Of a DNA stretch of 64,000 nucleotides, positions 1 through 64,000 are shown in pieces (within the stretch, counting starts at the first letter, position 1; every line of letters begins with the position of its first letter). The notes under the pieces are model-generated. The model was not told the origin of the DNA. It worked only from the letters and a program-made list of their open reading frames with translations, and searched no databases. A program made the translations under genes and the position numbers. This stretch comes from Adhaeribacter rhizoryzae (GTDB lineage: Bacteria > Bacteroidota > Bacteroidia > Cytophagales > Hymenobacteraceae), in NCBI RefSeq assembly GCF_008629685.1, contig NZ_VWSF01000022.1, positions 1 to 64,000 of the forward strand. The letters are read 5' to 3'.

Positions 1-617
1 GAGCGCACCAGCAAATGGGTCTGGTTGTCGGGCACTTGTAAAAACAACTCGCTAATGTCGCCTTCCCGGTCACAGATAATGGTCAACGCGCTGGCCTTTG
101 CCAACACCTGCTTACTGGCTTGAGCAGCCTGAATCCAGCGGTAGCTTTCTTTCTCTTCTATGGGCTGCTTTTGATACTGCCTTTGCTTTCTATCTGGCGC
201 CATTGCTTCTCTACTCCAGACCTGCACATGGCTGTAGCCCAGGCAGCGGCCAGTATCCGCTTGCACCACCAGCGAAGGATGCAGGAAAAAGCCTAAGGAC
301 TGCTTATCTCCAATCACCCCGAGCTGCTGCTGGTCGGAAATGTTGCGCCGGTTGCGTTCAAAGTTAGGTTGGGTCGTATCCTGAAATACTAAATAATGCG
401 CCCCCACCTCCACTTGCCGCCCACAGTCCGCTTGCAAGTACGAAATGATTTGACTGGTCTGCAAACGGGGGTTATGCAGCAGACGGTAGTAACTCCGCTG
501 CTCGGCTTCGCTCGCACTTAGCTGATGTATCACCACACTTTGCTTTTCTATTATCTTTTCTACTACTTGCTTGACCCGTCGCTCTATCCGAATATTGCTA
601 AATATTGCATCTGCCAT
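1..617 (-). CDS. IS4-family transposase, N-terminal 205 residues (cut by window edge)
   Basis: An uninterrupted minus-strand frame starts at an ATG at 617, immediately after an in-frame TAA (620-618), and runs off the left edge after about 205 codons. The translation has the two aspartate regions of the IS4/Tn5-type DDE fold: LVFQDTTQPNFE near residue 85 and ICDREGDISELF near residue 190. The second is the characteristic D-R-E-x-D-I segment of IS4-group transposases. The C-terminal part with the YREK glutamate lies outside the window, so integrity cannot be judged. A GGGGGT stretch just upstream of the ATG may act as ribosome binding site. I could not define the terminal inverted repeat, because the other end is missing. 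The family call is solid; the subgroup is not assigned. Confidence 0.85.
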   Translation of the reverse strand, partial: MADAIFSNIRIERRVKQVVEKIIEKQSVVIHQLSASEAEQRSYYRLLHNPRLQTSQIISYLQADCGRQVEVGAHYLVFQDTTQPNFERNRRNISDQQQLGVIGDKQSLGFFLHPSLVVQADTGRCLGYSHVQVWSREAMAPDRKQRQYQKQPIEEKESYRWIQAAQASKQVLAKASALTIICDREGDISELFLQVPDNQTHLLVR

Positions 618-1041
618 TTACCCCCAACAGCTCCCCGCTCCATTTTGTGTCCTAATCGTAGCCCTAAATTAGGGAAGGAGTTCGGCCGAACCAGAAAGTT
701 ACGGAATAGCTTTGTTGAGCTGACTTGTTAATTACTAACAATAATTTAGGCTTAGAAAAGCCGTAGCTACGAAGTAAACGACAGCAGTTTGGGCGATGAG
801 GGCCTTTCAGGTTTCCGGTGCGCAGCATTCCGACGGAGGAGGAAAGGAAAGATGAGCAGCCCGAATGACCAAACGGGGCCCCGCGGCCGGGAGCAAACTT
901 AGGCTTATAAATTCAGTTAGCACCCCAGCATTGAAAGATGTAATCTTTCAAAAGAAAGATCAAGTTATTTATGCCATATCATTAAGGAGCATTTGCATTG
1001 GGGATGTCCTTTTCTGTTTAATAAATTTTCGGGTTTACTAT
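618..1041. other. IS-flanking intergenic region with GC-rich segment
   Basis: Non-coding as far as I can see. It holds a short inverted repeat TTGTTA/TAACAA (727-743), then a segment much richer in GC than its surroundings (about 760-895, including GGGGCCCC and CCGCGG). The 9-mer TTAGGCTTA occurs on both sides of that segment, at 746-754 and 899-907. A small perfect hairpin (TTGAAAGAT / ATCTTTCAA, 931-951) sits 90 bp beyond the stop of the DUF294 gene and could be a weak terminator, though it lacks a U-tract. The IS end should lie in the left part of this interval. Confidence 0.5.
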
Positions 1042-2949
1042 TTACCCAAAAATATTGTTGGTGAAATTAATTCTGATTTTGCCCTGGAAATTGCGGATGG
1101 TTTTAAATATTTCGATAATGGTTACCTGCTCAATTTTGGTCAGGCTGGTAATATTCATGAAATTTTCGGGCTCGCGGTTATCGTTAATAATTAAGCTTGC
1201 TTGCTTTTTCAGGCGAAGGCTCATCAGGTAATAATACGATTGAATTAATTCCAAATATTCTGTTTCGGTAAATATTCCTTGCGCCTTTAAGGCATCCAGG
1301 CGCTCGCCGGTGTTGGTTAAAAATATCCGGTTTTTCAGCGCATAAACCCGCACCAAATCCACAATGGGCGTCATGGCTTTTTTAATATCGAAAACCTCCT
1401 GCGATCCTACGGTAAAGGTTTTAATATTTTTGAAAAACGTAAGCGGCGGCTCGTACTGCAAAGCATTATTGGCCATGTGGAAGAAAAGCTTTTCGTGCGG
1501 TTTTTGCAATTCCTCGTTCAGAAACTCCTGCAACTCATTTATAATGGTCACGTCGCCGTAGAGGTAGCGGCAATCGAAAAAGGTAGAAAACTTGATTACC
1601 GTTTCGGGTAAGCTTTCCTCCATCCAGCTAATATAATTGCGTTTCCAGTGCGATAGCGAATGGGTCCATTTGGGGTTCTTGGCCATGTAGCCGCCCGTAC
1701 AGTAACTAAAGCCAATATTATTCAGCCGCTCCGATACGGTATCGGCGAATTTTAAAAAATATTCCCGCACCAGTTCGCGTTGCTCGTTAGCTTTGTCTTC
1801 GTAAATAATGGCGTTATCCTGGTCGGTTTTGAGGGTTTGTTCTTTGCGGCCTTCGCTGCCCAGCACCATAAATACAAATTTAGCTGGCGGTGTACCCATT
1901 TCGGCAATTACGTCTTCTATTACTTTTAAGGCAATACTATCGGCTACGTTGGTAATTACCTGGTTCACAATTTCGGCTTTTACACCCCGGCCCAGCAACT
2001 GCGTTACAATTTCCGGCACCTTCTTCCATTTGCTTCTTAGCTCGTCGTCGCTCAGGGCCAGCTTTACCGATTGTATAAATACAAACGGCGATTGCGACTG
2101 CTCACTTAATAATTTATTCCGGCTGATTACCCCACGGTATTCACCATTTTCTTCTATCAGCAAATATTGGGTTTTGGTGCTAAACATCAGCAAGATGGCT
2201 TCGTACACAAACGCTTTGCACGGAATAGAAACAATGGGGTTATCCATAATGCTGGCTACGGGCAGGCGCGCATCTATTTGTTGGGCCACTACATTGTTCC
2301 GGAGGGTAATATCGGTTACGTAGCCAATTATTTTTTGCTGCGCATTTGTTACAAACAAACAACTTATCCGGTGTTCTCCCATTAGGCGGGCCGCTTCGTA
2401 AATGGGCGTATTGGTAACACACGAAATAATATTCCGGTATTCCACACTTTCCATTTTCCGGGAATATAACTGGTCGGTGGCAATATAATTTTCTTCGAAA
2501 AAAGTGGGGTGCTTCACAAAATGGGCAAAATCATCATCCATCATGCGGCGGCCAAACTCCTGGGTAAAATAATGAAAGAATTCTTCGTAAGCCTGGCAAA
2601 GCCCCCGGAAGTCGCGGCGGGGCAGAAAATAGACCTTGGTGCCTTTTTTGGCAATAACGGTGCGCAAAGATCTTTTCCGGTTTAGCAACACCGATACGCC
2701 GCCGTATAATTGCCCCGGATGCAGGTTTTCTAATATTCTTTTGTTTTGCTCGCTGTCGTAAAAAAAGGTTTCGTAAGCACCTGTTACAAGTATATCAACA
2801 CCCTTTAATTTGGTAACCTGCTGGTGGTAAATAACAGATTCTTTTTGGTGGGTTACTTCCTGAAGCAGATCGGCTACGCCTTCCAATACATCGTCGGGTA
2901 GTAAGTTAAAGGGGGCAACTTTTTTCAGAAACGAAACTCTATCGGTCAT
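1042..2949 (-). CDS. cNMP-binding / CBS pair / DUF294 nucleotidyltransferase-like signalling protein
   Basis: A 635-residue cytoplasmic protein. The N-terminal ~125 residues resemble a cyclic-nucleotide-binding beta-roll, followed by two CBS repeats (about 165-285) and the DUF294 nucleotidyltransferase-like domain with GSEGRKEQTLKTDQD near residue 365. That is the G-S-x-G-R-x-E-x-x-x-x-T-D-x-D pattern of the family. The C-terminal ~150 residues fit DUF294_C. I prefer the ATG at 2949 over the TTG two codons upstream, because it makes a 4-nt ATGA overlap with the stop of the upstream exonuclease gene, a clear sign of translational coupling. In many proteobacteria this architecture is paired with a similar exonuclease beside acetate-uptake genes. 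Its substrate is unknown; a regulatory nucleotidylation role is only inferred. Confidence 0.88.
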   Translation of the reverse strand: MTDRVSFLKKVAPFNLLPDDVLEGVADLLQEVTHQKESVIYHQQVTKLKGVDILVTGAYETFFYDSEQNKRILENLHPGQLYGGVSVLLNRKRSLRTVIAKKGTKVYFLPRRDFRGLCQAYEEFFHYFTQEFGRRMMDDDFAHFVKHPTFFEENYIATDQLYSRKMESVEYRNIISCVTNTPIYEAARLMGEHRISCLFVTNAQQKIIGYVTDITLRNNVVAQQIDARLPVASIMDNPIVSIPCKAFVYEAILLMFSTKTQYLLIEENGEYRGVISRNKLLSEQSQSPFVFIQSVKLALSDDELRSKWKKVPEIVTQLLGRGVKAEIVNQVITNVADSIALKVIEDVIAEMGTPPAKFVFMVLGSEGRKEQTLKTDQDNAIIYEDKANEQRELVREYFLKFADTVSERLNNIGFSYCTGGYMAKNPKWTHSLSHWKRNYISWMEESLPETVIKFSTFFDCRYLYGDVTIINELQEFLNEELQKPHEKLFFHMANNALQYEPPLTFFKNIKTFTVGSQEVFDIKKAMTPIVDLVRVYALKNRIFLTNTGERLDALKAQGIFTETEYLELIQSYYYLMSLRLKKQASLIINDNREPENFMNITSLTKIEQVTIIEIFKTIRNFQGKIRINFTNNIFG

Positions 2950-3644
2950 GGCCAAAGCAGAAACAAATAAGTTAAAAATGAAATTATTACCACCAAAGTA
3001 CTGCAGCCCCAGCCCGAAATAATATTGGTGGAGTTGGTTTGGGTTGTTTGTTGAGAGGCAATTTTTTCCGCACTAATATCGCCTATTTTTAGCATTTCGA
3101 AGAAACAGGCCGCAGTAGCAGTAGCATCTGTTAAAGCTTCGTGCTGGTTGCCCATATCTTCCTGAAATAATATATAATACAGGCGATCGAGGCGTAAATA
3201 TTTAGATTTTGGATTAGAAACGTATTTGGAAGTTGCCAGCATGGTACAAAATCTGGGCAGATCCTGCAACGGATTTTCCAGCCCGATGCGATAAAAATCG
3301 GCACCAATCATGTGAAAATCGAGTTGCATGTAATGAGCTACTACCAATGGCTGGTAATGCTGCAAATCGGCGGCGAGTTGGGTTAAAATAGTTTTTCGGC
3401 TTTCGCCGTGCTGGTGCAGAAACGCTTTAGAAATACCGTGAATGCGGTAAGCCCCCGGCGAAATCTCAAAATCGTTATCGTTAATATAGTGGCTTTCCCG
3501 TTTTATTTCCTGCCCGTCCTTCGTAAATATTACCCAGGCAATCTGCACCGAATAAGGCCAGTTATCTAAATCTGAATAAGGAATATCCCATTTTTTAGGC
3601 AGCCCGGAAGTTTCGGTATCTATAAACAGCAGGTAATCTCTCAC
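2946..3644 (-). CDS. DEDDh 3'-5' exonuclease (DnaQ/PolC-like) with C-terminal membrane segment
   Basis: A 232-residue exonuclease of the DNA polymerase III epsilon type. ExoI is FIDTETSGLP (residues 7-16), ExoII is in VAHYMQLDFHM (about 103-113) and ExoIII is HEALTDATATAAC (about 166-178), giving the D-E-D-H-D set. The last ~20 residues are strongly hydrophobic (CSTLVVIISFLTYLFLLWP), so the protein probably has a C-terminal tail anchor, unusual for an epsilon-like nuclease. Its stop overlaps the start of the DUF294 gene by 4 nt, so the two are made together. The upstream symporter gene ends before a strong terminator (3699-3730), so this pair should have its own promoter in the short gap 3645-3698. 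Confidence 0.87.
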   Translation of the reverse strand: MRDYLLFIDTETSGLPKKWDIPYSDLDNWPYSVQIAWVIFTKDGQEIKRESHYINDNDFEISPGAYRIHGISKAFLHQHGESRKTILTQLAADLQHYQPLVVAHYMQLDFHMIGADFYRIGLENPLQDLPRFCTMLATSKYVSNPKSKYLRLDRLYYILFQEDMGNQHEALTDATATAACFFEMLKIGDISAEKIASQQTTQTNSTNIISGWGCSTLVVIISFLTYLFLLWP

Positions 3645-3698
3645 AACAAAATTTAAGCTAAAACATACGCCAGGGTTTACCCAATGGTACGGGCGAAT

Positions 3699-3730
3699 AA
3701 AAAAAGCGGGCTGTTGCTGCCCGCTTTTTT
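3699..3730. terminator. bidirectional hairpin terminator after the arabinose operon
   Basis: GCGGGC (3706-3711) pairs with GCCCGC (3719-3724) around a 7-nt loop, flanked by A6 and T6. It starts 17 nt past the symporter stop on the minus strand and looks like a canonical intrinsic terminator in either direction. Confidence 0.9.
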
Positions 3731-3746
3731 ACTTAATTTATAAAAT

Positions 3747-5444
3747 TTACCAGAACCTAACGTATAGGGTGGTAATAATTAACATGGTAATAATAATTAA
3801 TACCAAGGTTGAATTAGAAACTTTAAACATAGATTTATCCAGGTCGAAAGCTTTCGGGTTAATTCTAGGGCCAGCTAAGCTTAAACCAATCATTACAATC
3901 ATGGTAAACATAAAGGCCAAGCCCATACAAATCAGGAACGGAATTTCGAAGCCGCCTTTGCCATTCGGGTAAGCCGTATACAAGAAAGTTTCGTTGCCGA
4001 ACCAGGCTGGCGCAAAGTTGTTAAATACCACCGATAAAATAAAGCCGGTTAACAGACCCGCAATGGCCGCTGTGCCGGTAGTCCGTTTCCAGAACATACC
4101 CAGTAAGAACATGGCAAATACTCCCGGGGAAATAAAGCCGGTATATTTCTGAATAAAGGTAAATCCACCTTCGCCGCCAATGCCCAGTAAATCGTCCCAG
4201 GTCAGGAAAATAGAGAACAGCATAGAAGCAATAATGGTTAGCTTTCCAATCCAGATCAGCTTCTTTTCGTTGGCGTCTTTGTTAATGTATTTGTGGTAAA
4301 TATCGAGGGTAAAAATAGTAGAGATACTATTGGCTTTACCCGCCAGCGAAGCCACAATGGCGGCGGTAAGAGCAGCTAAAGACAAACCTTTCATACCGGT
4401 AGGCAAGAAGCCCAGAATAGCAGAATAAGCGTTATCGGCGTTGAAGTTCCCGCCTGGTGCCATTTCTTCTTGTAAAGCGCCGTTTTTGTAAAGCACATAA
4501 GCCGCAATACCCGGTAACATTACAATAATCGGCATCATTAATTTAATTAAACCGGCAAATAAAATACCGGTACGGGCGGTGTGTAAGTTAGCACCTAAGG
4601 CTCTTTGGGTAATATATTGGTTACAGCCCCAGTAGTTTAGGTTTACAATCCACATACCGGCAAAATACATAGCAATGCCAGGCAGCATCAGGTATTTGTT
4701 AATATCAGCCTGCGAAGATTCAACCGTAGGTTTATCAATTATCATCCTAAAATGTTCAGGTGCATCTTTCATCAGCATGTTAAAGCCGGCAATTACATCG
4801 CTTCCCATGCCAAAACGTTCGCTTACTAAAGTTAAGGCCGTGTAAGTAGTGGCTAAACCACCTAAAATAAGCACAGTAACCTGAATAACATCGGTATAAC
4901 CAATTACGCTCATACCACCCAGGGTAATAATAATAGCAAAAAACGCCAGCAAAATAATAATCAGGTGAAAATTAGTGCCGCCGGCCAAGTTGCTGATGGC
5001 CAATGCGCCCAGGTAAAGAATAGAGGTAAGGTTTACAAACACGTACAAAAACAACCAGAAAACAGCCATAATTAAGGCTACGGTGCCGTTATACCGGGTT
5101 TGCAAAAACTGCGGCATGGTAAAAATTTTGTTTTTCAGGTAAACCGGAATAAACCATACAGCTACTATAATCAGCGCAATGGCGGCAATCCACTCGTAGG
5201 CGGCTACAGCAATACCCACCACAAATCCGTTACCGCTCATACCAATAAATTGCTCGGCCGAGATGTTGGAGGCAATAAGAGAAGCACCAATGGCCCACCA
5301 GGTGAGGGACCCTTCGGCGAGAAAATAATCTTTACTATCGGCGTTTACGTTGCGGTCGCGGCGGTAAACCCAAATGCCGTAACCTGCTACGACAATAAAG
5401 TAAACTATGAAAATTACATAATCAATGGTGGCGAATTTGCTCAT
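3747..5444 (-). CDS. sodium/sugar symporter, SSS family (SGLT-like), last gene of ara operon
   Basis: A 565-residue inner-membrane symporter with about 14 hydrophobic segments. The vSGLT-type signature is clear: ASLIASNISAEQFIGMSG near residue 55 (sodium site and the sugar-contacting Gln), NLNYWGCNQYITQRAL near 268, and AAIVASLAGKANSISTIF near 362 (sodium-site serine region). These favour a sugar over proline or acetate as substrate. It lies downstream of araA on the same strand, so L-arabinose is the likely cargo, although xylose or glucose cannot be excluded from sequence. A hairpin at 5507-5540 separates it from araA and may lower its expression relative to the catabolic genes. The start is the ATG at 5444. 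Confidence 0.92.
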   Translation of the reverse strand: MSKFATIDYVIFIVYFIVVAGYGIWVYRRDRNVNADSKDYFLAEGSLTWWAIGASLIASNISAEQFIGMSGNGFVVGIAVAAYEWIAAIALIIVAVWFIPVYLKNKIFTMPQFLQTRYNGTVALIMAVFWLFLYVFVNLTSILYLGALAISNLAGGTNFHLIIILLAFFAIIITLGGMSVIGYTDVIQVTVLILGGLATTYTALTLVSERFGMGSDVIAGFNMLMKDAPEHFRMIIDKPTVESSQADINKYLMLPGIAMYFAGMWIVNLNYWGCNQYITQRALGANLHTARTGILFAGLIKLMMPIIVMLPGIAAYVLYKNGALQEEMAPGGNFNADNAYSAILGFLPTGMKGLSLAALTAAIVASLAGKANSISTIFTLDIYHKYINKDANEKKLIWIGKLTIIASMLFSIFLTWDDLLGIGGEGGFTFIQKYTGFISPGVFAMFLLGMFWKRTTGTAAIAGLLTGFILSVVFNNFAPAWFGNETFLYTAYPNGKGGFEIPFLICMGLAFMFTMIVMIGLSLAGPRINPKAFDLDKSMFKVSNSTLVLIIITMLIITTLYVRFW

Positions 5445-5506
5445 GCCAGGAAATTACATTAAGGTGGATGGTTATAACTTTTTGGAGGGGTAATTTAGTT
5501 TAAAAA

Positions 5507-5540
5507 TTAATAGGCCTCCAAAAAAATCAGAGGCCTATTA
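5507..5540 (-). terminator. hairpin between araA and the symporter gene
   Basis: TAATAGGCCTC and GAGGCCTATTA form an 11-bp stem (5508-5518 / 5530-5540). On the minus strand it is followed by a U-rich tract, so it can act as a terminator or attenuator within the operon. Confidence 0.75.
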
Positions 5541-5548
5541 AAAAAATA

Positions 5549-7054
5549 TTAAAATCTTTTGTTTATCTGGTAAAACGCTTCGCTCCAGCGCAGCTCATTG
5601 CGGAACTGGTTAAGCCGGGTTTCTTTGTCAATCAGCACACATTCAATGTTAGCCATTTCGGCAAAATCCTGTAAATGCTCCGAAGTTAAATTCTGGCTGT
5701 AGCAAGTATGGTGGGCACCACCAGCCAAAATCCAGGCAGCAGCACCGGTTTTCATATCGGGTAGTGGTTTCCAAAGCACGCGCGCTACCGGCAGTTTTGG
5801 TAAATCGTGCTGCGGTTCTACAGCTTCTACTTCGTTTACCAACAGCCGGAAACGGTTGCCCATATCTACTACCGAAGCATTCAGGGCCGGACCACCCGCC
5901 ACGTTAAATACCAAACGTACCGGATCGGCTTTGCCGCCAATTCCCAATGGGTGCACTTCGCACGAAGGCTTGCCATTGGCAATAGATTCGTCTACTTCCA
6001 GCATGTGCGAGCCCAGTACCATGGCATTATTTGGCTCGAAGTGATAGGTGTAGTCTTCCATAAAAGCATTACCTCCCGGTAAGCCACTACCCATTACCTT
6101 CATGGCGCGTACCAAAGCTGCTGTTTTCCAGTCGCCTTCGCCGGCAAAACCGTAGCCTTTGCCCATCATGCGCTGCGACGCAATACCCGGTAACTGAGCC
6201 ATGCCGTGCAAATCTTCGAAAGTATCGGAGAAGCCTTTGTAGTTGCCGTCTTTTAAGAAAGCGTGTAAGCCTAATTCAATTTTAGCGGCTTCTCTTAACG
6301 ATGAATATTGGGCCCCACCTTTCCGCAAAGCTTCTACTACGGCGTAGCGCTCTTCGTATTCCTGGGTTAGCTGGTCAACTTCGCTGTCGCTAATCTGGTT
6401 AATAACTTTCACCAGGTCGCCGATGCCGTAGGTATTTACGGAGAAACCTAATTGCATTTCGGCTTCTACTTTATCGCCTTCGGTTACGGCTACGTAGCGC
6501 ATGTTATCGCCGAAACGCACAAATTTAGCGCCTTGCCAATCGTACCAACCAGCGGCAGCCCGGCTAAAAGTATTAATCTGGTCCAGTACTTCGGTATCTT
6601 GCCAGTGACCAACCACTACTTTGCGGTTAATGCGCATCCGCGATACCATAAAGCCAAATTCCCGGTCGCCGTGGGCACTTTGGTTCAGGTTCATAAAGTC
6701 CATATCAATAGAACTCCACGGAATATCGCGATTAAACTGGGTATGCAGGTGCAACAACGGTTTTTGCAATACTTTTAAGCCACCAATCCACATTTTGGCC
6801 GGCGAGAAAGTGTGCATCCAGGTAATAACACCAATACAATTAGGGGCTACATTCGCTTCCTGGCAAATCCGGAATATTTCTTCCGGCGATTTAACGGTAG
6901 GTTTAAAAACCACTCGTACCGAAATTTGCGGCGCCTCGTCGAAAGATTTGGCTATCTGCTGCGAATGCTCGGCAACTTGTTTCAGGGTTTCTTCGCCGTA
7001 TAAATCCTGGCTGCCGGTTATAAACCAGATTTCAAATTGTTTTAAGTCAACCAT
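5549..7054 (-). CDS. araA: L-arabinose isomerase
   Basis: A 501-residue protein, the usual length for AraA. It converts L-arabinose to L-ribulose in the cytoplasm with a divalent metal, normally Mn. The expected metal/catalytic residues are present in order: Glu in [14 protein letters not shown], Glu in [13 protein letters not shown], His in [10 protein letters not shown] and His in GGAHHTCYS. The N-terminal segment [18 protein letters not shown] is also typical. The gene follows araB and araD on the same strand after a 110-bp gap, completing the araBDA order. The stop codon is embedded in a TTTTAATATT context that recurs in this window. Confidence 0.97.
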
Positions 7055-7164
7055 TTTAAATTTTGTATGTTGATTATTATTCAGTTTTAAGGGGATAGGT
7101 ATACTAGTTATGGTTTAAAATCCGGATACCGATTTAAAAGAATATTAAAGCTTAGCGCGAAATA

Positions 7165-7863
7165 TTATTGACCGTAGTAAGAATTAGGACCATGCTTGCG
7201 CTCGAAGTGCTTGCGGATAAGCGAATCTTGCAAGCGCGGAACCTGCGGCCGAATTTGCTCGGTGAGGTAAGCCATGCGGGCAATTTCTTCTACTACCGCA
7301 CTGTTGTACACGGCCTTGGCGGCGTTTTTGCCCCAGGTAAATGGCGCGTGATTGCCTACCAATACCATTTCCACTTCTTCGTAGCTCATACCTTTATGCG
7401 CCAGGTAATCCATTATCTGAAAACCGGTCTGGTATTCGTAATTACCCTGAATCATCTCGTCGCTCATGGGCGGGGCGCAGGGAATATCTACCGTGTTGTG
7501 GTCGGCGTGGGTGGTACCGTAAATCGGAATATCGCGTTGGGCCTGCGCCCAGGCGGTGGCGTAAGTAGAGTGGGTGTGCACAATGCCGCCAATTTTTTCC
7601 CAGTGTTTGTACAATACGGCATGGGTTAAGGTATCGGAAGAGGGGCGGAGGGTGCCTTCTACAGTTTTACCTTCAAAATCCACGATTACCATTTTCTCCG
7701 GCGAGAGGTCTTCGTAAGGAACCCCGCTGGGTTTAATGGCGAAAACACCTTGGCTCCGGTCGGCGGCGCTCACGTTACCAAAAGTAAATAATACCAGCCC
7801 CAGTTTGGGCAATTGCATGTTGGCTTCGTAAGCCTCCTGCTGAATATGCGCGTATTTGCTCAT
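7165..7863 (-). CDS. araD: L-ribulose-5-phosphate 4-epimerase
   Basis: A 232-residue class II aldolase/adducin-fold protein, the standard AraD length. It epimerises L-ribulose 5-phosphate to D-xylulose 5-phosphate, which enters the pentose phosphate pathway. The zinc ligands are visible as HTHS near residue 97 and LVGNHAPFTWG near residue 170, with the THADH / DIP segment typical of AraD between them. The start ATG (7863) lies 2 nt after the araB stop, so the two are almost certainly translationally linked. UlaF/SgbE-type ascorbate epimerases share the fold, but the araB/araA context settles the call. Confidence 0.96.
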   Translation of the reverse strand: MSKYAHIQQEAYEANMQLPKLGLVLFTFGNVSAADRSQGVFAIKPSGVPYEDLSPEKMVIVDFEGKTVEGTLRPSSDTLTHAVLYKHWEKIGGIVHTHSTYATAWAQAQRDIPIYGTTHADHNTVDIPCAPPMSDEMIQGNYEYQTGFQIMDYLAHKGMSYEEVEMVLVGNHAPFTWGKNAAKAVYNSAVVEEIARMAYLTEQIRPQVPRLQDSLIRKHFERKHGPNSYYGQ

Positions 7864-7865
7864 TA

Positions 7866-9662
7866 TTATTTAGTATTGTTGGTAGAAGTACTTTCCAAAG
7901 CTTCTTCTTTTTGTTTTTGTGCTTCGGTGTGCGGCTCCTGCGCTTTGGTGCCCGTTTCGGGTAAATCCGAAATTAGCGGCGATTTGGAATTGGTAATATG
8001 GTCTTCCAGGAAATCGCCGAGTTCGGTATATTTCTGGTAACGTTTGGCGTAAATTTTAGCTTTTTCGGCATCCGGAATATATTCCGCATCAAAACCTTGG
8101 CCCATGGCGGCCATCGCATCTTCTACTTTTGCATAAATACCGGCGGCCGTAGCGGCAAACATGGCGGCGCCAATGGCGCAAGTTTGTTCTGATTTATGAA
8201 TCCGGATGGGCATATTCATCACGTCGGCCATCATTTGCATGATAAACGGTGATTTTTTAGCCACGCCGCCCAAACCTATCAGGCCTTTTACCGGTACGCC
8301 TTGTTCGTTAAACCGGTCCACAATTTTTTTCGCGCCAAAACAGGTAGCTTCTACCAAGGCCCGGAAAACCCGGGGCGCATCGCTGCCCAAACCTAAGCCC
8401 GAAATAGCGCCTTTTAAGAGTTGGTTCGCATCGGGTGTCCGGCGGCCGTTAAACCAATCTATCGCGTATTCATTATTCTCCGATAAAGGAATCTGTTCAG
8501 CTTGTTTGCTGAGTTCCGGAATTATTTTCGCCGATATTTCATCTAGCAATGACTTAGCGGTTTGGGCATCTATTACCTGCGACTGCGCAAAGAATTGCTG
8601 CAAAGGCCATAGCAATATTTTCTTAAACCAGGCGTAAGTATCGCCGAAGGCCGATTGCCCGGCTTCCAGACCCATCATGCCCGGAATAACCGAGCCTGGC
8701 ACCTGACCGCAGATACCGTTTACCAGTTTATCTTTTACTTCATCAATGGGTGCTACCAGCATGTCGCAGGTAGAAGTTCCCATTACTTTGCTCAGGTGGT
8801 ATGGCTCCACTTGTCCGCCCACCGCGCCCATGTGCGCATCAAAAGCGCCTACGCCTACTACCACATCGGTAGATAAACCTAAACGTTCGGCCCACTCCGG
8901 ACTTAAATTGCCGGCCGGCTGGTCGGAAGTATAAGTATCTTTAAACAAACGGGAAGTAAAGCCGGAGAGCAATGGATCAAGAGTAGCGAAAAAATCTTCG
9001 GGTGGTAAACCGCCAAATTCCACGGCCCACAACGATTTATGACCCGCCGAACAAACACCGCGCTTCATTTGGTGCACATCGGTACCGCCGGTGAGCAAAA
9101 ATGGAATCCAGTCGCAGTGTTCTACCCAGGAGTAGGTGGCTTCGCGCACTTGTTTATCGGCCCGCAGGGTACGCAATAACTTCGCCCAAAACCACTCCGA
9201 CGAATAAATGCCACCAACGTATTGTAAATAATTAGTATCGAATTTTTTGGCGTGCTCGTTTATTTCGGCCGCTTCGTTTACGCCCGTATGGTCTTTCCAA
9301 AGCACAAACATGGCATGCGGATTTTCTTCGAAGCCCGGCAATAAGGCTAAAGGTGTTCCGGTTTTATCTACTGCTACCGGCGTGGAACCAGTGGTATCTA
9401 CGGCAATGCCTTTTACCGCTGCGGCAATATTTTTACCGGCCTTTTGCAGGCACTGGGTAATGGTGTATTCCAGGCCTTCTATATAATCCAGCGGGTGCTG
9501 CCGGAACTGATTTTCGGCAGGAACGCAATAAGCACCGGCTTCCCAGCGGGGATAATTAAAAACCGCCGAGGCTACTTCTTCGCCATTCCGGGCATTAACC
9601 AGTACCGACCGAACAGAGTCGCTGCCGTAATCGACTCCTATTACAAAAGTATCTTTTTCCAT
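7866..9662 (-). CDS. araB: ribulokinase (FGGY family)
   Basis: A 598-residue FGGY carbohydrate kinase that phosphorylates L-ribulose with ATP. The N-terminal GVDYGSDSVRSVLVNA matches the ribulokinase phosphate-1 motif; VDTTGSTPVAVD and GLGGVAKKSPFIMQMMADV in the second half fit substrate- and ATP-binding regions. It is first of the araB-araD-araA-symporter run. The last ~45 residues after EDHITNSK form a Glu/Thr/Lys-rich low-complexity tail beyond the conserved fold, which makes it longer than typical AraB (about 560). A perfect palindrome AATACCGGTATT (9775-9786) lies 113 bp upstream and is a possible operator site. Confidence 0.96.
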   Translation of the reverse strand: MEKDTFVIGVDYGSDSVRSVLVNARNGEEVASAVFNYPRWEAGAYCVPAENQFRQHPLDYIEGLEYTITQCLQKAGKNIAAAVKGIAVDTTGSTPVAVDKTGTPLALLPGFEENPHAMFVLWKDHTGVNEAAEINEHAKKFDTNYLQYVGGIYSSEWFWAKLLRTLRADKQVREATYSWVEHCDWIPFLLTGGTDVHQMKRGVCSAGHKSLWAVEFGGLPPEDFFATLDPLLSGFTSRLFKDTYTSDQPAGNLSPEWAERLGLSTDVVVGVGAFDAHMGAVGGQVEPYHLSKVMGTSTCDMLVAPIDEVKDKLVNGICGQVPGSVIPGMMGLEAGQSAFGDTYAWFKKILLWPLQQFFAQSQVIDAQTAKSLLDEISAKIIPELSKQAEQIPLSENNEYAIDWFNGRRTPDANQLLKGAISGLGLGSDAPRVFRALVEATCFGAKKIVDRFNEQGVPVKGLIGLGGVAKKSPFIMQMMADVMNMPIRIHKSEQTCAIGAAMFAATAAGIYAKVEDAMAAMGQGFDAEYIPDAEKAKIYAKRYQKYTELGDFLEDHITNSKSPLISDLPETGTKAQEPHTEAQKQKEEALESTSTNNTK

Positions 9663-10029
9663 AGCTCAATTAAATTGTCAAATTAACGCTTATTATCTCT
9701 AGAAAAAAAATATTTTATTTGTTCTTTTCGCAGATTGATAGGATTTTTTGGCTATTAAATTTTAACTAAGGTCAAATACCGGTATTCACACAAAAATTCA
9801 AGGTGATCGTACTAAAATAATATATACATAGCGAAAGAAGCCAATATTAATTCAGTATTAATATTTAGCGGCGGGTTAATTTTATTTGCTTTAGCATTGG
9901 CAAAAGTGGTGTACCCGCGTAAATGGTGTTTAAACTACGGTACTATTTTGCTTCTCAGGTTTAAGGCTATAATTATTCCCCGGATTTAAATCCTAAGAAT
10001 AAATAACTGACTTTAGGCTGGCTATGAAA
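9663..10029. promoter_or_regulatory. araB upstream region with palindromic candidate operator
   Basis: A 367-bp AT-rich gap, presumed to hold the araBDA promoter (minus). The only distinct structure I see is the perfect 12-bp palindrome AATACCGGTATT at 9775-9786, next to GTGTGAATACC read on the minus strand. A similar GTGAATAC string occurs in the araR/GH43 intergenic region near 11103. I did not find a convincing -7 TAnnTTTG box. Confidence 0.4.
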
Positions 10030-10248
10030 TTATTTTTCTTCGTTTTTACTCTGGGCCGAATCGACTGGGTTTTCTGAAGAATTAGGCGTGCCGTATTCTG
10101 AATTGATGGGATTGGTAGTGCTGGAGTCGTCGGCGGTAGCGGCTTCGGAACTACTGGCGGCTTCTGTGTTGGTATTGGTTTTTTCGCTGGAGCAAGCAGG
10201 CAATAAATATACACTTGCCACTAAAAGTACAAAAGTGAATTTTTTCAT
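10030..10248 (-). CDS. small Ser/Thr/Asn-rich lipoprotein
   Basis: A 72-residue protein with a clear lipoprotein signal (MKKFTFVLLVASVYLLPAC, cysteine at 19) followed by a low-complexity hydrophilic chain rich in Ser, Thr, Glu and Asn. Such short lipoproteins are common in Bacteroidota and have no assigned function. Located between araB and araR on the same strand; there is no terminator between araR and it, so it may be cotranscribed with araR. An overlapping minus-strand ORF in another frame (9993-10214) looks like a shadow. Confidence 0.7.
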   Translation of the reverse strand: MKKFTFVLLVASVYLLPACSSEKTNTNTEAASSSEAATADDSSTTNPINSEYGTPNSSENPVDSAQSKNEEK

Positions 10249-10343
10249 AGCTGTTGGTTTCTTTAAAGATGAAGTCTGCTTTTGTTAAACTTTTCAGCTT
10301 ACGAAAATAAAGGTTGGGCTGTTTTTAAATAACCCGGGCCTTC

Positions 10344-11045
10344 TTACAAAAATTTATCCGGGTTAGGAATAAATTTTAGAAAGGCCTGGAAATTTTCGGA
10401 ATATTTTTGCTTATCGAGTTTATAATAAAAAGCGCCTTTCCGGGAATTGCCTTTGTCTTTGTCTTTTTGTTTTACCAGCAAACCCGTTGATAAAACCTTG
10501 CGGCTGAAATTACGCTTATCGAAAGTGGTGCCGTATAAACCTTCGTACAAATTTTTGAGTTGCGGAATGGTGAATTTTTCGGGCAGCAATTCAAATAAAA
10601 CCGGGTGTAAGGCTGCCTTGTAGCGCAGGCGTTTCATGGCGGTTTCCACCATTTGTTCGTGGTCGAAAATGAGCTGGGGCATTTCGTCCAGTAAAAACCA
10701 ATCGGCGTTGTATTCGTGGTTAATCTGCTTTTCGTACTGCTGAATATCAATTAAGGCAAAATAAGTTACCGCCAAAGTTCTTTCTACCGGATCGCGCTTC
10801 GGGTCGCCGAAAGTTTGCAATTGTTCCAGGTAAACTCCTTCCAGGCCGGTTAATTGTTTCAGCACCCGGTTAGCCGCCAGTTCCAGGCTTTCTTCCGGCT
10901 GAATAAAGCCACCCATTAAGCTCCATTTTTTTCTTTCGGGGGCAAACCCTCTCTGAATGAGCAATAGTTTAAACTTTTCGCCATCAAAACCGAAAACAAT
11001 GCAATCTACAGCTACCAGAAACCTGGTCTGACCCGAATATTTCAT
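10344..11045 (-). CDS. araR: Nudix-related transcriptional regulator of arabinose utilisation (AraR type)
   Basis: A 233-residue NrtR-like regulator. The N-terminal ~140 residues are a Nudix fold (FGFDGEKFKLLLIQRG; GGFIQPEESLELAANRVL). The Nudix box is degenerate: the expected REUxEE core reads RVLKQL, so hydrolysis is unlikely. The C-terminal ~85 residues (FELLPEKFTIPQLKNLYEGLY, then KVLSTGLLVKQ) form a winged helix. Nudix-type AraR repressors responding to arabinose are known in Bacteroides. Its position between araBDA and the divergent GH43 genes supports the same role here, with the sugar bound in the Nudix pocket. An inverted repeat CAGTAAT-N8-ATTACTG lies 26 bp upstream of its ATG and could be an autoregulatory operator. 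Confidence 0.87.
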   Translation of the reverse strand: MKYSGQTRFLVAVDCIVFGFDGEKFKLLLIQRGFAPERKKWSLMGGFIQPEESLELAANRVLKQLTGLEGVYLEQLQTFGDPKRDPVERTLAVTYFALIDIQQYEKQINHEYNADWFLLDEMPQLIFDHEQMVETAMKRLRYKAALHPVLFELLPEKFTIPQLKNLYEGLYGTTFDKRNFSRKVLSTGLLVKQKDKDKGNSRKGAFYYKLDKQKYSENFQAFLKFIPNPDKFL

Positions 11046-11070
11046 GCTCTTTTATAATCCTGTTTAGGAA

Positions 11071-11092
11071 CAGTAATTAAATATTATTACTG
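11071..11092. promoter_or_regulatory. inverted repeat upstream of araR
   Basis: CAGTAAT (11071-11077) and ATTACTG (11086-11092) are perfect arms around an 8-nt AT spacer, 26 bp upstream of the araR ATG. Position and symmetry fit an operator; no binding data. Confidence 0.4.
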
Positions 11093-11274
11093 ATAAGTTG
11101 TGGTGAATACACTTTTAGGAAATCTACTAATTATTAGCACTGCCAATAACTGGGTGTATTTATTCGCAAAATGTAATATTCTCCTTTATTTTCCAATTAC
11201 ATAAGCCTTCTAAATTACAATATTTATTTGTTGGTACTTTATTTAGAATAAATCTGGTTTTTATAATTTTATAA

Positions 11275-11309
11275 TTGTTGTTTTTACATTTATGTAATTA
11301 CTATATTTG
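11275..11309 (+). promoter_or_regulatory. Bacteroidota-type promoter of the GH43 unit with palindrome in the spacer
   Basis: TTG (11278-11280) and TATATTTG (11302-11309) are 21 nt apart, matching the Bacteroidota -33 TTG / -7 TAnnTTTG pattern. A 14-bp palindrome, TTACAT-TT-ATGTAA (11284-11297), fills the spacer, where a bound repressor would block polymerase. The GH43 ATG is 92 bp downstream of the -7 box. Confidence 0.55.
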
Positions 11310-11401
11310 TTAACGGGCAAATGATGATCGCACCTTCGGCTGATGCTATTTTTCGTTCGTAAATATTTTTATTCCAGAAGGGTTATAGCAAAGCTTCCTA
11401 C

Positions 11402-12880
11402 ATGAAAAGCCTGGTTAAATTTTATTTATATATCAGCGCTATTGGGTTAAGCTTTAGCACCATATCTTGTAAGAAAGATTCCGATGTAAATATTAAGCCC
11501 CAGCCGCCAGATCCAACGCCAGCAGTTTTTGATATAAACGCCATAAGCGATACTTACGCCGAACTGGCACCTTTTAACAATGTAGCGCAGTGGGGGCCCT
11601 ATAATGTGCACGACCCGGCTATTATTAAAAGTGGCGAATATTTTTATTGTTACAGCACCGATGCCGCTTTCGGCATTACCGTTCGGCCCGGCATTCAGGT
11701 CCGGAAATCGAAAGATTTAATTCAGTGGGAGTTTGTGGGTTGGGCGTTCCCGGATTTGCCCCCGCAAGCCGCCAATTATATTAAACAAAATGGCGGAACG
11801 CCGTTTGCTTCGTTGTGGGCGCCGTATGTTATAAAAGTAAATAACGAATACCGCTTATATTATTCTTTATCGTCGGCAACACCTAAACTCAGCGCCATTG
11901 GGTTAGCCACCGCCTCATCGCCCGCAGGGCCTTGGACCGAGAAAGGATTAGTAGTTACTTCCCGTGACAATATTCCGATGACCAATGCCATTGATCCTTC
12001 AGTAATTGTAGATGCAGGCGGCCAGCATTGGATGTATTACGGTTCGGCCTGGGATGGTATTTATATTCTGAAACTCGATGCGGCTACCGGTTTAGCGGCT
12101 GTCCCCAATGCTAAAGGCAAACGCATAGCCCAACGCGGCTCTACCGGCGGGCAGATTAACGGTAATATTGAAGGTCCCGAAATAATTTATAACCCGGAGC
12201 TCAAAAAATATTACCTCTTTATTGCTTACGACTGGCTCGAAACCAAGTACAACGTGCGAGTAGGCCGCGCTGATTCGCCGGAAGGCCCTTTCTACGATTT
12301 CGCCGGACAGGATATTAACAACGAGCAGGATAATGGCCCCATGATTCTGGCGCCTTATCAGTTTACCGGTCACGGTGGTTGGCAGGGCGTGTCGCATCCG
12401 GCGGTTTTCCAGGAAAGCGGGCAGTTTTTTATGGCGCATCAGGGGCGGCCCGGCGTAAATAAATTTTTTATGGTGTTGCACGTGCGCGAAATATTCTGGA
12501 CGCCGGATGGCTGGCCGGTAGTGTCGCCGGAACGGTACGCGGGGGTGAGCCAAACGCCCATAACGCAAACCGAATTGGTGGGCAACTGGGAACAAATTGT
12601 GCTGGGTTACCGGGTAGTGCCGGGTTACGCCAACGAACAAACTATACCGGATTTCCAGGTAGCTTTTCCATTAAAAATTAATGCCGATGGCACTTTAAAC
12701 ACCGATGCCGGCAGTACCTGGAAATACCAGGCGCCTTGGCTGGAAATGAAGTGGCTCAATGGCTTTACCGATAAAGTACAGGTTACCCGGGGCCGCGATT
12801 GGGAAAACAAAAAGCCCGCTTTAATCTTTACCGGCTTAAACAACAATGGCACGGCTATTTGGGGAAAGAAAACGCTTTAA
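11402..12880 (+). CDS. GH43 arabinan endo-1,5-alpha-L-arabinosidase, lipoprotein
   Basis: A 492-residue surface or periplasmic lipoprotein with signal peptide and lipobox FSTISC (Cys 23). The five-bladed propeller of GH43 covers about residues 45-365: the general-base Asp is in NVHDPAIIKSGEYFYCYS, the pKa-modulating Asp in NAIDPSVIVDAGG and the acid Glu in GNIEGPEIIYNPEL. Residues ~385-492 form a C-terminal beta domain of the GH43_C type. It should hydrolyse arabinan or arabino-oligosaccharides outside the inner membrane. The gene is divergent from araR, with a good promoter at 11275-11309. A degraded GH51 gene and a second GH43 gene follow on the same strand. Confidence 0.9.
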   Translation: MKSLVKFYLYISAIGLSFSTISCKKDSDVNIKPQPPDPTPAVFDINAISDTYAELAPFNNVAQWGPYNVHDPAIIKSGEYFYCYSTDAAFGITVRPGIQVRKSKDLIQWEFVGWAFPDLPPQAANYIKQNGGTPFASLWAPYVIKVNNEYRLYYSLSSATPKLSAIGLATASSPAGPWTEKGLVVTSRDNIPMTNAIDPSVIVDAGGQHWMYYGSAWDGIYILKLDAATGLAAVPNAKGKRIAQRGSTGGQINGNIEGPEIIYNPELKKYYLFIAYDWLETKYNVRVGRADSPEGPFYDFAGQDINNEQDNGPMILAPYQFTGHGGWQGVSHPAVFQESGQFFMAHQGRPGVNKFFMVLHVREIFWTPDGWPVVSPERYAGVSQTPITQTELVGNWEQIVLGYRVVPGYANEQTIPDFQVAFPLKINADGTLNTDAGSTWKYQAPWLEMKWLNGFTDKVQVTRGRDWENKKPALIFTGLNNNGTAIWGKKTL

Positions 12881-12988
12881 AGTATATTTTATCAAAGGCT
12901 AGCTGATGCTTTTTTTACCCAAAAACCATTGTTGGTAAAGACTGCTGAAGCTAAAAAGAAATATTAATCAACCACCTTTTAATAAAAG

Positions 12989-13356
12989 ATGTTAAAAAAT
13001 AAACTCCTAAAATTATATGCTGCGTTTTTGAAAACAGCGATCCTCCACGTTACTTACGCCCAAAACGAAGTTTTTACCGTTAAAGCTAACCAACTTACCG
13101 CCCCCATTCAGCCTACCAGGTGGGGCGTATTTTTTGAAGATACTAACCTGGGGGCCGTTGGCGGACTGTATGCCAAAATACCCTAACCGGCAATTTTGGT
13201 TTCTCGAATGAAGGCTTCCGGGGCATGGGCATTAAAAAAGGCAACCAATATGATTTTTTTGATTTGGGCTAAACACTGGATGAAAATAGTTTAATGCAAA
13301 ACATTAACTTAAAGCCATATTTCTTTAATGTGATTCGGGTTAAAGTTTCTGCATAA
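12989..13356 (+). pseudogene. decayed GH51 alpha-L-arabinofuranosidase (N- and C-terminal remnants)
   Basis: An intact 65-codon opening ends in a stop at 13186, but its sequence is plainly the GH51 N-terminus: signal peptide, then TVKANQLTAPIQPTRWGVFFE and DTNLGAVGGLYAKI. In another frame (13204-13272) comes NEGFRGMGIKKGNQYDFF, which in intact GH51 enzymes lies tens of residues further on. The same frame continues after a stop into a chain ending LKPYFFNVIRVKVSA and TAA at 13354-13356, matching the C-terminal strand of GH51. The catalytic core (over 400 residues) is gone, and at least one frameshift and large internal deletions are needed. It lies between two intact GH43 genes, which suggests loss of one activity from an arabinan operon. 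Confidence 0.85.
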
Positions 13357-13483
13357 ATAAACATGAATATTTTAGAATAAATACGCAGAAGGCAGCTTAC
13401 CAAAAGCTGCTTCCTTTTCTAATATTTAGTTCAACTTTTAATTAACTCCTATAATATTTCAGCCACAAATAACTTTATAAATA

Positions 13484-14587
13484 ATGAAATTAAAACACTT
13501 ACTCTTGGTTCCGGCCCTAGCCTTTCTGTTGCAGGAAACACAGGCGCAAACTACTCCACCTGCGACAGGGCAACCACCGGTCCAAACAAGCCAGCAACCT
13601 AACCAACTGGACCCAAATAAGCTGTACAAAAATATTTCGGTGCACGACCCGGTTATGGCCAAGCAGGGCGATACTTATTATTTATTTTGTACCGGTAGGG
13701 GCATATCGGTTTGGTCTTCTAAAGATTTGGAAAACTGGAAGCGCGAAAGCCCGATATTTGCCACGGCACCGGAGTGGGCGGTGCAAGCCGTGCCTACTTT
13801 CCGGAACCATATTTGGGCACCCGATATTAGCTACCACAACGGCAAATATTATTTGTACTATTCAATTTCAGCTTTTGGTAAAAATACATCGGCCATTGGC
13901 GTTGCTACCAATACCACGTTGCACCCCACCGATAAAGATTTTAAATGGGTAGATCACGGCAAAGTTATTCAGTCGTATCCCGGCAAAACTAACTGGAACG
14001 CCATCGACCCTAATATTATTACCGATGAAGCTGGTACTGCCTGGATGTCTTTTGGCTCTTTCTGGGATGGCCTGAAACTGGTGAAATTAAGCAAGGACCG
14101 CTTAAGCATTGCCGAAGATCCGGCAAATATTCCTACCATTGCGAGCCGCAAAAAAGATCCGGCTACGGGGAACCCACCATCAGTTGGCGATAACCCGGTA
14201 GATGCGGGTGGTAATGCCATTGAAGCTCCTTTTATTTTTAAGAAAGACAAGTATTATTATTTGTTTGCTTCTATTGATTATTGCTGCAAAGGCGTAAACA
14301 GCACTTATAAAATGATTGTTGCCCGCGCTAAAGATGTACAAGGTCCTTACCTGGATAAAACCGGTGTTTCTATGGCGAAAGGCGGCGGTACTATGGTGCT
14401 GGAAGGTAATAAAGATTGGTATGGCGTAGGGCACAATTCGGTGTATACCTTCGGTAAAAAAGATTACCTGGTGTTCCACGGGTACGAGGCCGCCGACAAC
14501 GGCAAATCGAAGTTGCGCATTGAAACTCTGACTTGGGATAAAGATGGTTGGCCGGTAGTTACAGCCAAAGCCGGCAATAATTTGTAG
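13484..14587 (+). CDS. GH43 arabinan endo-1,5-alpha-L-arabinosidase, secreted
   Basis: A 367-residue single-domain enzyme with a Sec signal peptide (cleavage near LQETQAQ, residue 22) and a Pro/Gln-rich linker to about residue 45. GH43 features are in order: Asp in ISVHDPVMAKQGDTYYLF, Asp in NAIDPNIITDEAGTAWMSFG and Glu in NAIEAPFIFKKDKYYYLF. The segment FASIDYCCKGVNSTYKM and the GVGHNSVYTF motif are hallmarks of endo-arabinanases of this family. It lacks the lipobox and C-terminal domain of the 11402-12880 enzyme, so the two probably differ in location or chain-length preference. It follows the decayed GH51 gene by about 130 bp. Confidence 0.91.
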   Translation: MKLKHLLLVPALAFLLQETQAQTTPPATGQPPVQTSQQPNQLDPNKLYKNISVHDPVMAKQGDTYYLFCTGRGISVWSSKDLENWKRESPIFATAPEWAVQAVPTFRNHIWAPDISYHNGKYYLYYSISAFGKNTSAIGVATNTTLHPTDKDFKWVDHGKVIQSYPGKTNWNAIDPNIITDEAGTAWMSFGSFWDGLKLVKLSKDRLSIAEDPANIPTIASRKKDPATGNPPSVGDNPVDAGGNAIEAPFIFKKDKYYYLFASIDYCCKGVNSTYKMIVARAKDVQGPYLDKTGVSMAKGGGTMVLEGNKDWYGVGHNSVYTFGKKDYLVFHGYEAADNGKSKLRIETLTWDKDGWPVVTAKAGNNL

Positions 14588-14635
14588 AAATATTATACCA
14601 TTATCAAATTGAAAATGCACCCTAGTTTCTTATCA

Positions 14636-14801
14636 AATATTTTCTAAAGCATGCCCACGCAATCCAGTCATTCTGCAGAATTCGAAGAATTCCAAAAGAA
14701 TCTTATTAGCAGTTAACCGATAAGATTCCTCCGGAATGACAGCGTTGGGTGGTATGGCCTTATATATTTAAAAGCGCAGCAATCATTTTATTTTGGTATT
14801 A
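14636..14801. repeat. dispersed palindromic intergenic repeat, copy 1
   Basis: Shares with copy 3 (44849-44997) the left flank AATATTTTCTAAAG, a GTCATTC...GAATGAC hairpin with AATCTTAT/ATAAGATT inner arms, a G-rich GTTGGGTGGTATGGCCTT segment and an identical 25-nt right flank (14777-14801). The left hairpin arm here carries extra bases, so the stem is imperfect. Confidence 0.8.
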
Positions 14802-14817
14802 AACTACGGCATAAAAA

Positions 14818-14851
14818 AATAGCCCGGACAATATTATTTGTCCGGGCTATT
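14818..14851. terminator. bidirectional terminator between GH43 and galM
   Basis: AATAGCCCGGACAA pairs with TTGTCCGGGCTATT (14-bp perfect stem, 6-nt loop), with T/A tracts on both sides. It lies between convergent genes. Confidence 0.9.
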
Positions 14852-14887
14852 ATTTTTATAAGTTATGTATTTAGAAAAATATTAGCG

Positions 14888-16096
14888 CTACTGTGCTGGC
14901 TGGTCTTTTACCGAAAACTTATAGATAGTGCTGGTTTTATAAGTATCGCCGGGTTTTAAAATGGTAGACGGAAAGCTTGGCTGGTTTGGCGAATCCGGGA
15001 AGTGCTGGGTTTCTAAACAAAAGCCGTAATGCTTCTTGTAAGCCGTATTGTTTTTGCCGGTTAATGAGCCATCCAGGAAGTTACCAGAGTAAAACTGAAT
15101 GCCGGGCTCGGTGGTAGTTACTTCCATAAACCGGCCGCTGGTTGGTTCATACACGGTGGCCGCCTGTTTCATCGAGCCATCGGGGTTGCTGAGTACATAG
15201 TTGTGGTCGTAGCCACCTTCTACCTGGGTAATGCGCGCCCCAATGGCAGTAGGCTCAGTAAAGCCCATAACCGTGCCTTTTACCGGGCGTAACTCGCCGG
15301 TTGGTATCAGGCTGGCATCTACCACGGTATAGCGGTCGGCGTTAATGGTTAAAATATGCTGCAGCGCATCTTCGGCCTGGCCGGCGGCTAAGTTAAAATA
15401 ACTATGATTGGTTAGGTTTACCGGGGTAGCTTTGTCGGTGGTAGCTTCGTAATCAATGCGCAATTCATTGTCGGGTGTTAAGGTATAGGTAACATGCGTC
15501 GTTAGCGTACCAGGATAGCCTTCTTCGCCGTCTTTGCTCACGTAAGTTAATTTTAAAGCCTGCTGACCGGCTACTTCTTCGGCTTGCCAAACAACTTTAT
15601 CAAAACCTTTAATACCACCATGCAGGTGATTGGCGCCATTGTTTTTAGCCAGGGTATAGGTTTTTCCATCTAACGTGAACTGGCCTTTAGCGATGCGGTT
15701 GCCGTAACGGCCAATCAGAGCACCAAAGTACGGGCCGCTTTTTAGGTAGGCATCGCTCTGGTAACCTGCTACGCTGTCAAAACCTAGTACCACATCGCCG
15801 GGCTTGCCATTTTTATCGGGGGTAATAAGCGAAGTAACAATACCGCCGAAGTTGGTAATTTTTACTTCCATGCCTTTCTCGTTGCGCAGGGTATATAATT
15901 GTACTTCGGTGCCGTCTTTGGTTTTGCCAAAGCTTTCTTTCTGAATGCTCATGTTGGAGTTAGTTTCTTCGTTACTGTTAGTGGTAGAAGTTTCTTCGGT
16001 TTGTGCGCTTTTATTGTTGCAACTGTACAGGGTAGGAGCGGTAACGCCTAGTCCGGCCAGCAATAGCAACGTGTGGCGCAGGTTACTTTTTTTCAT
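14888..16096 (-). CDS. galM: aldose 1-epimerase (mutarotase), lipoprotein
   Basis: A 402-residue protein, longer than cytosolic GalM because of a lipoprotein signal (lipobox TLYSC, Cys 26) and a Thr/Asn/Glu-rich linker to about residue 50. The mutarotase fold follows: GPYFGALIGRYGNRIAKGQF carries the conserved Arg, NNGANHLHGGIKGFDK the first His and NLTNHSYFNLAAG the catalytic His region; the catalytic Glu is in FCLETQHFPDSPN near the end. It interconverts alpha and beta anomers of aldoses, here probably outside the inner membrane. It lies between arabinan genes and a SusC/SusD unit and could serve either; a terminator at 16266-16309 separates it from the SusCD unit. Confidence 0.94.
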   Translation of the reverse strand: MKKSNLRHTLLLLAGLGVTAPTLYSCNNKSAQTEETSTTNSNEETNSNMSIQKESFGKTKDGTEVQLYTLRNEKGMEVKITNFGGIVTSLITPDKNGKPGDVVLGFDSVAGYQSDAYLKSGPYFGALIGRYGNRIAKGQFTLDGKTYTLAKNNGANHLHGGIKGFDKVVWQAEEVAGQQALKLTYVSKDGEEGYPGTLTTHVTYTLTPDNELRIDYEATTDKATPVNLTNHSYFNLAAGQAEDALQHILTINADRYTVVDASLIPTGELRPVKGTVMGFTEPTAIGARITQVEGGYDHNYVLSNPDGSMKQAATVYEPTSGRFMEVTTTEPGIQFYSGNFLDGSLTGKNNTAYKKHYGFCLETQHFPDSPNQPSFPSTILKPGDTYKTSTIYKFSVKDQPAQ

Positions 16097-16265
16097 ATAA
16101 GCAGATTTCCTGGTTTTAGAAGGTTTGGAATTAATGGTTTAAAACTAATCAAATATTTAAAATTGCCGAAACTAAACATTTGTAAAAGAATTCTACCGGC
16201 ATCATGATTTGGAATATGCCGGTAATTTAGTAGCTAAATATTATAAGCAGACGGGTTTAAAAACA

Positions 16266-16309
16266 AAAAGCATTATACCATTAGGGTTAGCCGCTGGTAT
16301 AATGCTTTT
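16266..16309 (-). terminator. terminator of the SusC/SusD/DUF3823 unit
   Basis: AAAAGCATTATACCA (16266-16280) and TGGTATAATGCTTTT (16295-16309) form a perfect 15-bp stem, 20 nt past the DUF3823 stop. Confidence 0.8.
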
Positions 16310-16328
16310 GGTTAGGGTTTTTACCAGA

Positions 16329-17030
16329 TTATTTTAACTGGATTTTTATTGGAGCACTGTAAGCCAGTTCCTGTATACCTACTGTTTTTACACCAACCCG
16401 GGCAAAAACATATTGTTTGCCGGCAACAGCGGCTGGTAAACTAGAAATATTTACACTCAACGTTACAGGTGCATTTAAGCCATTGATATCCGCAGCTACT
16501 TTTTGGGCGCTGGCTCGCTGGTTGGTCGCATCTACAATGTTGGTGCTGCTCACGTACAGGTTAACCCGTTCCAGTTGCCGGGTGGTGTTTACCTGCTGCA
16601 GGTTAAAGGTAGCATCAATGGTGCTGGTACCTTTTTTAATAGCTGCATTTTTAATTATAAAAAACGGATCTACCGGTACTTCTACCATCGACGAACCTCT
16701 AACTTCTACATTAATGGTATCGTTTTGGTCTGCCCAAGGGCCATTACCTCTTACACGGGTAAGCTTATAATTACCGTCGAACAAAACCGCCGAAAAAGTG
16801 CCGTCCTGGGCAATATTTATGTTAATGGGAGTAGTCTTCCACAACGGGTACTCCGGACCTGGTTGCCGTAATTCCAGCCGCACAGCGTTGGATCTTACCC
16901 CAATTGGTTCGCCATTGTGTACTATCTGCCCGGTTAACGTAGATTTGGGTGGCTCATAATTGTCGTACTCACAGCCGGCCATAAAAACTGCCAGCAATAC
17001 GGTTAAATAAGAATATATTTTAAGTTTCAT
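16329..17030 (-). CDS. DUF3823 lipoprotein downstream of SusD
   Basis: A 233-residue lipoprotein (lipobox LLAVFMAGC, Cys 20). The N-terminal half (TLTGQIVHNGEPIGVRSNAV, then DGTFSAVLFDGNYKLTRVRG) is a carboxypeptidase-regulatory-like beta-sandwich of the DUF3823 type; the second half looks like another beta domain. This family is found almost only next to SusC/SusD pairs and is thought to be a surface glycan-binding accessory. It begins 9 bp after the SusD stop, so the three genes form one operon. Confidence 0.85.
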   Translation of the reverse strand: MKLKIYSYLTVLLAVFMAGCEYDNYEPPKSTLTGQIVHNGEPIGVRSNAVRLELRQPGPEYPLWKTTPININIAQDGTFSAVLFDGNYKLTRVRGNGPWADQNDTINVEVRGSSMVEVPVDPFFIIKNAAIKKGTSTIDATFNLQQVNTTRQLERVNLYVSSTNIVDATNQRASAQKVAADINGLNAPVTLSVNISSLPAAVAGKQYVFARVGVKTVGIQELAYSAPIKIQLK

Positions 17031-17039
17031 ACTTCTAAA

Positions 17040-18884
17040 TTATTGGAATGGATTTCTGGTGATTTTAGGATTACTATTCAGAACGTTTTGCGGAATAGCC
17101 GAATAATAATTGTTTAACTGGAAGTTGCGCGGTGCCCGGAAACGGGGTGCAACTAACTTATCGTAAACTATTTTATCGTGGGTTGGATGGCCCGGACGAA
17201 CGACCCGGTAAGGGTACAACGCCATAGGAATGGCATCCTCGTTAGTTGCGCTACCGTTCCAGATTTCGTGGGCAATACGCCAGCGTTTTAAATCCCAAAC
17301 CCGGTGATCTTCAAAAGCCAATTCTACCCGGCGCTCATTCCGAAGTCTTTCCACGGTAAGTGTGGTAAGGCTGTTGGCCCCGAAACCAGCTCTTTCCCGA
17401 ACTTTATTTACGTAACCTAAAGCCTCTGCTGGCATATTTAACTCCAGCGCAGCTTCTGCGGCATTTAACAATATTTCGGCGTAACGGAATCTGATCCACC
17501 ATAATTCGCTGCGGATACCCCGGGTACTCGACATAGGAGTTGGGTCGATGTATTTACGCATATAGAAACCAGAGTTAGAAACTTCGGTAATACTCCGGTG
17601 CGGTCCAGAAGATCCGGTTAGCAATTTGCCATCAGTATAATTCGTGCCTAGCTGACCGCTTTCTACGGTGTTATAACCAGAACCAGTCCAAACTTTAACC
17701 CCAGCCTGAATCTCTACCGGTAAGCCTCTGAATGCAGTACCTGGGTAAACCACCGTACCGTATAAACGGGCATCTTTGTTCGCAAAAATATCCTGCGGCC
17801 GATCGTAATAAATATAATCGCTGTTATCGGCAGTCCGGTTTTTCAAAATGCCCTGGGTGCCGTCCAGGTATTCAAAATCTTCTACCAGGTTTAAAGTTGG
17901 CGTAATGTTAGAAGAGGAAAGATTATCTTCGCGCACGTTACGGGCAATATTATCGTAGGTAAAAGAAATTCTTTTGTCTTTGGTTACCGAGAAATCCTGC
18001 GCAAATATTGCCTCCGGGTTGTTTGATTTCTTTGTAATAGCATCAAAGAAATTTTCGCCTAAATCAGGGTTCCGCTGATACAAAGAGTAGGTACCGCTGT
18101 TAATAATTTCCTTAGAGGCTTCCAATGATTTGGTATAGTAATCATTGGCTTTATCGGCCGGAATACCTACTTCACCACCAGGAGTAGCAATAGGCGCGCC
18201 CATCAGGTTGTTGTATTTGGCAATAGAACCGGCATATAACATGGCCCGGCTTTTCAGCGCTAATACGGTAAATTTATTTGCCCGGGTCTGGCTAACACCA
18301 TTGCCAATGTTGTCTTTTACGGCATCTAGTTCTGTGGCAATAAAATCATACACTTCTGCTTCTTTGTTTCGGGGCTGTTGCAGGGGTGTTACATTACCAC
18401 TGAAATCGTAAATAAGCTGGTTTGTAATAATGGGTACACCGCCCATTCTTTTAACGTGCTCAAAATACGTGTAGGCTCTTAAGAAACGCAGCTCCGATTG
18501 AAATTGCGTTTTCTGCGCCGCAGTTAAGGTTGTTCCAAATTTATCCAGGTTTTCCAAGGCCAGGTTAATGTCCCGGATCAGACCATAATCCCAAAGTTCC
18601 CAACGGTTGGTACCATACGTTACCAGGTTATTCCGGTCGTCGTTATTACCCGACCACATGGCTTCGTCATAGGCAGCAAAATCGGCCCAGTTCGAAAGGG
18701 TTGATAAAGAAGTAGGTAAACGGTCATAATAATTAGCCAGCAAACTGGTAATCATTTTTGGGTCGTTCCATACCTGCTCTTCTTTAATAAGCGTGGGCGA
18801 TTGCCGCTCCAGAAAATCATCCTCGCAAGCCGCCAGCGGCAATAAGGAGGCTCCAAGAAATAAATACTTATATATACTTTTCAT
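17040..18884 (-). CDS. SusD/RagB family outer-membrane glycan-binding lipoprotein
   Basis: A 614-residue lipoprotein starting at the ATG at 18884 (a GTG three codons upstream is less likely, since the signal peptide begins MKSIYKYLFLGASLLPLAAC). RagB/SusD features: N-terminal DDFLERQSPTLI, TPR-like helices with FLRAYTYFEHVKRMGGVPII (about 145-165) and the C-terminal LRNERRVELAFEDHRVWDLK motif. It caps the SusC partner encoded immediately upstream, with a 15-bp gap to the corrected start. Substrate cannot be read from sequence. Confidence 0.94.
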   Translation of the reverse strand: MKSIYKYLFLGASLLPLAACEDDFLERQSPTLIKEEQVWNDPKMITSLLANYYDRLPTSLSTLSNWADFAAYDEAMWSGNNDDRNNLVTYGTNRWELWDYGLIRDINLALENLDKFGTTLTAAQKTQFQSELRFLRAYTYFEHVKRMGGVPIITNQLIYDFSGNVTPLQQPRNKEAEVYDFIATELDAVKDNIGNGVSQTRANKFTVLALKSRAMLYAGSIAKYNNLMGAPIATPGGEVGIPADKANDYYTKSLEASKEIINSGTYSLYQRNPDLGENFFDAITKKSNNPEAIFAQDFSVTKDKRISFTYDNIARNVREDNLSSSNITPTLNLVEDFEYLDGTQGILKNRTADNSDYIYYDRPQDIFANKDARLYGTVVYPGTAFRGLPVEIQAGVKVWTGSGYNTVESGQLGTNYTDGKLLTGSSGPHRSITEVSNSGFYMRKYIDPTPMSSTRGIRSELWWIRFRYAEILLNAAEAALELNMPAEALGYVNKVRERAGFGANSLTTLTVERLRNERRVELAFEDHRVWDLKRWRIAHEIWNGSATNEDAIPMALYPYRVVRPGHPTHDKIVYDKLVAPRFRAPRNFQLNNYYSAIPQNVLNSNPKITRNPFQ

Positions 18885-18899
18885 AAATCTCACTAAAAA

Positions 18900-21800
18900 T
18901 TATAAGCTTAAATTAAAACCGGCAGTAAATACTTTTTGCTGCGGATAAACCAGACCCCCGTTAGAAGAAACTTCCGGATCTAAACCAAACTCTTTGGTAT
19001 TATCGATAGAGAAGAGGTTGGTACCGGTTACAAACACCCGCAGGCGGTTCATGCCAAGTCTGTTTACAATAACTTGCGGAATAGTATAGCCTAATTCCAG
19101 GTTACGCAGGCGGATGTAACTTACGTTGGTGTTCCAGTAGTTGCTCCGGCGAGAGAAGTTAACGTGGCTGTTTTGGTCTTTCCGAACGGCTGGATATTTG
19201 CCTGCAATCCAAGGACTATCGTTGTTGTACGGATCGGCCTGGTGCCAGCGGTCTTCGAACATGTAGTTAGGTGAAGTACCATTGTTCTGGAACGGAATTT
19301 TCATTTCTACTTCCCGGCGGAAAGTTTGCAGGGTAGCGCCGGCAAAGTCGAAAGCCAGGTTAAACCCTTTCCAGCCCACGCTGGTATTTAAGCCAAAGCT
19401 CATGTAAGGGTTAGCACCTTCCTGGTAACCAATTGGTCTTTCGTCTAAGCCATTAATAATTTTATCGCCGTTGGCATCTTTGTAAATTAAATCGCCGGGT
19501 AGGTGGGTACGGTTACCTTGGCCGTCGTTATCTACATCGTAGTTATCAATTTGTTCTTGTGATTGAAACTGGCCCACTACTTCGTAACCCCAGTTTACGC
19601 TACCCCAACGGTCTTCCCAGGCATCGCGGTATTCTTGCCAGGAGTTACCCCATTGTGGGTTATAGCGCTGGTAAATATCCCATCTACGGGCCAAGGTGGC
19701 GTTTGCGCCTACTGAGAAAGTAACATCTTTTACTTTACCGCTATAGGTTAAAGCTCCTTCCACACCCCGGTTAGATTCTTTCAGCACATTGGCTTGGGGC
19801 AGGGTATAACCTACTTCTGCCGGTAATATTACATCGGTCTGGGCGGCTGGTAAACCAGTTCTTCTGCGTTCGAATAAATCAAACTGACCAGTTAAGCGGT
19901 TAAAGATGGTAAAGTCGATACCTACGTTACGGGTATGGTTTCTAATCCAGGAAAGGGTGGTAATAGGAAGTCCTCTTGGGCGAACACCTGTATAATAAGT
20001 TCCGTCGAATATGGCGCTGCCTTGTGCCCAGTTATAACCTGGGGTGTAGCTATACGGATCTACTACATAAGCATCATTATTTAAACGGTCAGAACCGGTT
20101 AAACCGTATGAAGCGCGTAGTTTTAAATCGTTCAGGAAGGTGCCAAAGCGGTCTTTCATGAAAGCTTCTTCGGAAATACGGTAACCTACCGAAACACCTG
20201 GGAACAAGCCCCAGCGGCTATCATCGCGGAATAAGAATGAACCATCGTAACGGCCTAAAACCTCTAACAGGTATTTTTGTTTGTAGTTATAGTTTACACG
20301 GGCAATATAACCGGCCCGGGCTTCCTGGTTAAATTCATCAATCAATAAATCCTGGTTCGCGAAATACATGATTGGAATATAATTATTAGGCGGTACGGTA
20401 TGTACTACCATGTAATTATTCTTCGTATCGTTTCGCTCGTAAGCCGCTACCGCAGATAAGCCGTGGTCGCCGAATTGCTTGTTATAAGTTAACTGAAACT
20501 GGGCAAAACGGTCAATAATATTCCGCTTACGACGTTCCCGCCAAGGGTTTTGGTTACCCGATTCTAATTTATAAGTATCGGTAGTAGGGTTATAAGAATA
20601 CGCGTTGTAAGTATATTCAAAACCATCAAAATCGAAGTTGCTGAAATTATAAGAGTAAGTTCCGCGCGCGCTTAAACCAAAATTAAAATCGTATTGCGCG
20701 TAGAAGTTACCTTTAGCACCCCGCCAGATTTCGTCGATGTAACCCGTAACACTCTTTTTATAAGTGGCTGGGTTTACGTTTACGTTGTGGTTTTGCGCTA
20801 TGTAATTCGGGTTATCGTTGGCGTATGGGCGTTCGGTTGGCCACATACTAAAAATACTCAGGAAAGGGTTAAAATAATCATCTAATCCTGGTACGCCGGC
20901 CTGCGAACGATCTTCCAGACGACCGTAAATTTGCGTACCTACCCGTAAGCCTTTGGCTACCCCGGCATCAATATTTGCCTGAATATTAGTACGGTTAAAG
21001 TTATAATCTTTAATAATAGCGTCCTGGTTTACGTGGCTCACCGAGAAATAATAATTCATGGTTTCGGAACCACCAGAAGCACTGGCATTCATATTATATT
21101 GAGGAGCAGATTTATCCATTACCTCTGAATAATAATCAGTGCTGATAAAACCTTTCTCGGTACCTACCCGCCACTTTTCTAAATTTTCCGGGGTTACCAC
21201 GCCTCTGGGATCTCTGCCTTGGTTTTGCTCCGACTCGGCTAAAGCGCGCATATGCTGATAAGCATTAGCTGGTCTTGGATAGCGGGTAAAATCCTGAACA
21301 CCGTAATAAGCGCCCACATTAATCTGGGGCTTCATGCCGGCTTTACCTTTTTTGGTAGTTACTAATATTACGCCGTTAGCCGCACGTAAACCATAAATAG
21401 CCGCCGAAGCATCTTTCAGGATAGATACACTTTCAATGTCATCTACGGCCAGGTTGTTAAACTGTCCGGCATCTGAAGTTACCCCATCAATTACATAGAG
21501 CGGCGTACCCATGTTCCGGATTTGGATGCTGGTACCAGCACCTGGGCGGGCATCGGCCTGGCGGGCCGTAATACCTTGTACTTTACCTACCAACGCACCA
21601 GTAGCGGTAGTAGAAGTAGTACGGGCTATATCGGTAGCCTGAATCTGGCTAACCGCACCTGTTACCGTACCACGGGTTTGGGTACCATAACCTACCACTA
21701 CTACTTCTTCCAAAGCTTTGGCATCTGGCGCCAGCGTTACGTTTACCGTAGTGCGGTTATTAATCGGAACTTCTTGGGTTACATAACCAATAAAAGATAT

Positions 21801-22085
21801 AACCAGGGTACCTGTGCCGTTTGGAACGTTTAAGGTAAAACCACCATCTGGGTTAGTAGCAGTTCCATTAGTGGTGCCTTTCACCAGTACGGTTACACCA
21901 GGTAGGCCTTCGCCATTTTCACCTTTAATAGTACCACTAACGGCAGTCGATTGGGCTAAAACCTGACCGGCACAAATAAATACAATGGCCGAAACCATTA
22001 TTAATGATAAAGTCGCTTTCCGGAATAGCCACCTGTAGAAGGGCTCGCCGGAAGGAGGTAAGTTTTTAGGTAATTGATTTTTCAT
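18900..22085 (-). CDS. SusC/RagA TonB-dependent outer-membrane transporter
   Basis: A 1061-residue TonB-dependent transporter. After a long N-terminal leader with a signal peptide (cleavage near VLAQS, residue ~45) comes a carboxypeptidase-D-regulatory-like domain (VSGTIKGENGEGLPGVTVLV), the SusC TonB-box region ALEEVVVVGYGTQ, the plug (IRNMGTPLYVIDGV, SILKDASAAIYGLRAANGV) and a 22-strand barrel ending VFTAGFNLSL. It heads the SusC-SusD-DUF3823 operon. The identity of the imported glycan is unknown; no hydrolase is in the same unit, but the arabinan and oxidoreductase genes flank it. Confidence 0.95.
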   Translation of the reverse strand: MKNQLPKNLPPSGEPFYRWLFRKATLSLIMVSAIVFICAGQVLAQSTAVSGTIKGENGEGLPGVTVLVKGTTNGTATNPDGGFTLNVPNGTGTLVISFIGYVTQEVPINNRTTVNVTLAPDAKALEEVVVVGYGTQTRGTVTGAVSQIQATDIARTTSTTATGALVGKVQGITARQADARPGAGTSIQIRNMGTPLYVIDGVTSDAGQFNNLAVDDIESVSILKDASAAIYGLRAANGVILVTTKKGKAGMKPQINVGAYYGVQDFTRYPRPANAYQHMRALAESEQNQGRDPRGVVTPENLEKWRVGTEKGFISTDYYSEVMDKSAPQYNMNASASGGSETMNYYFSVSHVNQDAIIKDYNFNRTNIQANIDAGVAKGLRVGTQIYGRLEDRSQAGVPGLDDYFNPFLSIFSMWPTERPYANDNPNYIAQNHNVNVNPATYKKSVTGYIDEIWRGAKGNFYAQYDFNFGLSARGTYSYNFSNFDFDGFEYTYNAYSYNPTTDTYKLESGNQNPWRERRKRNIIDRFAQFQLTYNKQFGDHGLSAVAAYERNDTKNNYMVVHTVPPNNYIPIMYFANQDLLIDEFNQEARAGYIARVNYNYKQKYLLEVLGRYDGSFLFRDDSRWGLFPGVSVGYRISEEAFMKDRFGTFLNDLKLRASYGLTGSDRLNNDAYVVDPYSYTPGYNWAQGSAIFDGTYYTGVRPRGLPITTLSWIRNHTRNVGIDFTIFNRLTGQFDLFERRRTGLPAAQTDVILPAEVGYTLPQANVLKESNRGVEGALTYSGKVKDVTFSVGANATLARRWDIYQRYNPQWGNSWQEYRDAWEDRWGSVNWGYEVVGQFQSQEQIDNYDVDNDGQGNRTHLPGDLIYKDANGDKIINGLDERPIGYQEGANPYMSFGLNTSVGWKGFNLAFDFAGATLQTFRREVEMKIPFQNNGTSPNYMFEDRWHQADPYNNDSPWIAGKYPAVRKDQNSHVNFSRRSNYWNTNVSYIRLRNLELGYTIPQVIVNRLGMNRLRVFVTGTNLFSIDNTKEFGLDPEVSSNGGLVYPQQKVFTAGFNLSL

Positions 22086-22657
22086 AAATGAAAGTGTTTG
22101 GACTAAGTGAATTGGTGATAAAATTCGTGGGTAATTTTCTGATCTGATTTTAATTTACATCATACAGGGTGTGGCGTAATAATTGTCATTTAAACATTAA
22201 TTTTTTACAACGATTTACTAATTTTTATTCATATTCCAAATAATGTGTGTTAGGTTAGTTAAAGCGGTTATTAGTTAAAAATCAATGATTTTGAAGATTA
22301 AGTTAAAGGTTTGTTGCTGAATGCGTAATTAAGGAATCCTTTATTTAATAGAATAAATGTTTTTTTAACATTTATAAAAATTTTAAATGATTCTGAATAA
22401 CCTAAAATCAGTTTTAAAATTTTTTACTAAAAAATTAGCCGGAGTTTTGGCTGTTGTAAATTGTAGAATATATGCGCTTGCTTAAATAATAAACTGCTTA
22501 GTGAGTAAGATTTTAAGCAATTTTTATTAAGAAAGAAGGGCTCACCTGGTTATTGTGCCAGGTGAGTACCTTTGTAGGTTAAGCATTTTTCCGGAAATAT
22601 TTTGAGTTGTTTCTTTAACCCAATTGCTGTACAGGAAATGCTGATTTAAAAAAAATA
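22086..22657. other. 572-bp AT-rich leader upstream of susC
   Basis: No credible ORF. It should contain the susC promoter and a 5' UTR on the minus strand. One hairpin (CTCACCTGG / CCAGGTGAG, 22541-22566) lies about 90 bp past the stop of the Gfo/Idh/MocA gene and may terminate that unit. I saw no clear operator. Confidence 0.5.
22541..22566 (-). terminator. weak hairpin terminator after the oxidoreductase unit
   Basis: A 9-bp perfect stem with 8-nt loop, followed on the minus strand by CCCTTCTTTC rather than a pure T-tract. Confidence 0.5.
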
Positions 22658-23794
22658 TTAAGTCGTTGCCATTTCGGAAATTTCCGAAAGCGTAAACTCG
22701 GGTAAGTACATAATTTTGCCGCCTTGCATAGCCGACTCGTGCGCCAAAATACCCACGCAGGTAATATTAGCCGATTGTACAGCGTTCGGGAACGGCTCGC
22801 GGCCTTCTACCAAAGCACTTACAAATTCGTGTACCAGGTGCGGGTGCGAACCACCGTGGCCAGAACCCTGAATAAATGATAAGTGCTGATTTCCTTCGCC
22901 GTCGTACACGCCAGCCGAAGTGAACGATTGTATTTCGGTGGGCAGTAAATGGGCGTAGTCCGGGGTTTTAACTTTACTAGGTTGTTCGCCGGTATGAATA
23001 ATATTGTCTTCGTGTTCGATTAGGGTCCATTCAAAGGATTTTTTAGAACCGTACACATCAAAGCTTTCGCGGTATTGGCGGGCGGTGTTAAATAAAGAAC
23101 GGGTAACTTCAGCGGCTAAATCAGAATTCCGGAATTTAATATGGCAGGTTTCAATGGCAAACGGCGAACCGTACTTGGGAATTAAATCTTCATCAATTCG
23201 GCCGGAACCTAAGCATGATACATATTCCGCTTCAGCACGAGGTAAGGCTAATACCGGACCTACGCAGTGGGTGGCGTAGTGCATGGGTGGCAAACCTTCC
23301 CAGTAGCCGGGCCAGCCGGCCATTTCCTGCTGGTGCGAAGCCCGTAAAAACTGAATTTTACCTAATTCGCCTTTTTCGTACATTTCTTTTACGAACAAGA
23401 ATTCCCGGCTATAGATAACAGTTTCCATCATCATGTAAGTCAGGCCGGTTTCTTTTACGGCTTCTACAATCTGGCGGCATTCTTCTACGGTAGTGGCCAT
23501 GGGAACCGTACAAGCTACGTGTTTGCCGGCCCGCAAGGCTTTTAAAGATTGTTCGGCGTGGGCCTGAATGGGTGTATTAATATGAACCGCATCAACATTT
23601 GGGTCTTTCAGCAATTCGTCGTAATCGGTGTAACGAACACTAATGTCAAAAGCATCACCAATTTCGTTCAGTTTATCTTCGTTACGCTGACAAATGGCGT
23701 ACATGTTGGCATTGGGGTGTTTTTGGTAGATCGGAATAAATTCGGCTCCAAAACCCAATCCAACAATAGCAACATTAATTTTGTCTTTCTTCAT
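22658..23794 (-). CDS. Gfo/Idh/MocA family NAD(P)-dependent oxidoreductase
   Basis: A 378-residue cytoplasmic oxidoreductase. The Rossmann motif VAIVGLGFGAEF is at residues 8-19, the NTPIQAHAEQSLKALRAGKHV segment of the family near 70-90, and the active-site region (YATHCVGPVLAL) near 175. Such enzymes oxidise or reduce sugar hydroxyls, often producing 3-keto sugars. The gene begins 23 bp after the TIM-barrel isomerase gene and belongs to the three-gene unit starting at 28552. Its stop reads TTAATATT. Confidence 0.92.
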   Translation of the reverse strand: MKKDKINVAIVGLGFGAEFIPIYQKHPNANMYAICQRNEDKLNEIGDAFDISVRYTDYDELLKDPNVDAVHINTPIQAHAEQSLKALRAGKHVACTVPMATTVEECRQIVEAVKETGLTYMMMETVIYSREFLFVKEMYEKGELGKIQFLRASHQQEMAGWPGYWEGLPPMHYATHCVGPVLALPRAEAEYVSCLGSGRIDEDLIPKYGSPFAIETCHIKFRNSDLAAEVTRSLFNTARQYRESFDVYGSKKSFEWTLIEHEDNIIHTGEQPSKVKTPDYAHLLPTEIQSFTSAGVYDGEGNQHLSFIQGSGHGGSHPHLVHEFVSALVEGREPFPNAVQSANITCVGILAHESAMQGGKIMYLPEFTLSEISEMATT

Positions 23795-23817
23795 AAAAAT
23801 TGCAGTGTATTAGATAA

Positions 23818-24732
23818 TTAAAAATTAGATTCTACAGTCTGATTAGCTGATATTTGAGAATGGTTGGGTGCAGGATTATTGGCCCAGCTTTTCAAAAATT
23901 GTAATCCTTCCGATGCAAATTTATCCTGGCTTTCAGCCAAAGGTTTCCAGATGCAAACGGCTCCGGCCAGTTCTTTTATAGCCGGCGTAAAGCTTTCGAT
24001 AGAAACAGTACCGCTATAACCTATGGCTTCCAGGCCGCGGCGGAAAGCATCCCAGCGGGTTTGGCCGGTACCCGGTGTACCCCGGTAATTTTCAGAAACC
24101 TGCACGTGAATCAATTTATCGCCGGCCAGGTGAATAGCAGCTTCCACGTCTGGCTCTTCAATATTCATGTGGAAACCATCCAGAATAATTTTAGCAGCCG
24201 GATGGTTAATGTCGTTTACCAATCTTACCACATCTTCGGTGGTATTAATTAAATCAGATTCGAATCGATTCAGGGGTTCTAAGGCAATAAACAAGCCTTT
24301 TTCGCTGGCCATATCGCAAACTTTCCGCAGGTTGGTAACGGCGCGGTTCCACTCAATTTGTTTCTGTTCCGGCGAAACCAACCGGGCTTTGCCTACCGCT
24401 GAATACATAGGACCAGCCAGGAAGGTAGCGCCCAGGTCTACACAAATATTCAGGCAGCTTTGAATATAATTAAAACAGTTTTGGTGCAAGGCTTCATCTT
24501 CGCTGGTTAAGTCGCGGGTAGGGCCAAAGGCACCGCAAATAATAGCTTCCAGGTCATTGTCCTGGAGGACTTTTTTTACTACGGCGGTATCGATAAGAGT
24601 AGGATCTTCTACGGCAAGCTCCACTTTATCGTAGCCCATTTGTTTTATTTTCGGAAATAAAGAAACTGATTCGGTACTGAAAGGAGAAGTCCAAAGCCAG
24701 GTACTAACTCCAAATTTTACATTTAAACTCAT
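23818..24732 (-). CDS. sugar phosphate isomerase/epimerase (AP endonuclease 2 / xylose isomerase-like TIM barrel)
   Basis: A 304-residue TIM-barrel protein. Metal-ligand regions of the family are visible: IALEPLNRFESDLINT (Glu about 155), IILDGFHMNIEEPD (Asp and His about 190), HVQVSENYRGTPGTG (His about 215) and VSIESFTP (Glu about 250). This set is closest to ketose 3-epimerase/hydroxypyruvate-isomerase-like enzymes. Coupled with a Gfo/Idh/MocA partner 23 bp downstream, a role in isomerising an oxidised sugar is likely but the substrate is unknown. Start ATG at 24732. Confidence 0.9.
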   Translation of the reverse strand: MSLNVKFGVSTWLWTSPFSTESVSLFPKIKQMGYDKVELAVEDPTLIDTAVVKKVLQDNDLEAIICGAFGPTRDLTSEDEALHQNCFNYIQSCLNICVDLGATFLAGPMYSAVGKARLVSPEQKQIEWNRAVTNLRKVCDMASEKGLFIALEPLNRFESDLINTTEDVVRLVNDINHPAAKIILDGFHMNIEEPDVEAAIHLAGDKLIHVQVSENYRGTPGTGQTRWDAFRRGLEAIGYSGTVSIESFTPAIKELAGAVCIWKPLAESQDKFASEGLQFLKSWANNPAPNHSQISANQTVESNF

Positions 24733-24874
24733 GTAATAAGATTTGAATTATAGGAGGGGATTACCCGAAAAAAAATAGGTCCCCCGGTAATTTTTGTTAT
24801 CAGGCAAATAATTAAGCAGTCGGGAAAACAAGTCCGGATTCAGATTACAACGAACTTCAAAAGGAGAACCATTG

Positions 24875-24935
24875 AACCACCAATTTGCGCAGGTTTCCGA
24901 TTGGGCTCGGTAATCTCCTAAACAAATTGGTGGTT
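24875..24935. terminator. large inverted repeat between fusion gene and isomerase gene
   Basis: AACCACCAATTTG (24875-24887) and CAAATTGGTGGTT (24923-24935) are perfect 13-nt arms with a 35-nt loop. It lies in the 250-bp gap of the operon and may act as an mRNA processing or attenuation structure rather than a classical terminator. Confidence 0.5.
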
Positions 24936-24982
24936 GGTTATGTAGCTGGCCTTCTTTATAAACTAAGACCTGAATTCAATTA

Positions 24983-27900
24983 TTATTTGGCTACTGCCGA
25001 AGCACTGCTGGTGCCGGCGCTCACCACTTTCATTACACCATTCATGATGCGCCAGTGGCCCGGGAAGGTACAGATGTAAGGATAGTCGCCTACTTTTTCC
25101 GGCACTTTAAACCGAATTACCGAACGGCCATCAGTGTCGATTAACTCGGTAGCAGCAATTACTTCTTTCATGGCCGGTACATAGTTTTTCTCGGCGCCTT
25201 TAGGATCGCTGGCCATTTTATCAGCAGCAGCACCTACTTTTTGTACCATGCCGGTTTGTACCAGTACCAGGTTATGCTGCATAAAGTCCGGGTTATCCAA
25301 CACCAATTCCACTGTTTGGCCGGCTTTAACGGTGAAGGAAGTTTTATCGAACTTCATCTCGTTTTTCACCACTTTAATATTTATGGTAACATCGGCAGCG
25401 CCAGCAGCTTTCGCCACTTGGTTATTGCTGGTAGAGCCTACTTCCAGGAAAGCTTGGGCAATATCGCTGCTGCTCAGGAAAAAGTCTTCTTTGTAATCGC
25501 CTACTTTTACCTCGTTTTTACCATCCAGACCTACCCGAACACCATTAGCTAAAGGTTTTTTAAATAAGCCGGCTGTTTTGCCCTGGGCTACTTGCTTACC
25601 GTCTACTTCTAACACCATCGCACCGTTTTGTTTTAATTGGGCTACTACACTAAACCGTTGTGACTCGGGAACTGGCGCTGAAATAGTAGTAGGTTTACCG
25701 TTCTGGGTTACCAGCATATTTATTTTCTGATCTTTAATGAAAACGGCGTAGCCATTTTGCTTGTCGCCTTGCGCCATTAAAGTGCCTTCGAACGGAGGAG
25801 GAGTGAAGTTAGGGTTATTACCACCGCCGCCGCCTGGGCGACCCCGACGGGTAACATTGGTCCGGAAAGTAATTTCTTTCCCTACTAAATCCGGGGCATT
25901 TGCCTGCGAAATACCCACGTATCTTTCTAATACCCGGATATCTTTGTCTAAGCTTTGCAGGATGCGGCCGGTTAAACCAGCAGCATTTGCGTCAGGCTGC
26001 GATTTAGCACCTTCCCGGAAACCTTCGTGATGCGTAGCAGCGGCAACAAATAAGGCTTGCGCTACTGCGGGGTCTTTTTCGTTGTCGGGGTTTAAGCTAG
26101 CGGTATACAGCGCCCGGCCAGTTTCAACTGAAGCTGGCATTTCCGATACGGCTAAGAACGTTGTCATCCGGGTATTCAGGTTCGGGTCGTTCAAAGTTGC
26201 CGACTTGATAATATTATCCAGTACCTGCTGGTTGCGGGGCAGTACCTGCGCAGCGGCTCTTCTTACACCGGCAGCCGGGTGCGACAAAGCGCTAATGGCA
26301 ACTTGCATGGCTTCGTTGTTAGAACCATTTAAAGCGCCTAAACCGTGCATGGTCCATAAAGCGTGTACGGCAGGTGCATTCAGCCCTATTTCATCTACAT
26401 TTTTGTTGTTTACCAGCTTATATAATTCAGGTAAAACAGTAGTGTTTTTGGTTTCTACTAACAAACGCTGAGCGGTAGTACGCCAGAACATATTATCGTT
26501 TTCCAGGGCTTTTACCAAAGTAGCCGGGTTGTTGCGTTCCAGTTTAACCGGGGTATAAGGCTTGGCACCTTTGTAAACTACCCGGTAAATACGGCCCCGC
26601 TCGTGATCCCGGAGGGGGTTTTCGTAAGCATTACCTTTACCATTTTTAGCCTGGTAACCACCGCGCTCCGGCGAAGGAGTGGGGTTATGTTGAATAATAA
26701 AGTCGTACCAGTCGGCTACCCAAACGGCACCATCCGGGCCAACTTCGGCGTGTACCGGGCCCATCCAGTCATCAGAACTAGCCACCAGGTTAAAGCCGTT
26801 TACTTCTTTGTAGCCGGCACCATCTGGTTCCTGAATAGCCTGGTGTACTACGCGGCCGGTTGGCTCACACACAAAAGCAATGCGGTTCCAATATTCTTTC
26901 GGGAAGCTACGGGCGGTGTACAAGTTATGGCCGGCAGCCGCGGTGTAACCACCATGAAAGTCTACCTGGCGAATTTTATCGGTAACAGTAGGCATGTTGG
27001 CGTGGCCATCGTTTTTGCGGATAGCTTGGGCGGTACCGCCTACTAATACTCTTTTGAGGTAACGCTCTGGCATGTAAAAATAATCGCTGTGGTTACCGTT
27101 GGCCGTAGAGTTAAATACTTCAAAATTTTCGTTGAAGCCTAAACCCCAGGTATTGTTGGTGGTGCGGCCCATGTACTGTAAATCTTTGCCATCGGGGCGG
27201 AAGTTATACAAACCGGAGCTGAACTGAATTTCACGGTCGCCGTCTTTGCCACGGTAAGCCGAGTAGCCTACGGTGCCCCAAATGCGGTTATCTAAACCGT
27301 ATTTTAAGTTAGAAGGCCCCGCGTGGGTATCTGATTTGCCCCAGCCTTCCATAATTACTTCCCGTACATCGGCTTTGTCGTCGCCGTTGGTATCTTTCAG
27401 GAAAACAAATACGGGTGCCTGCGAAATAATTATACCACCGTTAGCAAATACAATACTGGTCGGAATATTCAATTTATCGGCAAAAATCGTGAATTTATCA
27501 GCTTTGCCGTCGCCGTTAGTGTCTTCGCAAATTTTAATTCGGTCATCGCCTACACCATCTTCTTCGCGTACTTCGTTCGGGTAATCAACGGTTTCTACCA
27601 CCCACAAACGGCCGCGTTCGTCCCAAGCCATCGAAATAGGGTTAATTACATCTGGTTCAGCCGCAAATAATTGTAAGTCAAAGCCGGCCGGTACCTGAAT
27701 CAACTTCATCGATTCGGCTGGCGATAATGGATTTTGCAGTTTTGGTGCCGGATCACGTTTTTCGTAATTCGGAACCTGGGCATCTACGTAAGATAATACC
27801 GGTAATTTAAGTTTAGCTAATTGCTTTTTCAGCGGATCGCCTACAGCCCACAAAATGCCGTTTTCTACCAGTTTATGGAAGCCGGGATTGTTCCAGGTGC

Positions 27901-28552
27901 GCTCGTCGTGGCCGTAAGCAGTATAAAACACGCGACCTTTGCCTTGGTTACGAACCCAAGTCCAAGGTTCTTTGCGACCATCTTCGTCGCGAACCATTAG
28001 TACCTGGTTATCGGCTTGTAGTTTATCGTGTACATAGGTTTCATCCCAGGTTTCAAATTCGGTTAAGCCTTCCATTACCGGATGTTTCGGGTCGGTAATC
28101 TGGGCCGTAAAAGTGCCGGTTTTATGCGTTTTAAACTGACCACCAATCATTTTTACCACCGGATCGGAGTTCCGGAAGCAAAAAGAAGCACTGTGAATAG
28201 GAATAAAGCCTTTGCCGCTTTCCACAAATTCCAGCAAAGCCGTTTCCTGCTCCGGCGTAATTTTATCGTGGTTGGCATATACCAGCAAGCCATCGTATTT
28301 GGCCAGGTTTTCTTTATTTAAATCGTTGGGGTTGTCGGTGTAGGAAATATTTATTCCTTTGTTAAATAATGCCGTCATCAGCATAGGGGCATACTTGGCA
28401 GAGTTATGGTGCTCGCTTTTATGACCCAGGAATAATATTTCTATCCGGCGGGGTTCTTTCCCAGACAAGTTACTGGTAGAACTGCCTTGCTTGGCACAGC
28501 TGTTCAGGAACACCAGTACCAGGAGGAGTACTATTATTCTTACGTTTTTCAT
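24983..28552 (-). CDS. ThuA / PVC-type sugar dehydrogenase / HEAT / cupredoxin multidomain lipoprotein
   Basis: A 1189-residue exported lipoprotein (lipobox VFLNSC, Cys 19). Order: ThuA-like domain (about 30-245; VYANHDKITPEQETALLEFV, PIHSASFCFR), a membrane-bound-dehydrogenase-type beta-propeller (about 280-680; RLWVVETVDYPNEVREEDG, GLDNRIWGTVGYSAYRGKDG), HEAT-like helices (about 690-840), a linker with a Gly-rich stretch, and a plastocyanin/azurin-like domain at the C-terminus. In the last domain MQHNLVLV, YICTFPGHWRIMNGVMKVV supply the His-Cys-His-Met copper ligands. Related planctomycete-type proteins usually end in a CxxCH cytochrome c domain; no CxxCH is present here. It is likely a periplasmic or surface sugar oxidase whose electrons leave via copper. 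It heads the operon with the isomerase and Gfo/Idh/MocA genes. Confidence 0.85.
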   Translation of the reverse strand: MKNVRIIVLLLVLVFLNSCAKQGSSTSNLSGKEPRRIEILFLGHKSEHHNSAKYAPMLMTALFNKGINISYTDNPNDLNKENLAKYDGLLVYANHDKITPEQETALLEFVESGKGFIPIHSASFCFRNSDPVVKMIGGQFKTHKTGTFTAQITDPKHPVMEGLTEFETWDETYVHDKLQADNQVLMVRDEDGRKEPWTWVRNQGKGRVFYTAYGHDERTWNNPGFHKLVENGILWAVGDPLKKQLAKLKLPVLSYVDAQVPNYEKRDPAPKLQNPLSPAESMKLIQVPAGFDLQLFAAEPDVINPISMAWDERGRLWVVETVDYPNEVREEDGVGDDRIKICEDTNGDGKADKFTIFADKLNIPTSIVFANGGIIISQAPVFVFLKDTNGDDKADVREVIMEGWGKSDTHAGPSNLKYGLDNRIWGTVGYSAYRGKDGDREIQFSSGLYNFRPDGKDLQYMGRTTNNTWGLGFNENFEVFNSTANGNHSDYFYMPERYLKRVLVGGTAQAIRKNDGHANMPTVTDKIRQVDFHGGYTAAAGHNLYTARSFPKEYWNRIAFVCEPTGRVVHQAIQEPDGAGYKEVNGFNLVASSDDWMGPVHAEVGPDGAVWVADWYDFIIQHNPTPSPERGGYQAKNGKGNAYENPLRDHERGRIYRVVYKGAKPYTPVKLERNNPATLVKALENDNMFWRTTAQRLLVETKNTTVLPELYKLVNNKNVDEIGLNAPAVHALWTMHGLGALNGSNNEAMQVAISALSHPAAGVRRAAAQVLPRNQQVLDNIIKSATLNDPNLNTRMTTFLAVSEMPASVETGRALYTASLNPDNEKDPAVAQALFVAAATHHEGFREGAKSQPDANAAGLTGRILQSLDKDIRVLERYVGISQANAPDLVGKEITFRTNVTRRGRPGGGGGNNPNFTPPPFEGTLMAQGDKQNGYAVFIKDQKINMLVTQNGKPTTISAPVPESQRFSVVAQLKQNGAMVLEVDGKQVAQGKTAGLFKKPLANGVRVGLDGKNEVKVGDYKEDFFLSSSDIAQAFLEVGSTSNNQVAKAAGAADVTINIKVVKNEMKFDKTSFTVKAGQTVELVLDNPDFMQHNLVLVQTGMVQKVGAAADKMASDPKGAEKNYVPAMKEVIAATELIDTDGRSVIRFKVPEKVGDYPYICTFPGHWRIMNGVMKVVSAGTSSASAVAK

Positions 28553-28692
28553 TATAGGTTAATTATTGTGGTGTAGATTATACAATTATACTAATTAAAT
28601 TTTTAAGAAACATTCTTTATCCTGCCATTTTCTGACTGTTTTTTGCCAACTTTGTAATTGTAGCAGCTGTTTTAAGGCAAATAAGTGTTATT

Positions 28693-29571
28693 ATGAAACA
28701 AGCATTGCATAAATCTCAAATTCCGGAGGCTAAAACCTTTGTTATTAATTACCTGAACGATCCTTGTTTCGATACAAAATGGCACTTTCACTCGGAGTAC
28801 CAGTTGTTCGTGGTTTTGGAAGGTTCGGGTACCCGCTTTATCGGCGATAATATTAGCCACTTTCAGGAAGGCGATTTGGTTTTTACCGGCCCCAACCTGC
28901 CTCACCTTTGGCGAAACGATGAAGTTTACTTTGACCGGGTTAACCAATTGCGGGTGCAGGGCATTGTTATTTATTTCCCGGAGAATTTTTTGGGAGAAGG
29001 CTCGCTGCGGAAAGAAGAAATGCTATTGATTAAGCAACTTTTTGAGAAAGCGGTTCGGGGAATACACATAACCGGGGCTACAGCAGCGCGGGCAACCCAA
29101 ATGATGAAGGATTTATTGGCTCTAAAAGGCCTGGAAAGTATTATTCAACTGCTTTCCATTTTGCAGGTACTAGCCGAATCGCACGAAATATCTTATATCT
29201 CCAGCATTGGTTATTTAAATACCTCTAAAGAAACAGATAAAGATAAAATGAGCGGCGTGTACAATTATATTGTGCAAAATTTTAAAAGAGATATTATGCT
29301 GGAAGAAGTAGCGGCCATTGCCAATATGTCGCCGACAACCTTTAGCCGATATTTTAAAGCACGTACGAATAAACCTTTCTCGGCGTTTATTGCCGAATTG
29401 CGCATTGGTTTGGCCTGTAAAATGCTGATGGAAGAAGAAGATTCTATCTCGCAAATTTGTTACAAGTGCGGCTTCAATACTTTATCTAATTTTAATAAGC
29501 AGTTTAAGGATTTAATGCACAAAACACCCTTTGAGTACCGGAAAGAATACGCCAATATAGCTTTAACCTAA
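28693..29571 (+). CDS. AraC-family transcriptional regulator
   Basis: A 292-residue activator. A cupin-like sensor domain (about 20-110; FHSEYQLFVVLEGSGTRFI, GDLVFTGPNLPHLW) precedes two helix-turn-helix motifs (IMLEEVAAIANMSPTTFSRYF and ISQICYKCGFNTLSNFNKQF, ending TPFEYRKEY). It is divergent from the large fusion gene at 28552 across a 140-bp gap, so regulation of that oxidoreductase unit is the simplest hypothesis. The effector is probably a sugar or derivative. Confidence 0.92.
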   Translation: MKQALHKSQIPEAKTFVINYLNDPCFDTKWHFHSEYQLFVVLEGSGTRFIGDNISHFQEGDLVFTGPNLPHLWRNDEVYFDRVNQLRVQGIVIYFPENFLGEGSLRKEEMLLIKQLFEKAVRGIHITGATAARATQMMKDLLALKGLESIIQLLSILQVLAESHEISYISSIGYLNTSKETDKDKMSGVYNYIVQNFKRDIMLEEVAAIANMSPTTFSRYFKARTNKPFSAFIAELRIGLACKMLMEEEDSISQICYKCGFNTLSNFNKQFKDLMHKTPFEYRKEYANIALT

Positions 29572-29785
29572 GTGTTAAGCCCCTAATTTAGTAAATATTA
29601 GAAAATTTACATATTATATTGGCTGAACTACAAAGTGCTTGAATAACAGGTTTTTAAGAGATTTGTTTGTAGAGGTTAATTTAATAAAAACTAGACTTCT
29701 GAAAAAAATTAAATAAATTAGTGATTAAAGGATAAAAATTTTTACAAATTTGCATCTAAACTTATTGTTGCACGTAATACTGCCC

Positions 29786-30181
29786 ATGAATACGCTTGAG
29801 GAACTAAGGCTGGAAGCAAAAACAAGGTTTTATCACCATATTATAAGCAAACTTAACGCAACTTTACAGGAGTACAATAAGGTGGCGGTTATTGCCCAAT
29901 TTCAGGGCAAGTTTGATGTGCCGGAACAGGTAACCTTTACCCTGGACGGACAAATAAATCATTTACTTTCTATCACTGTAAGTCTGGTTAACAAAGTCCC
30001 CGAATCGCCTTACCTCGAAGAATTATTCTCGAATTTCCTCAAAGATTACATGCACTTGGTTAATCCGGAACTTCCTTTTCATGCCGGTGTCTTATACCTA
30101 AACGACCATTATGGTTCAAAAGTAAGCCGCTGTGTGCCAGTTACAGAATCAGTTTCCTTAAACTACGCCGCCGTAAATTAA
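29786..30181 (+). CDS. hypothetical protein, about 131 residues
   Basis: I do not recognise this protein. It has no signal peptide or membrane segment; predicted mix of an N-terminal helix (NTLEELRLEAKTRFYHHI) and beta strands. I prefer the ATG at 29786 over an upstream TTG at 29750, because the extra residues add nothing conserved-looking and the TTG lies in a TTTACAAATTTGC string that resembles a promoter -7 box. It stands alone between the araC-type gene and a long gap. Codon use matches neighbouring genes, which supports it being real. Confidence 0.6.
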   Translation: MNTLEELRLEAKTRFYHHIISKLNATLQEYNKVAVIAQFQGKFDVPEQVTFTLDGQINHLLSITVSLVNKVPESPYLEELFSNFLKDYMHLVNPELPFHAGVLYLNDHYGSKVSRCVPVTESVSLNYAAVN

Positions 30182-30647
30182 CAAGCCTGTAGCGCCAGCT
30201 GGTTTCTTATTTATTTAAGCTACTAATAAGCTTAATCTGTAGCTATATGCGTTTAGGTATGGCTTATTGTGCTTGGTTCGTAATGAATAATTGCTCTTGC
30301 CAGATTAAACTGTTGTAATTTATTAACCCCTCAAAGCCATTCGCTTAGTTTACGAGAAAATATTAAGCCAATATTTATAAATATTCCTGCCTGAATATTT
30401 TCGTTATACCAAACAGCAAATTCAAGGTTCCATAGCAATGCAACAAAAAGCTTTCTCTGCCTGCTACTCTGTTTAGAATATTCTGTATGGGTTAGATAAA
30501 CAGGTAATAAACTAAGCCTGTATTTTTCCTGTAACGCTTTCTAGGCAGAATATTCCGGTTTGAATGGGATTATTTTTAGCAACTATAAAAGGTTCTACAA
30601 ACAGCTGGTATTATTCGGAATAGAGTTGGAGTAATTTGGAATTAGCT
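30182..30647. other. 466-bp gap, nothing recognised
   Basis: AT-rich, stop codons in all frames, no repeat shared with the rest of the window that I could see. It lies downstream of both neighbours, so it is mostly 3' flank. Confidence 0.5.
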
Positions 30648-30688
30648 AAAAAAGAGAGCGCCTGCTACGTAACAGGCGCTCTCTTTTT
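30648..30688. terminator. strong hairpin terminator
   Basis: AAAAAGAGAGCGCCTG and CAGGCGCTCTCTTTTT form a 16-bp perfect stem with 8-nt loop, 17 nt beyond the stop of the 30706-31809 gene. Confidence 0.92.
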
Positions 30689-30705
30689 ATTAATAATGAA
30701 TATTT

Positions 30706-31809
30706 TTATTGATATTGAATGTAGAGTGGTTTAGGGTTAAGTTTTAGCACATCCTCTGGGGTCATGATGCGCCAGCCTGGTTTACGCTTGTCGTTTTTAT
30801 AGAATATTTTAAATCCGGTGTATTGAACCGGCTCTTTCTGAATATAAGCCCGGTAAGTATCTTTTTTTAAGACTTGGTTACCCCAGCCATCCATGTGCAT
30901 TACAATTTGATAGCGCGGGTCGAGCTTAATATTTTTATAATTTGTAATCATGCGTTGGGTAAACCGGTGCACAATCAGGAGTTTGGGCGGAATCTGGTAT
31001 TTATCGACTAAGCTGGCCAAAAAGGAGGTAGCATAATTAATATCAGCGGCATCATAAGACCCTACGCGGCGGCCGGGTACGCCAGTGCTATTCATGGCAA
31101 ATTCGGCATCTATGCCCAAGTGCACATTAGGTAATTTTAAAAATGGCTCCAGGCGGGGTATTTCTTCTTGCAGGGTACTCCGGCCAATTTGTAAATCCAG
31201 AAAAACAATAGCGCCTTTTTGCTCGGCCCAGCCAATTACTTTTTCGGCCACGTGGTCCGACATGCGGAGCCGGTATTTGGCACCTTTGCCTGGTTCGCCC
31301 TGGGCCGTAACCACAATTACGTGAAATGCCGGTTGCACCGGGGTACTTGGGTCGGCTTTCTCCCAGGCCGCTACTTCTTTATCTAGTTGGGCAAACATTT
31401 GTTCGGGCTCTAATTCGCCCAAAATACCCATGCGCTTCGAGAGCGGATTGCCGTAGAAAGCCACAATGCGTTTTTCGGGTAAAATAGCGCCGGGTAAAGC
31501 ATTCGGCATTTTTACCGGCCAGCCGGGCGGATCTTTGGCAACGGGTTTAGCGGTAGCCAAAGAGTCTGGGGCGAGCTTTTTAGCCTCAGCTTTAGCCAAA
31601 GTATCGGGTGGCGGAGTAACTTTTTTTGTAGTTGTATCGGGCACAGGTGCTTTAATTGCTTCGGAAGCTACTGCCGGAGTTAATACTGGCTTTTGCTTAG
31701 ATTGGCAACCGTTGTTAAGCACCAAAGCGGGCAGTATCAGGTACCAGGCCCAGGAAGTTTTACCAGAAAAAGAGAAAATACGCGGTATACTTTTAAAAAT
31801 ATTAATCAC
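30706..31809 (-). CDS. conserved-looking lipoprotein of unknown function with Pro/Lys/Ala linker
   Basis: A 367-residue lipoprotein with a GTG start; no ATG is available upstream, and the predicted signal (WYLILPALVLNNGC, Cys ~35) begins close to it. A 55-residue Pro/Ala/Lys/Thr linker follows, then a globular domain from about residue 105 (RIVAFYGNPLSKRMGILGE, FLDLQIGRSTLQEEIPRLE, VHLGIDAEFAMN, LLIVHRFTQRMI, IVMHMDGWG). The alternating strand/helix pattern with acidic residues at strand ends suggests a TIM-barrel-like fold, possibly a glycoside-hydrolase relative. I cannot name a family. A gap of 118 bp separates it from cysC on the same strand. Confidence 0.7.
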   Translation of the reverse strand: MINIFKSIPRIFSFSGKTSWAWYLILPALVLNNGCQSKQKPVLTPAVASEAIKAPVPDTTTKKVTPPPDTLAKAEAKKLAPDSLATAKPVAKDPPGWPVKMPNALPGAILPEKRIVAFYGNPLSKRMGILGELEPEQMFAQLDKEVAAWEKADPSTPVQPAFHVIVVTAQGEPGKGAKYRLRMSDHVAEKVIGWAEQKGAIVFLDLQIGRSTLQEEIPRLEPFLKLPNVHLGIDAEFAMNSTGVPGRRVGSYDAADINYATSFLASLVDKYQIPPKLLIVHRFTQRMITNYKNIKLDPRYQIVMHMDGWGNQVLKKDTYRAYIQKEPVQYTGFKIFYKNDKRKPGWRIMTPEDVLKLNPKPLYIQYQ

Positions 31810-31927
31810 GAAAACTTAAATAAAAAATGAATGTGCGTGGTCAAATTACTTAGAACAATCTGAAGCCCCAAACAATTACAAAACTTATTTGCACCGCTTT
31901 GGGCAGATTGGGCTGAAAAAAGAATAT

Positions 31928-32521
31928 TTATATTTTAATACGTGGGAGCAGCGCTTCTAATAATTGATTGGTGCAATCATCCACGGAATGGTAGCTGGTA
32001 TACAATTGCAACCACGGAAAACGGGGCGGTTCGTACGGAAAATTTACCCCCGATAAATTGGTAACGCCGCCGTGTAAGGCCCGCCCGTACATATTTTTAT
32101 CGTCGCGCTGTACACAAACTTCTAACGGGCAATTAGCATATACTTCTAAAAACTGACTAGTGCCAATAATATCGCGGGCCAGCGTACGAAGGCGTTCTGA
32201 GGCGCTGATAAAGGTGCAAATGGTAATAATATTACTTTCTAAAAAGAGTTTAGCTACTTCGGCACTTCGCCTTACATTTTCTTCCTGGTCATCATCGGTA
32301 AAACTTAAATCTTTGGTAAGGCCGTTGCGCAGGTAATCACCGTCGAGCCACTGGGTAAAAAAACCGCGTTCGAGTAAGGCTTTTTCCAAATTACTGGCGA
32401 GGGTACTTTTGCCTGATGCCGGTAAACCGGTAATCCAAACGGCTACCGGTCGTTGTTTCAAAAAATCTCGCTTCAGGTCAGTTATCCGGTAATTATGCAG
32501 GGTGTGTTGTAGCTGGTCCAA
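31928..32521 (-). CDS. cysC: adenylylsulfate (APS) kinase
   Basis: A 197-residue kinase making PAPS from APS and ATP. The P-loop is GLPASGKST (residues ~33-41); DGDYLRNGLTKDLSFTDDDQ and RSAEVAKLF follow the CysC pattern, as does FISASERLRTLARDI. The conserved frame opens at a TTG (32521) and continues upstream without an ATG, so the exact start is uncertain. No cysD/cysN/cysH is in the window, so its role here (sulfate assimilation or sulfation) cannot be decided from context. Confidence 0.9.
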   Translation of the reverse strand: MDQLQHTLHNYRITDLKRDFLKQRPVAVWITGLPASGKSTLASNLEKALLERGFFTQWLDGDYLRNGLTKDLSFTDDDQEENVRRSAEVAKLFLESNIITICTFISASERLRTLARDIIGTSQFLEVYANCPLEVCVQRDDKNMYGRALHGGVTNLSGVNFPYEPPRFPWLQLYTSYHSVDDCTNQLLEALLPRIKI

Positions 32522-32775
32522 ATTAATGTTGGATTTTGTTTCGGATTTCCTGTACGTAGTTTTCCCGGAAACGTAACAGAATAAAATAATTAATGCGTTT
32601 AAATAATTAGCACTACGTTGGCTTAAACGTTTTGAAAACCACCTGAATACCAGTAACTCGCTAAAATATTTTAATCAGGTTTAATATTTAAACTCCTATA
32701 ATATTTATATACCAATCTTTTACCGAATGCTGCTGATTATTATTCCGAATTTAATTAATTTGATAAACCAAATTT

Positions 32776-33972
32776 ATGAAAATGCCTCTATTTGTATCTT
32801 TATTTAGCTTGTTTATGGCAATAGCCAGTTGCGATTTAACCGATGACCAGCAAGACAACAACAACAACAGTAATACACCGCCAGAAAAGTACGAATTAGC
32901 CCAAGCTTTTCCGAGCCTTACTTTTGAGCAGCCCGTGGAGCTTACCAGCCCCAACGATGGCACTAACCGCATTTTTGTGGTAGCACAGAAAGGTAAAATT
33001 CACGTGTTCCCCAATAAATCTGATGCTGCCAGCGCAACGGTATTTCTGGATATAAGCAGCCGCGTGGTAAGTGGCGGCGAACGCGGCTTATTGGGGCTTA
33101 CATTTCATCCGGATTATAAAACCAATGGCTATTTTTACGTAAATTATACCGGTGGCAATCCCTTGCAAACTTTTATATCCCGGTTTAAAGTAAGTGCCGC
33201 TAACCCCAATCAGGCCGATCCGGGAAGTGAAGAAATATTACTCAAATATAATCAGCCCTATTCTAACCACAACGGCGGCAAGGTAACTTTTGGCAACGAT
33301 GGATTCCTGTATATTGCGGTGGGTGATGGCGGTAACGGCGGCGATCCGCAAAACTATGCCCAAAACCGGAAAGAGTTGTTAGGAAAAGTATTGCGGCTGG
33401 ATGTAAATAAAACCGAAGGCAACCTGAAATACGGCATACCCAACGATAATCCTTATAAAAACAATGCTGAAGGCTATCGCCCCGAAATATTTGCTTACGG
33501 GCTGCGCAATCCGTGGCGGATGAATTTCGACCGGACAACCGGGGCATTGTGGGCCGGCGATGTGGGCCAGAATAAAATTGAAGAAATAAGCATTATAGAA
33601 AAAGGCGGTAATTACGGCTGGCGCATCATGGAAGCCGACGAATGTTACGGTGGCAGAAACTGCGATAAAACCGATCTGAAATTGCCTATTTACAGTTATC
33701 AGCAAGGCAGCGAAACCGGCCGCTCGGTTACCGGCGGTTACGTGGTACGCGATAAAAACCTGCCTGGTTTAAATGGCAAATACGTTTACGGCGATTTTGT
33801 TACGGGCAATATTTGGGCTTTAACTTTTGAAAACAACAAAGCTGTTAAAAACGAATTAGTTACCAAATTAGACAATGGTTTATCGTCTTTTGGTGAGGAT
33901 ACCCAAAACAATATTTATGTTTTGGCTTACAGTTCGGGCAAAGTGTATAAGTTTAGCCCCGTAAAACAATAA
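32776..33972 (+). CDS. PQQ-dependent sugar dehydrogenase-like lipoprotein (soluble GDH family)
   Basis: A 398-residue exported lipoprotein (lipobox LFMAIASC, Cys ~19, then an Asp/Asn-rich linker). The six-bladed propeller of the GdhB/Asd family is evident: GGERGLLGLTFHPDYKTNG, SNHNGGKVTFGNDGFLYIAV with GDGGNGGDPQ, and YGLRNPWRMNFD followed by GDVGQNKIEEI. The conserved His in NHNGG and the Arg in LRNPWR are expected at the active site. It probably oxidises aldoses in the periplasm or at the surface. It is monocistronic: its own terminator follows at 33988-34027. Confidence 0.9.
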   Translation: MKMPLFVSLFSLFMAIASCDLTDDQQDNNNNSNTPPEKYELAQAFPSLTFEQPVELTSPNDGTNRIFVVAQKGKIHVFPNKSDAASATVFLDISSRVVSGGERGLLGLTFHPDYKTNGYFYVNYTGGNPLQTFISRFKVSAANPNQADPGSEEILLKYNQPYSNHNGGKVTFGNDGFLYIAVGDGGNGGDPQNYAQNRKELLGKVLRLDVNKTEGNLKYGIPNDNPYKNNAEGYRPEIFAYGLRNPWRMNFDRTTGALWAGDVGQNKIEEISIIEKGGNYGWRIMEADECYGGRNCDKTDLKLPIYSYQQGSETGRSVTGGYVVRDKNLPGLNGKYVYGDFVTGNIWALTFENNKAVKNELVTKLDNGLSSFGEDTQNNIYVLAYSSGKVYKFSPVKQ

Positions 33973-33987
33973 TTATTTCTAATGCGT

Positions 33988-34027
33988 GAAAGCTCCTGCT
34001 CTTGAAAAAAAGAACAGGAGCTTTTTT
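33988..34027 (+). terminator. terminator after the PQQ-type dehydrogenase
   Basis: AAGCTCCTG...CAGGAGCTT arms in a 15-bp stem with one mismatch, followed by T7. Confidence 0.88.
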
Positions 34028-34185
34028 TATGGCTAATATTTAACAGCGCCCGACCAGATTATTTTTTTATATATTTTAATTTCTATCTTTAGCCGCAGCT
34101 TTTTGGGTAATAATTTTAATGGTAAAGGAAGCGTACTACTTGGTTATTAGAACAAGAAAATATTAAAAAACATAATTAATTCTGT

Positions 34186-35094
34186 ATGCAATTATTGTGG
34201 GGTATTGATTTAGGCGGCACTAAAATAGAAGGCGTAGTGCTGGAACCCGGACCATCGTATAAAGTGCTGAGCCGGCTTCGGGTACCAACCGAAGCCGATA
34301 AAGGATACAGCCACATCCTGAACCAGATTGCTGCGTTACTAAATATGCTGGCCACCGAAACCGGAGAACAGCCCGCCCAAATAGGTATTGGTACCCCCGG
34401 TTCCCTGGACCCGGCCACACAATTGCTCAAAAACAGCAATACCACCTGCCTGAACAAGCAGCCCCTAAAAAAAGATTTAGAAGCCAAATTGGGTTTGCCG
34501 GTTATTATTAGCAACGATGCCAATTGTTTTGCCTTAGCCGAAACCTTGTTGGGCGTGGTACCCGAAGTTGCGCCGGCTGCCGAAGTAGTAGTAGGTTTAA
34601 TTTTAGGTACTGGGGTAGGCAGCGGCATTGTGGTAAATAATAGGGTATTGCAAGGCCGCCAGGGAATAGCCGGCGAATGGGGCCATAACTTTTTAGACGA
34701 ATCGGGTGGGCCTTGTTATTGCGGCCGGGTAGGCTGCGTAGAAACCGTATTGTCCGGACCAGCCCTACAGCGTTATTACGCCAGTTTAAGCGGCGAGAAA
34801 CTAACCTTAAAGGAAATTGTAGCCCGCTCGGAGGCCGGAACAGATGTTTATGCCCAACAAACAGTAGCGCGCTTAATCGAGTTTTTTGGCCGGGGATTAG
34901 CCGTGCTGGTGAATATTCTGGACCCCGATGCTATTGTAATTGGCGGCGGCGTGGGTAATATTCCGTTGCTTTATACCGAGGGGGTTGCTTCGGTAAAAAA
35001 ATATGTCTTTAACTTAAAACCGGATATTTTGCTCTTAAAACCAAAATTGGGCGATAGCGCCGGAGTTTTTGGTGCTGCCATGCTAACCGCTTAA
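34186..35094 (+). CDS. ROK-family sugar kinase
   Basis: A 302-residue cytoplasmic kinase. Phosphate-1 motif is GIDLGGTKIEGVVLE (residues 5-19), GIGTPGSLDP near 65, NDANCFALAE near 108 and LGTGVGSGIVVN near 145. The ROK zinc motif CYCGRVGCVE (C-x-C-G-x-x-G-C) near 180 is intact and is preceded by GEWGHN with the sugar-contacting Glu and His. Likely substrates are fructose, glucose or N-acetyl hexosamines; sequence alone does not decide. The gene is 44 bp from the MFS transporter downstream, implying uptake followed by phosphorylation. Stop context is TAATATT. Confidence 0.93.
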   Translation: MQLLWGIDLGGTKIEGVVLEPGPSYKVLSRLRVPTEADKGYSHILNQIAALLNMLATETGEQPAQIGIGTPGSLDPATQLLKNSNTTCLNKQPLKKDLEAKLGLPVIISNDANCFALAETLLGVVPEVAPAAEVVVGLILGTGVGSGIVVNNRVLQGRQGIAGEWGHNFLDESGGPCYCGRVGCVETVLSGPALQRYYASLSGEKLTLKEIVARSEAGTDVYAQQTVARLIEFFGRGLAVLVNILDPDAIVIGGGVGNIPLLYTEGVASVKKYVFNLKPDILLLKPKLGDSAGVFGAAMLTA

Positions 35095-35138
35095 TATTTT
35101 ACCGCTACTAATTCTTCCACCTCAAATAATATTAAACA

Positions 35139-36413
35139 ATGCTACAGGACACTAACCCCAAGGTAGCCCTGACAACCGAAACCGGCTTGCCCCAGCCTTC
35201 CAAGCTTCGGCAGTTGCTTAAAGTACCCGTAATTGTAGCCGCCCTGGGTTACTTCGTAGATATTTACGATTTATTGCTGTTTAGTATTGTGCGGGTGCCC
35301 AGCCTTAAATATTTGGGTGTACCGGAATCGGCGTTGTTGGAGCAAGGCATTTACCTGATAAATATGCAAATGGCCGGTATGCTGGTAGGAGGGGTGCTGT
35401 GGGGAGTTTTGGGCGATAAAAGAGGCCGGTTGTCGGTGCTGTTTGGTTCTATTTTGCTGTATTCCCTGGCCAATATTGTGAATGGCTTTGTTACTACCGT
35501 TGATCAGTACGCCATTCTGCGATTTATTGCGGGTATTGGTTTGGCCGGTGAATTAGGCGCCGGCATTACGCTGGTTGCCGAAATATTGCCCAAAGAAATC
35601 CGGGGTTATGGTACTTCGCTGGTGGCTTCGGTGGGCGTGCTGGGGGCGGTGCTGGCGTACTTTGTCGCCGATTTATTTGACTGGCAAATTGCCTACTTTA
35701 TTGGTGGTGGTTTGGGCTTGTTGCTGCTGTTAATGCGGGTAAGTGTTTTCGAATCTGGAATATTTAAAAGCGTTAAAGAAAAGCCGGTAAGCCGGGGTAA
35801 TTTTTTTAGACTGTTTTCTTCTGGTAAACAATTTGTGAAGTACCTGAGCTGCATTTTAATTGGGTTGCCCATCTGGTACGTTATAGGTATTTTAATAACT
35901 TTTTCGCCGGAATTTGGGGTAGCGCTGGGTGTGCAAGAACCTATTGTGGCCGGCCGGGCTATTATGTTTGCTTATATTGGATTATCGCTGGGCGATTTTT
36001 CGAGCGGTTTTTTTAGCCAATATGTGGGTAGTCGCAAGAAAATTGTACTGGTATTTATTTTGTTAACCTGTTTGTTTATCCTGGTTTATTTATTTGTACC
36101 CATTCAGTCGACGGCATTATTTTATACCATATGTTTGTGCCTGGGTTTTGCTATTGGTTACTGGGCTTTGTTTGTTACCATTGCCGCCGAACAATTTGGT
36201 ACTAATTTAAGGGCTACGGTGGCTACTACGGTGCCCAACTTTGTGCGAGGCAGCGTGAATATTATTACCCCGCTTTTTCTAACCCTCAGAAGCGAATATG
36301 GTATTGTACAAGGAGCCGGTTTAGTAGGGTTACTTACGGTTACCATTGCCTTGCTGGCGCTTTGGAAACTATCCGAAACTTTTGGCAAAGACCTGGATTT
36401 TCTGGAAGAATAA
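35139..36413 (+). CDS. major facilitator superfamily transporter, sugar-porter-like
   Basis: A 424-residue inner-membrane protein with 12 predicted helices. The MFS motif A is WGVLGDKRGRLSVLFG between helices 2 and 3 (about residues 89-104), and GIGLAGELGAGITLV marks helix 4. The central loop around KEKPVSRGNFFRLF divides the two halves. Cotranscribed with the ROK kinase upstream. Substrate unknown; a monosaccharide phosphorylated by the neighbour is the best guess. Confidence 0.9.
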   Translation: MLQDTNPKVALTTETGLPQPSKLRQLLKVPVIVAALGYFVDIYDLLLFSIVRVPSLKYLGVPESALLEQGIYLINMQMAGMLVGGVLWGVLGDKRGRLSVLFGSILLYSLANIVNGFVTTVDQYAILRFIAGIGLAGELGAGITLVAEILPKEIRGYGTSLVASVGVLGAVLAYFVADLFDWQIAYFIGGGLGLLLLLMRVSVFESGIFKSVKEKPVSRGNFFRLFSSGKQFVKYLSCILIGLPIWYVIGILITFSPEFGVALGVQEPIVAGRAIMFAYIGLSLGDFSSGFFSQYVGSRKKIVLVFILLTCLFILVYLFVPIQSTALFYTICLCLGFAIGYWALFVTIAAEQFGTNLRATVATTVPNFVRGSVNIITPLFLTLRSEYGIVQGAGLVGLLTVTIALLALWKLSETFGKDLDFLEE

Positions 36414-36430
36414 TTAAGCGCCAATATTAT

Positions 36431-36488
36431 AAGTATATAAACAAGCAGGCTGATTATTTAAATAACCAGCCTGCTTGTTTATATACTT
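36431..36488. terminator. 58-bp near-perfect palindrome between convergent genes
   Basis: Two 29-nt arms (36431-36459 and 36460-36488) are reverse complements with a single mismatch and no loop base between them; the core includes AAGCAGGCTG / CAGCCTGCTT. It lies 17 nt past the MFS stop and 29 nt before the stop of the opposing gene. It most likely works as a bidirectional terminator, but it is longer than the other terminators in the window. Confidence 0.8.
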
Positions 36489-36517
36489 GTAGCTAAAATT
36501 ATTATCTGTAAAAAGGG

Positions 36518-36799
36518 TTAAATATTGTGAAAACAATTTTCGAGGTAAGCCGGAACCTCTGCCTCCGCAATAATTTTATAAGTAGTTTCTAAGGTATCGT
36601 TTTGCTCGTTAAAAGAGGTAATCTGTAATAAATACAAACCCGACGCGGTTTTGTAAACCGAGAAAGTAGAGGGTATAAATGAAGGATCTTTTAAAAAATT
36701 ATCGCATTCTATCACCCCAACCGCCAGTTGATCAAATAAATCAATCTTCAACTTCCGGCCACACTCGGTTACTACAAGTCCAGTATAATTTATATCCAT
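36518..36799 (-). CDS. hypothetical protein, 93 residues
   Basis: Not recognised. A small soluble protein with alternating strands (YTGLVVTECGRKLKIDLF, SGLYLLQITSFNEQND, TYKIIAEAEVPAYLENCF). The ATG at 36799 is preferred to a TTG two codons upstream. It stands alone and is convergent with the MFS gene. Normal codon use for the region. Confidence 0.55.
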   Translation of the reverse strand: MDINYTGLVVTECGRKLKIDLFDQLAVGVIECDNFLKDPSFIPSTFSVYKTASGLYLLQITSFNEQNDTLETTYKIIAEAEVPAYLENCFHNI

Positions 36800-37321
36800 G
36801 AGCAATATTAAAATGGTAATTCTATAAAAAAGTATTTTTCTAATATGATTACTTGGAAAATTAATTCTTGTATTTACAATTATATTATAAATCCATGCGA
36901 AATTTAATTGCTATCAGATAAAAATACAGAACTTAACGAAGAAACAAATATTTTTTTAAAATTTAATTTTTTAGATTTTATAAAGTTAAGGCTTGTTTTA
37001 GGCAGTAAGTTATAAATCAGGAGTTTAAGATTGCTATTTTTAGCGGCCAGAACAATAAATTGGTTATACTTGATGTTATATTAAAAGCCATAATGGCTTT
37101 TAAAGCGGTTATGGTTATGTTTGTATAGCCTTTAGGTGTATTTAAACTGCAATTAAACCAGTCTGCCGGGCAAAGTATGTGGTTGGCCGAAATTTACTTT
37201 TTTTAAGAATATAAGTTTGCAATATTTATAGCAGAAAGCCGGAGCTAAAAGCTGCATACGTAACCATAGCAACCATTAATCCTGCCATATCTTGTTTGTA
37301 TAAGTATTATTTTTAATACCA
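36800..37321. other. 522-bp AT-rich gap between divergent small genes
   Basis: No ORF of note and no repeat. It must carry promoters for the two divergent hypothetical genes. Runs of A and T dominate; TTAAGG-like and TTTGTA strings occur but no confident -33/-7 pair. Confidence 0.4.
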
Positions 37322-37645
37322 ATGTTGTATAAAGATAACCAGAACAACCCGCAGCAAATTACCATAAATTACAAGCTGATTTTAGATCGCTTGCGGAAAA
37401 CCATAATGGTGTACGAGGCAGAATGCCCGGAAGTGGCGGCTTTAAAACAAGAAATTAATTTAATTTATTTTAATATTTTTCTGTCGGATGCGCATTTATG
37501 CCACTTGCAAAAAATTTGCAAGCTGCTGGATAAAAAGAAGCAGGAATCGCCGGTTATAAAAATGTTGCACGAAGCTTATTGTTCCGATTTGGAATCATTT
37601 AAAAGAGGCGTTATTGTTAGCCAGAATGCCGAAATCTATTTTTAA
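37322..37645 (+). CDS. hypothetical protein, 107 residues, mostly helical
   Basis: Not recognised. A small hydrophilic protein that should be largely alpha-helical (YKLILDRLRKTIMVYEAE, LQKICKLLDKKKQ, VIKMLHEAYCSDLESF). No signal or membrane segment. Stop context is TTTTTAATATT. No operon partner; 309 bp separate it from the transporter downstream. Confidence 0.55.
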   Translation: MLYKDNQNNPQQITINYKLILDRLRKTIMVYEAECPEVAALKQEINLIYFNIFLSDAHLCHLQKICKLLDKKKQESPVIKMLHEAYCSDLESFKRGVIVSQNAEIYF

Positions 37646-37954
37646 TATTTCTCTTTTTTAATAATTTTCCTCTTCTGTTGCCTGGGTTATATTTAACCTT
37701 TACTTCTCCTTCTCTTTTTCAATTGTTTTTTATAGGAATATCCGCGTTTGGGTCGGGTGTTTTATTTGCCGGTTATAAGCACTTGCTACTATAACCATTA
37801 AACCAGTAAAGTAACAAAGCAAGCCACAGAACAATCAAATTGCTTCTTTATTAAAAAATTTACACAAAACGAAGCTTTGTTTATATAAAATTCCTAACTT
37901 AATGAGCGTAACTTAAAGTAAGTTTGGGTGTTAACTATTTTGGCTGGCTTTTAA
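37646..37954. other. 309-bp gap upstream of the Npt1-like gene
   Basis: AT-rich with no ORF. TAAGTTTG (37919-37926) matches the Bacteroidota -7 consensus TAnnTTTG and lies 28 bp upstream of the transporter ATG, but I find no TTG at the right distance for the -33 element. Confidence 0.4.
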
Positions 37955-40717
37955 ATGTATAACCAAATAATATCTTTACTAAATGTAAAGCCAGGCGAAA
38001 TTAGTTTGGTTAAGAAGCTTTTTCTGGTACAATTTTTCCTGGGTTTGGCTACCGCTTTTTTGTTTATCAGCTCGCTTACGTTATTCCTTTCGGCCTTCGA
38101 AATAAATTTATTGCCGCGGGTGTACATGCTGGCGGCTTGTTTGTTGCTGGGCGTTAATTATTTATATGCCCGCCTCGAAGAACGTTTAGCTCCGGAAAAT
38201 TTATTAAAAGTAATTATTACACTTTCGGCAACATCCCTTATTATATACTGGGTTTGTATTTCCTTTATCAGTAGCCCCTGGCTTTCGTTGTTGCTGGCCG
38301 TCTGGAACATGGTAATTTATATGGTGGTGGGGTATGCTTTCTGGGGAATGGCGGCTGTATTGTTTAATGTACGGGAAAGCAAGCGCCTGTTTTCTATTGT
38401 GGGCGCCGGCGATATTCCGGCCAAATTGCTGGGTTATTTCTCGGTATCGGTGCTGGTGCCGGTTATTGCGGTCAAAAATTTAATCTGGGTTTCGGTAGCA
38501 GCTTTCCTCGTTACGTATTTTTTGCTGCATAAATATTCCCATTCCGCTAATTTTAAAGCTAATCAGCAGCACGGTTCCCCGGCCGGGCCAACCAGTCACG
38601 CGCACGGGGTAGTCGCCGAAAAATCGGTTGTTAAGCGCTTTTTCTATAACCAGCTTATTTTTGTTATTTCGTTATGGTCGTTGTTGGCCTATTGTATTTT
38701 CTCGATTATTGATTTTACGTTTTTAGCCGAAATTAAAAATCATTACCAGAACGAACACGAATTAGCCACTTTTATAGGTATATTTTTTGCCTTGGGCCGC
38801 TTTCTGGCCATTTTTATAAAAACGGTATTTAGCAGCCGCGTAATTGCCCGTTTGGGTTTGGCGAATGCCTTACTGGTTACCCCTTTTTTATTGTTGCTTA
38901 TTATTGCGTACTTGTTTTTTTCGGAAGCCGGCTTGCGTACCCATTTGTATACGTTTGGGGGTATGGTGTTGCTCGCCGAAATATTAAAGTCGACCATACA
39001 GGAGCCGGTTTTCTTTATTTTGTTCCAGCCGCTTAATCCGCACATCCGGCTAAAAGGCCATTTAATTGCCAAAGGGTACACCTTGCCGTTTGCCTTGCTG
39101 GGGGTGGGTTTGTTTTTAACGCTTTACTTGCAGCAGCATGCGCATGTTAGTATTCCGTATGTGGTGCAGTTGCTGGCTGTATTATTGGTTTTATGGGCGT
39201 TAAGTGTACCGCTCATTAAAAAAGAATACCGCGATACCCTGGTAAGCGCCTTAAAAAAAGGCTACTTCTCTGAAACCGAAATGTTTTTAAATGATGCCAA
39301 AGTGATTGATACTTTGCTGCAGAAAATAAAGATTGCCAAACCCGTTGAAATAATTCACGCATTAAACTTGCTGGAACGGGCCGATTACCCCAAATTTAAT
39401 TTGTTGTTGCTGGAGCAGTTAGATAATTCAGCGCCGGAAGTAAAAGAATATGTGCTTTCCCGGATTATTCAGAATAACATTTCCGAAGCGTTGCCCTTAA
39501 TAAAAAAACACCTGGAAACCAGTGCTGACAGCCAGGTGCGGGTTTCTTTACAAAAAGCAATATTTTATTTAAGCGATAGTTTGCCCCAGGATTTGCTGGC
39601 TACTGCCCAATTGCTTGATTCTAAAAGTAAAAGAGCCGCTTTGGTGGGGTTATTGCAACGCAACGAAACCCAGATAAACCAATTGGTACAGCAAGAGTTA
39701 ATTACATTGGCGAACAGCTACCACCCCGACGACCGTTTATTAGTATGCCAGGTAATAATGGAAACCCGGATGGGTATTTTTTCGCCGGTATTGGCTACGT
39801 TGCTGCGCGATGATAACCCCACAGTTTTTAATAATGCCTTAGAAGCGGTGGGCCGGGTAAAAGATTATTCTTTGTTTCCGGAAGCTTTTAAGTTAGCCGC
39901 CGAAAAGAAAGCTTACAATGCCCTGGCAATTGCCTTGCTCGAATACGGCGACGGTATTTTTGCCGCCAGAAACTTGCCGGCTGAATTGCCGGATAGGAAT
40001 TTAAAAGAATTACTGGTTAAAGCAGCCGGCAAAATAAAAGGCGAGCATTCGACGCGGTTTTTACTGCAATTACTCACCACCGGCCATAGTAAACACATTG
40101 ATAATTTATTGATTGAAGCACTTTGGGCAAAAAAAACGAAGACTCCGGACGAAGAGTCGCGGCATCAAATAGGATTCTGGATTGAAAATAAGTTAAGCCA
40201 GAGCCAGTTAAAAACATTTTATTTTAAACAATTAGCCTTTTGCAAAGAAGCAGCATTATTGCAAACAGCTTTACACTCGGAAATAAAACAAGATTTAACC
40301 GCCTTGTTAAAAGGTTTAGCCTTGTTGTACGATCGGTCGCAGCTAGATAGAATTATTCAGTTGTATCAATTAGGAAATCAGCATAAAATATCAAACGCTA
40401 TTGAAATGCTGGAATTACTTTTGCCAAAAAAATATTTTTTGCAAGTAAATAATTTAATAGAATTACTGCAGGATATTAATAACGGGGTGCCAGTGGTTTT
40501 ACCCATAAAAGCAACCCTAACCGCCGATAATATTGTGCAGGAAATATTGCTACAGAATAAAGCCGGGTGTAATGCCTGGACCAAGTCGGTAGCGCTGTAC
40601 GAAGTGCCGAAACTACGGAATCAGCTCATACCGGCGCATGTTATTAACCAAGAGCCGGCACCCGGCGATGTGCTGTTCCGGGAAACCCAACAGTATGTTT
40701 TATCTGTGCTTACGTAA
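37955..40717 (+). CDS. Npt1-like nucleotide/MFS-type transporter with C-terminal HEAT repeats
   Basis: A 920-residue membrane protein. The first ~430 residues hold about 12 hydrophobic segments; GYAFWGMAAVLFNVRESKRL followed by FSIVGAGDIPAKLLGYF resembles the signature region of the ATP/ADP translocase (Npt1/TLC) superfamily. Residues ~440-870 are HEAT/armadillo-like helical repeats (KPVEIIHALNLLERADYPKF; FNNALEAVGRVKDYSLFPEA), presumably cytoplasmic. Npt1-like proteins fused to HEAT and sometimes CRP-like domains are known from bacterial genome surveys. Here the cNMP domain is a separate gene 8 bp downstream. Transport of nucleotides is not assured; many bacterial members are uncharacterised. 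Confidence 0.78.
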   Translation: MYNQIISLLNVKPGEISLVKKLFLVQFFLGLATAFLFISSLTLFLSAFEINLLPRVYMLAACLLLGVNYLYARLEERLAPENLLKVIITLSATSLIIYWVCISFISSPWLSLLLAVWNMVIYMVVGYAFWGMAAVLFNVRESKRLFSIVGAGDIPAKLLGYFSVSVLVPVIAVKNLIWVSVAAFLVTYFLLHKYSHSANFKANQQHGSPAGPTSHAHGVVAEKSVVKRFFYNQLIFVISLWSLLAYCIFSIIDFTFLAEIKNHYQNEHELATFIGIFFALGRFLAIFIKTVFSSRVIARLGLANALLVTPFLLLLIIAYLFFSEAGLRTHLYTFGGMVLLAEILKSTIQEPVFFILFQPLNPHIRLKGHLIAKGYTLPFALLGVGLFLTLYLQQHAHVSIPYVVQLLAVLLVLWALSVPLIKKEYRDTLVSALKKGYFSETEMFLNDAKVIDTLLQKIKIAKPVEIIHALNLLERADYPKFNLLLLEQLDNSAPEVKEYVLSRIIQNNISEALPLIKKHLETSADSQVRVSLQKAIFYLSDSLPQDLLATAQLLDSKSKRAALVGLLQRNETQINQLVQQELITLANSYHPDDRLLVCQVIMETRMGIFSPVLATLLRDDNPTVFNNALEAVGRVKDYSLFPEAFKLAAEKKAYNALAIALLEYGDGIFAARNLPAELPDRNLKELLVKAAGKIKGEHSTRFLLQLLTTGHSKHIDNLLIEALWAKKTKTPDEESRHQIGFWIENKLSQSQLKTFYFKQLAFCKEAALLQTALHSEIKQDLTALLKGLALLYDRSQLDRIIQLYQLGNQHKISNAIEMLELLLPKKYFLQVNNLIELLQDINNGVPVVLPIKATLTADNIVQEILLQNKAGCNAWTKSVALYEVPKLRNQLIPAHVINQEPAPGDVLFRETQQYVLSVLT

Positions 40718-40725
40718 ATACAAGA

Positions 40726-41184
40726 ATGCTGCTGATAGAAAAAGTTTTGCTTTTACGAGCTTCGGAAATATTCTGGCAAACACCCGAACAAGAGTTAGTA
40801 GAATTAGCTGGTATATTAGAGGAAATATACCTGGAACCCGGCGTTACATTATTTGCCAAAGGAGACCCCGGAACCTGCATGTACTTTATTTTTAAAGGCA
40901 AAATACGGGTGCACGATGGCGGTTATGCGTTGGCGGTATTGGAAGAAAATGATTTTGTAGGAGAGTTATCTATTCTGGATGCCGAAAGCCGGTCGGCTAG
41001 TGCCACTACCGCCGAAGAATCTATTCTCTTAAAACTGGAACAAGAGCCTTTTTACGATATTATGATGAATAACGCCGAGGTGTTAAAAGGTATATTGAAA
41101 ACCTTGTGCCGCCGTTTGCGCATTATGGATGCTAAAAGCGTTACCTCCCAAAAAGCTAGTGAAACAAACCCACTCGCTCTTTAA
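40726..41184 (+). CDS. stand-alone cyclic-nucleotide-binding domain protein
   Basis: A 152-residue Crp-like sensor without a DNA-binding domain. The beta-roll and phosphate-binding cassette are visible: EPGVTLFAKGDPGTCMYFIF, then FVGELSILDAESRSASATT, where GEL...RSAS is the cNMP cassette with its Glu and Arg. It starts 8 bp after the HEAT-transporter stop and is probably its regulatory partner, replacing the fused CRP domain seen in relatives. Its 3' end overlaps the convergent HD gene by 29 bp. Confidence 0.85.
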   Translation: MLLIEKVLLLRASEIFWQTPEQELVELAGILEEIYLEPGVTLFAKGDPGTCMYFIFKGKIRVHDGGYALAVLEENDFVGELSILDAESRSASATTAEESILLKLEQEPFYDIMMNNAEVLKGILKTLCRRLRIMDAKSVTSQKASETNPLAL

Positions 41185-41749
41185 TGGCCTGTAAATGCGC
41201 TAATTTTTTGGCCTGACGCCGCTGCAACGACGATTTGGTAAAATACCGATGACTTTCTAAAAAGCGAATCTGCAGCAAATCCCAATCCTGCTCGTTTTTT
41301 ACAATGCCTTGCTCCAGAAATTCTAAGTACAGGCCGGCTGCAATCCGGTAAAAATCATCGCGGCCCAGGTAGTCCAGGTCGGCATCACAAATAATTTCTT
41401 CCAGTTTAGTTAACGGCGATTGCGGCACCTTGGTGGCGTTAATCATGCCATTAACCCGATTTATTTGGTCCGGATTAAACCCAAAATAAGTTAAATCGGC
41501 GGTAGCAATAGCACAACTCTTTTCTTCGTGCCCCGAGTAGATTTTCAGAAAGCCCACATCGTGGTACAATGCGCTTACCTGTAGCAATAATAGGTCATCG
41601 GGGTTGGTAATGTTTTCGTGTTCTGCAATTACACAGGCCTGCTCCAGCACATCCAGTGTATGGCCTAAATTATGGTAGGTCAGGTTTTGAGAAAGTCCGG
41701 TTTTTAATGTATGCAAAACATGTTGTTTTATGCGGGGGAATATTTCCAT
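41156..41749 (-). CDS. HD-domain metal-dependent phosphohydrolase
   Basis: A 197-residue HD-superfamily protein. Metal ligands: first His in TYHNLGHTLDVLEQA (residue ~26-30), HD in ALYHDVGFLKIY (~64-65), and a downstream Asp in ICDADLDYLGRDDFY (~125). The set resembles c-di-GMP or nucleotide phosphohydrolase-type HD proteins, but no GYP motif is present. Substrate unknown. It converges on, and overlaps by 29 bp, the cNMP-binding gene. Confidence 0.87.
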   Translation of the reverse strand: MEIFPRIKQHVLHTLKTGLSQNLTYHNLGHTLDVLEQACVIAEHENITNPDDLLLLQVSALYHDVGFLKIYSGHEEKSCAIATADLTYFGFNPDQINRVNGMINATKVPQSPLTKLEEIICDADLDYLGRDDFYRIAAGLYLEFLEQGIVKNEQDWDLLQIRFLESHRYFTKSSLQRRQAKKLAHLQAIKERVGLFH

Positions 41750-42541
41750 GGCAGGGCCCAGTAGCGAAAGTTCAGCAGATGTAGTCAGGTGTTTATGGGT
41801 GTAACCAGCAGTATAGCGGATTCATGCGCTAAAAAATTAACTTAAGTAATTTGGTAGCAATTTGGCTTATCTATTTGGTTAAATAATGAATGCTTTAATT
41901 AAGTATCTAAAATACTGGATATTTAGAGAATACAAAGCAGCGCCGCTATTATATTTTACGTAAAATTAAATATTACGATAATAAATAATTGGCTAACCAG
42001 GTTCTTCTCTAGCTATTGCAGGTTTATGGCTAATACGCTGTTGTTCTGCAAACCTTTTCGCTAATACTACTTACTAATAATTTTTAACGAAATAATAGCC
42101 GTTTACACCACAGGATAATCTAACTCAACCAGAAAGAGTGTTAAAAATATTAAATAAAATTTCTTTGGGATTTATATTATAATGCAATAATTTATTTATA
42201 TATTACAAATATAATTGATGCCTGTTTAAACAAGTAAAATTTGAGTTGGTTTTAATTTATACTGTTTTTTAGTAGCGTAATAATTGATAAGTTATTTATT
42301 AACAGGTGTTTAACAATATTTAACCAATTTGCATTACTGCTTGCAATACCCTAGCTGCAATCAAAACCAAAAAAGATTTTAAGTTACTTCTTATAACAAC
42401 ATTGCTGCCTGCTTCTTTCGGCTTTTACCTTGTTTTGGTAGTTGCAGCTTTTCTATGCTAAATTTTATTTGGTGTAAAGTAAGTAAAATACAGCTTTCTG
42501 AATTATTTATTAGAGTTAAGGTCTTTTTAAGAAGAATAGGT
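41750..42541. other. 792-bp AT-rich intergenic region
   Basis: The longest gene-poor stretch here. It contains only tiny ORFs, such as a 25-codon one at 41886-41963, which I do not trust. Homopolymer-rich; no repeat, tRNA or clear promoter pair identified. It separates divergent genes, so promoters on both sides are expected. Confidence 0.45.
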
Positions 42542-43108
42542 ATGAAAACGTTGATTGTTTTTCTTCTTAGTTTGTTTTTGCATATCCCCGAAAAAAGCTG
42601 GGCTTTTCCGCCCGGTATTAAATTAGCAAAAGCTACGGTTTATTTAACAGGCAGCCGGATTGTTAACGGCTTTTTATTTTCGGTAAATGATTCGAGCCTG
42701 GAAATAAGCCGCATTGGCGTAGTTACAAGTTTAAACCCCGAAGGCCGCAATAATCAGAAGTTAGCGATAAAAGATATTTCAGCGATTAAGGTCCGGAGAA
42801 GTGATTCTGCTAAAGCAGGAGGCATATTGGGAGGCATTGGCGGCTTAATTCTAGGAAGTATTATTGGGAATATTGCTTATAAGCCTTGTAATCCCACACC
42901 TGGATTTATTGGGTTAAGCGAATGTTCGTTTGAAATAATTGATAAAACAGGGGCCACGATTATTGGGGCAGGGTTGGGTGCTGCTACGGGTACTGGTATT
43001 GGTATTTTGCTTGGCAAGGTAAGTAAGCGTTTTCAGATAAGTGGCAATCAGCAATTATTTGAGCAGCACAAAAGTAATCTAATCAGTTACTTACCCAAAA
43101 CAAATTAG
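42542..43108 (+). CDS. exported protein with glycine-zipper segments, unknown function
   Basis: A 188-residue protein starting at the ATG at 42542, where a good signal peptide begins (MKTLIVFLLSLFLHIPEKSWA); the frame is open for 29 more codons upstream, but that leader looks non-coding. The mature part has a beta-rich region (KATVYLTGSRIVNGFLFSVN) and two Gly-rich hydrophobic segments (GGILGGIGGLILGSIIGNIA; GAGLGAATGTGIGILLGKV) of glycine-zipper type that could insert into or associate with a membrane. Two Cys residues between them may form a disulfide. Not assigned to a family. Confidence 0.65.
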   Translation: MKTLIVFLLSLFLHIPEKSWAFPPGIKLAKATVYLTGSRIVNGFLFSVNDSSLEISRIGVVTSLNPEGRNNQKLAIKDISAIKVRRSDSAKAGGILGGIGGLILGSIIGNIAYKPCNPTPGFIGLSECSFEIIDKTGATIIGAGLGAATGTGIGILLGKVSKRFQISGNQQLFEQHKSNLISYLPKTN

Positions 43109-43563
43109 TTGAAAACTAGCTTAAATATTAACTCCCGAAATAAATTATACTAAATATTAAGCAGGAATTGCGCTTTGAAAGCAACAAAATAATTACAACC
43201 AAAATCCACTCGCCGCGGTTATTCTGGAAGAATCTTATTGGCTATCTGCTAATAAGATTCTTCCAGAATGACCGCGATGGGAGGTATAGCCTTGGCTTTA
43301 TTTAAAAGCGCAGTATGCATTTGATAAGGATATTAATACGGTTAGGGTTAAGAATTGCGCCTTTCTTACTACGCCATCTAAATTGTAATTCTTTTAATTT
43401 TTTCGACCCGTCGCTCCGGTAAAAGTTACATCCGGCCTTTATTTAACCTGAATTTTAAACCTTACTATTCCTTACTTACCTTCTAAACCTAGGCAAGTTT
43501 GAATATTCAGGCTATTAAAATTTGTAGATTTTTAATTTTTAAAAAACCTTAAATCAAAAGTTT
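43109..43563. other. 455-bp gap holding repeat copy 2
   Basis: Contains the palindromic repeat at 43204-43320 and otherwise AT-rich sequence leading to the beta-helix gene. No ORF. Confidence 0.5.
43204..43320. repeat. dispersed palindromic intergenic repeat, copy 2
   Basis: 26-nt arms at 43214-43239 and 43251-43276 pair with one mismatch around an 11-nt loop (GGCTATCTGCT). The centre ATTCTGGAAGAATCTTATT is shared with copy 3, while the outer bases differ in a compensated way. It is followed by GATGGGAGGTATAGCCTTGG and TTTAAAAGCGCAG as in copy 1; the far right flank diverges. Confidence 0.85.
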
Positions 43564-44748
43564 ATGAAAGCATTTTTAATACTTTTCCTGCCACGGCTTG
43601 TTAAGGTTACCGGTACTTTAGCCAGTACCATTCTTTTAACCATTATATTAAATTCTTGCGAAGAAGGCGTGCAGCCTGCCTCAGAAACTGAAAATCTGAA
43701 AAGTAAAACGCAATCAGATTTAAAAAGGCAAAAACCCGATATTATGGTATCGGCCGGCCAATCTATACAAGCGGCTGTAAATGCGGCTGAACCCGGCAGT
43801 GTAATTCTGATAAAACCGGGCGTTTACAAAGAAGCTGTTCTGGTAGATAAACCCAATATTACCATTAAGGGCAGCCAAAACGTAATTATTCAGAACCCCG
43901 GCAGCGCTGAGGATGGTATTCGGGTAACAGCCAACGGCGACGGTTTTAAGTTGTATGGGGTTACCTTGCGCGATTTTGAGGAGAACGGTGTGTTCATGAT
44001 TCGGGCCGATGATTATGTGCTGAGCCATGTTACTACTATTAATTGCGGTGAGTATGGTTTGTTCCCGATTGCTTCTAACCGCGGCCTGATAGAACATTGC
44101 GTAGCCTCTGGCCACACCGATAGCGGCATTTACATTGGTCAGTGCGAAGACACGCAACTACTCCACAACAAAACTTACAAAAATGTAATAGGGCTGGAGA
44201 TTGAAAATAGCTCGAAGGTTATCGCCAGCCATAACCAAAGTTATAATAATACGGCCGGTATGTTGGTGGTATTATTGCCCGGTTTGCGGGTTACTACCGC
44301 ATCCGATATTCTGCTAACCCATAACCAGGTGGTAAATAATAATTTGGCAAATTTTGCCGAGCCGGGTGGCGGCTTTGAGAATTTTGTGCCAACTGGTACG
44401 GGTATTTTAGTAGTAGGCACCGATAATACGCGTTTGGTACAGAATCAGGTAATGGGTAATAATTTTTTAGGCATAGCGGTAGTAAGCACCCGGTTATTGG
44501 GTGGTTTAGCCGGCTTGCCATCCGAAGCTTTTAATTTAATTGAGCCAAATCCGGACGGCACCCGGGTTATTAAAAATGTAGTAAAAAATAATGGTGCTGC
44601 TCCGCCGACCAACCTGCCACTACCCGGCGCAGATTTATTCTGGGATGGCTCCGGTACAGATAATTGCTGGCGCGATAATATTTACACTATTAGTTTTCCG
44701 GCTGTTTTGCCCGCCTGTCCGGAAAGTTTTGTAGCTATTAAAAAGTAA
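43564..44748 (+). CDS. right-handed parallel beta-helix lipoprotein
   Basis: A 394-residue lipoprotein (lipobox LNSC, Cys ~32). From residue ~58 it shows the NosD/pectate-lyase-like pattern: SAGQSIQAAVNAAEPGSVIL and KPGVYKEAVLVDKPNITIKG start the helix, then regular ~22-residue rungs with Asn ladders (LIEHCVASGHTDSGIYIG; KVIASHNQSYNNTAGMLVV). The C-terminus has a Cys-containing cap (TDNCWRDNIYT...LPACPE). Such proteins bind or cleave polysaccharides, but I see no lyase catalytic set that I can name. Its own terminator follows at 44755-44786. Confidence 0.85.
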   Translation: MKAFLILFLPRLVKVTGTLASTILLTIILNSCEEGVQPASETENLKSKTQSDLKRQKPDIMVSAGQSIQAAVNAAEPGSVILIKPGVYKEAVLVDKPNITIKGSQNVIIQNPGSAEDGIRVTANGDGFKLYGVTLRDFEENGVFMIRADDYVLSHVTTINCGEYGLFPIASNRGLIEHCVASGHTDSGIYIGQCEDTQLLHNKTYKNVIGLEIENSSKVIASHNQSYNNTAGMLVVLLPGLRVTTASDILLTHNQVVNNNLANFAEPGGGFENFVPTGTGILVVGTDNTRLVQNQVMGNNFLGIAVVSTRLLGGLAGLPSEAFNLIEPNPDGTRVIKNVVKNNGAAPPTNLPLPGADLFWDGSGTDNCWRDNIYTISFPAVLPACPESFVAIKK

Positions 44749-44754
44749 CGAACC

Positions 44755-44786
44755 AAAAAGCCGCACCAGTTAGGTGCGGCTTTCTT
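44755..44786 (+). terminator. terminator after the beta-helix gene
   Basis: AAAGCCGCACC (44757-44767) and GGTGCGGCTTT (44773-44783): 11-bp perfect stem, 5-nt loop, then a T/C-rich tail. Confidence 0.9.
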
Positions 44787-44848
44787 CTTCGTTAAAGTTG
44801 TGTTATTAAACCCCGATTAAATTAAAATTGCGCATTAGCTTTCTAATT

Positions 44849-44997
44849 AATATTTTCTAAAGAACACCCACTCACCACGGTCATTCTGGAAGAATCTTAT
44901 TGGCTACCTACGAATAAGATTCTTCCAGAATGACCGTGGTGGGAGGCCTGGCCTTTGCTGTATTTTAAAGCACAGCAATCATTTTATTTTGGTATTA
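44849..44997. repeat. dispersed palindromic intergenic repeat, copy 3 (best copy)
   Basis: Perfect 29-nt inverted arms at 44873-44901 and 44913-44941 with an 11-nt loop (GGCTACCTACG). The left flank AATATTTTCTAAAG (44849-44862) and the right 25 nt (44973-44997) are identical to copy 1. Confidence 0.9.
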
Positions 44998-45083
44998 CTT
45001 GCCAGTCCGGTAAAAACGCTACCTATTGCTTCTATGCTTTATGAACCACTTAAAATTTACTCGTAAGCTCATGGTTTAAGATT

Positions 45084-46196
45084 TTACTTTTTGGTAGTAT
45101 TAATTACTTCCCGGAAAGCTGGTTTTGGTTGATAATTGCGGTCGAAGAGGAGCGGATAGCTGGTGCGGCCTTTAATGGGCCAGTTGTTTAGCCAGGAGTT
45201 GGCATCGGTTACGCCCCAGAAAGTTATGCGGTCAATTTTATCGGCGTGCTTCCGGAATAAGGCAAATAATTCGGTGTAGCGTTTGGTAAGTTTTTGCTGC
45301 ACCGAATCGGGCAAGCCTTGGGTATAAACATTATATTTCTCGTCCTGGCCAAAAGTTTCGGCAATATCGGCCCCTTGCCGGCGGCTGGGGTTTGGCAGCA
45401 CGTCAATATCAAACTCGGTAAAATTAACCTTTACGCCTAATTTTGAGAAAGCCACAATACTGGCTTCTATTTGGTCAATAGTTGGTACCGTTAAACCGTA
45501 GTGGCCTTGCATCCCAATGGCTTTTACCGGAATGCCTTTTGCCTGCAAACTTTTTACCAATTTTATGGTGCCTGCGCGTTTATCGGCGCGGTAAAGGCTG
45601 TAATCGTTGTAATATAATTCGGCTTTCGGATCGGCTTTGTGCGCGAACTCAAAAGCTTTGGCTGCAAAATCTTCGCCAATAATATCGAACCACTTGGTTT
45701 TTCGCATGCCGCCGTCCTGGTCGTTAATGGCCTCGTTTACCACATCCCAACCGTTAATCTTACCTTTATAGCGGCCAACAACCGCATTAATGTGGTCTTC
45801 CATCCGTTTCAGTAATACTTCGCGGCTAACCGGTTTGCCTGCTTCGTCTTCGAACACCCAGTTAGGCGTTTGCTGGTGCCAAACCAGCGTATGCCCCACA
45901 ATAAACATTTTATTTTTCTGCCCGAAAGCTACGTAATCGTCGGCTGGTTGCCAGTTGTAGGCATCTGGTTTAGGATGTATTGGTCCCCATTTTAGAGAAT
46001 TTTCGGGGCTAATGGTATTAAATTGCTTTTTAATTAAAGCAATAGCTTTTTCGTCGCGGCTGCTCACGTGGGCATTATTTACAGCTGCCCCCACGTAAAA
46101 ATCCTTGGCAAAAGCTTCTTTTAAAGTAGGTTCCGATTTTTGTACAAAGCCCAGGCCAAACGCCGCCAAGCAAGCCGAGATAATTATTTTTTTCAT
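45084..46196 (-). CDS. GH10 endo-1,4-beta-xylanase, secreted
   Basis: A 370-residue exported enzyme with a short signal peptide (cleavage after about residue 19). GH10 hallmarks: WGPIHPKPDAYNWQPADDYV near 68, GHTLVWHQQTPNW near 102, acid/base Glu in GWDVVNEAINDQDG near 150 and nucleophile Glu in VNFTEFDIDVLP near 260, with RITFWGVTDANSWLN near 330. It cuts internal xylan bonds. It is downstream of the GH67 gene on the same strand, with a hairpin in the 116-bp gap; a half-match to the candidate LacI operator lies at 46213-46227. Confidence 0.95.
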   Translation of the reverse strand: MKKIIISACLAAFGLGFVQKSEPTLKEAFAKDFYVGAAVNNAHVSSRDEKAIALIKKQFNTISPENSLKWGPIHPKPDAYNWQPADDYVAFGQKNKMFIVGHTLVWHQQTPNWVFEDEAGKPVSREVLLKRMEDHINAVVGRYKGKINGWDVVNEAINDQDGGMRKTKWFDIIGEDFAAKAFEFAHKADPKAELYYNDYSLYRADKRAGTIKLVKSLQAKGIPVKAIGMQGHYGLTVPTIDQIEASIVAFSKLGVKVNFTEFDIDVLPNPSRRQGADIAETFGQDEKYNVYTQGLPDSVQQKLTKRYTELFALFRKHADKIDRITFWGVTDANSWLNNWPIKGRTSYPLLFDRNYQPKPAFREVINTTKK

Positions 46197-46257
46197 TATT
46201 AATTGTAAAGCGTTGTAGCGATTTTAATAGAATGAATATTGATTTTAATGATAACCT

Positions 46258-46298
46258 TTACAACCAGAATACTTCTCTTTTAAATATTCTGGTTGTAA
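46258..46298 (-). terminator. hairpin between GH67 and GH10 genes
   Basis: TTACAACCAGAATA (46258-46271) and TATTCTGGTTGTAA (46285-46298) pair perfectly over 14 bp with a 13-nt loop. No strong T-tract, so attenuation or mRNA stabilisation is as likely as termination. Confidence 0.6.
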
Positions 46299-46312
46299 GA
46301 CTAAAAAATTAA

Positions 46313-48481
46313 TTAAATACCTGGTACAAATTTAGGTTCTAACTTCCTGTAATATTCCAGGGTGTTGTCGGTTTTGGGTAAACCGGCCGGAATTGGTCTT
46401 TTAGAGAAAGATTGAAAATACAACACGCAGGCATCGCGCCACCAACGGGCTTCTTTTTCCTGAATGCTCAAAAAAGTTTTCACGTGCCGGAAACGCTCCG
46501 GGTCTACGTTGGCTTCCTGGGCATTCCAGGTTTGTTGCATCTGTTTTACGCCCTCGGCACCTGCGTAATATCTATGGCAAAGTTCATCCCATAAATTGCG
46601 ACCCGATTTTACTTTATAATCCCAGCTTACCCGGTGAAACCACAGCAGAAATTCTTCGGGGCAAGTAGCCAGGTTACCAAATTTTTGCGCTACCGGCGGG
46701 AAATATTGGGCAATGGCGTTACTGCCGCTGGCCGTACGGTCAAAGCCAATACCTTCGGCACTAGCCCGGTGGTAATAAACAGCCGTCCAGTCGGCGCGGT
46801 GTTTTTTATCTACCCAAGGCCCGGGGCCGTAGTGGTGGCTCCAGCCCATAATGTGGTGCAAGCCAAGGGGCGTCATGTAATTCACCAGCGTTTCGCGCGA
46901 TTGCAGCATCATTTCCTTAACCGGCGAAACAAATTTTTCTTCGTTATTAAAAGTCATGCGCAGCCATTCGTCGGCAATAGCTTCGGAAGTTAAGGTATGA
47001 TCCCAGGCCAGCCGCCCAAACGTGTACCAGTTAGATTGTCCGAACATGTGGCCAGTCCAGTTGCGATCGTTGCCAATATTGGTTACGCCGGCCATGCCGG
47101 TAAGCTGGTAGTTGTGCAAAGTGCCATCTACTACTTTAGCTACTGTAGAACCGGCGCCTTTGGCGTGGGTATCGGCATCCAGAACTTCTTTGTACAGCGG
47201 CGCCTGGTACACCAGATTCGTAGCCTGACCTAAATATTCCTGGGTAAGCTGAAACTCCATCATGAGCGGGGTTTGGGGCATGGCACCAAACAACGGGTGA
47301 AAAGGTTCGCGGGGCTGAAAATCTAGCGGACCGTTTTTAACCTGCACCATTACATTTTTCCGGAACTGACCATCTAAATGTTTAAACTCGTTGTAAGCTT
47401 GTTTTATCCGGTCTTCGGGTACTTCGTTGTCGTACACAAAAGCGCGCCACATTACAATGCCGCCTTTGGGGGCAACGGCATCGGCCAGCATATTGGCGCC
47501 ATCGGCGTGGGTGCGTTTGTAGTTCTGCGGACCGGGCTGGCCTTCGGAGTTAGCTTTTACCAGAAAACCGCCAAAATCCGGAATGTAGGTATATATTTCT
47601 TCGGCTTTAGTTTTCCACCAAGCTTGAACTTGTGCATCTAGCGGGTCAGCGGTTTTTAAGCCGCCAATTTCAATGGGAGCACTAAAGCGGGCCGTGAGGT
47701 AAACTTTTAAGCCGTACGGCCGGAAAGCATCGGCCAGGGCTTTTACTTTCTCCAGGTAAGGTTTGGTTAATATTAAGGCGTTGGCGTTTACGTTGGTTAA
47801 TACGGTGCCGTTAATACCAATAGAAGCATTGGCGCGGGCATATTCCAGGTAACGGTCGTCGATATAATCGGGTAATTTATGCCAGTCCCATAACGAAAAG
47901 CCGGCGTAACCCCGTTCTACGGTACGGTCTAGGTTGTCCCAGTGGTTCAGAATACGGTGCTGCGTTTTAGGGGCATTACTAATATTTAGCTGGTCTACAG
48001 GCTGGTGGGTTTGAATTAATCGCAGAAAATGAAAAACGCCGTAAAGTGCCCCCACATCGGAATTAGCCGCAATAACGGTGGCTTTTTTGCGATTAACGGT
48101 TGTGGTTAATATTAAATAACCTTCTTTGCCAACCGAACCAAGTTGTTGATTTAAGTTTAAAGCAGCAATGGCCGGGGAATTTTGCGGTGTACCCACCAGC
48201 AAACTGTTAGCCTGTTTTAGCATATTACTGTTGCCAATATTTTTGCCTAATAAACCTTGCAGCCCTTGTTGTAATTCTTGTTTGGCTACGGTAAGCGTGG
48301 GGGAGCTACCTTCAATAACTACCTGTTGTACGCGGCCCTGGTATTCTTTTAGTTTTTTAGCATCCTTTACCAAATCGTACCGTTGCCAGAGGCGGTAACC
48401 ATCTTCGGCGTAAGCACCTACGGATAGGCCGGCCAGGAGCAGGAGTAATAAAAGGGTTAAGGCAATCTTGTTTTGTATCAT
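46313..48481 (-). CDS. aguA: GH67 alpha-glucuronidase
   Basis: A 722-residue exported enzyme (signal peptide cleaved near GAYAED, residue ~25) that removes 4-O-methyl-glucuronic acid from glucuronoxylan oligosaccharides. GH67 features: NHWDNLDRTVERGYAGFSLW near 180, DFGGFLVKANSEGQPGPQNY near 300 carrying the acid Glu, KGGIVMWRAFVYD near 340 and HMFGQSNWYTFGRLAWDH near 480. Length matches the family. It follows the LacI gene by 109 bp and precedes the GH10 xylanase. Its product glucuronate links directly to uxuA and the SDR gene at 58.3-60.5 kb. Confidence 0.96.
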   Translation of the reverse strand: MIQNKIALTLLLLLLLAGLSVGAYAEDGYRLWQRYDLVKDAKKLKEYQGRVQQVVIEGSSPTLTVAKQELQQGLQGLLGKNIGNSNMLKQANSLLVGTPQNSPAIAALNLNQQLGSVGKEGYLILTTTVNRKKATVIAANSDVGALYGVFHFLRLIQTHQPVDQLNISNAPKTQHRILNHWDNLDRTVERGYAGFSLWDWHKLPDYIDDRYLEYARANASIGINGTVLTNVNANALILTKPYLEKVKALADAFRPYGLKVYLTARFSAPIEIGGLKTADPLDAQVQAWWKTKAEEIYTYIPDFGGFLVKANSEGQPGPQNYKRTHADGANMLADAVAPKGGIVMWRAFVYDNEVPEDRIKQAYNEFKHLDGQFRKNVMVQVKNGPLDFQPREPFHPLFGAMPQTPLMMEFQLTQEYLGQATNLVYQAPLYKEVLDADTHAKGAGSTVAKVVDGTLHNYQLTGMAGVTNIGNDRNWTGHMFGQSNWYTFGRLAWDHTLTSEAIADEWLRMTFNNEEKFVSPVKEMMLQSRETLVNYMTPLGLHHIMGWSHHYGPGPWVDKKHRADWTAVYYHRASAEGIGFDRTASGSNAIAQYFPPVAQKFGNLATCPEEFLLWFHRVSWDYKVKSGRNLWDELCHRYYAGAEGVKQMQQTWNAQEANVDPERFRHVKTFLSIQEKEARWWRDACVLYFQSFSKRPIPAGLPKTDNTLEYYRKLEPKFVPGI

Positions 48482-48590
48482 AAAATTTTACCTGATTCTG
48501 TGTTTTTATAATTAAGGTTGCTACTGCGGGCAGCCATTTGGGTTAAAATATTATTGGGTGGTTAAATCTGCAGTAAAGTTTAAACAAGTG

Positions 48591-49643
48591 TTATTTATTA
48601 AGAGAATCGCTTCGCAGCGAAGATGCCCGGATAACCAACTCCGACCGCAGAATAATGGTATTGGTGCTGTTAATATTTGAAGTGCCGTTTAAATGGCTGA
48701 TCAGGTTTTGCGCGGCAACTTCCCCCATTTCGTAGCCCGGATAATCAACGGTAGTCAGGTTTGGTTCTACCACCTTCGAAACCGGATCGTTGTTGAAACC
48801 GGCAAAAGCAATATCCTGCGGAATGGCAATACCGGCTTGTTTCAGGGTTTGCAGGCAGCTAACGGCACAAGCATCGTTGGCGGCAAATACCCCATCGGGT
48901 AAAGTATTCATCTGCAAAATTTTTTCGGCAGCTGCTATGCCATCTTCCACGCTAAGATTCGTCTGAATAATTAAATTATTATCTAGTTCCAGGTTATGGT
49001 CTGCTAAGGCGTATTTATAACCTTTCAGGCGATCGGCGTAAACGTTTCTTTTCAGGTTACCCGTAATATGCACAATCCGTCGGCAGCCTTGCCCGATTAA
49101 ATGCGAGGTTACTTCCTGGGCGGCTTTTACATTATCTATAACAATGCCGGTGCATTGTTTATGGTTAAAAACCCTATCGAAGAAAATAACCGGAATGCCT
49201 TTTTTCAGGAAGTCTTTAAAATGCTCAATATTGTCGGTGTCGTAAGCCAGCGAAACCAGCAAGCCGTCTACGCGGCTGTTAAACATGGTTTGGGCATTGG
49301 TAGCTTCTTTTTTAGCAGTTTCCAACGATTGACTGATAATTAAGTTGTAACCGGCATCGTTGGCTACTTTTTCCATACCCGCTATAACCGACGACATAAA
49401 ATTACTATTGAGCCGGGGTACAATTACCCCAATGGTATTGGTGCGTTGCCGCCGCAAATTACTGGCAAAAGTATTAGAGCGATAGCCCATTTCTTTTGCC
49501 ATGTTAAATATTTTCTTCTTAGTTTCTTTATTTACGGCCGGATGGTCGTTCAGGCCCCGGCTAACCGTGGCCGGCGAAATATTCAACTCCCGGGCTATAT
49601 CATAAATGGTAATCTCTTTATTACCTGTACTGAGTAGTTCCAT
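48591..49643 (-). CDS. LacI-family transcriptional regulator of the glucuronoxylan locus
   Basis: A 350-residue repressor starting at the ATG at 49643; a GTG five codons upstream is less likely. The DNA-binding domain is ITIYDIARELNISPATVSRG with hinge KKKIFNMAKEMGYRSNTFAS, followed by a periplasmic-binding-protein-like effector domain (TIGVIVPRLNSNFMSSVIAG; VFAANDACAVSCLQTL). It lies between the GH67 gene (same strand) and a divergent susC. Two 16-bp candidate operators, at 49685-49700 and 50049-50064, share the core of a LacI-type palindrome. The effector is probably a xylo- or glucurono-sugar. Confidence 0.93.
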   Translation of the reverse strand: MELLSTGNKEITIYDIARELNISPATVSRGLNDHPAVNKETKKKIFNMAKEMGYRSNTFASNLRRQRTNTIGVIVPRLNSNFMSSVIAGMEKVANDAGYNLIISQSLETAKKEATNAQTMFNSRVDGLLVSLAYDTDNIEHFKDFLKKGIPVIFFDRVFNHKQCTGIVIDNVKAAQEVTSHLIGQGCRRIVHITGNLKRNVYADRLKGYKYALADHNLELDNNLIIQTNLSVEDGIAAAEKILQMNTLPDGVFAANDACAVSCLQTLKQAGIAIPQDIAFAGFNNDPVSKVVEPNLTTVDYPGYEMGEVAAQNLISHLNGTSNINSTNTIILRSELVIRASSLRSDSLNK

Positions 49644-49684
49644 ATATACTGCGGCCACTAATTACAACTAAAGCTGTAAAGTTG

Positions 49685-49700
49685 TTGTAATCGGTTGCAA
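49685..49700. promoter_or_regulatory. candidate LacI-type operator 1
   Basis: TTGTAATCGGTTGCAA is an imperfect palindrome with central CG, 42 bp upstream of the lacI ATG; its reverse complement matches operator 2 at 12 of 16 positions or so (TGCAA-CGATT core). Suggests autoregulation. Confidence 0.55.
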
Positions 49701-49703
49701 TAT

Positions 49704-50220
49704 AAAAAGGTATTCCTGTATTTACCACAACAAAGTATAATTTTTAGAAATAACCTTGGTTAAACTTGCCTTTTATAAAGGTGTTTCTGTATGTATATTA
49801 ATTGTTTACGATATTTATATTCTAAAGTATTACTATAAGCAGTCTTACTTGCATGTATAAAGTGTAAATATTGTCTAAGTCTGTAATATTTATCTGGATA
49901 ATATCAAAGAACATTACAATTTTACAATTGATTAATTAGAGCTAACAAATGTTTTAAATATTATTTAATAATATTTGTGTTTTATGAATATAAATTTAAT
50001 AGATTATAATTTTGGTTGCAATATTTAAAAATTAAGTAAAATTATGCTATGCAATCGATTGTAATTATAGTAATTCTTATGATATTTAAAGCCTGAAAGA
50101 CAATTTATTGCTGATTTTAAGCAGCTTAACCTTTGGTACAACCTAACGGGCTGAAACAAGCAGGTAGTTACAAAAGCGTTAAACGGCTACTACTTAAATT
50201 ATTAAATCCTTAATTAATTT
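49704..50220. other. divergent lacI/susC regulatory region
   Basis: AT-rich, no ORF. Besides the two full operator candidates it has a second copy of the 11-mer GGTTGCAATAT (50014-50024; first copy 49693-49703). The susC ATG is at 50221. Confidence 0.5.
50049..50064. promoter_or_regulatory. candidate LacI-type operator 2
   Basis: ATGCAATCGATTGTAA contains the perfect palindrome CAATCGATTG and the same TGCAA-x-CGATT core as operator 1 in inverse orientation; 157 bp upstream of susC. Confidence 0.6.
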
Positions 50221-53200
50221 ATGATGCATTACGTTTTACAAAAAGTTCCAACTTCTGCTACTCAGAACCATCGGTTTCTGAGGCTGAAGTTGATAGTTGT
50301 TACGGCCTTATTCCTGTTTTTAGGATTGGCCTGGTCTACGGTGCAGGCGCAGAGCCGGCAAGTATCTGGCAAGGTAACGGAAGCTGGGGGTGGCGCATTA
50401 CCCGGGGTTACGGTACAGATAAAAGGTACTACCAACGGAACCGCCTCTGATGCTGAAGGTAACTTTACGCTTGCGGTTCCGGATAATAATGCGGTGCTGG
50501 TTATTAGTTACGTAGGGTATGTTGCGAAAGAAGTAACGGTAGGTAACCAAACTACTATAAATGTGGTTTTAAGCCCCGATGCAAAAGCTTTGGAAGAAGT
50601 GGTAGTAGTGGGTTATGGTACCCAACGGGCAGAAGCCGTAACCGGTTCGGTTGCATCTATCAGCGGAGATGTGCTACGGGAAGTGCCGGCGGGAAATATT
50701 ACGCAGGCCTTGCAAGGGCGTTTGCCTGGCGTTGAATTTTCGCAGACATCATCCCAGCCAGGCGCTTCTATGCAAATCCGAATTCGCGGTACGCGGTCGC
50801 TTACTGCCAGCAACGACCCGCTGGTAGTATTGGATGGTATCCCGTATCCGGGCTCTATCAGCGACATCAACCCGAATGATATCCAGAGCATAGATATTTT
50901 AAAAGATGCCTCCGCCACGGCTATTTACGGTTCGCGCGGCGCTAACGGTGTGGTATTAGTAACAACCAAAAGTGGTAAAATCGGGCAGAAACCCCAAATA
51001 AGCTATAACAGTTTCTATGGTGTAAAAGAGGTTTTCTCTAAATTTCCGATGATGAACGGCCAGGAGTTTGCCGCTCTCCGTAAGGCAGCCGGTTTGTATA
51101 ACAACTCATTAGATGAATCTGATGATGTTAATACCGATTGGCAGGATTTATTATACAGAAGAGGGGCAACCCAGAGCCATGACTTAGGCGTTTCTGGTGG
51201 TACCGAAAAGGGGCGCTACAATTTTAGTGCAGGTTATTTTAATGATCAAGGTGTAATTCCTACCCAGCAATATAACCGTTATACTATGCGTGGTAGTCTT
51301 GATCAGGGTATTGGTAATTATATCCGCGTAGGTTTTACCACCAACAACAACTATAACAAAACCCAAGGAAACAACGTGGGGCTGTATGGTAATTTAAGCA
51401 ATTCGCCGATTGCCAACCCCTATAATACAGACGGCACCCTGAAAAGAACCATCAAGATGCCGTTAGATGAAAGCTTTGTACTTACCAGAGATATAATAGA
51501 AGGCTTAAGTGACAGGTGGTTAAGCGAAACCAAGGCTTTTGCTACCTATAACACCTTATTCGGGGAGGTACAAATCCCGGGCGTAGAAGGTTTAAAGTAT
51601 CGGGCCAACCTGGGCTTGAATTACCGGCAGTCGCAGGGTGGCGGCTACACCGCACGGGGAGTTAACGCCGTTAACGCGGAAACCCCTTCCACGGGTTCGG
51701 TTAGTAACAGCGTTACAACCGACTGGACCATTGAAAACTTACTCACCTACGATCGCACCTTTGCCGGGAAGCATAATGTAAATATAGTAGGCTTGTACTC
51801 TGCTTCGCAAACCGCCTTCAACAGGTCCCAGATAGCGGCAATCGATATTCCGTCGGATGCTTTTCAATATTACAACTTAGGTAATGCGGCCGGCGAAATT
51901 ACAGTTGCCCCGGGCGAGCAGCAATATACTTTAAGCGGCTTGATGTCGTGGATGGGCCGCGCGATGTACTCCTACGACGACCGTTATTTATTAAGCGCTA
52001 CCGTCCGTTCCGATGGTTCCTCTCGGCTGGCTCCGGGATATAAATGGCATACCTATCCGGCCGTTTCGGTAGGCTGGAATGTTGCCAGAGAATCATTTAT
52101 GCAGAACGTGGGTCTGGTAAACATGTTAAAACTGCGGGTAGGTTATGGACAAACCTCTAACCAGGCGGTTAATCCATACGCTACTCTGGGCCTTTTAAGT
52201 ACCCGGCCATACAATTTTGGCCCTACCAACTACCAAACCGGTTTCTATGTATCCCAAATACCTAACCCAAATCTGGGATGGGAATATTCTCAGACCTTTA
52301 ACTATGGCTTAGACTTCGCTATCCTGAATAATCGCCTGTCAGGTACGGTAGAATATTATAGAACAAAGACCAAAGATTTGCTGCTAGGGGTTAACCTGCC
52401 GCCTACATCGGGCGTGGGCAGTATTGTGCAAAACGTAGGGCAAACCCAAAACAAAGGAATAGAACTTTCGCTTAACGGCGTAATTTTGGAAAACCTTAAT
52501 GGCTGGACCTGGGAAGCCGGTGTTAATTTGTACGCCAACCGCAACAAAGTGGTAGCGCTGGCTTCCGGACAAGATAGAGATGAATCTAATTGGTGGTTTG
52601 TCGGACATCCTGTGAATGTAATATTCGACTTTGAGAAATTAGGTTTATGGAATGCAGAAGACCCGCACCGGAATATTCTGGAGCCAACCGCCAATGCTGA
52701 TGAAACACTAGGTTCCATAAGAGTAAAATATACCGGCACTTTTAACGCAGATGGTACACCCACCCGGGCTATCGGACCCGCTGACCGGCAAATTATTGAC
52801 GTGAATCCCAGATTCCAGGGAGGCTTTAATACCCGCGTTTCTTATAAAGGATTTGACCTGAGCGCGGTAGCGGCCTTTCAAAACGGCGGCATCGTTAACA
52901 GCACCATCTACGGCTCGGGAGGCTATTTAAATATGCTGAGCGGTCGCCGCAATAACGTAAAGGTAGATTACTGGACACCCGAAAACACCGATGCCGCTTA
53001 TCCAAGACCCGGCAAATATTTAAGCGGCGACAATCCGAAGTATGCCAGTACCCTGGGTTATTTCAATCACTCTTACCTGAAAATACGCACTGTTTCGCTT
53101 GGTTATAACTTTAACAAAAACGACTGGATGCAAAAGGCCGGTGTAGGTAACCTGCGGCTTTATGTTACTGCCCAAAATCCATTTGTGTTGTTCTCGCCTT

Positions 53201-53355
53201 ATCATAAAGAAACCGGTATGGATCCCGAAACCAACTCATTTGGTAACGAAAATGCAGCCGTAGCGCTTTCCGGAAACCTGAGACGCATTTTGACTTTAGG
53301 CACCAACTCACCCGCCACGCGGAACTACCTGGTAGGCTTAAATGTAACATTTTAA
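50221..53355 (+). CDS. SusC/RagA TonB-dependent outer-membrane transporter (xylan locus)
   Basis: A 1044-residue transporter. Signal peptide ends near VQAQS (residue ~44), followed by a carboxypeptidase-D-regulatory-like domain (VSGKVTEAGGGALPGVTVQI), ALEEVVVVGYGTQRAEAV (TonB-box region), the plug (IRIRGTRSLTASNDPLVVLD; SIDILKDASATAIYGSRGAN) and a long barrel ending NYLVGLNVTF. SusD begins 11 bp downstream. Position opposite the LacI-GH67-GH10 genes suggests import of glucuronoxylan oligosaccharides. Two ATGs occur in tandem at 50221 and 50224; either may be used. Confidence 0.95.
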   Translation: MMHYVLQKVPTSATQNHRFLRLKLIVVTALFLFLGLAWSTVQAQSRQVSGKVTEAGGGALPGVTVQIKGTTNGTASDAEGNFTLAVPDNNAVLVISYVGYVAKEVTVGNQTTINVVLSPDAKALEEVVVVGYGTQRAEAVTGSVASISGDVLREVPAGNITQALQGRLPGVEFSQTSSQPGASMQIRIRGTRSLTASNDPLVVLDGIPYPGSISDINPNDIQSIDILKDASATAIYGSRGANGVVLVTTKSGKIGQKPQISYNSFYGVKEVFSKFPMMNGQEFAALRKAAGLYNNSLDESDDVNTDWQDLLYRRGATQSHDLGVSGGTEKGRYNFSAGYFNDQGVIPTQQYNRYTMRGSLDQGIGNYIRVGFTTNNNYNKTQGNNVGLYGNLSNSPIANPYNTDGTLKRTIKMPLDESFVLTRDIIEGLSDRWLSETKAFATYNTLFGEVQIPGVEGLKYRANLGLNYRQSQGGGYTARGVNAVNAETPSTGSVSNSVTTDWTIENLLTYDRTFAGKHNVNIVGLYSASQTAFNRSQIAAIDIPSDAFQYYNLGNAAGEITVAPGEQQYTLSGLMSWMGRAMYSYDDRYLLSATVRSDGSSRLAPGYKWHTYPAVSVGWNVARESFMQNVGLVNMLKLRVGYGQTSNQAVNPYATLGLLSTRPYNFGPTNYQTGFYVSQIPNPNLGWEYSQTFNYGLDFAILNNRLSGTVEYYRTKTKDLLLGVNLPPTSGVGSIVQNVGQTQNKGIELSLNGVILENLNGWTWEAGVNLYANRNKVVALASGQDRDESNWWFVGHPVNVIFDFEKLGLWNAEDPHRNILEPTANADETLGSIRVKYTGTFNADGTPTRAIGPADRQIIDVNPRFQGGFNTRVSYKGFDLSAVAAFQNGGIVNSTIYGSGGYLNMLSGRRNNVKVDYWTPENTDAAYPRPGKYLSGDNPKYASTLGYFNHSYLKIRTVSLGYNFNKNDWMQKAGVGNLRLYVTAQNPFVLFSPYHKETGMDPETNSFGNENAAVALSGNLRRILTLGTNSPATRNYLVGLNVTF

Positions 53356-53366
53356 CGAAAAGCACC

Positions 53367-55322
53367 ATGAAAAAACGATATAACATAAAATCAATTATAG
53401 GAACAGCCGCCCTAACCTTATTTCTGGCGGGATGCTCCGATATTTTAGAAGAACAACCGCGAAGTATTTATGAACCCGGTTTTTTTCGTACCGAAAGAGG
53501 TGTTCAGGGAGGATTAACTTCTATGTATGCCCACTTGCGTTATATATATGGGCAAGCCTACTACTATAATGCTACCCAAACCGGTACCGACGAAGTAACA
53601 TGGGCCCAGAGTGCGGATCAAAACTTTAAGGTAATGGATCTGTCGGGTCAGGGAGAACTGAATGCTGCCAGCAGCCGGGCCGATGTATTGTGGGGAGCCG
53701 CATTCTCTAACATTAATACGGCTAGCGGTATTATCGAGAATGCTGCCGAAGTAGGAACAATTTCAAATGCGCTGATTGGCGAAGCCAGGTTCTTCCGCGC
53801 ATTCGATTACTTTCAGTTGGTGCAAACGTTTGGCGGGGTTCCTTTAGATTTAGGCGCCGGAGAACTAAAGTTTAACACCAACGCGGTGCGGACAGCCGTA
53901 CGCAACACGGTACCTGAGGTTTATACCAAAGCTATATTCCCGGATTTATTGATTGCGGTAAATGATTTGCCAGAAACCCCACGTGTTACCGGAGGGGCAT
54001 CTAAAAATGTTGCGCGCCATTATTTGGCAAAAGCCTATCTTACTTACGCCTGGTGGCTGGAAAATCCAAACAATATTCCTACTTACCCGGAAGCTCCGCG
54101 CACTGATCCGGATGGACACAATGCCCAGTGGTACTTTCAGCAGGCATACGACGTAGCTGCAACCGCCATTAATAACCCTGGCCCGTATGCTTTACAGCCT
54201 ACTTACTACGATGTAAACCTAGGATCAAACGACCGCAACAAGGAAACAATGCTGTACGCCGACCATACGGAATCGAGCCAGTTTTATAACGGCGGTAGCC
54301 TTACTTTTGGCTCTGGCGGTGCTCCCGATAACTTTGCCGGCTGGATGATGACCTGGAATTATACCGAGCTCAGAAGTGGCGCCGATCCAAACTGGGCGGC
54401 TTCCATCAACTCCGTTCAGCGGGAAGCAGTACAAGCCTTAGGGCGCCCTTGGACCCGGATGGCTCCTACCATTGGGGTATTTACCAACACCTTTGCTGAT
54501 AAAACAAATGATTCGCGCTACGATGGTACCTTTACCACCGTTTTCCGGGGCAACTGGCCCAAAGCCGGCGATACAAAAGCGGTGGTATATAATGCCAATA
54601 GTTTGCCGGTTAGCCCAGGCGGAGCAATATTAACTTTCCTGAACGACGAACCCGCTACGCCTATTACGTATCCTAACGGAGCAGGCAGAAACGGTATTGG
54701 TGCCGGTGAATTACCCGGCAGATCTGATTTTGTAATATCGCCGCAAGGCATAAGCAGAATTGTATATCCCGGTCTTTGGAAGCTTGGACCTTACCGTACC
54801 GACAACGGCAATGGATTAGGCCAGCCAAATGCGGGCAGTACCCGGCCCTTTAACATTGCTAAATATTCAGAGTTCTACTTTATAGCGGCCGAAGCTGCGG
54901 TAAAGGGTGCCGCTACGCAACCGGGTAAAAGCGCCAGAGATCTGATTAACGTTATTCGGGCCCGTGCCGGCAAATGGCGCTGGGATAACAACGGCAATAC
55001 GGCCAAAGTAGTAGATAATAGTGCAGCGATGATTGCGGCTACGCCCGCCACTATAGATATTAATTATATTCTGGCAGAACGTTCGCGGGAGTATTTTGGT
55101 GAAGGATACCGCTGGTTTGATTTGGTGCGTACCCAAAAATGGACGGAACTGGCTTCTACTTACCAGATTGCCGGTGTTGCAAAAGGAGATCATAAAGCGG
55201 TTACCGTAACGCGTACCATTCAACCATTCCATTATTTGCGCCCAATTCCGCTCGGGCAGCTGGATGCAATGCAAATGACCGCCGAAGAAAAAACCAAATT
55301 TCAGAACCCAGGCTATTTGTAA
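53367..55322 (+). CDS. SusD/RagB family outer-membrane lipoprotein (xylan locus)
   Basis: A 651-residue lipoprotein (lipobox LTLFLAGC, Cys ~22) with SusD features: DILEEQPRSIYEPGFFRTER at the N-terminus, GEARFFRAFDYFQLVQTFGG near 140 and the C-terminal YILAERSREYFGEGYRWFDL with a PIPLGQLDAM tail near 635. It partners the SusC encoded 11 bp upstream. Sequence divergence from the first SusD in the window implies a different ligand. A terminator follows at 55332-55368. Confidence 0.94.
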   Translation: MKKRYNIKSIIGTAALTLFLAGCSDILEEQPRSIYEPGFFRTERGVQGGLTSMYAHLRYIYGQAYYYNATQTGTDEVTWAQSADQNFKVMDLSGQGELNAASSRADVLWGAAFSNINTASGIIENAAEVGTISNALIGEARFFRAFDYFQLVQTFGGVPLDLGAGELKFNTNAVRTAVRNTVPEVYTKAIFPDLLIAVNDLPETPRVTGGASKNVARHYLAKAYLTYAWWLENPNNIPTYPEAPRTDPDGHNAQWYFQQAYDVAATAINNPGPYALQPTYYDVNLGSNDRNKETMLYADHTESSQFYNGGSLTFGSGGAPDNFAGWMMTWNYTELRSGADPNWAASINSVQREAVQALGRPWTRMAPTIGVFTNTFADKTNDSRYDGTFTTVFRGNWPKAGDTKAVVYNANSLPVSPGGAILTFLNDEPATPITYPNGAGRNGIGAGELPGRSDFVISPQGISRIVYPGLWKLGPYRTDNGNGLGQPNAGSTRPFNIAKYSEFYFIAAEAAVKGAATQPGKSARDLINVIRARAGKWRWDNNGNTAKVVDNSAAMIAATPATIDINYILAERSREYFGEGYRWFDLVRTQKWTELASTYQIAGVAKGDHKAVTVTRTIQPFHYLRPIPLGQLDAMQMTAEEKTKFQNPGYL

Positions 55323-55331
55323 TTGCTAGCT

Positions 55332-55368
55332 AAACAAGGTGTACCAGTCCGGTACACCTTGTTTATTT
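55332..55368 (+). terminator. terminator after the xylan-locus SusD
   Basis: AAACAAGGTGTACC (55332-55345) pairs with GGTACACCTTGTTT (55351-55364): 14-bp perfect stem, 5-nt loop, T-rich tail. Confidence 0.88.
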
Positions 55369-55611
55369 AAAAGCCTGCCCAAAGGCCTGTTAACTATTTT
55401 AAAAAACCAAAAGCTGGCCTGGCGCAAAACCACTGCTTACAGTAATCCTGAAAATTTAAAAACAGGCAGACTTAATACATAAAAAATAATTACTTTAGGC
55501 ACTTACTTATGCAGTTAATGCTCATTAAGTAAACACCCGCTTCCTTTATTAAAATTGAAATTCCCGAACTCAGATAAAAATTATTAACCAACTATCCACC
55601 AGCTTGCGCTC

Positions 55612-56469
55612 ATGAAATTATTTTTGAAAAGCTTACTCTTTTGTTTAATAATAGCTTCTTTAACGGCTGCCGCTCCCCCGCAGAACGGTGCTAAAGTAAA
55701 CTGGAAAAATGTAAAAGTTTTGGTGTATACCAAAAACGGTAAAGGTTATGTGCACGATAATATACCTTTTGCGGCTAAAAGTATTCAGAAAATGGGCCAG
55801 GAGAATGGGTTTAAAGTAGAAGTAACCGAAGACCCGGCAATATTTACCGAAGACAAACTAAAAGATTTTACCTTAATTATTTTTACCAGTACCAACAACG
55901 ATGTATTTGATACCGATGCCCAAAGAACGGCTTTCCGGCGCTACATACAAGCCGGCGGCGGCTTTGTAGGAGTGCACTCGGTAACCGGTACCGAACGTAA
56001 CTGGACCTGGTTTAAGCAAATGGTGGGCGGAACTTTTGTCTGGCATGCCAAAAACCAGGTATTTAATGTAAAATTAATTGATCCATCGCACCCCACCATG
56101 CAAGGTTTGCCTAAAGTTTGGGAACGCAGTTTAGGCGACGAATGCTATTTTACCAAAGAGCTTTACCCGGGCATAAAAGTTACCATGGCCCACGACTTAA
56201 CTTCTTTTAAAGCTTTAGATGCCGCCGATGCCGAAAAAGTTAAGCAATATTCTGGCCCTTATAAAGATTTGTTTCCGGCAGTTTGGTACCAGCATTTTGA
56301 CGGCGGCAATATTTGGGTTACCACCCTGGGCCATAACAAAGAATACTACCAGGAACCTATGTTTTTAAAGCACTTATTACAAGGCATCCAATTTATTGCT
56401 GGCCAAAGCAAAAAACTCGATTATACCAAAGCATATGCCCAATCGAAAGATGCGCCCGTGCGGTATTAA
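55612..56469 (+). CDS. ThuA-domain protein, exported
   Basis: A 285-residue exported protein (signal peptide MKLFLKSLLFCLIIASLTAA) consisting of one ThuA/class-I glutamine-amidotransferase-like domain: VKVLVYTKNGKGYVHDNIP, FTLIIFTSTNNDVFDTDAQR, GGGFVGVHSVTGTERNW and VTTLGHNKEYYQEPMFLKH. The family acts in sugar (trehalose-type, keto-sugar) utilisation, with unclear chemistry. It precedes a Tat-exported Gfo/Idh/MocA gene by 57 bp, repeating the ThuA + Gfo/Idh pairing of the 22.7-28.6 kb unit with separate polypeptides. Confidence 0.9.
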   Translation: MKLFLKSLLFCLIIASLTAAAPPQNGAKVNWKNVKVLVYTKNGKGYVHDNIPFAAKSIQKMGQENGFKVEVTEDPAIFTEDKLKDFTLIIFTSTNNDVFDTDAQRTAFRRYIQAGGGFVGVHSVTGTERNWTWFKQMVGGTFVWHAKNQVFNVKLIDPSHPTMQGLPKVWERSLGDECYFTKELYPGIKVTMAHDLTSFKALDAADAEKVKQYSGPYKDLFPAVWYQHFDGGNIWVTTLGHNKEYYQEPMFLKHLLQGIQFIAGQSKKLDYTKAYAQSKDAPVRY

Positions 56470-56526
56470 ATTTTATGCCTAAATTAACCTATACTAAAAT
56501 TATCCACCAACTATAGTAAACTTATC

Positions 56527-57963
56527 ATGAATAAAAATGAGCATGAATTAAATAGCAGAAGGGAGTTTATTAAAAAAGCAGCAAAAAGTGCTTTGGTTAC
56601 TTCCGTGGCTATTACCGGCTTTCCTACTATTGTGCCCGCCTCGGTATTTGGCAAAAATGCCCCCAGCAACAAAATTAATATTGGGCAGATTGGTATTGGC
56701 CGGATAGCCCGGGGCCATGATTTACCCGAAACCTTTAAATACGATGTGGCCCGGATTATGGCCGTAGCCGACGTAGATAAAAACCGGCTACAAAGCGGCA
56801 AACAAATGATAGAAGGTTGGTACGATAAAAAAATGAATACCAAAGGCTACCTGGATGTAAAAATCTACGACGACTATAAAGAACTGCTGGCCAATAAAGA
56901 TATTGATGCGGTTATGATTAGCACCCCGGATCACTGGCACGCCCAACCCGCCATAGAGGCCGCAATGGCCGGCAAGCATATTTACCTGCAAAAGCCAACT
57001 TCCCTTACCATAGAAGAAGGCCGCCAAATGAGCGATGCCGTGCGTAAATCAGGGGTTACGTTTCAGTTGGGCAGCCAGCAGCGTTCTATAAATCCGTGGC
57101 CGCAGTTTAAAAAAGCTTGCGAGCTGGTCCGGAATGGCCGTATTGGTAAATTATTAAATGTGCATGTAGGTTTACCTTCTGACCCTGCCGGTGGCAGCAC
57201 CGCCGAAATGCCGATTCCAGAAAATCTGAACTACGACATGTGGCTGGGCTCTACCCCTTATATTTATTATACCGAAGAGCGGGTGCATTCGCAAAAAGAC
57301 GTTAATTCCCGTCCGGGGTGGTTGCGCTCTGAGCAATTTGGGGCCGGTATGATAACCGGTTGGGGTGTTCACCACATAGATATTGCGCATTGGGGTATGA
57401 ATACAGAACTAACCGGCCCCATTGAACTAGAAGCAAAATTTGCAGATTTCCCGAAAAAAGGATTATGGTCGGTGCACGGCGATTATGCCGTAGAATCGAA
57501 GTATGCTAACGGGGTAACCATGTTTATAAACAGTAAAAACCCGAACGGTATTAAGTTTGAAGGCACCAACGGCTGGATATTTGTTACCCGTGGCGAAGGC
57601 GGCGTTACCGCCTCAGACCCAACTTCCGGTGGCAAACAAAACAAAGCCTTCACGGCCAGCGACCCCAAAATATTAACTTCCGAAATAGGAGCCAAAGAAA
57701 CCCACCTGTACGCCAGCCCCGAGCAGCACGGCAATTGGCTCGATTGTATCCAGAACAAAAAAGAAACCATTAGTCCGGCCGAGGTGGCCCACCGTTCGTG
57801 CAGTGCCTGTTTGCTGGCGCACGCTGCCATGAAAGTGCCGGGCAAACTATATTGGGACCCTAAAAAAGAAGAATTTAAAAATAATGCCGAAGCCAATAAA
57901 TTACTCTCCAGGCCGCAGCGTTACCCGTACGGTACTAATTATGTAGTCAACAGAAAAAGCTAA
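56527..57963 (+). CDS. Tat-exported Gfo/Idh/MocA oxidoreductase
   Basis: A 478-residue oxidoreductase with a twin-arginine-type leader (NSRREFIKKAAKSALVTSVA), so it should fold with NAD(P) in the cytoplasm before export. The Rossmann motif IGQIGIGRIARG is near residue 58 and the family segment STPDHWHAQPAIEAAMAGKH near 137; GWGVHHIDIAHWGMN near 280 and the C-terminal NWLDCIQNKKETISPAEVAH (about residue 410) are typical of the exported subgroup. Related exported members act on glycosides by a transient-oxidation mechanism. It follows the ThuA gene by 57 bp. Confidence 0.92.
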   Translation: MNKNEHELNSRREFIKKAAKSALVTSVAITGFPTIVPASVFGKNAPSNKINIGQIGIGRIARGHDLPETFKYDVARIMAVADVDKNRLQSGKQMIEGWYDKKMNTKGYLDVKIYDDYKELLANKDIDAVMISTPDHWHAQPAIEAAMAGKHIYLQKPTSLTIEEGRQMSDAVRKSGVTFQLGSQQRSINPWPQFKKACELVRNGRIGKLLNVHVGLPSDPAGGSTAEMPIPENLNYDMWLGSTPYIYYTEERVHSQKDVNSRPGWLRSEQFGAGMITGWGVHHIDIAHWGMNTELTGPIELEAKFADFPKKGLWSVHGDYAVESKYANGVTMFINSKNPNGIKFEGTNGWIFVTRGEGGVTASDPTSGGKQNKAFTASDPKILTSEIGAKETHLYASPEQHGNWLDCIQNKKETISPAEVAHRSCSACLLAHAAMKVPGKLYWDPKKEEFKNNAEANKLLSRPQRYPYGTNYVVNRKS

Positions 57964-58311
57964 TTCGTATTTGCCATTTCTAATTTTAGAATTTATAGCA
58001 ACGGATAAGAATATAATCTGAAGCTGTTTAATATTTCTGACTCGAGCAGAATCTGGTGCCATTGGTGGTGTTATCGCTGCTAATTCTAAAGCTTCTGCCA
58101 AACTGCTTGCTGGTGCCTCCTTCGCGAGGGCAGCGGGTTTAACCAATATTTAAAATGCTAAACAGCTTCACATTTTAATTTAATACAGGCTATTATAATA
58201 TCGAAAAGAAAACTGGGAAATATTCAACTGGGTTTCTTTAATATATTGCCGCTGGTAATTTTTGCCTAGAAAATCCAAAACCGCCTTTTAAAAATATTAT
58301 ATAAAATATAA
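57964..58311. other. 348-bp gap with a coding-like remnant
   Basis: Most is AT-rich. From 58037 to 58153 a plus-strand frame without ATG reads LTRAESGAIGGVIAANSKAS, continuing Ala/Gly-rich to a TAA, in codons (GGT, GCT, TCT) unlike those of neighbouring genes. It could be a gene fragment or chance; I do not assign a product. Confidence 0.35.
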
Positions 58312-59115
58312 ATGTTTAACCTAACAGATAAAGTAATTGTAGTAACGGGTGGCACCGGCATTTTGGGCGGTGCGTTTATTAAAGGCATAGCCGATGCCGG
58401 TGGTAAAGTAGTAATATTGGGCCGGAACGAGGAAGTGGGACGCGAAAGGGAACAAGAAGTAATATCCGCTGGCGGAGATGCTTTGTTTATTCCGGCCGAT
58501 GTTTTGCAACAGGAAGACTTGGAAAAAGTCTGCCAGCAGGTGTTAGATACCTTTGGCCGGATAGATGCTTTGGTTAATGGCGCCGGTGGCAACGTGGCCG
58601 AAGCGGTAATTGGTCCCGATAAGGATATTTTTTCGGTAAATATCCAAGCCCTGAAGCAGGTTTTCGATTTGAACCTGTACGGTACCATTTTACCCACTAC
58701 TATTTTTGGCCGGCACATGGTAACCAATGGTGGTACCATTATTAATATTTCTTCGATGGCTGCCCAGTCGGCGATAACGAGGGTACTGGGCTACTCTATG
58801 GCAAAGGCCGCCGTCGATAATTTTACCCGCTGGATGGCAGTGGAACTGGCAAACCGCTACGGCGATAAAATACGGATGAATGCCATTGCGCCCGGCTTTT
58901 TTGTAACCCACCAAAACCGCAGTTTATTAACTACCCCCGATGGCGGCTATACGGCCCGCGGCGAAGCCGTTATCCGTAACACCCCTTACAAACGGTTTGG
59001 CGAACCCGAAGAACTGATTGGCACCTTAATTTGGTTACTCAGCGATGCCTCTAAATTTGTAAGCGGCGAAGTAATCTGCGTAGACGGTGGCTTTTCGGTG
59101 TTTTCGGGCGTTTAG
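58312..59115 (+). CDS. SDR-family D-mannonate oxidoreductase (fructuronate reductase)
   Basis: A 267-residue short-chain dehydrogenase. The cofactor motif is TGGTGILGGAFIKGIADAGG (residues ~11-30); LVNGAGGN near 88 and the catalytic Ser-Tyr-Lys set ISSMAAQ...GYSMAKAAVDNF near 145-170 are intact, and the end (FVSGEVICVDGGFSVFSGV) is standard. The gene is 184 bp upstream of uxuA, and SDR enzymes next to uxuA in Bacteroidota and Thermotoga replace UxuB, reducing D-fructuronate to D-mannonate. Specificity is therefore from context; the fold is certain. Confidence 0.88.
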   Translation: MFNLTDKVIVVTGGTGILGGAFIKGIADAGGKVVILGRNEEVGREREQEVISAGGDALFIPADVLQQEDLEKVCQQVLDTFGRIDALVNGAGGNVAEAVIGPDKDIFSVNIQALKQVFDLNLYGTILPTTIFGRHMVTNGGTIINISSMAAQSAITRVLGYSMAKAAVDNFTRWMAVELANRYGDKIRMNAIAPGFFVTHQNRSLLTTPDGGYTARGEAVIRNTPYKRFGEPEELIGTLIWLLSDASKFVSGEVICVDGGFSVFSGV

Positions 59116-59171
59116 TTAAATATTTAATTCATTTTACAAATAAAATAAGGAAGGTACAAGGACTTCAAATT

Positions 59172-59230
59172 CTGTCATTCAGGAGGAAACTATGTTGTTA
59201 CTTGCCAAATAGTTTCCTCCTGAATGACAG
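59172..59230. repeat. palindromic intergenic repeat, diverged copy 4
   Basis: Perfect 22-nt arms at 59172-59193 and 59209-59230 with a 15-nt loop. The outer GTCATTC / GAATGAC matches the other copies and a GGGGTGGA follows, but the inner stem (AGGAGGAAACTAT) differs. May double as a terminator for the SDR gene. Confidence 0.65.
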
Positions 59231-59299
59231 GGGTGGACTCCTGTAATTAATTATAGCTAACTAGCAAATAGGTTATTACATAAATCATTTAAACAATCC

Positions 59300-60469
59300 A
59301 TGAAATTGCGAGAAACTTGGCGTTGGTTTGGTCCGCAAGACCCGGTAACGCTGCAGGATATTAAACAAACCGGTGCCGAGGGTATTGTAACGGCCTTGCA
59401 CCACATTCCGCACGGCGAGGTTTGGCCCATAGCAGAAATACAAAAGCGGCAGGCCGAATTAGCTGCTTATGATCTTACCTGGGATGTGGTAGAAAGCGTA
59501 ACCATTCACGAATCTATCAAAACCCGCACCGGCGATTACCAGCGCTATATCGATTTATACAAAGAATCTCTGCGGAATATTGCCGCCTGCGGCATTAAGA
59601 TTGTAACCTACAATTTTATGCCCGTAAACGACTGGACCCGCACCGATTTGGATTTAATAATGCCCGATGGTTCCAAAGCGCTTTACTTTAACTGGTTCGA
59701 TCTAGCGGTATTCGATATTCATATTCTGCAAAGAGAAAATGCCCGTCAGGATTATTCTGAGGCAGTTTTGGAGGAAGCGGAAAAAAGATACCAAAGCTAT
59801 ACGCCGGAAAAATTAGATTACCTGGTAAATATTGTCATGTTCGGGATTCCGGGTGAGAAAAAACAGACTTTGGAAGAAATGCGGGCAAATTTGGCCCGTT
59901 ACCAAAATATTGACCGCACCGTACTACGCGAAAACCTGAAATATTTTCTGCAGCAAATAGCGCCGGTAGCCGATGAAGTAGGAATAAAACTGGCCATTCA
60001 CCCTGATGATCCGCCGTTTAATATTTTGGGTTTACCACGCATTGTGAGTACCGCCGAAGATTTAGAATTTATTTTATCAGCCGTACCCAACCCAAGCAAT
60101 GGCATTTGTTTCTGTACCGGTTCGCTGGGCGCTAACCCCCATAATAATTTACCCGCAATGGCCCACATGGTAGGTGACCGCATTCATTTTGTGCATTTAA
60201 GAAATGTTAGAAAAGACGAACACGGCAATTTTTACGAAGACGACCACCTGGGCGGCGACGTAGATATGTACGCCGTAATGAAAGAAATCTTAACCGTTCA
60301 GCAGCAAGTAGCGGAGCCCATTCCGTTCCGGCCCGACCATGGCCACCAAATGATGGATGATTTGCAGAAAACCACTAACCCCGGCTATTCCTGCATTGGC
60401 CGGATGCGCGGTTTAGCTGAACTGCGTGGCTTACAAGAGGGTATTTGTCGTTCTGAAAACTGGGTTTAG
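59300..60469 (+). CDS. uxuA: mannonate dehydratase
   Basis: A 389-residue UxuA that dehydrates D-mannonate to 2-keto-3-deoxygluconate. Diagnostic segments: ETWRWFGPQDPVTLQDIKQT at residues ~4-23, GIVTALHHIPHGEVWP, LAIHPDDPPFNILGLPRI near 232, CFCTGSLGANPHNN near 268 (metal-binding Cys), HFVHLRNV and FRPDHGHQMMDD near 345. Full length for the family. Works directly after the SDR upstream and supplies the pathway for glucuronate released by the GH67 enzyme. Glucuronate isomerase (uxaC) and KDG kinase/aldolase are not in the window. Confidence 0.96.
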   Translation: MKLRETWRWFGPQDPVTLQDIKQTGAEGIVTALHHIPHGEVWPIAEIQKRQAELAAYDLTWDVVESVTIHESIKTRTGDYQRYIDLYKESLRNIAACGIKIVTYNFMPVNDWTRTDLDLIMPDGSKALYFNWFDLAVFDIHILQRENARQDYSEAVLEEAEKRYQSYTPEKLDYLVNIVMFGIPGEKKQTLEEMRANLARYQNIDRTVLRENLKYFLQQIAPVADEVGIKLAIHPDDPPFNILGLPRIVSTAEDLEFILSAVPNPSNGICFCTGSLGANPHNNLPAMAHMVGDRIHFVHLRNVRKDEHGNFYEDDHLGGDVDMYAVMKEILTVQQQVAEPIPFRPDHGHQMMDDLQKTTNPGYSCIGRMRGLAELRGLQEGICRSENWV

Positions 60470-60494
60470 AAAGAAGTTAGCAGTACGCCAAAAG

Positions 60495-61061
60495 ATGAAT
60501 AAAGTAAACCTTAAGAAATCTAAAAGTAAGGAATATCAATCAGCAAAGATTAAAAGGTATTGGATGATTGATGTTTTTGCCTTTCTTATTTGTTTCGCAG
60601 CAATGTTTGGAATTGGCGTAGTAAGCTTTGACAATATTTTACAAGGGACTAAATTTTTTATTTTATTTGCCTTAGCAGGACTCATAATTTCAATGATATT
60701 AGTTTGGCTATTGTTTGCAATCTTGCCGAACTTAAAAAATTATGAACGTACCTCTAAATATATTTCGACTAGTCTCATTTTTATTGGCCTTACATTGCTT
60801 GTTCCTGAAATTGCTGCTTTTATTAATGATAGATTTAGCTTAACTGCTGAATGTTCTGATTATAAAATACAGAGAAAATCCTTAGGAGGTAATCGCTCAA
60901 AGACTTATTGGATATATGTAAATATAAATGGTCAAGAGGAGCGTATTGAGCTTTATAAAACAAAGTGGGAACAGTACAATGAAAATGAACCAATTACACT
61001 TTGTATGGCAGTAGGCTTTTTGGGATTTGAAGTGATTAGAATAAGCAATAATAGTAGATAA
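60495..61061 (+). CDS. AT-rich membrane protein, unknown (DUF3592-like features)
   Basis: A 188-residue protein starting at the ATG at 60495; the frame is open upstream into uxuA, but that part is a shadow. Basic N-terminus (NKVNLKKSKSKEYQSAKIKR), then three hydrophobic segments (MIDVFAFLICFAAMFGIGVV; FFILFALAGLIISMILVWLL; ISTSLIFIGLTLLVPEIAAF) and an extracytoplasmic or cytoplasmic beta-like tail (YWIYVNINGQEERIELYKT) reminiscent of DUF3592. Composition is clearly more AT-rich and richer in AGA/TCT/AAT codons than flanking genes, suggesting acquisition. A terminator follows at 61147-61182. Confidence 0.65.
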   Translation: MNKVNLKKSKSKEYQSAKIKRYWMIDVFAFLICFAAMFGIGVVSFDNILQGTKFFILFALAGLIISMILVWLLFAILPNLKNYERTSKYISTSLIFIGLTLLVPEIAAFINDRFSLTAECSDYKIQRKSLGGNRSKTYWIYVNINGQEERIELYKTKWEQYNENEPITLCMAVGFLGFEVIRISNNSR

Positions 61062-61146
61062 AATAAAGCCTTCTACTTAACAAAAGCTAAAGTACGTTTA
61101 AACGCGTTCTAGTCCAGTCGTTAAATACTACCTATAATAATACTAT

Positions 61147-61182
61147 AAGCCCCGGTACCTGATGTTGGTGCCGGGGCTTTTA
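61147..61182. terminator. bidirectional terminator
   Basis: AAGCCCCGGTACC (61147-61159) and GGTGCCGGGGCTT (61167-61179), one mismatch, T/A tails on both sides; between convergent genes. Confidence 0.88.
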
Positions 61183-61198
61183 TATAAATAATTCAGGG

Positions 61199-62230
61199 TT
61201 AAAAAATATACCGGATAGGGCACCACGGAATAATTTCCTGCTGCAACTGCTTAAATTCTTCTATTAATTGGGCTTTTAGCTGGTGCTGGTAGCGCACGTT
61301 AATACCGCCAAACTGGCTGCGCTTAGTTTCCTGCGTTGCCGGTGTCCAGATTAATTCCTCGGCCTTCGGGTTGATGCTTAAATTAACTTCGTGTTGCCAG
61401 AAGTTATGCGTTAAAAATATTACTTCAGAACTCATTTGGGCTTTTACCTGCGGGTGCACTGCTTCGTTTAGTTGCGCAAATAATTCGCGGTAATCATCCT
61501 GCCAGCCTTCGTAAACAATCACCGGCGAAAAGTTAACATGCACCTCGTAGCCGGCCTGGTAAAAATCGTTGATGGCGGCAATGCGCTTGTCAACAGAATC
61601 AGTGCGCACATCTACCAGCTTACTTACTTTATGGGGCAATAAACTAAACCGGATGCGAACTTTGCCTTGCGGATCGTAAGTAAGCAAATCGGGATTCACG
61701 AACTTGGTAGCAAAAGTGGCAAAAGCCTTCGGGTGCTGCCGGTAAAAATCTACAGCTACTTTTACATTATCCGAAATAGAAGCATCTACCGAAATATCGG
61801 AGTTACAGCCAATATCGTAGGTGTAGTACAAGGGGTGGGTTTGGTTAGGCACTTTGGGCCAAACCTGCTTTTGCACGTGCTTATCTACCGCAGCCAATAT
61901 TTCTTCGGTGTTGGTAAACAAGGTAATCGGGTTTACGGGCTTGTTCCGGTCTACGTAGCAATAAGCACAAGCGCCTAAACAGCCGTTGGCTAAGCTAGGC
62001 GAAATAAAATCAGAACTCCGGCCACTCTCTTTGCAAATTAAGGTTTTTAAACGGCCCAACACCAGCACATTAGACTTTACCTGGTAATGGTTGCCGTCTA
62101 AACCCGGCAAACGGTTATGTTGCTTTATTTCTTCGCGGGCCGCATCCGGGTAAGTTGCCAAAGCCTGTAAACCGCGCGCGTTCAGCGCATCGGGGGTATA
62201 TAATATTGTAGAAGGATTGAGTTTCTGCAT
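61199..62230 (-). CDS. radical SAM protein of the spore photoproduct lyase family
   Basis: A 343-residue radical SAM enzyme. The cluster motif is CLGACAYCYVDRNKP (C-x3-C-x2-C) near residue 90, preceded by SPSLANG. KVRIRFSLLPHKVSKLVDVR, VHVNFSPVIVYEGWQDDYRE and EVIFLTHNFWQHEVNL follow the SplB pattern. In spore formers SplB repairs the UV thymine dimer; in non-sporulating Bacteroidota the homologue's substrate is not established, though DNA repair is plausible. It stands alone between two terminator/gap regions. Confidence 0.85.
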   Translation of the reverse strand: MQKLNPSTILYTPDALNARGLQALATYPDAAREEIKQHNRLPGLDGNHYQVKSNVLVLGRLKTLICKESGRSSDFISPSLANGCLGACAYCYVDRNKPVNPITLFTNTEEILAAVDKHVQKQVWPKVPNQTHPLYYTYDIGCNSDISVDASISDNVKVAVDFYRQHPKAFATFATKFVNPDLLTYDPQGKVRIRFSLLPHKVSKLVDVRTDSVDKRIAAINDFYQAGYEVHVNFSPVIVYEGWQDDYRELFAQLNEAVHPQVKAQMSSEVIFLTHNFWQHEVNLSINPKAEELIWTPATQETKRSQFGGINVRYQHQLKAQLIEEFKQLQQEIIPWCPIRYIF

Positions 62231-62475
62231 ACAGGATTATAACAGGCGCCACGGGGGCTTGGTTCAGCTTGATGTTATTTAATGTTGTTGGTAATCAGTA
62301 GTTTATAAATAATATTTGAGCTGATTTAGCATGCGTTTACCTGCCTGAAATCAGAGGAAATAATATTATAATCGGGCTAAAATCTGGGTCTGATTACGCT
62401 AATAAACCAGCAAACCTATTTAATGTTTTTGTAGTTTTTAAGCGCATTTTTTAAGAAGAGTACGCCGGGTAGGTG

Positions 62476-63867
62476 CTAATCCATAAACCACTTAACGTAT
62501 TTGGCTTTTTTCTGATAGGGCGGATACCGCAACGGAATATCTAATTTGGTAGTTGCTTTTAAAACGCCTTTGCTGTGCGTAAACGTATCGAAACTGTATT
62601 TGCCGTGGTAACTGCCCAGGCCGCTGGTGCCAACGCCACCAAAAGGTATAGCCGGATTAGCTAAATGTAATACCGTGTCGTTTACGCAGCCACCGCCGAA
62701 GCGCACTTGCTGCATTATATAATTTTCGTTTGCCTTGCTATTGGTAAATAAATATAAAGCCAGCGGGTAAGGCTGCCGCGCAATCATCTGGGGCACTTCT
62801 TCCAGGCGCTCGTAGGTTAGGATGGGCAAAACAGGGCCAAATATTTCTTCCTGCATCACTGGGTCATCGGGGGTAATATTATCCAGCAGGGTAGGTGCAA
62901 TATATTTGTCTTTTTCATCGGTTTGCCCGCCAAGTAAAATCCGGCCATTATTTAAGAATTTGGTTACAGCTTCGTAGTGTTTTTTATTTAGCATGCGTGG
63001 GTAATCCGGACTTTGGGCCGGATCTTCCCCGTAAAAATCTTTTAAGGTTTCGGCCATTAGGCGCACAAACTTTTCCTTAACAGATTGCTGAATTATTAAA
63101 TAATCGGGGGCAACGCAGGTTTGGCCGGCATTCAGAAATTTACCCCAGGCAATGCGGCGGGCGGCTACCTTTAAATTAGCGGTTTCGTCTATTACGCAAG
63201 GGCTTTTACCGCCTAATTCTAATGTTACGGGGGTTAAGTGTTTAGCGGCCGCCGCCATAATAATTTTGCCTACTGGTACGCTGCCCGTAAAAAAAACATG
63301 GTCGAAAGGGTAGTTTTCCATTAGGACCGGTACTACCACCGAACCAACGCCCTGCACCACGGCAATATATTCCGGCGGAAAAGCATCCTGTATTATTTTT
63401 TCAATAGCCTGAGCAGTATGGGTAGTTTCTTCGGAAGGTTTTAAAATGGCGCAGTTTCCGCCGGCTATGGCACCTACTAGCGGCGAAATCAGGAGTTGGA
63501 AAGGATAATTCCAGGGTGCAATAATAAAGGTAAGTCCCAGCGGGTCGCGGTATATTTTGCTCAGGGCAGGCTGCGCTATCAGCGGTGTAGAAACGCGCTG
63601 GGGTTTCATCCAATCTTTTAAGTGCTTTAGGGCATAATTTATTTCTTCGTAAACAAAACCTATTTCGGTGGTGTAGCTTTCGGTCGGCGACTTTCGCAAA
63701 TCCTGGTACAGAGCTTCGGTTATTAGAGCCTCGTGCGTACGAACAGCTTTTTTCAGGCGCAACAATTGCTGTTTCCGGAAAGCATAACTTCTGGTTTGGC
63801 CACTCTCGAAAAATTGCCGCTGCTGTTCGTGCAATTTATGGTAGTCGGGGTTTGGCGCTTGGTTCAT
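62476..63867 (-). CDS. aldehyde dehydrogenase (NAD(P)-dependent, class-3-like)
   Basis: A 463-residue ALDH. NAD-binding FFTGSVPVGKIIMAAAAKH near 195, catalytic Glu in TLELGGKSPCVID near 217, catalytic Cys in FLNAGQTCVAPDYLI near 250, and EEIFGPVLPIL near 345. It is short at the N-terminus, like class-3/fatty-aldehyde dehydrogenases, and lacks a clear C-terminal membrane anchor. Natural substrate unknown. No operon partner is visible. Confidence 0.94.
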   Translation of the reverse strand: MNQAPNPDYHKLHEQQRQFFESGQTRSYAFRKQQLLRLKKAVRTHEALITEALYQDLRKSPTESYTTEIGFVYEEINYALKHLKDWMKPQRVSTPLIAQPALSKIYRDPLGLTFIIAPWNYPFQLLISPLVGAIAGGNCAILKPSEETTHTAQAIEKIIQDAFPPEYIAVVQGVGSVVVPVLMENYPFDHVFFTGSVPVGKIIMAAAAKHLTPVTLELGGKSPCVIDETANLKVAARRIAWGKFLNAGQTCVAPDYLIIQQSVKEKFVRLMAETLKDFYGEDPAQSPDYPRMLNKKHYEAVTKFLNNGRILLGGQTDEKDKYIAPTLLDNITPDDPVMQEEIFGPVLPILTYERLEEVPQMIARQPYPLALYLFTNSKANENYIMQQVRFGGGCVNDTVLHLANPAIPFGGVGTSGLGSYHGKYSFDTFTHSKGVLKATTKLDIPLRYPPYQKKAKYVKWFMD

Positions 63868-63935
63868 AACAGATAGCTTTTATTTAAAAGGTTGCTGCTA
63901 TAAACGTTTGTTGTAAGTACAGGTTAATTACCTGG

Positions 63936-64000
63936 CTATACCGCAATGGTTAAGTTCGCGCTGCTGGTATATTTCTCGCGCAATAAATGCATAAACAAAA
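63936..64000 (-). CDS. possible C-terminal end of a minus-strand gene (cut by edge)
   Basis: The last bases read, on the minus strand, as an open frame LFMHLLREKYTSSANLTIAV ending at TAG (63938-63936), with codons typical of this genome (ACC, AGC, GCG, TTA). Only 21 codons are visible, so it may be chance; no function can be given. Confidence 0.35.
   Translation of the reverse strand, partial: LFMHLLREKYTSSANLTIAV

Follow-up and report, generated by a model that had tools for sequence, protein, structure and literature searches.

A REPIN-like palindrome probably carried by MITEs with IS630-type ends in Adhaeribacter rhizoryzae

Dispersed palindromic repeats were analysed in a window of Adhaeribacter rhizoryzae DNA, by which we mean the whole stretch of 64,000 nt, and were compared with the rest of the genome (G000) and with other genomes. 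As judged from sequence, three of the repeats (copies 1–3) are probably non-autonomous MITEs that have the ends of a local IS630-family element and are built around a separate, REPIN-like core module. Common ends, target duplications of 3 bp and 7 bp, IS copies with the same ends, homology of the core across backbones and copies of the core without conserved flanks were observed directly. From these we infer that transposases act on the elements in trans, and that the core was taken up by the MITEs in one piece and then rode along.

Copies in the window and pairing of the core

The four hairpins described in the initial annotation are present at the positions claimed. Reading of the sequence confirmed that copies 1 and 3 have a common left end (AATATTTTCTAAAG) and a common 25-nt right end, and that the outer stem changes from CGCGG/CCGCG to CACGG/CCGTG in copies 2 and 3. 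The limits proposed for these copies (14636–14801, 43204–43320 and 44849–44997) were too short; the elements extend further leftward, as seen in an alignment of 40 copies or fragments. The hairpin at 59172–59230, taken for a diverged fourth copy, is instead a related AGGAGG-type hairpin, around which no TACC/GGTA ends were found. All four hairpins lie 3' of a gene, as had been noticed, and copies 1 and 3 are located between convergent genes (ORFs). Rfam gave no match at the gathering score anywhere in the window. The revised features are as follows.

14593–14595, unstranded: left target duplication of copy 1, TTA
14596–14798, + strand: copy 1, 203-bp element with terminal inverted repeats (TIRs; TACC...GGTA)
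14667–14740, + strand: core of copy 1, an inverted repeat pair whose left arm is the longer one (19 nt inserted relative to the other copies)
14799–14801, unstranded: right target duplication of copy 1, TTA
43145–43147, unstranded: left target duplication of copy 2, TTA
43148–43332, + strand: copy 2, 185-bp TIR element with diverged ends (TACT...GATA)
43218–43272, + strand: core of copy 2, 55 bp
43333–43335, unstranded: right target duplication of copy 2, TTA
44806–44808, unstranded: left target duplication of copy 3, TTA
44809–44994, + strand: copy 3, 186-bp TIR element with a diverged left end (AACC)
44880–44934, + strand: core of copy 3, 55 bp
44995–44997, unstranded: right target duplication of copy 3, TTA
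59174–59228, unstranded: copy 4, AGGAGG-type core with no element ends recognised around it

Two terminator-like hairpins with flanking runs of A and T (14815–14855 and 44757–44785) adjoin copies 1 and 3, respectively, and a near-perfect intergenic palindrome with arms AACAAGCAGGCTG is present at 36428–36491.

A BLAST search of the genome with copy 3, in which 40 of 60 candidates were scored, yielded 80 matching stretches on both strands, copy 2 being found at E = 1.8e-31, and the family alignment was made from this list. The hairpin core is a 55-bp, REPIN-like inverted pair of GTCATTC repeats. Folding was strong for copy 3 as DNA (z = −11.7) and for copies 2, 3 and 4 as RNA (z = −10.3, −11.1 and −7.4); the RNA fold of copy 1 had a z of only −2.0, and 8 of 200 shuffles were equally stable. 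The many further copies that the initial annotation expected of a real structured family were thus found in the genome, with pairing largely kept. In the 29 copies that have a 55-nt core (the 11 of 40 without one were dropped), 88.7% of the cells are paired, and both partners of a pair have changed in 40 cells; shuffles give 21.4 such cells and slid controls 3–12. Counted by pair, two-sided change affects 10 of 32, which is no more than expected by chance, as 121 of 500 shuffles reach 10. Since relatedness and copying from arm to arm can both raise the two-sided figures, they speak for a maintained palindrome and are not proof of selection at the RNA level. We therefore take the compensatory changes to reflect a maintained palindrome; arm-to-arm copying would also yield them.

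The asymmetric loop points one way in 13 of the 29 copies and the other way in 16, with both orientations in both flank groups; in nine copies of the IS982 type described below the ratio is 7 to 2. As the loop is seen in both orientations between fixed flanks, the core flips relative to them; either recombination or a template switch from arm to arm would be enough to explain this. This inversion is a second, separate matter. One further element (L051, G000:C24:22498-22647) has good ends and equal TAA triplets, and its core is shrunk to GTCATTCTGCAGAATGAC.

IS630-type ends and target duplications

The pattern of the ~30-bp ends has 102 matches in the genome, against 8 for the reversed control. 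Two pairs of matches lie ~1.1 kb apart (L117 and L116). L117 (C1:655263-656349, on a contig other than that of the window) has two overlapping frames, the first with HTH_33 and the second with DDE_3, which score 46 and 91 bits against the IS630 model, neither reaching the cut-off of 100 set for the whole protein. A run of A lies where the two frames overlap, as in programmed frameshifting, to which we would ascribe the arrangement. L116, also numbered L217, has its DDE_3/IS630 match in a shorter frame and is apparently a broken copy. Of 59 genomes, only 7 have a match to the DDE part of L117 at E ≤ 1e-10.

Nearly all elements found by their IS630-type ends hold a REP-dimer-like core, which is of two types. 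Classified by short motifs and counted as ends rather than elements, the 100 matches listed of the 102 fall into four groups: a GTCATTC core adjoins 40 of them and a GTCATCCTGAGC-type core 42, both motifs accompany 6, and 12 have neither; four of these 12 are the IS ends and several others are chance-like.

Target duplications were scored in the 48 elements that have both ends. The same triplet flanks both sides in 25 (shuffled mean 14.1, P = 0.00015); TWA is present on both sides in 29, and is identical in 25. A length of 3 alone stands out (z = 4.1, with z = 0.9 for a length of 2), and copies 1–3 are all flanked by TTA on either side. By core type, the duplications are equal in 14 of 23 GTCATTC elements (P = 0.0001) and, as a weak signal, in 11 of 24 elements with the other core (P = 0.07). 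The usual target duplication of IS630 is TA, not TWA; the 3 bp found instead in the family of copies 1–3 and its REP-dimer-like core of two types distinguish it from IS630-family MITEs.

Eight IS630 loci were examined for their ends (L210–L215, L217 and L218). Four IS630 copies from four genomes (L210, L213, L214 and L218) are bounded by TACC...GGTA ends with the same TWA on either side, L211 and L217 have ends of this type with unequal flanking triplets, and no such ends were seen at L212 and L215. A scan of named genomes for the IS630 ends returned eight stretches: in one, from an Adhaeribacter MAG, the two ends lie 1.1 kb from each other around frames with stops, and the other seven have a single, chance-like match each. 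In a comparison of a 20-kb stretch that includes three copies with two relatives (G001 and G007), the gene blocks aligned but the insertion points did not, and neither an empty site nor movement was seen.

According to the mechanism that we propose, an IS630 transposase acting in trans would attach to the ~30-bp inverted ends and place the element at a TWA site, of which the 3 bp would thereby be duplicated. The insertions lie for the most part between gene 3' ends. The likeness to IS630-family and other bacterial MITEs, as far as these are described in the available text of PMC3733652 and PMC10969869, lies in the short, non-coding sequence, the inverted ends matching those of an IS and the short target duplication.

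The core in other genomes and backbones

The pattern GTCATTC N25-55 GAATGAC occurs 131 times in the genome (0 times when reversed) and is present in 15 of the 39 genomes searched. Within the genus the counts are 33 (G001), 15 (G006), 8 each (G002 and G003), 6 (G007), 2 (G005) and 0 (G004); outside it they are 15 in G013 and 0–3 in the others, where reversed controls reach 2. In G002, G003 and G006, TGGAAG-type cores are located in elements with different ends, ACGTGNGTTCGA (ACGTG), which have 27, 41 and 21 matches in G002, G003 and G006, respectively (control 0). Three pairs of these ends ~980 bp apart were retrieved; two of them (L301 and L303) enclose a transposase of the IS982 type (249 and 255 bits, cut-off 130) and the third a shorter frame. 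Nine of 29 IS982-type elements and IS copies have a perfect 7-bp repeat, whereas shuffling gives 0.39 (z = 6.0); the three IS copies are not among the nine. The elements of the three genomes thus resemble IS982-derived MITEs in having IS982-shared ends and a duplication of several bp, the IS copies themselves being without a perfect 7-bp repeat. In two other relatives the core is present in elements with TACCAAAT ends, which resemble those of the IS630 element L214; the flanking triplets are equal in the one from G007 (L161) and unequal in the one from G001 (L201), and L200 has an ill-defined right end.

Over 234 pairs of IS630 and IS982 backbones, identity is 0.80 in the core, where the search pattern dictates seven bases at either end, and 0.26–0.41 in the flanks, a drop that the pattern does not dictate. 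The four best cross-backbone core matches cover 55–76 nt, and an arm insertion of A. rhizoryzae (e.g. L041 and L050) recurs in IS982-ended elements of G003 (L314 and L316). AGGAGG-type copies from G006, G005, G003 and G002 have a core identity of 0.94 and a flank identity of ~0.3 from the first base in 12 of the 13 given (the thirteenth was left out for a misfit in length); these 12 are therefore bare, a term that applies to the tested AGGAGG copies alone. Those of G000 and G001 have 20–30 conserved flanking bases, the flank information being calculated without small-sample control. Inverted flanks were scored around the cores of the relatives in a set of 54 loci, one of which (L300) is without a core; 17 of the 53 others have a score matched or exceeded by no more than 1 in 200 shuffles, and several of the 17 are AT-rich and unconvincing.

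Part of the AGGAGG-type hairpins have inverted ends of their own, AACTGNTGTTACGCAAAA, in G000 (e.g. L080, L089 and L090) and G001 (L275 and L279). These ends have 119 matches in G000 (32 in the control) and 58 in G001 (18 in the control), and no pair ~1 kb apart, as would indicate an autonomous partner, was found among the matches listed for the two genomes, which for G000 were the first 16 places. Another dispersed palindromic repeat (CCCCTGACT..AGTCAGGGG, CCCGGGGCTAAAGCACCCGGG) occurs in both genomes as well (L188:14358-14541 on G000:C2; L245, L247, L249 and L251 in G001).

The similarity of the cores bears on the view that the elements are ordinary IS630 MITEs born with a palindromic middle, in which case the core likeness would stem from a shared function as terminator-like hairpins together with common descent. 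The strong folding and the genomic setting are in line with this: 21 GTCATTC-MITE loci are convergent, 14 tandem and 1 divergent (36 of 40 loci, with a crude choice of ORFs), whereas convergent gaps make up 16% of the sampled intergenic length. The enrichment at gene 3' ends that the initial annotation suggested to look for is thus seen as a bias among these loci. The AGGAGG family, however, shows no convergent excess (29 tandem, 8 convergent, 3 inside ORFs and 2 divergent; n = 42), the cores match across backbones over the 55–76 nt given above, and convergence would hardly produce the same arm insertion in two species. We regard this view as very unlikely. Selection against insertion near promoters would explain the bias of the GTCATTC MITEs, and a putative terminator role of their hairpins is possible. 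In the reading that we prefer, MITEs around a separate module, the 55-bp hairpin would be an inverted pair of GTC-tagged REP-like repeats that, within the genus, appears both bare and in MITEs whose backbones belong to two unrelated families of IS, IS630 and IS982.

RAYT-like genes and known repeat systems

The initial annotation proposed a REP/MITE-like element mobilised in trans and pointed to TnpA_REP transposases. The first part holds in outline; the link to TnpA_REP/RAYT is unsupported for copies 1–3, since it is with an IS630-family transposon that these agree in their ends and in the 3-bp duplication of TWA, and since different repeats flank the RAYT-like genes that were examined. The genome has ten matches to Y1 transposases, nine of them over the cut-off, and five relatives have 15, of which 11 were scanned. 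Together with seven loci of A. rhizoryzae, this amounts to 18 RAYT-like loci, 15 of which are without a GTCATTC or GTCATCC motif within 350 bp: six of the seven own loci, the seventh having a GGCGCGGAAGTTACTTCCG repeat on both sides, and nine of the 11 in relatives (L323 and L335 have one motif each). At none of the 18 is the motif the gene's own flanking repeat. The scan was made without the own C53 locus, L321, L322, L326 and L327, and of the IS200-like L031 and L032 only the flanks were read.

These loci are relevant to the possibility that the repeat is a true REPIN moved by a RAYT (TnpA_REP), with the TIRs being a target sequence or a later acquisition and the likeness to IS630 incidental. 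An inverted doublet that forms one hairpin and has compensatory changes is typical of REPINs, in what is accessible of PMC3116915, and was found here; the core limits are sharp at GTC...GAC, 12 copies are bare, Y1 transposases are present, and one AGGAGG hairpin is located just downstream of a RAYT-like gene. What makes this possibility unlikely is that no RAYT flanked by the same repeat was found among the 7 own and 11 relatives' loci, and that the TWA duplications of copies 1–3 are at the TIRs, not at the core. The hairpin at C1:207838 was considered as the cognate REP of the nearby RAYT-like gene and rejected, since the gene is flanked on either side by a repeat of its own, outside which the hairpin lies.

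Three related RAYT-like genes lie within 7 kb of each other (G000 C45:199734, 202889 and 206259), each beside GTAGAGTTAGCGCAGCGCTCTAC-type inverted repeats. Four IS982-type MITEs of G003 (L304, L306, L307 and L312) also contain GCGGAAGTTACTTCCG, the flanking repeat of a RAYT-like gene in G000, G006 and G002.

The MITEs around a REPIN-like module, which we favour, were compared with further known systems. REPINs and their RAYTs (PMC3116915, available text) are alike in the inverted doublet within one long hairpin, the compensatory changes and the sharply bounded bare copies, but here no cognate RAYT was found among the loci scanned, and in the window the doublet is enclosed by a TIR element that has a target duplication of its own. 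CGTC REPs, according to the accessible part of PMC3733652, have a CGTC tag (or TGTC, CCTC), a stem of 8–9 bp that starts with AT, and a tail CCA; they are mostly inverted dimers without a known dedicated transposase, and some REP dimers are located in palindromes of unexplained origin (H. neapolitanus and A. variabilis). The present repeats have an xGTC tag of varying first base, followed by AT, and share the inverted dimers and, with no cognate RAYT among the loci scanned, the lack of a known dedicated transposase. The stem of a single unit, as read from the sequence, is ~5 bp (ATTCT-GGA-AGAAT), which does not match the combination of an 8–9-bp stem and a CCA tail; the dimers are therefore not assigned to the CGTC REPs, whose stem length they miss. 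QMITE2 of Coxiella is likewise a MITE holding a REP, but of the GTAG type, and an exchange of backbones is not mentioned in the available text of the review (PMC10969869). The IS982-derived MITE of Cardinium also belongs to a member of the Bacteroidota; the accessible portion of PMC9769881 does not mention a REP-like core. There are precedents for MITEs of both IS630 and IS982, for REPINs and, in QMITE2, for a REP carried by a MITE. One lineage of REP-like dimers in MITEs of two IS families and bare within one genus was not found in searches of open-access papers, and none of the 10 papers listed by a motif search has a title on these repeats.

A wider reading, which we offer tentatively, is that orphan REP-like dimers may be second-order parasites: a 55-bp GTC...GAC palindrome would enter the MITEs of any IS that happens to be active, be it IS630 as in one species or IS982 as in others, be amplified by the enzyme of that IS, be able to invert inside the MITE and also move bare. 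If true, this would explain the spread of orphan CGTC-type REPs. REP-like dimers riding in MITEs would make the question of their spread testable at the bench, with partner elements and defined ends. A palindromic repeat may be counted as a REP family while MITE transposition supplies part of its copy number.
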